Shown here: piece after piece, positions 1 through 10,211 of the stretch
Layout: each line of letters begins with the position of its first letter
Numbering within the stretch: position 1 is the stretch's first letter
Program-made: the position numbers and the translations under genes
The notes under the pieces: generated by a model
Database searches by the model: none
The model's input: only the letters and a program-made list of their open reading frames with translations
Told to the model about the DNA's origin: nothing
Assembly: GCA_017453765.1 (NCBI GenBank)
Contig: JAFTEG010000021.1
Coordinates: 1 to 10,211, forward strand
DNA from: Selenomonadaceae bacterium
GTDB taxonomy: Bacteria; Bacillota; Negativicutes; Selenomonadales; Selenomonadaceae
Length of the DNA: 10,211 bases
Reading direction: 5' to 3'

Positions 1-861
1 ATTATCAGGCAGACGGACGGAATTTTCACCAAGCTTGTTGAAATGATGAAAGACTCCGCCGTAAAAAAGTTGGGCTTTGAAGGCAAATTTTTTACCTTCG
101 ACGAGTACGCGGCATTGAAAGAGAAGTTGCCGGACATTGAATTAAAATCGATTGAAGTCGATTCACTGCGGCAGATTAAGGATGCGGCAGAAATTTCGTA
201 CATACGCGCCGCCTGCAAAATTGCCGATAAAGCCTTCGGCGAAATTTTAAACTACATTCAAGCAGGTAAGCGTGAGTATGAAGTTGCCGCCGAGCTTGAA
301 TATTTAATGCGTAAATTCGGTTCCGAGCGCACGGCGTTTGATACAATCGTTGCCTCCGGCGTACGTGGCAGTTTGCCGCATGGAAGGGCTACGAAAAAAA
401 TTATTTCCAACGGCGAATTTGTCACAATGGATTTCGGCGCGGTGGTAAACGGCTACCATTCCGATATCACGCGCACGGTTTGCGTCGGCAAGGCATCTGA
501 CAGACAGCGTGAAATTTATTCCGCAGTTTTGGACGCGCAGTTATACGGTCTTGAACTTATCAAGCCCGGTATCGGCGGCAAGGAGATTGACGAAAAAGTC
601 AGGGAGCGGCTTACAACTTTGGGATTCGGCGAATATTTTTCACATTCCTTAGGTCACAGCTTAGGGCTTGAAATTCACGAAGAGCCGCGCTTAAGCAAAC
701 TAAGCACGTGCGAAAGTTTGGAAGTTAATATGTTGGTCACGGACGAACCCGGCGTTTACATTCAAAATTTCGGCGGCGTTCGCATTGAAGACACGGTGCT
801 TATCACGGAAAACGGCGCCGAGCCTTTGACTGAAAGCACGAAAGATTTATTGGAACTTTAA
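1..861 (+). CDS. M24 family metallopeptidase (Xaa-Pro aminopeptidase/dipeptidase type), 5' end missing
   Basis: The frame is open from base 1, so the gene begins before the window; the ATG at 43 is internal. The visible 286 residues hold the end of the N-terminal domain and the whole C-terminal pita-bread catalytic domain. All five metal ligands of the M24 fold can be placed (window numbering): D144 in MDFGAV, D155 in HSDITRT, H219 in SLGHSLGLEIHEEP, E249 in TDEPGVY and E263 in VRIEDTVLI, plus the conserved PHGRAT histidine. Members release N-terminal residues from Xaa-Pro peptides or split Xaa-Pro dipeptides in the cytoplasm, using two metal ions. Family proteins run about 350-360 residues, so roughly 70 N-terminal residues are missing. 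There is no signal peptide in the visible part. The last codons and stop (850-861) are repeated 22 bp downstream. Family assignment is firm; the exact peptide substrate is not. Confidence 0.93.
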   Translation: MIRQTDGIFTKLVEMMKDSAVKKLGFEGKFFTFDEYAALKEKLPDIELKSIEVDSLRQIKDAAEISYIRAACKIADKAFGEILNYIQAGKREYEVAAELEYLMRKFGSERTAFDTIVASGVRGSLPHGRATKKIISNGEFVTMDFGAVVNGYHSDITRTVCVGKASDRQREIYSAVLDAQLYGLELIKPGIGGKEIDEKVRERLTTLGFGEYFSHSLGHSLGLEIHEEPRLSKLSTCESLEVNMLVTDEPGVYIQNFGGVRIEDTVLITENGAEPLTESTKDLLEL

Positions 862-982
862 CCAAGATTCGTTGGAACTTTAATCAGCGTAAAAAATTTT
901 CAGCGTAAAAAAATAGCGACATTGCAACCGTTATAATTGCCGAAAAAATTTGAGCTACTAAAATTTGTGCTACTAAAATTTG
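850..982. repeat. Three short direct-repeat pairs filling the spacer before the HD gene
   Basis: The spacer is built of successive duplications. TTGGAACTTTAA occurs at 850-861, where it is the end of the peptidase gene including its stop, and again at 872-883. CAGCGTAAAAAA occurs at 885-896 and 901-912, a 16 bp period. GCTACTAAAATTTG occurs at 954-967 and 969-982, a 15 bp period, and the ribosome binding site and start region of the next gene look like a further degenerate copy. No single unit spans the whole gap. Confidence 0.7.
932..937 (+). promoter_or_regulatory. Possible -10 promoter element
   Basis: A perfect TATAAT lies 56 bases before the ATG of the HD-domain gene, inside the spacer after the peptidase. 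It would give a leader of about 50 bases. No convincing TTGACA-like -35 box lies 16-18 bases upstream (the region is A-rich), so the call rests on the -10 hexamer alone and could be chance in AT-rich sequence. Confidence 0.3.
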
Positions 983-987
983 AGGTG
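982..987 (+). promoter_or_regulatory. Ribosome binding site that fixes the HD-domain gene start
   Basis: GAGGTG sits six bases before the ATG at 994. The frame is open further upstream to a TTG at 937, but that TTG overlaps the TATAAT box, has no Shine-Dalgarno sequence, and would translate the direct repeat. The ATG at 994 is therefore preferred. Confidence 0.7.
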
Positions 988-993
988 ATTAAA

Positions 994-1563
994 ATGGAAT
1001 TGCTTGAACGCTACGAAAGTTTGAAGGCGAAAGTTATAAATCGGCGCACAGATATTGTGGCGCTGATGAATTTTGTCGAGAATGAAACGGCGTACATGAC
1101 GGCACCTGCGTCTACGAAATTTCACCTTTGCAAAGAACAGGGACTGCTTGAACACAGCGTTAATGTCGCGGAAACGTTGCTCAGCGTGAAAAAAGTTTTG
1201 GCGCCGGAAATTTCGGACGAAAGTTGCGTAATCGTGGCACTTCTGCACGATTTAGGCAAAGTCGGTATGCCGAACAAGCCGCAGTATATTAAGGTGGAGC
1301 CTTCCAATAAACAGAAGCAGTACGGACTTTCGCCGTACCCGCCGTACAAATTTAACAGCGATTTAATTTATTTAAGCGTACCGGTCAGAAGTCTGTACCT
1401 TATCGGCGGGCGAATTGCCTTGACTGAAGAGGAAGTGCAGGCGATTATTTATCACGACGGTCAGTACGTGGAAGATAATCGCAGTGTTGCAATGCGCGAA
1501 GAGAAATTGACACTGCTACTGCATTACTCAGACCTTTGGTGCGGCAGAATTGTGGAAAGGTAA
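994..1563 (+). CDS. HD-domain protein, probable metal-dependent phosphohydrolase
   Basis: The protein is 189 residues, cytoplasmic, with no membrane segment. The HD signature can be placed: H54 in LLEHSVNVAETL, the H85-D86 doublet in ALLHDLGKVG, a further histidine at H154 in IIYHDGQY, and D180 in LLHYSDLW. These match the H...HD...D metal-binding pattern of the HD superfamily, whose members hydrolyse phosphoesters such as nucleotides or cyclic dinucleotides. There is no GYP motif of cyclic-di-GMP phosphodiesterases and no RelA or synthetase domain, so the substrate cannot be named. It follows the peptidase on the same strand after 132 bases and may have its own promoter. It ends at the terminator at 1602-1640, convergent with the FtsZ-like gene. 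Confidence 0.85.
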   Translation: MELLERYESLKAKVINRRTDIVALMNFVENETAYMTAPASTKFHLCKEQGLLEHSVNVAETLLSVKKVLAPEISDESCVIVALLHDLGKVGMPNKPQYIKVEPSNKQKQYGLSPYPPYKFNSDLIYLSVPVRSLYLIGGRIALTEEEVQAIIYHDGQYVEDNRSVAMREEKLTLLLHYSDLWCGRIVER

Positions 1564-1601
1564 TTGATTTAGTAAGCTTTACAAAAAATATTTTTGCAAA
1601 C

Positions 1602-1640
1602 AAAAAAGCGACGTGAAATTTTCAACACGCCGCCTTTTTT
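1602..1640. terminator. Bidirectional intrinsic terminator between convergent genes
   Basis: The arms GCGACGTG (1608-1615) and CACGCCGC (1626-1633) pair around a 10-base loop. The single imperfect pair is A/C on the plus-strand RNA and a tolerated G-U on the minus-strand RNA, so the stem is better for the minus-strand operon. Six A (1602-1607) and six T (1635-1640) flank the stem and give a U-tract in both directions. It lies 38 bases after the HD gene and about 20 bases after the stop of the minus-strand FtsZ-like gene, so it can end both transcripts. Confidence 0.88.
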
Positions 1641-1660
1641 ATTGCGAAGTTTAAAGTTTT

Positions 1661-2347
1661 TTAGCCGAGAAATTTTCCTGCGATAACGGCAACTTTCACC
1701 GTGTTGCCTAAAGATTCGTCAACCGTCACGCTCCAAATAATTTTAGCGCCGTCACTTATCGCCGCTTGAATTTTTTCCATTGCCGCATTAATTTCACTCA
1801 TCGTGCAGGCGTCGGCAGAACCTTTGAAGTTTGCCAATACGCCGTGTGCAGATTTAATGTCGTGACCTTCAAGCGCATTGTCAACGCAATTTTTTACCGC
1901 GTGTTCACCTTCCGCCGCGCCGATAACCGCCACTGCCTTGCCGGAATTTTTCAGCACGCTTTTAACGTCGTCAAAGTCCAAACCAACCGGTCCGTCAACA
2001 TTCAGAATGTCATTGAAGGCGTTGGCAACTTCAAAAATCTTGTCATTAAAATTCTGCGCGGGAAGTTGGATAATCGCGTCACGCAAATTTTTATTGTCGG
2101 CGGCTTGCGCTTCCGTCACAAGGTAAATTTTCAGCGCGGGAAGGCGTGAGAAAAATTTTTCCGCGTAATAGACTTCGCGTCCGTCCGAAATTATGAAAAC
2201 AATATCATCTTCGGCAACGTTTTTAACAATCTCGTCGCAAGATTTTCTGTCGGTAACTTTAAAAATTCTTACGCCGTCAATCTTTTTCATCGTGTCCGCG
2301 TCAATATTAATACTTCCGATTATCACTGCTGAGATTTTTACATTCAT
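1661..2347 (-). CDS. Short FtsZ-related protein lacking the GTP-binding loops
   Basis: The protein is 228 residues, against about 350-400 for FtsZ. Residues 120-228 follow the FtsZ C-terminal domain closely: GLDFDDVKSVLKN resembles the T7 synergy loop and following helix (FtsZ NxDxxDV), and it is followed by GKAVAVIGAAEGEHA, SAHGVLANFKGSADACTMSEI and a terminal VTVDESLGNTVKVAVIAGKF, the usual end of the FtsZ globular core. The two aspartates of the T7 loop remain; the asparagine does not. Residues 1-119 resemble a shrunken nucleotide domain (strands SAVIIGS, DDIVFIISDG, LKIYLVTEA), but neither GGGGNA nor the tubulin signature GGGTGTG is present, so GTP binding is doubtful. The variable C-terminal tail that binds FtsA/ZipA is also absent. 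The start is the ATG at 2347 with AAAGGAG nine bases upstream. It is the last gene of the minus-strand cluster, 50 bases after the WYL gene. FtsZ kinship is seen by eye from motifs; the role is unknown. Confidence 0.72.
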   Translation of the reverse strand: MNVKISAVIIGSINIDADTMKKIDGVRIFKVTDRKSCDEIVKNVAEDDIVFIISDGREVYYAEKFFSRLPALKIYLVTEAQAADNKNLRDAIIQLPAQNFNDKIFEVANAFNDILNVDGPVGLDFDDVKSVLKNSGKAVAVIGAAEGEHAVKNCVDNALEGHDIKSAHGVLANFKGSADACTMSEINAAMEKIQAAISDGAKIIWSVTVDESLGNTVKVAVIAGKFLG

Positions 2348-2377
2348 AAAGAATTTCTCCTTTCAAATTTCATTTCC

Positions 2378-2406
2378 AAATTTAACTGTGTGAAAATTTA
2401 ACTGTG
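2378..2406. repeat. Direct repeat of the WYL gene's stop region
   Basis: AAATTTAACTGTG (plus strand) occurs at 2378-2390 and 2394-2406, a 16 bp period. The second copy contains the last codons and stop of the WYL gene (stop at 2398-2400), so the first copy is a duplicate of that gene end lying in the spacer before the FtsZ-like gene. Confidence 0.75.
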
Positions 2407-3441
2407 CGCCAGCATAATCTTTTCCGCCATATCGTGAATTGCCCTGCGCAGTGACTCCGGCTTTACAACCTCAACGTTTTCGCCGTACTGCATTAGCCAG
2501 TACTTAATCGCGTTTTCGTTGACTTTCACTTCTACCAAAATTTTTTCGTCGGCACTTTGCAAGATTTTAAAATTTTTGCCGAACCAATCAACAATCGTGT
2601 CAATCATAAATTCGCGCGTCCAAAAATTTACCCAAATGCTTTTGCCGCCGAACATATAAATATTTTGCGCCATATGTTCCGGCAAGTTCAAGCCGCCTAC
2701 GCAACCTTCAATTTTATTTTTTTGGTCGCGATTATCCCGCGCAGATTCGGCAAGCATCGTGACTTCAGTCATGCGGTCAATGCGGTAATGCGAAATGTTG
2801 TTGTAGCCGTCGGTGTTGGCGATAAGGTAGTAATTGCCGTTCGTCGCCGCCATTTGGTACGGGCTGACTTTGTACGGCGTCGTCCTGCGCGGGTGCAGTT
2901 TTAAATCCTTGCCGTACTTGTTGTAAATGAAGGTGACTTTTTTCTTTGCGTGAATTGCGTCGTTCAAAATGTCAAGTGACGTCATAACCTGCGCGTTGTC
3001 GGAATGTTGCAGGCGCGGCAGGTTGATAATATGCTTTACTTTCGCGCTGAAATATTCGTTGGCAAGATTTTTCAGCTTGTCGATAAGGGATTGAACTTTG
3101 TCGGTGGGAATATTTTTTGAAAAAAGCACGCTGTCAATGAGCATACGCAATTCCGATTCGTCGAAGTCGCGTACAAGCCAACTGCCTTTTTTCGAAGAAA
3201 TGATATTTATTCCGGCGTCTTTGAGGGAGCGAATATTTTTGCTGACAGAGCGGCGGTCACAAATTTCGCCGTTAAAATCTTTGGCAAGGTAGTCAATGAT
3301 TTTTTGTTGAGTCAATGGGTGCTTGGCGTCGGAATGTCTTTGCAAAACTTGTAAAATTTTTATGTCAAGCAGACGAAGTATCGGCGCGTCCAATTCGTCG
3401 GATTCGTCGTTAAATGTATCAAGCAAATTTTCTTCCACCAT
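2398..3441 (-). CDS. WYL-domain transcriptional regulator (HTH + WYL + WCX)
   Basis: The protein is 347 residues. Residues 24-90 form a winged helix-turn-helix (TQQKIIDYLAKDF ... DRRSVSKNIRSLKDAGI ... GSWLV). Residues 155-230 form the WYL domain: KKKVTFIYNKYG, LHPRRTTPYKVSPYQM, then NYYLIANTDG in place of the name-giving W-Y-L, and the typical SHYRIDRM strand. Residues 265-345 match the C-terminal WCX region. WYL domains sense ligands, in some cases nucleic acids or nucleotides, and control DNA binding; such proteins often regulate accessory and defence loci. The ATG at 3441 has AAAAGGAG eight bases upstream. The 162-base gap before it is filled by a repeat containing twelve ATCGAT palindromes, which could serve as an operator, although it may equally be neutral. 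The protein probably controls the surrounding cluster. Confidence 0.88.
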   Translation of the reverse strand: MVEENLLDTFNDESDELDAPILRLLDIKILQVLQRHSDAKHPLTQQKIIDYLAKDFNGEICDRRSVSKNIRSLKDAGINIISSKKGSWLVRDFDESELRMLIDSVLFSKNIPTDKVQSLIDKLKNLANEYFSAKVKHIINLPRLQHSDNAQVMTSLDILNDAIHAKKKVTFIYNKYGKDLKLHPRRTTPYKVSPYQMAATNGNYYLIANTDGYNNISHYRIDRMTEVTMLAESARDNRDQKNKIEGCVGGLNLPEHMAQNIYMFGGKSIWVNFWTREFMIDTIVDWFGKNFKILQSADEKILVEVKVNENAIKYWLMQYGENVEVVKPESLRRAIHDMAEKIMLAHS

Positions 3442-3458
3442 TGTCAGCGCTCCTTTTA

Positions 3459-3621
3459 GATCGATGGATCGGTGGATCGATGGATCGATGGTTATCGGTG
3501 GTTATCGGATCGATGGTAAACTATCGATCCAACCACTATCGATCTATCGATCTAGCCACTATCGATCTAGCCACTATCGATCTAGCAACTATCGATCTAG
3601 CAACTATCGATCTATCGATCT
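3459..3621. repeat. ATCGAT-rich tandem repeat between the Hsp70 and WYL genes
   Basis: Twelve copies of the palindrome ATCGAT lie in about 160 bases. On the right, a 15 bp unit CTATCGATCTAGCCA (or ...GCAA) starts at 3544, 3559, 3574 and 3589, followed at 3604 by a half-unit that already lies in the end of the Hsp70 gene. On the left (3459-3516) the sequence changes to GATCGATGG-type units with GGTTATCGG variants, roughly complementary to the right part. Fifteen is a multiple of three, so on the minus strand each unit places a TAG in frame with the Hsp70 gene after its real stop. The left edge stops one or two bases short of the WYL gene's ribosome binding site. Confidence 0.93.
3498..3536 (-). 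other. Strong hairpin within the ATCGAT repeat
   Basis: GTGGTT (3498-3503) and GGATCGAT (3507-3514) pair with ATCGATCC (3523-3530) and AACCAC (3531-3536) around the 8-base loop 3515-3522; the bases ATC (3504-3506) form a bulge. This gives 14 base pairs. No U-tract follows on the minus-strand RNA, so it is not a standard terminator. It may stabilise or process the mRNA between the Hsp70 and WYL genes. It arises where the two inverted halves of the repeat meet. Confidence 0.6.
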
Positions 3622-5256
3622 AAATCCTTTTTTAATCGTGACGGTTTTGTTTACGCCGCTTTTCTCATCCCGCGCCGTAACTTCCAGCGTGCCGCTCTTG
3701 TCGTAGCTGAATGTAACGTTAATGACTGGGACGCCCGCCGGTTCGTTGTCGTCAATTTCAAGCAGCAAGTCGCCGTAAAATTCGTGCGCGTCGATATCGG
3801 CAATGTTTTCGCAGTCCGAGCCCGCTTCATAAATGTAAATCGGTATCGAAGTCTGATTGTCCATTGTCGTAGTGTAAAGCTTCGTCTTTTCGCAGGGGTA
3901 AACGTCGCCTTTAAAAATAATTTTCGACAAAACGCGGCTTATACCGTCCGGCGCCAAAACCTCAACGCCGAGTGAATGCGAAATGATATCTTCAAACTTT
4001 TCAGTGTCGGAAGGGACGTCTTGACTTTCAATCTGCGCGGCTTGATTTTCGGCGGGCTCAAGAGTTTCAGTTTGTGCAGTTTTTTCAGCTGATTCAAGAT
4101 TTTTAGCAGGTTCAGATTTTTCAAGTTCGGTTTTAACGCCGCTGAAAGTCTGTGCAACGAAACACGCGCCGACAGCTACCAACGTGCCTAAATCAAGCTG
4201 AGTATCGGTGCGCTTGCCGAAAATATTTTCAACGTCCGCTTTAACCTTCGGAATGTGGCAACTGCCGCCTGCAAGAATCACCGTGCCAATTTCGTCAAGC
4301 GTGAACTTGTCACTGTTCGCGATAAATTTTTTTATGCGTGAGGTAACTTTATCATAAAGCGGCTGACAAATTTCATTGAACTTGTCGCGCGTCAAGTCAA
4401 CGGTAAAGTCATACGTCTTGCCGCGATAGGTGAAAAGATTCATCAAGTCCGCCGTGTAAGTTTCCTGTTCACTCAACGCGATTTTAGCATCTTCCGCCGC
4501 CTCACGTACGCGCCCTGTCATTGAAAAATATTCGTTGTAGTCGAGACCGGAAATTTCCTGCTCGGATAAGTCCAATTTCGTATCGCGCTGAATCAGCTCA
4601 ATGAAGTAGTCGTAAATCAGCGCGTCGAAGTCGTCACCGCCCAATTTTCTGTCGCCGTCAATATCCAATGCGCGGTACGTGCGATTTTTTTGGTCAGCTT
4701 GCAAAACGCTGATATCGAACGTGCCGCCGCCTAAGTCCACTACAAAAATTTTTTCGTCAAGCCCCAACTCGTGAACAACGGCAACCGCCGCCGCCATTGG
4801 CTCGGTGATAATCTGCAACACGTTAAAACCAGCGTCGACGCCGGCTTTTTTTGTTTCGTCCTTTTGATTCGCAGTGAAGTATGCAGGGACGGTGATAACG
4901 GCGCTGATTTTAGTGTCGTCGTCGCAGTGAAGTTTTTTAATAATCTGCCGCTTGACTTCGCTTAAAATTTCAGCGGCAACCTGCGTAGGCGTGAAGGTTT
5001 TTCCGCCGACAGTCCACGTCTTGCCGAAGTCCGCCATATAAGTTTTTGAAGAGCGAATCACGTTAAGCGGGTCGATAACGCCGCGCTTTTTCGCCTTTTC
5101 GCCAATAAAAATATTTTTCTCCGCGTCGACGTACAGCACGGAAGGCAACATGTCACCGCTGCCTGCAAAACGTATAAAATTCGGTCTGCCGCGCCGAAGG
5201 TAACACGCAAGAGTGTTGGTCGTACCTAAATCTATTCCTACAAAAATTTCATTCAT
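3604..5256 (-). CDS. Hsp70-family chaperone (DnaK-like), lidless and with an inserted linker
   Basis: The protein is 550 residues, against about 610-640 for DnaK. The ATPase domain (about 1-370) keeps the family motifs: phosphate loop 1 GIDLGTTNTLACY (8-19), ITVPAYFTANQ, TEPMAAAVAV with the catalytic glutamate (151-160), phosphate loop 2 VVDLGGGTFDISV (172-184), and the adenosine motif VILAGGSCHIPKV. It should bind and hydrolyse ATP. Residues 371-420 are a Glu/Ala/Lys/Gln-rich low-complexity stretch not found in DnaK. Residues 421-545 look like the beta-sandwich substrate domain (ISHSLGVEVL, then YIYEAGS, GTLEVTARD). The helical lid is absent: the protein stops at FRSIDR within the start of the ATCGAT repeat. 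The ATG at 5256 has GGAGG seven bases upstream. With no DnaJ or GrpE beside it, it is unlikely to be the housekeeping DnaK; a dedicated chaperone for this cluster is my inference. Confidence 0.9.
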   Translation of the reverse strand: MNEIFVGIDLGTTNTLACYLRRGRPNFIRFAGSGDMLPSVLYVDAEKNIFIGEKAKKRGVIDPLNVIRSSKTYMADFGKTWTVGGKTFTPTQVAAEILSEVKRQIIKKLHCDDDTKISAVITVPAYFTANQKDETKKAGVDAGFNVLQIITEPMAAAVAVVHELGLDEKIFVVDLGGGTFDISVLQADQKNRTYRALDIDGDRKLGGDDFDALIYDYFIELIQRDTKLDLSEQEISGLDYNEYFSMTGRVREAAEDAKIALSEQETYTADLMNLFTYRGKTYDFTVDLTRDKFNEICQPLYDKVTSRIKKFIANSDKFTLDEIGTVILAGGSCHIPKVKADVENIFGKRTDTQLDLGTLVAVGACFVAQTFSGVKTELEKSEPAKNLESAEKTAQTETLEPAENQAAQIESQDVPSDTEKFEDIISHSLGVEVLAPDGISRVLSKIIFKGDVYPCEKTKLYTTTMDNQTSIPIYIYEAGSDCENIADIDAHEFYGDLLLEIDDNEPAGVPVINVTFSYDKSGTLEVTARDEKSGVNKTVTIKKGFRSIDR

Positions 5257-5273
5257 TATTTTTCCTCCGGTCA

Positions 5274-5387
5274 GAGTGTTTTCAAATATTTCAAAAGTGT
5301 CGACTAAAATTTAAGTGTCGACTAATATTTCAAAAGTGTCTGCTAAAATTTAAGTGTCAGCTAAAATTTAAGTGTCAGCTAAAATTT
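5274..5387. repeat. 18/21 bp tandem repeat between the methylase and Hsp70 genes
   Basis: Five clear units run head to tail: AAGTGTCGACTAAAATTT (5295-5312), a 21-base variant (5313-5333), AAGTGTCTGCTAAAATTT (5334-5351), then two identical copies of AAGTGTCAGCTAAAATTT (5352-5369 and 5370-5387). A degenerate 21-base unit lies at 5274-5294. All unit lengths are multiples of three; on the minus strand the full units carry a TAG in frame with the upstream methylase gene (peptide pattern KF-stop-LTLKF-stop). The methylase gene's own end (5390-5415) resembles the unit. Confidence 0.93.
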
Positions 5388-5405
5388 AAAACGTTTCGAC
5401 TTGAA

Positions 5406-6632
5406 TTAAAAATTTCGCGTCTTCAAAAACGCCGACACTAATTTTGGAATGTTGTTTTCTTCGCCAATTTCATCAGAAATTTTTTTAATATAATCGGTAT
5501 TGTGATCTATGTGCCGCGCAAAGTAAATCATCGTGTCCAAAAGTGACTGCTTTTTCAGTGCATTGTTCACCAAAGACTCCACAAACGCCATTAACTCAAT
5601 AATTTTGTAAGTCGCAACGAATACGCCGAAATTATTCGGAATGGATTTTTCAACGTGCCACGGATAGCAGTTAATGAAAAATTCGTTGACAAGCCAGTTT
5701 TCAAAAACAATTTCAAAGTGGACGTTGAATGTTTCGTGCAACGGCTCCAATTCTTTAAATTTTTCCACCGCCTTATCAAGCGCGTTTTCATCAAGGTTTT
5801 CAAGGTCAATGTTTAAAAATGCCTTAAACGCGCCAAATAAAACCTTGCCTAAATTTTTAGGCTCCTTGCCGTACAAAGTTTCCATGACGCCGCTTAACAT
5901 TAGCTTGACAAATTCTTTGTAGTCAAAATTTGCCTCATTCCAAACCGCTTGAACAGATTTGTAGATAATATCTTTGGATTCGTACATTTCAAAAATCTGC
6001 GGAAGGTCGTCAAATTTTTCAGCCTTAATCGTCTCGTCAATGATATCAAGAAAGACGCCTACAACCGCCAGCCGCTGATCTATGGTCAAGTCGCGTTCCT
6101 GCAAAATTTTAATCGCCGTCAATCGGATTTTCTGCGCGTGAGGCAAGATCGAACGGGGGGGGGTATAGGTGTTCGCTAAAAAGTTGGAAGTATCGGCAAC
6201 AGATTCTTTAACCAATTTAAATTTAATCGGCAACGCGGAAAAAAGAATCAAATCTGCGGCAACGGGACAAGACAAGGTTAAACTGCGCTCCGGCACCGGA
6301 ATGCCTTCAGCCATATTTATAGTGCGCGGATAGGTTTTACAAGTGCGCGATAAAAAATCTTCGCCGTACTTAAGTTGAATTTTGCAAAGATTTTCGGCGC
6401 TGAGAAATGGACAAAAACCGTTTTGACACAGCACTACGGCGTAGTCTTGAGATTTATCGGAAAATTTTATGTGCGAAGAAATTTCTTTATCGGCGGATTC
6501 GGCTTGCCGGTATTTTTGCAAAGAGTCTTCGTCAATGCTGATTCTCCAAAATTTACAGCACGCAGCATTGCATTTTTGTCCGTCGCATTTAAATGTTTCA
6601 AAATACTCAGGTTGCAGGTAATTGACTTCCAC
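5406..6632 (-). CDS. Flagellin lysine-N-methylase (FliB-like) family protein with a C9 tract
   Basis: The protein is 408 residues, matching FliB-family length. The N-terminus carries the family cysteine signature: LQPEYFETFKCDGQKCNAACC (C16, C21, C25, C26) followed by KFWRISID, then C69, C74, C83, C98 (RTCKTYPR) and C122 (LSCPVAAD). These cysteines are thought to bind a metal or iron-sulfur centre. FliB of Salmonella methylates lysines of flagellin; no flagellin or flagellar gene lies in this window, so the target here may be another protein. The remainder (about 160-408) is helical with no recognised motif. The start is a GTG at 6632, with AAGGAGG eight bases upstream. Codons 157-160 (ACC CCC CCC CGT) contain nine C in a row, as sequenced in frame. 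It lies between the two Hsp70-like genes in the same direction. Family call is good; substrate unknown. Confidence 0.85.
   Translation of the reverse strand: MEVNYLQPEYFETFKCDGQKCNAACCKFWRISIDEDSLQKYRQAESADKEISSHIKFSDKSQDYAVVLCQNGFCPFLSAENLCKIQLKYGEDFLSRTCKTYPRTINMAEGIPVPERSLTLSCPVAADLILFSALPIKFKLVKESVADTSNFLANTYTPPRSILPHAQKIRLTAIKILQERDLTIDQRLAVVGVFLDIIDETIKAEKFDDLPQIFEMYESKDIIYKSVQAVWNEANFDYKEFVKLMLSGVMETLYGKEPKNLGKVLFGAFKAFLNIDLENLDENALDKAVEKFKELEPLHETFNVHFEIVFENWLVNEFFINCYPWHVEKSIPNNFGVFVATYKIIELMAFVESLVNNALKKQSLLDTMIYFARHIDHNTDYIKKISDEIGEENNIPKLVSAFLKTRNF
6155..6163 (-). repeat. Homopolymer C9 tract in the methylase gene (possible phase-variation site)
   Basis: Nine G on the plus strand, hence nine C on the coding strand, at codons 157-160. 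I worked out both slips: with eight C the frame reads V-R-S-C-L-T-R-R-K-S-D and stops, giving about 170 residues; with ten C it stops after about 174 residues. The tract therefore acts as an on/off switch in principle, and it is in the on state here. The surrounding gene is AT-rich and I noticed no comparable G/C run elsewhere in the window. Confidence 0.75.
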
Positions 6633-6677
6633 AAAATTTTCCTCCTTTTTAGGTTTTAGCCGACAGCTTGTAATTTT

Positions 6678-6733
6678 TAATCCTAAATCCTTAATCCTTA
6701 ATCCTAAATCCTAAATCCTTAATTCTTAATCCC
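6678..6733. repeat. 7 bp tandem repeat between the Hsp70-like and methylase genes
   Basis: Eight consecutive heptamers of TAATCCT or AAATCCT run from 6678, the last two degenerate (TAATTCT, TAATCCC). The array extends into the Hsp70-like gene: its last codons GGG ATT AAG AAT and stop (6719-6721) are made from it. The other end stops some 30 bases before the methylase ribosome binding site. Form and length recall the short tandemly repeated heptamers of some cyanobacteria, without implying a relation. Confidence 0.93.
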
Positions 6734-8302
6734 CCTCACTCTGCCGGGATGTAAAATTTTTTCTTCGACTAAAGTAATTTTGGATCTGCCGTTTACCGTT
6801 ACGTCTTCAAAAAATTTTACGCAGAGTTGACCCGCCGCGTTGACATTCATTTTAAAAAGAATTGCCTGCGTCGAAGTGTAAAGGCGCGAATCAAGCCTAA
6901 TGTCACCTAAAAAAACCGCGTCGTCACCTGCGGCGGGGAGTTCGGCTTCATTGCAGTAACTTTGATAAAAAGACACGTGCCAATGATTTTTTTTCAGCTC
7001 ATCAATCAAAATCGGCTTGTACGGCGTCACAAAGCCGCGCAGTTCATTTCGCTTTATGCAACGAAAAAATTTGTCGCCGCGCAGAATGTAAATGCCGCAC
7101 GGTACGATATTTTTCACCTTGACGCGCAGATTTTCTTCGTCCGTCATATATCGGTACTTCGCCGCACCGATAGCCGCACCGTCGGTAATGCCGTCGCGTT
7201 CAAAATCTTCCGCGCAAAAAATTTCATCGCCGAAATATTTTTCCAACACGTCCAAAAAATAATCAATGGACGAGGTGCCGCCGAAAACTTTTATCGCCGT
7301 CACGTCGGAAGGCGCAATCCCCGCGTCGTCAAGCACGTCATCAAGCATTGACGTAATTTGTGACTTCACGCCGTCCAATTCAATCGCGCTGAAAACTTCC
7401 TGCCGCGTCAATTCAAATTCATAAAAATTTCCCTTGTCGTCAATCAGACTGCCGCCGGAACTGTCCTCTTCGTCAAGAAAAATTTCTTCTTTCATCTTCT
7501 CAATCAGTGAAATCAGTTCGTAACCCGCCTTGTCGTCGGCAAAAACTTGGTTAATCGTGTCGGCGTACTTTTTCAGAAAAATGTTAAGAAAAATGCCGTA
7601 GTCAATGTTCGTGCCGCCGTAATTCAAAGTTGCGGCTGAAAGTTCAGTGACGGCGAAAGTTTTGGCAGTACGTTCAAGCTTGAATAAATTCACGTTAAGC
7701 GCCGTACCGCCGAAATCGAAAATTAAAACAATCTGCGCGTTGTCACCTGAAAAATGCGCGGCGTCGGTTTTAATTTTAAAAAATTCGTCGCACGAAAAAA
7801 ATTCGTCGCACGAAAAAATTTCTGCAAACGGCGCGGCAATGATTGAAGAAATCGGAACGTCGGCATTAATCGCGGCTTGCTTAATAATTTTTTTCTGCAC
7901 CTCCGAAAAGGCGGCTGGTACCGTAATCGTCACGTCAAAATTTTCATCTTTCGCCGCCTGCAGTGCAATGTGTTTCCAAATTTTCGCCAGCATATCGGTC
8001 AAGGCATCGGCGGCTGAAATTTCGCGGTCAAGATTCGGTATGAACTTGCTCCACGATTTACGCGCCACTTTCGGCATAATGCGCGAAACTTTATTGTCAA
8101 GGTCAAAGCTGGACTTCGCGCCGTCGCCTACCTTGACTTCAACGGCATTTTTAATTTTGTCGTAGAAAATGACTGCAGGCAACGCGGCACTTCCCGCCAT
8201 ATTCATGTTGAGTTTGATAGTTTGAACGCGCCTAGTTTGCGGAGAAATTTTTGCCGCCTTAATATCGCAAGCGCCGAAGTCTATGCCGACGTAAGTTTTC
8301 AT
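6719..8302 (-). CDS. Divergent Hsp70-like protein with a decayed ATPase site
   Basis: The protein is 527 residues. It keeps the Hsp70/actin-like frame: YVGIDFGACDIKAAKI (4-19), FDVTITVPAAFSEVQ (122-135), LIFDFGGTALNVNLF (193-207), IKVFGGTSSIDYFLDVL (337-353) and DGAAIGAAKY. Key residues have changed: loop 1 reads GACD instead of GTTN; NEPTAAA has become AAPFAEI, losing the catalytic glutamate; and DLGGGTFD has become DFGGTALN, losing the threonine and second aspartate. ATP hydrolysis is therefore doubtful, though binding may remain. Residues 390-527 are beta-rich and may replace the substrate domain; no lid is seen. FSCDEF is duplicated at 163-175 by an 18 bp tandem duplication. Its ATG overlaps the stop of the coiled-coil gene (ATGA), indicating coupled translation and probable partnership. 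Confidence 0.8.
   Translation of the reverse strand: MKTYVGIDFGACDIKAAKISPQTRRVQTIKLNMNMAGSAALPAVIFYDKIKNAVEVKVGDGAKSSFDLDNKVSRIMPKVARKSWSKFIPNLDREISAADALTDMLAKIWKHIALQAAKDENFDVTITVPAAFSEVQKKIIKQAAINADVPISSIIAAPFAEIFSCDEFFSCDEFFKIKTDAAHFSGDNAQIVLIFDFGGTALNVNLFKLERTAKTFAVTELSAATLNYGGTNIDYGIFLNIFLKKYADTINQVFADDKAGYELISLIEKMKEEIFLDEEDSSGGSLIDDKGNFYEFELTRQEVFSAIELDGVKSQITSMLDDVLDDAGIAPSDVTAIKVFGGTSSIDYFLDVLEKYFGDEIFCAEDFERDGITDGAAIGAAKYRYMTDEENLRVKVKNIVPCGIYILRGDKFFRCIKRNELRGFVTPYKPILIDELKKNHWHVSFYQSYCNEAELPAAGDDAVFLGDIRLDSRLYTSTQAILFKMNVNAAGQLCVKFFEDVTVNGRSKITLVEEKILHPGRVRGIKN
7783..7818. repeat. Perfect 18 bp tandem duplication inside the Hsp70-like gene
   Basis: ATTCGTCGCACGAAAAAA is present twice without a gap (7783-7800 and 7801-7818). 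It is in frame and duplicates the residues FSCDEF at about 163-175. The copies are identical, so the duplication is probably recent. Confidence 0.92.
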
Positions 8303-10211
8303 TGCGCCTCACCGTCGTATTTTAGGACAACCATTTTGCCTTCCGAGCAGAAGTTTTCCGTTTCGCCGCCTTCCGTCAAGTAATCCATAAAGTACGGCAG
8401 GCGCTCCACTTCATCAATCAAATTATCTTCTTCCGCATTCGCCGTCTCTTTGCGCGTCACGCTCATTCTGTCAATGTCATTTGAAGTCATCGGATTTTTC
8501 GGCAACACCGGCACCGTGTAAACGTGACAAGAGGCAAGGTAGTCATTAACGCGCTTAAGAAATTCGGAATAAAATTTAAATTCTTCTTCGCGCATTTTCT
8601 CATCTTCAGCGTCCAAAGTCTCCTGCCGCGCACCGCGATAAATTGAAATCGGAATCGTAGCAAGGAAGAATTTTGACAGCGTGTTAAAAAATGCGTCGGT
8701 GACTTCCTCTGACAGCGCGTCTTCATTGAATTTTTTGCGCCGCACCTTGTCTGTAACCTTTTTCAAATTTTGGCGGTAGTTTTCAATAATGCGAATGAAA
8801 TTCTCTTTCTTGGCAAATTTTGACGTGGCGAGAAATGACGTAATGCCTGAAAGGTTGCTGGCGATTTTGAGGTTTTGAAAAACTTCGTCGGGCTTGTCCG
8901 TGAAAAAAATTCTGCCGGTCGGCTTAAGGTCAAAATTCTCAATCGTCAAAAACGTCGGCTCTTTCATCGAGTCCAAAATTTTTTCAAGGGCGGAAATGCT
9001 TTTTTGCACCGAATCAAGCAAACTTCCCTGCGCGTCGAATTGCGTCTTAACGTCACCGAGAATTTTTTCCTGCGTGTCAAGCTGGGATTTAAATTCGCCG
9101 ATACTTTGAACCTGCGTTTCAAGTTGCGCCTTAACTTCTGAAACATCGGTTTTAACGCCGTCAAATTCATTCTTAACGCCGTCAAATTCAGATTTAAAAT
9201 CGTCAACCGCAGTCTTAACGCCGTCAATGTCAGATTTAACGCCGCCGATATCAGCCGTAACGCCGTCCGCATTTTGAACCTGCGCGATTTGCGATTTAAC
9301 TTCGTCAACGTCTGATTTTACAGCGTCGACATCAGCTTTAACGCTGTCGACATCAGCTTTCACGCCGTCAAATTCAGATTTAAAATCGTCAACTGCAGAC
9401 TTAATGCCGTCAAATTCTGTCTTAACGCCGCTGATACTTTCAGTCTGCGTCTTGTAATCGTCCAAAAACTTTTGCTGTTCGTCAAGGCGCGTTTGAAGAT
9501 TTTCCAATGTCTGCTTATTTTCGTCAAACTTCGCTTGAATGGCATTGAAAGTATTTTGTATCACTATAAAATTACTCTTCCACTGCACCAGCGCGACGTG
9601 GTGTTTTTGCAGGACGTTATTGTAATCGGTCAACTTCTGCGTGAAGTCTTTGTGTTCATCCTCAATCGCGGTAAGGCGTTCATCGGCTATCGGTTCACTT
9701 TCGGCAGGCGCGGGACGTTCTTCAACCGTCTGCACGCGATTTTCAACGGTTTGAACTTGGCTTTCGACGTTGTGAACTTCATTTTCGACGTTCTCTACTT
9801 GACCTTCAACAGATTTTAATTCTTCGTCCAAATTATTAAATTTCGCGTCAAGATTTTTTATGCCGGTGTCAAGGATTTGTAAATTGTCGTCAAAAGTTTT
9901 CAGCCCTTCGACCATTGAGTTGAAGTGGTCCGCAATATTTTTAACGTCCGCAATAAGGCTGGTTATGGTTTCGTCGTAGTTTTTGCCTTGAATAGTCTGC
10001 ACGCTTTTCTGAAGGTTGTCCGAGCGTTTTTGCAACGCGCTAAGTTTTGATTCGAGTTCGGAAATACCTTTGCCGTCCTGCTCATCTTCCAAAACTTGAA
10101 GGCGTTCGGATAATTTTTCGGTATCGATTTTTGTCGCGAAGTGCTGATCTTTGTCAACTAAGCCCTGTGCTTTACGGCTAGCCTCTGCGGCAATTTTTTC
10201 AATGTTTTTGA
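8299..10211 (-). CDS. Long coiled-coil protein of unknown function, N-terminus outside the window
   Basis: The frame stays open to the right edge (upstream residues include KNIEKIAAEASRKAQGLVDK) and has no in-frame ATG there, so the true start lies beyond 10211; the TTG at 10092 is simply an internal leucine codon. At least 637 residues are visible. Bases 8965-10211 encode an almost continuous coiled coil: heptads such as VENVENEVHNVESQVQTVEN and a strongly repetitive block of (D)GVKxDVDxVK units (about 9130-9435). The last 220 residues (from EPTFLTIENFDLKP) form a separate mixed domain with aromatic helices (FFNTLSKFFLATIPISIYRG) that I do not recognise. There is no signal peptide or obvious membrane span in the visible part. 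It is translationally coupled to the degenerate Hsp70-like gene by a 4 bp overlap. A scaffold, exchange-factor or client role with that protein is only inference. Confidence 0.85.
   Translation of the reverse strand, partial: KNIEKIAAEASRKAQGLVDKDQHFATKIDTEKLSERLQVLEDEQDGKGISELESKLSALQKRSDNLQKSVQTIQGKNYDETITSLIADVKNIADHFNSMVEGLKTFDDNLQILDTGIKNLDAKFNNLDEELKSVEGQVENVENEVHNVESQVQTVENRVQTVEERPAPAESEPIADERLTAIEDEHKDFTQKLTDYNNVLQKHHVALVQWKSNFIVIQNTFNAIQAKFDENKQTLENLQTRLDEQQKFLDDYKTQTESISGVKTEFDGIKSAVDDFKSEFDGVKADVDSVKADVDAVKSDVDEVKSQIAQVQNADGVTADIGGVKSDIDGVKTAVDDFKSEFDGVKNEFDGVKTDVSEVKAQLETQVQSIGEFKSQLDTQEKILGDVKTQFDAQGSLLDSVQKSISALEKILDSMKEPTFLTIENFDLKPTGRIFFTDKPDEVFQNLKIASNLSGITSFLATSKFAKKENFIRIIENYRQNLKKVTDKVRRKKFNEDALSEEVTDAFFNTLSKFFLATIPISIYRGARQETLDAEDEKMREEEFKFYSEFLKRVNDYLASCHVYTVPVLPKNPMTSNDIDRMSVTRKETANAEEDNLIDEVERLPYFMDYLTEGGETENFCSEGKMVVLKYDGEAQ
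9130..9435. repeat. Internal heptad-coding DNA repeats of the coiled-coil gene
   Basis: Variants of a 21-base unit (plus strand, GCCGTCAAATTCAGATTTAA type, with GTCGACATCAGCTTTAACGC variants) code for heptads such as DGVKADV, DSVKADV and DAVKSDV. A 32-base stretch is identical at 9176-9207 and 9362-9393, encoding AVDDFKSEFDGV twice. The spacing of 186 bases is in frame but not a whole number of heptads. Confidence 0.85.

Follow-up and report, generated by a model that had tools for sequence, protein, structure and literature searches.

The window, by which we mean the whole analysed stretch of 10,211 nucleotides, is an entire contig (C36) of the genome assembly G000, which comprises 2.09 Mb in 431 contigs and is rated 69% complete. 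An open reading frame scan revealed six genes, all on the minus strand between positions 1661 and 10209 (Table 1), and their junctions, read from the coiled-coil gene to the FtsZ-like one, are a 4-nt overlap followed by gaps of 86, 149, 162 and 50 bases. The layout given in the preliminary description, six genes in one direction with gaps below 165 bp, stands with a largest gap of 162 bases; its family assignments all exceed the respective cut-offs (HSP70 20.6, WYL 21.8, FtsZ_C 27 and NF038110 85 bits), and the terminator that it placed 3' of the last gene is present as a hairpin with a U run. General scans for promoters (27 sites, 14.7 expected) and for terminators (17, with 17.8 expected, i.e. 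chance level) were not used as evidence, and Rfam gave no RNA-element match within the window.

Table 1. Features of the window, from the coiled-coil gene to the terminator
Feature	Position	Strand	Basis or remark
Coiled-coil protein	8299-10209	-	N-terminus missing, contig end
Degenerate Hsp70 (dead Hsp70)	6719-8302	-	PF00012 56.8 bits
FliB-type lysine N-methylase	5406-6632	-	NF038110 235.7 bits, cut-off 85
Hsp70-B	3604-5256	-	PF00012 278 bits, ATPase motifs
ATCGAT-type repeat region, intergenic	3442-3603		TRF, fold of 3456-3603
WYL/WCX transcription regulator	2398-3441	-	PF13280 49.2 bits, PF25583 35.5 bits
FtsZ-derived pseudo-GTPase	1661-2347	-	PF12327 (FtsZ_C) 51.1 bits
Intrinsic-terminator-like hairpin and U run	1596-1645	-	z -5.3

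The cluster as seen in the window is truncated, because the window is the entire contig and the upstream part lies on contig C172 of the same genome, where the genes of a small coiled coil and of another Hsp70 (Hsp70-A) are followed, at the contig stop, by the first 21 codons of a coiled-coil gene. The ends of the two contigs were compared with each other, not joined. The unbroken order of small coiled coil, Hsp70-A, coiled coil, dead Hsp70, FliB and Hsp70-B is found in genome G051 (contig C19), and the first readable codon of the coiled-coil gene in the window corresponds to codon 47 of the 664-aa protein encoded there.

The two Hsp70-type proteins of the window differ in their catalytic residues. 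Hsp70-B keeps Thr, Lys and Glu in the motif columns and has a beta substrate domain and no lid; the Pfam scan gave no VWA match for it. In the dead Hsp70, GACDIK stands where GTTN of the phosphate-1 loop is expected, DFGGTALN where DLGGGTFD is expected, M at the place of Lys70 and A at that of Glu171 (DnaK residue numbering), so that the catalytic Thr, Lys and Glu are replaced at all three places examined and the protein is presumably catalytically dead. The C-terminal part of the coiled-coil protein, about 200 aa, consists of a helical part and a beta domain with weak likeness to GrpE; the Pfam scan of this protein covers the best 25 of 56 matches. A profile made of 11 GrpE sequences and run against 801 open reading frames, those of the window included, matched a single protein (L169_02) and none from the window. 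GrpE as the proven identity of the coiled-coil protein is rejected for now, the likeness in fold being weak and that in sequence marginal. The matching protein belongs to another Hsp70 cluster of the same genome (L169, G000:C221, 145-6446). Besides an Hsp70, this cluster encodes a PP2C phosphatase, a Ser/Thr kinase, a VWA protein and a protein of 356 aa whose GrpE-family match exceeds the cut-off.

Relatives of the cluster occur in three contexts. Loci of the window kind (type II) were found in the window and in G051, G002, G023, G011 and G063, and all five relatives have the small coiled coil, Hsp70-A, coiled coil and dead Hsp70. Hsp70-B is present in the window, G051, G002 and G063, another gene follows the dead Hsp70 in G023, and the contig ends after it in G011. 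In the window the start of the dead Hsp70 gene and the stop of the coiled-coil gene share 4 nt, an overlap kept in 6/6 type II loci. In type I loci the cassette lies inside a contractile injection locus with the order sheath (F7), F8, VgrG (F9), F10, F6, Hsp70-A, one or two coiled coils, dead Hsp70, usually at least one further gene, Hsp70-B, F4 and F5. Here Hsp70-B is about 690 aa long in most cases, and the copy scanned, that of L068, is longer than its homologue in the window and has VWA-type matches; F4 is a protein of about 900-950 aa with a weak Hsp70 match. Sixteen type I loci carry the sheath gene on the stretch: ten from the genus, one from another family of the class (G129), one from Anaerovibrio lipolyticus (L129), two from Ruminococcus (L147, L149), one from a Lachnospiraceae MAG (L152) and one from a Desulfovibrionaceae MAG (L133), the last possibly a binning error. 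Fourteen of them also have F4 on the stretch. Type III is a short form found in G034, G019, G006 and G043; in G043 (L086) its neighbours carry annotations as trmD-like, HypF-like and glycosyltransferase genes, and members of the same neighbour families are also present in the other three genomes. Absence of the coiled coil was not counted in the type III loci L070 and L086, where the greedy caller placed an antisense reading frame over its position.

The conserved unit consists only of the coiled coil, the dead Hsp70 and Hsp70-B, with Hsp70-A and the small coiled coil upstream; FliB, WYL and the FtsZ-like gene are variable neighbours of this cassette. The adjacency proposed for all six families is thus kept in relatives for the coiled coil, the dead Hsp70 and Hsp70-B, and the other three are scattered. 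The suggested chaperone machine gains from a set conserved over many genomes and found within contractile injection loci, whereas one function for all six genes is not supported by the counts: FliB lies between dead Hsp70 and Hsp70-B in 2/4 type II loci with a readable interval, the FtsZ-like gene behind Hsp70-B in 2/3 and WYL in 1/3 of those readable on that side, and WYL and FtsZ-like genes recur close to one another without Hsp70 genes.

These counts bear on an alternative in which the cluster is a flagellin-handling island, with the Hsp70s escorting flagellin or a similar protein, FliB methylating it and WYL regulating the set. The FliB protein matches the curated flagellin lysine N-methylase family along its length and above the cut-off, and its sole close relative, at 67% identity, is the identically placed copy of G051:C19; other copies reach at most 43% over most of the length and up to 49% in short matches. 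An Hsp70-family protein reportedly controls extracellular fibrils of Myxococcus, which we count in favour of the same alternative, together with the Quinella bins, which have nearly all flagellum genes (PMC9585023); FtsZ, chaperones and type VI go unmentioned in the main text of that source. Against flagellin handling, the corresponding interval of L060 and of L063 has no FliB, FliB-like matches occur in every one of the 66 genus genomes (1 to 9 each), and the window copy is not beside a flagellin gene, none being present in the window. We regard a flagellin-handling island as unlikely.

The WYL protein has both domains of WYL/WCX regulators and nothing unusual. Matches to WYL were found in 16/66 genus genomes, and an FtsZ-like gene lies within 5 kb in 6 of the 14 WYL loci read (the window, L079, L155, L156, L157, with a broken WYL, and L163), five of which have no Hsp70 genes on the stretch. 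The FtsZ-like protein aligns with seven FtsZ proteins of the genus over residues 34-227 (hhalign E 7e-30) and keeps the C-terminal domain and the T7-loop aspartates of FtsZ, but has lost some 40 residues of the GTPase domain together with the GTP loop. None of the 50 members of its family, the window protein included, has the GTP loop GGGTG, and 47 of them have the second T7-loop Asp. Close relatives (at least 65% identity) were found in three other genomes; they adjoin WYL in G002 and Hsp70-B in G063, and lie away from both in G023. In L091, L093, L094, L095, L096 and L155, loci from genomes of the genus, a full FtsZ gene stands directly beside a smaller GTP-loop-free relative of 214-274 aa.

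The gap ahead of WYL is built of ATCGAT-type repeats, as found by TRF, with the repeat reaching position 3622, and 148 of its 162 bases fold into a strong stem-loop (z -5.5) without a T tail. The 17-mer CTATCGATCTATCGATC of this repeat has 95 copies in the G000 genome, overlapping sites included, and the same pattern read backwards has none there. The ATCGAT-type repeat is a dispersed repeat family of G000; its folding was computed at the one site in the window. Since the gap before WYL folds strongly, it is not certain that a single transcript spans the six genes. Short tandem repeats, of an 18/39-mer and a 7-mer, also make up further gaps within the cluster (5285-5389 and 6677-6732), with a sequence unlike the pre-WYL repeat.

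The WYL/FtsZ-like pair is read as a second unit which has since come to lie behind the cassette, WYL probably regulating the FtsZ-like gene, whose product might use its retained T7 face to cap FtsZ filaments. In the stricter form of this idea, the window would contain two unrelated units: an Hsp70 module with Hsp70-B as its last gene, and a pair controlling division by FtsZ capping. The recurrence of the pair without Hsp70 genes, the stem-loop between the units and the kept T7 aspartates speak for it; in G063, however, the FtsZ-like gene directly follows Hsp70-B with no WYL, and by this adjacency the FtsZ-like gene is linked to the module outside the window too. We hold the two-unit account to be possible, though tentative; it is compatible with the explanation preferred below. 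The WYL gene also raises a defence or abortive-infection island under its control. PADLOC models for WYL do match (best E 2e-29), and Hsp70-B matches the candidate-defence model PDC-M61B (E 1e-6, 25.6 bits), yet the remaining PADLOC hits are either weak or of the generic coiled-coil kind, no nuclease or toxin was recognised in the cluster, and its Hsp70 core is accounted for by injection-locus homology. A defence island is not favoured and appears very improbable.

The homologous type I loci encode a contractile sheath protein, whose model is nearest to the sheaths of Streptomyces CIS and PVC. In L068 the hub is of the VgrG/gp27-gp5 type (PF04717 44.9 bits, cut-off 23.8), with VgrG models of NCBIfam below their own cut-offs. 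The profile of F8, the candidate Hcp-type inner tube, has Hcp1 as its best PDB match (E 0.4, weak), and F7 and F10 profiles gave no usable match among solved structures. No PHROG match that would indicate phage origin was obtained for the sheath, tube-like and hub proteins scanned. Known contractile systems recycle the sheath by ClpV-type AAA+ ATPases, and published work is said to link Francisella ClpB and type VI secretion; we know of no contractile system described with dedicated Hsp70s. The relatives of the cassette resemble contractile injection and type VI systems in lying within loci that encode a VgrG-type hub and a protein of sheath fold, and differ in carrying Hsp70-type genes inside, whereas the window is without the structural genes, no sheath, tube or hub gene being found among its scanned reading frames.

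Sheaths were grouped by score into sheath-a (>450 bits) and sheath-b (~350 bits), and the G000 sheath on C410, cut by the contig end, was assigned to sheath-a by 719 bits to a purpose-built profile. A full-length dead Hsp70 (E at most 1e-150, next match 2e-65) is present in 24/66 genus genomes: in all 17 with sheath-a, in 2 of the 11 with sheath-b or fragments only (G023, G058) and in 5 of the 38 without a sheath match. Because of these five, the cassette can exist without a sheath, including in G006, rated 99% complete. This distribution bears on whether the module of the window is still a part of an injection apparatus, serving in trans sheath machines encoded elsewhere in the genome. G000, G051, G002 and G011 do have sheath-a besides the type II module, and G023 has sheath-b; but G063 (76% complete) has the module and no sheath match, all four type III genomes, one of them 99% complete, are without a sheath match, and type I loci possess their own cassette. 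Service in trans seems doubtful to us.

Sheath-b is a second, more divergent sheath type in the genus (G000:C236, L177; L179-L183, L185), and its loci often carry a pair of tube-like genes; those on stretches that extend far enough also encode an F4-like protein related to Hsp70, about 890 aa long. Another genus genome has two tandem sheath genes (L190, 2998-7534). A sheath match was obtained in 13 of 398 genomes drawn from the phylum, G000 included. Among ten stretches located by the sheath first, only that of G129, one of the type I loci given above, has the cassette; eight of the nine others have sheath-b-like scores (363 to 415 bits), and some are cut. The ninth is from G072, which belongs to the same family and is assembled as a single contig; its sheath scores 820 bits, like sheath-a, and the order there is sheath, tube, VgrG, F10, F6, F4, F5, with no cassette. 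Judging from these cassette-less stretches, that of G072 included, the cassette appears to be inserted optionally between F6 and F4.

Trees of the dead Hsp70 (35 rows) and Hsp70-B (32 rows), with midpoint roots only, place type II as one clade (100/100 in both), which groups with the type I copies of G056, G033, G013 and G051 (100/97 and 100/98) and, in the Hsp70-B tree, also with G000's own type I copy on C428. Type III is a single clade (100/100) elsewhere within type I, and two losses of the injection genes would be the parsimonious reading. The type I label covers 25 rows of the dead-Hsp70 tree: 16 have a sheath gene on the stretch, and the other nine (L073, L074, L076, L082, L083, L085, L087, L145, L148) are contig fragments or labelled by default, the type of L074 not being settled. 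The long branches L129, L133 and L147 were flagged and kept in, and in the Hsp70-B tree L089_14 and L171_06, type I by default, are other Hsp70s on long branches.

For the window cassette, the observations comprise the gene order, homology to the cassette of sheath/VgrG loci, the place in both trees, and the lack of adjoining sheath genes and of VWA in Hsp70-B. We consider it fairly probable that the whole is a free-standing paralogue of an Hsp70 cassette of gut-Firmicutes injection loci, working as a membrane-held machine on a filamentous client. The hydrophobic N-terminus of the coiled-coil protein would keep it at the membrane, and the GrpE-like head of this protein would open the nucleotide cleft of the two active Hsp70s, -A and -B; the dead Hsp70, probably translation-coupled with the coiled coil, may belong to that complex as a subunit with a structural or regulatory role. 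The complex would act on a large filamentous client by holding it, loading it or taking it apart. For the injection loci, the client could be the sheath/tube machine or its cargo, as co-occurrence suggests; in the window it could be another surface or filament protein, perhaps FliB-methylated, a surface filament being a reasonable guess because of the FliB gene in the cluster. Such a machine would differ from DnaK-GrpE in several respects: the cassette has no sequence-level GrpE match, its Hsp70s are lidless and include a dead one, its coiled coil is 593-737 aa long with a hydrophobic N-terminus, and no J-domain match was found in the window. In a broader reading, to which we give little credence, contractile injection machines of gut Firmicutes would run on Hsp70/actin-type ATPases where type VI uses ClpV, sheaths would be charged or dismantled by the cassette together with F4, a neighbour of most of the sheath genes read, and the window would contain a domesticated, membrane-tethered filament handler derived from the cassette.

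In the literature we found no description of contractile injection loci with Hsp70 genes inside them for these groups; the search covered titles and abstract openings, mostly outside subscription journals, and so does not prove absence. In PMC10313047, Myxococcus PilZ-DnaK proteins are likened to Streptomyces injection systems only as another cell-death system. Obtained results tie unnamed Hsp70-like genes of uncultured rumen bacteria to contractile injection loci for which no such description was found, and in each of two separate clades the chaperone genes occur free-standing, suggesting that a dedicated chaperone machine has been reused apart from the injection weapon in a rumen bacterium related to Quinella. 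The named isolate Anaerovibrio lipolyticus An883, with the full locus in L129, offers genes for testing. If the complex is real, it would amount to an Hsp70 machine in its own right, into which a pseudo-Hsp70 is built and which brings its own scaffold resembling an exchange factor.
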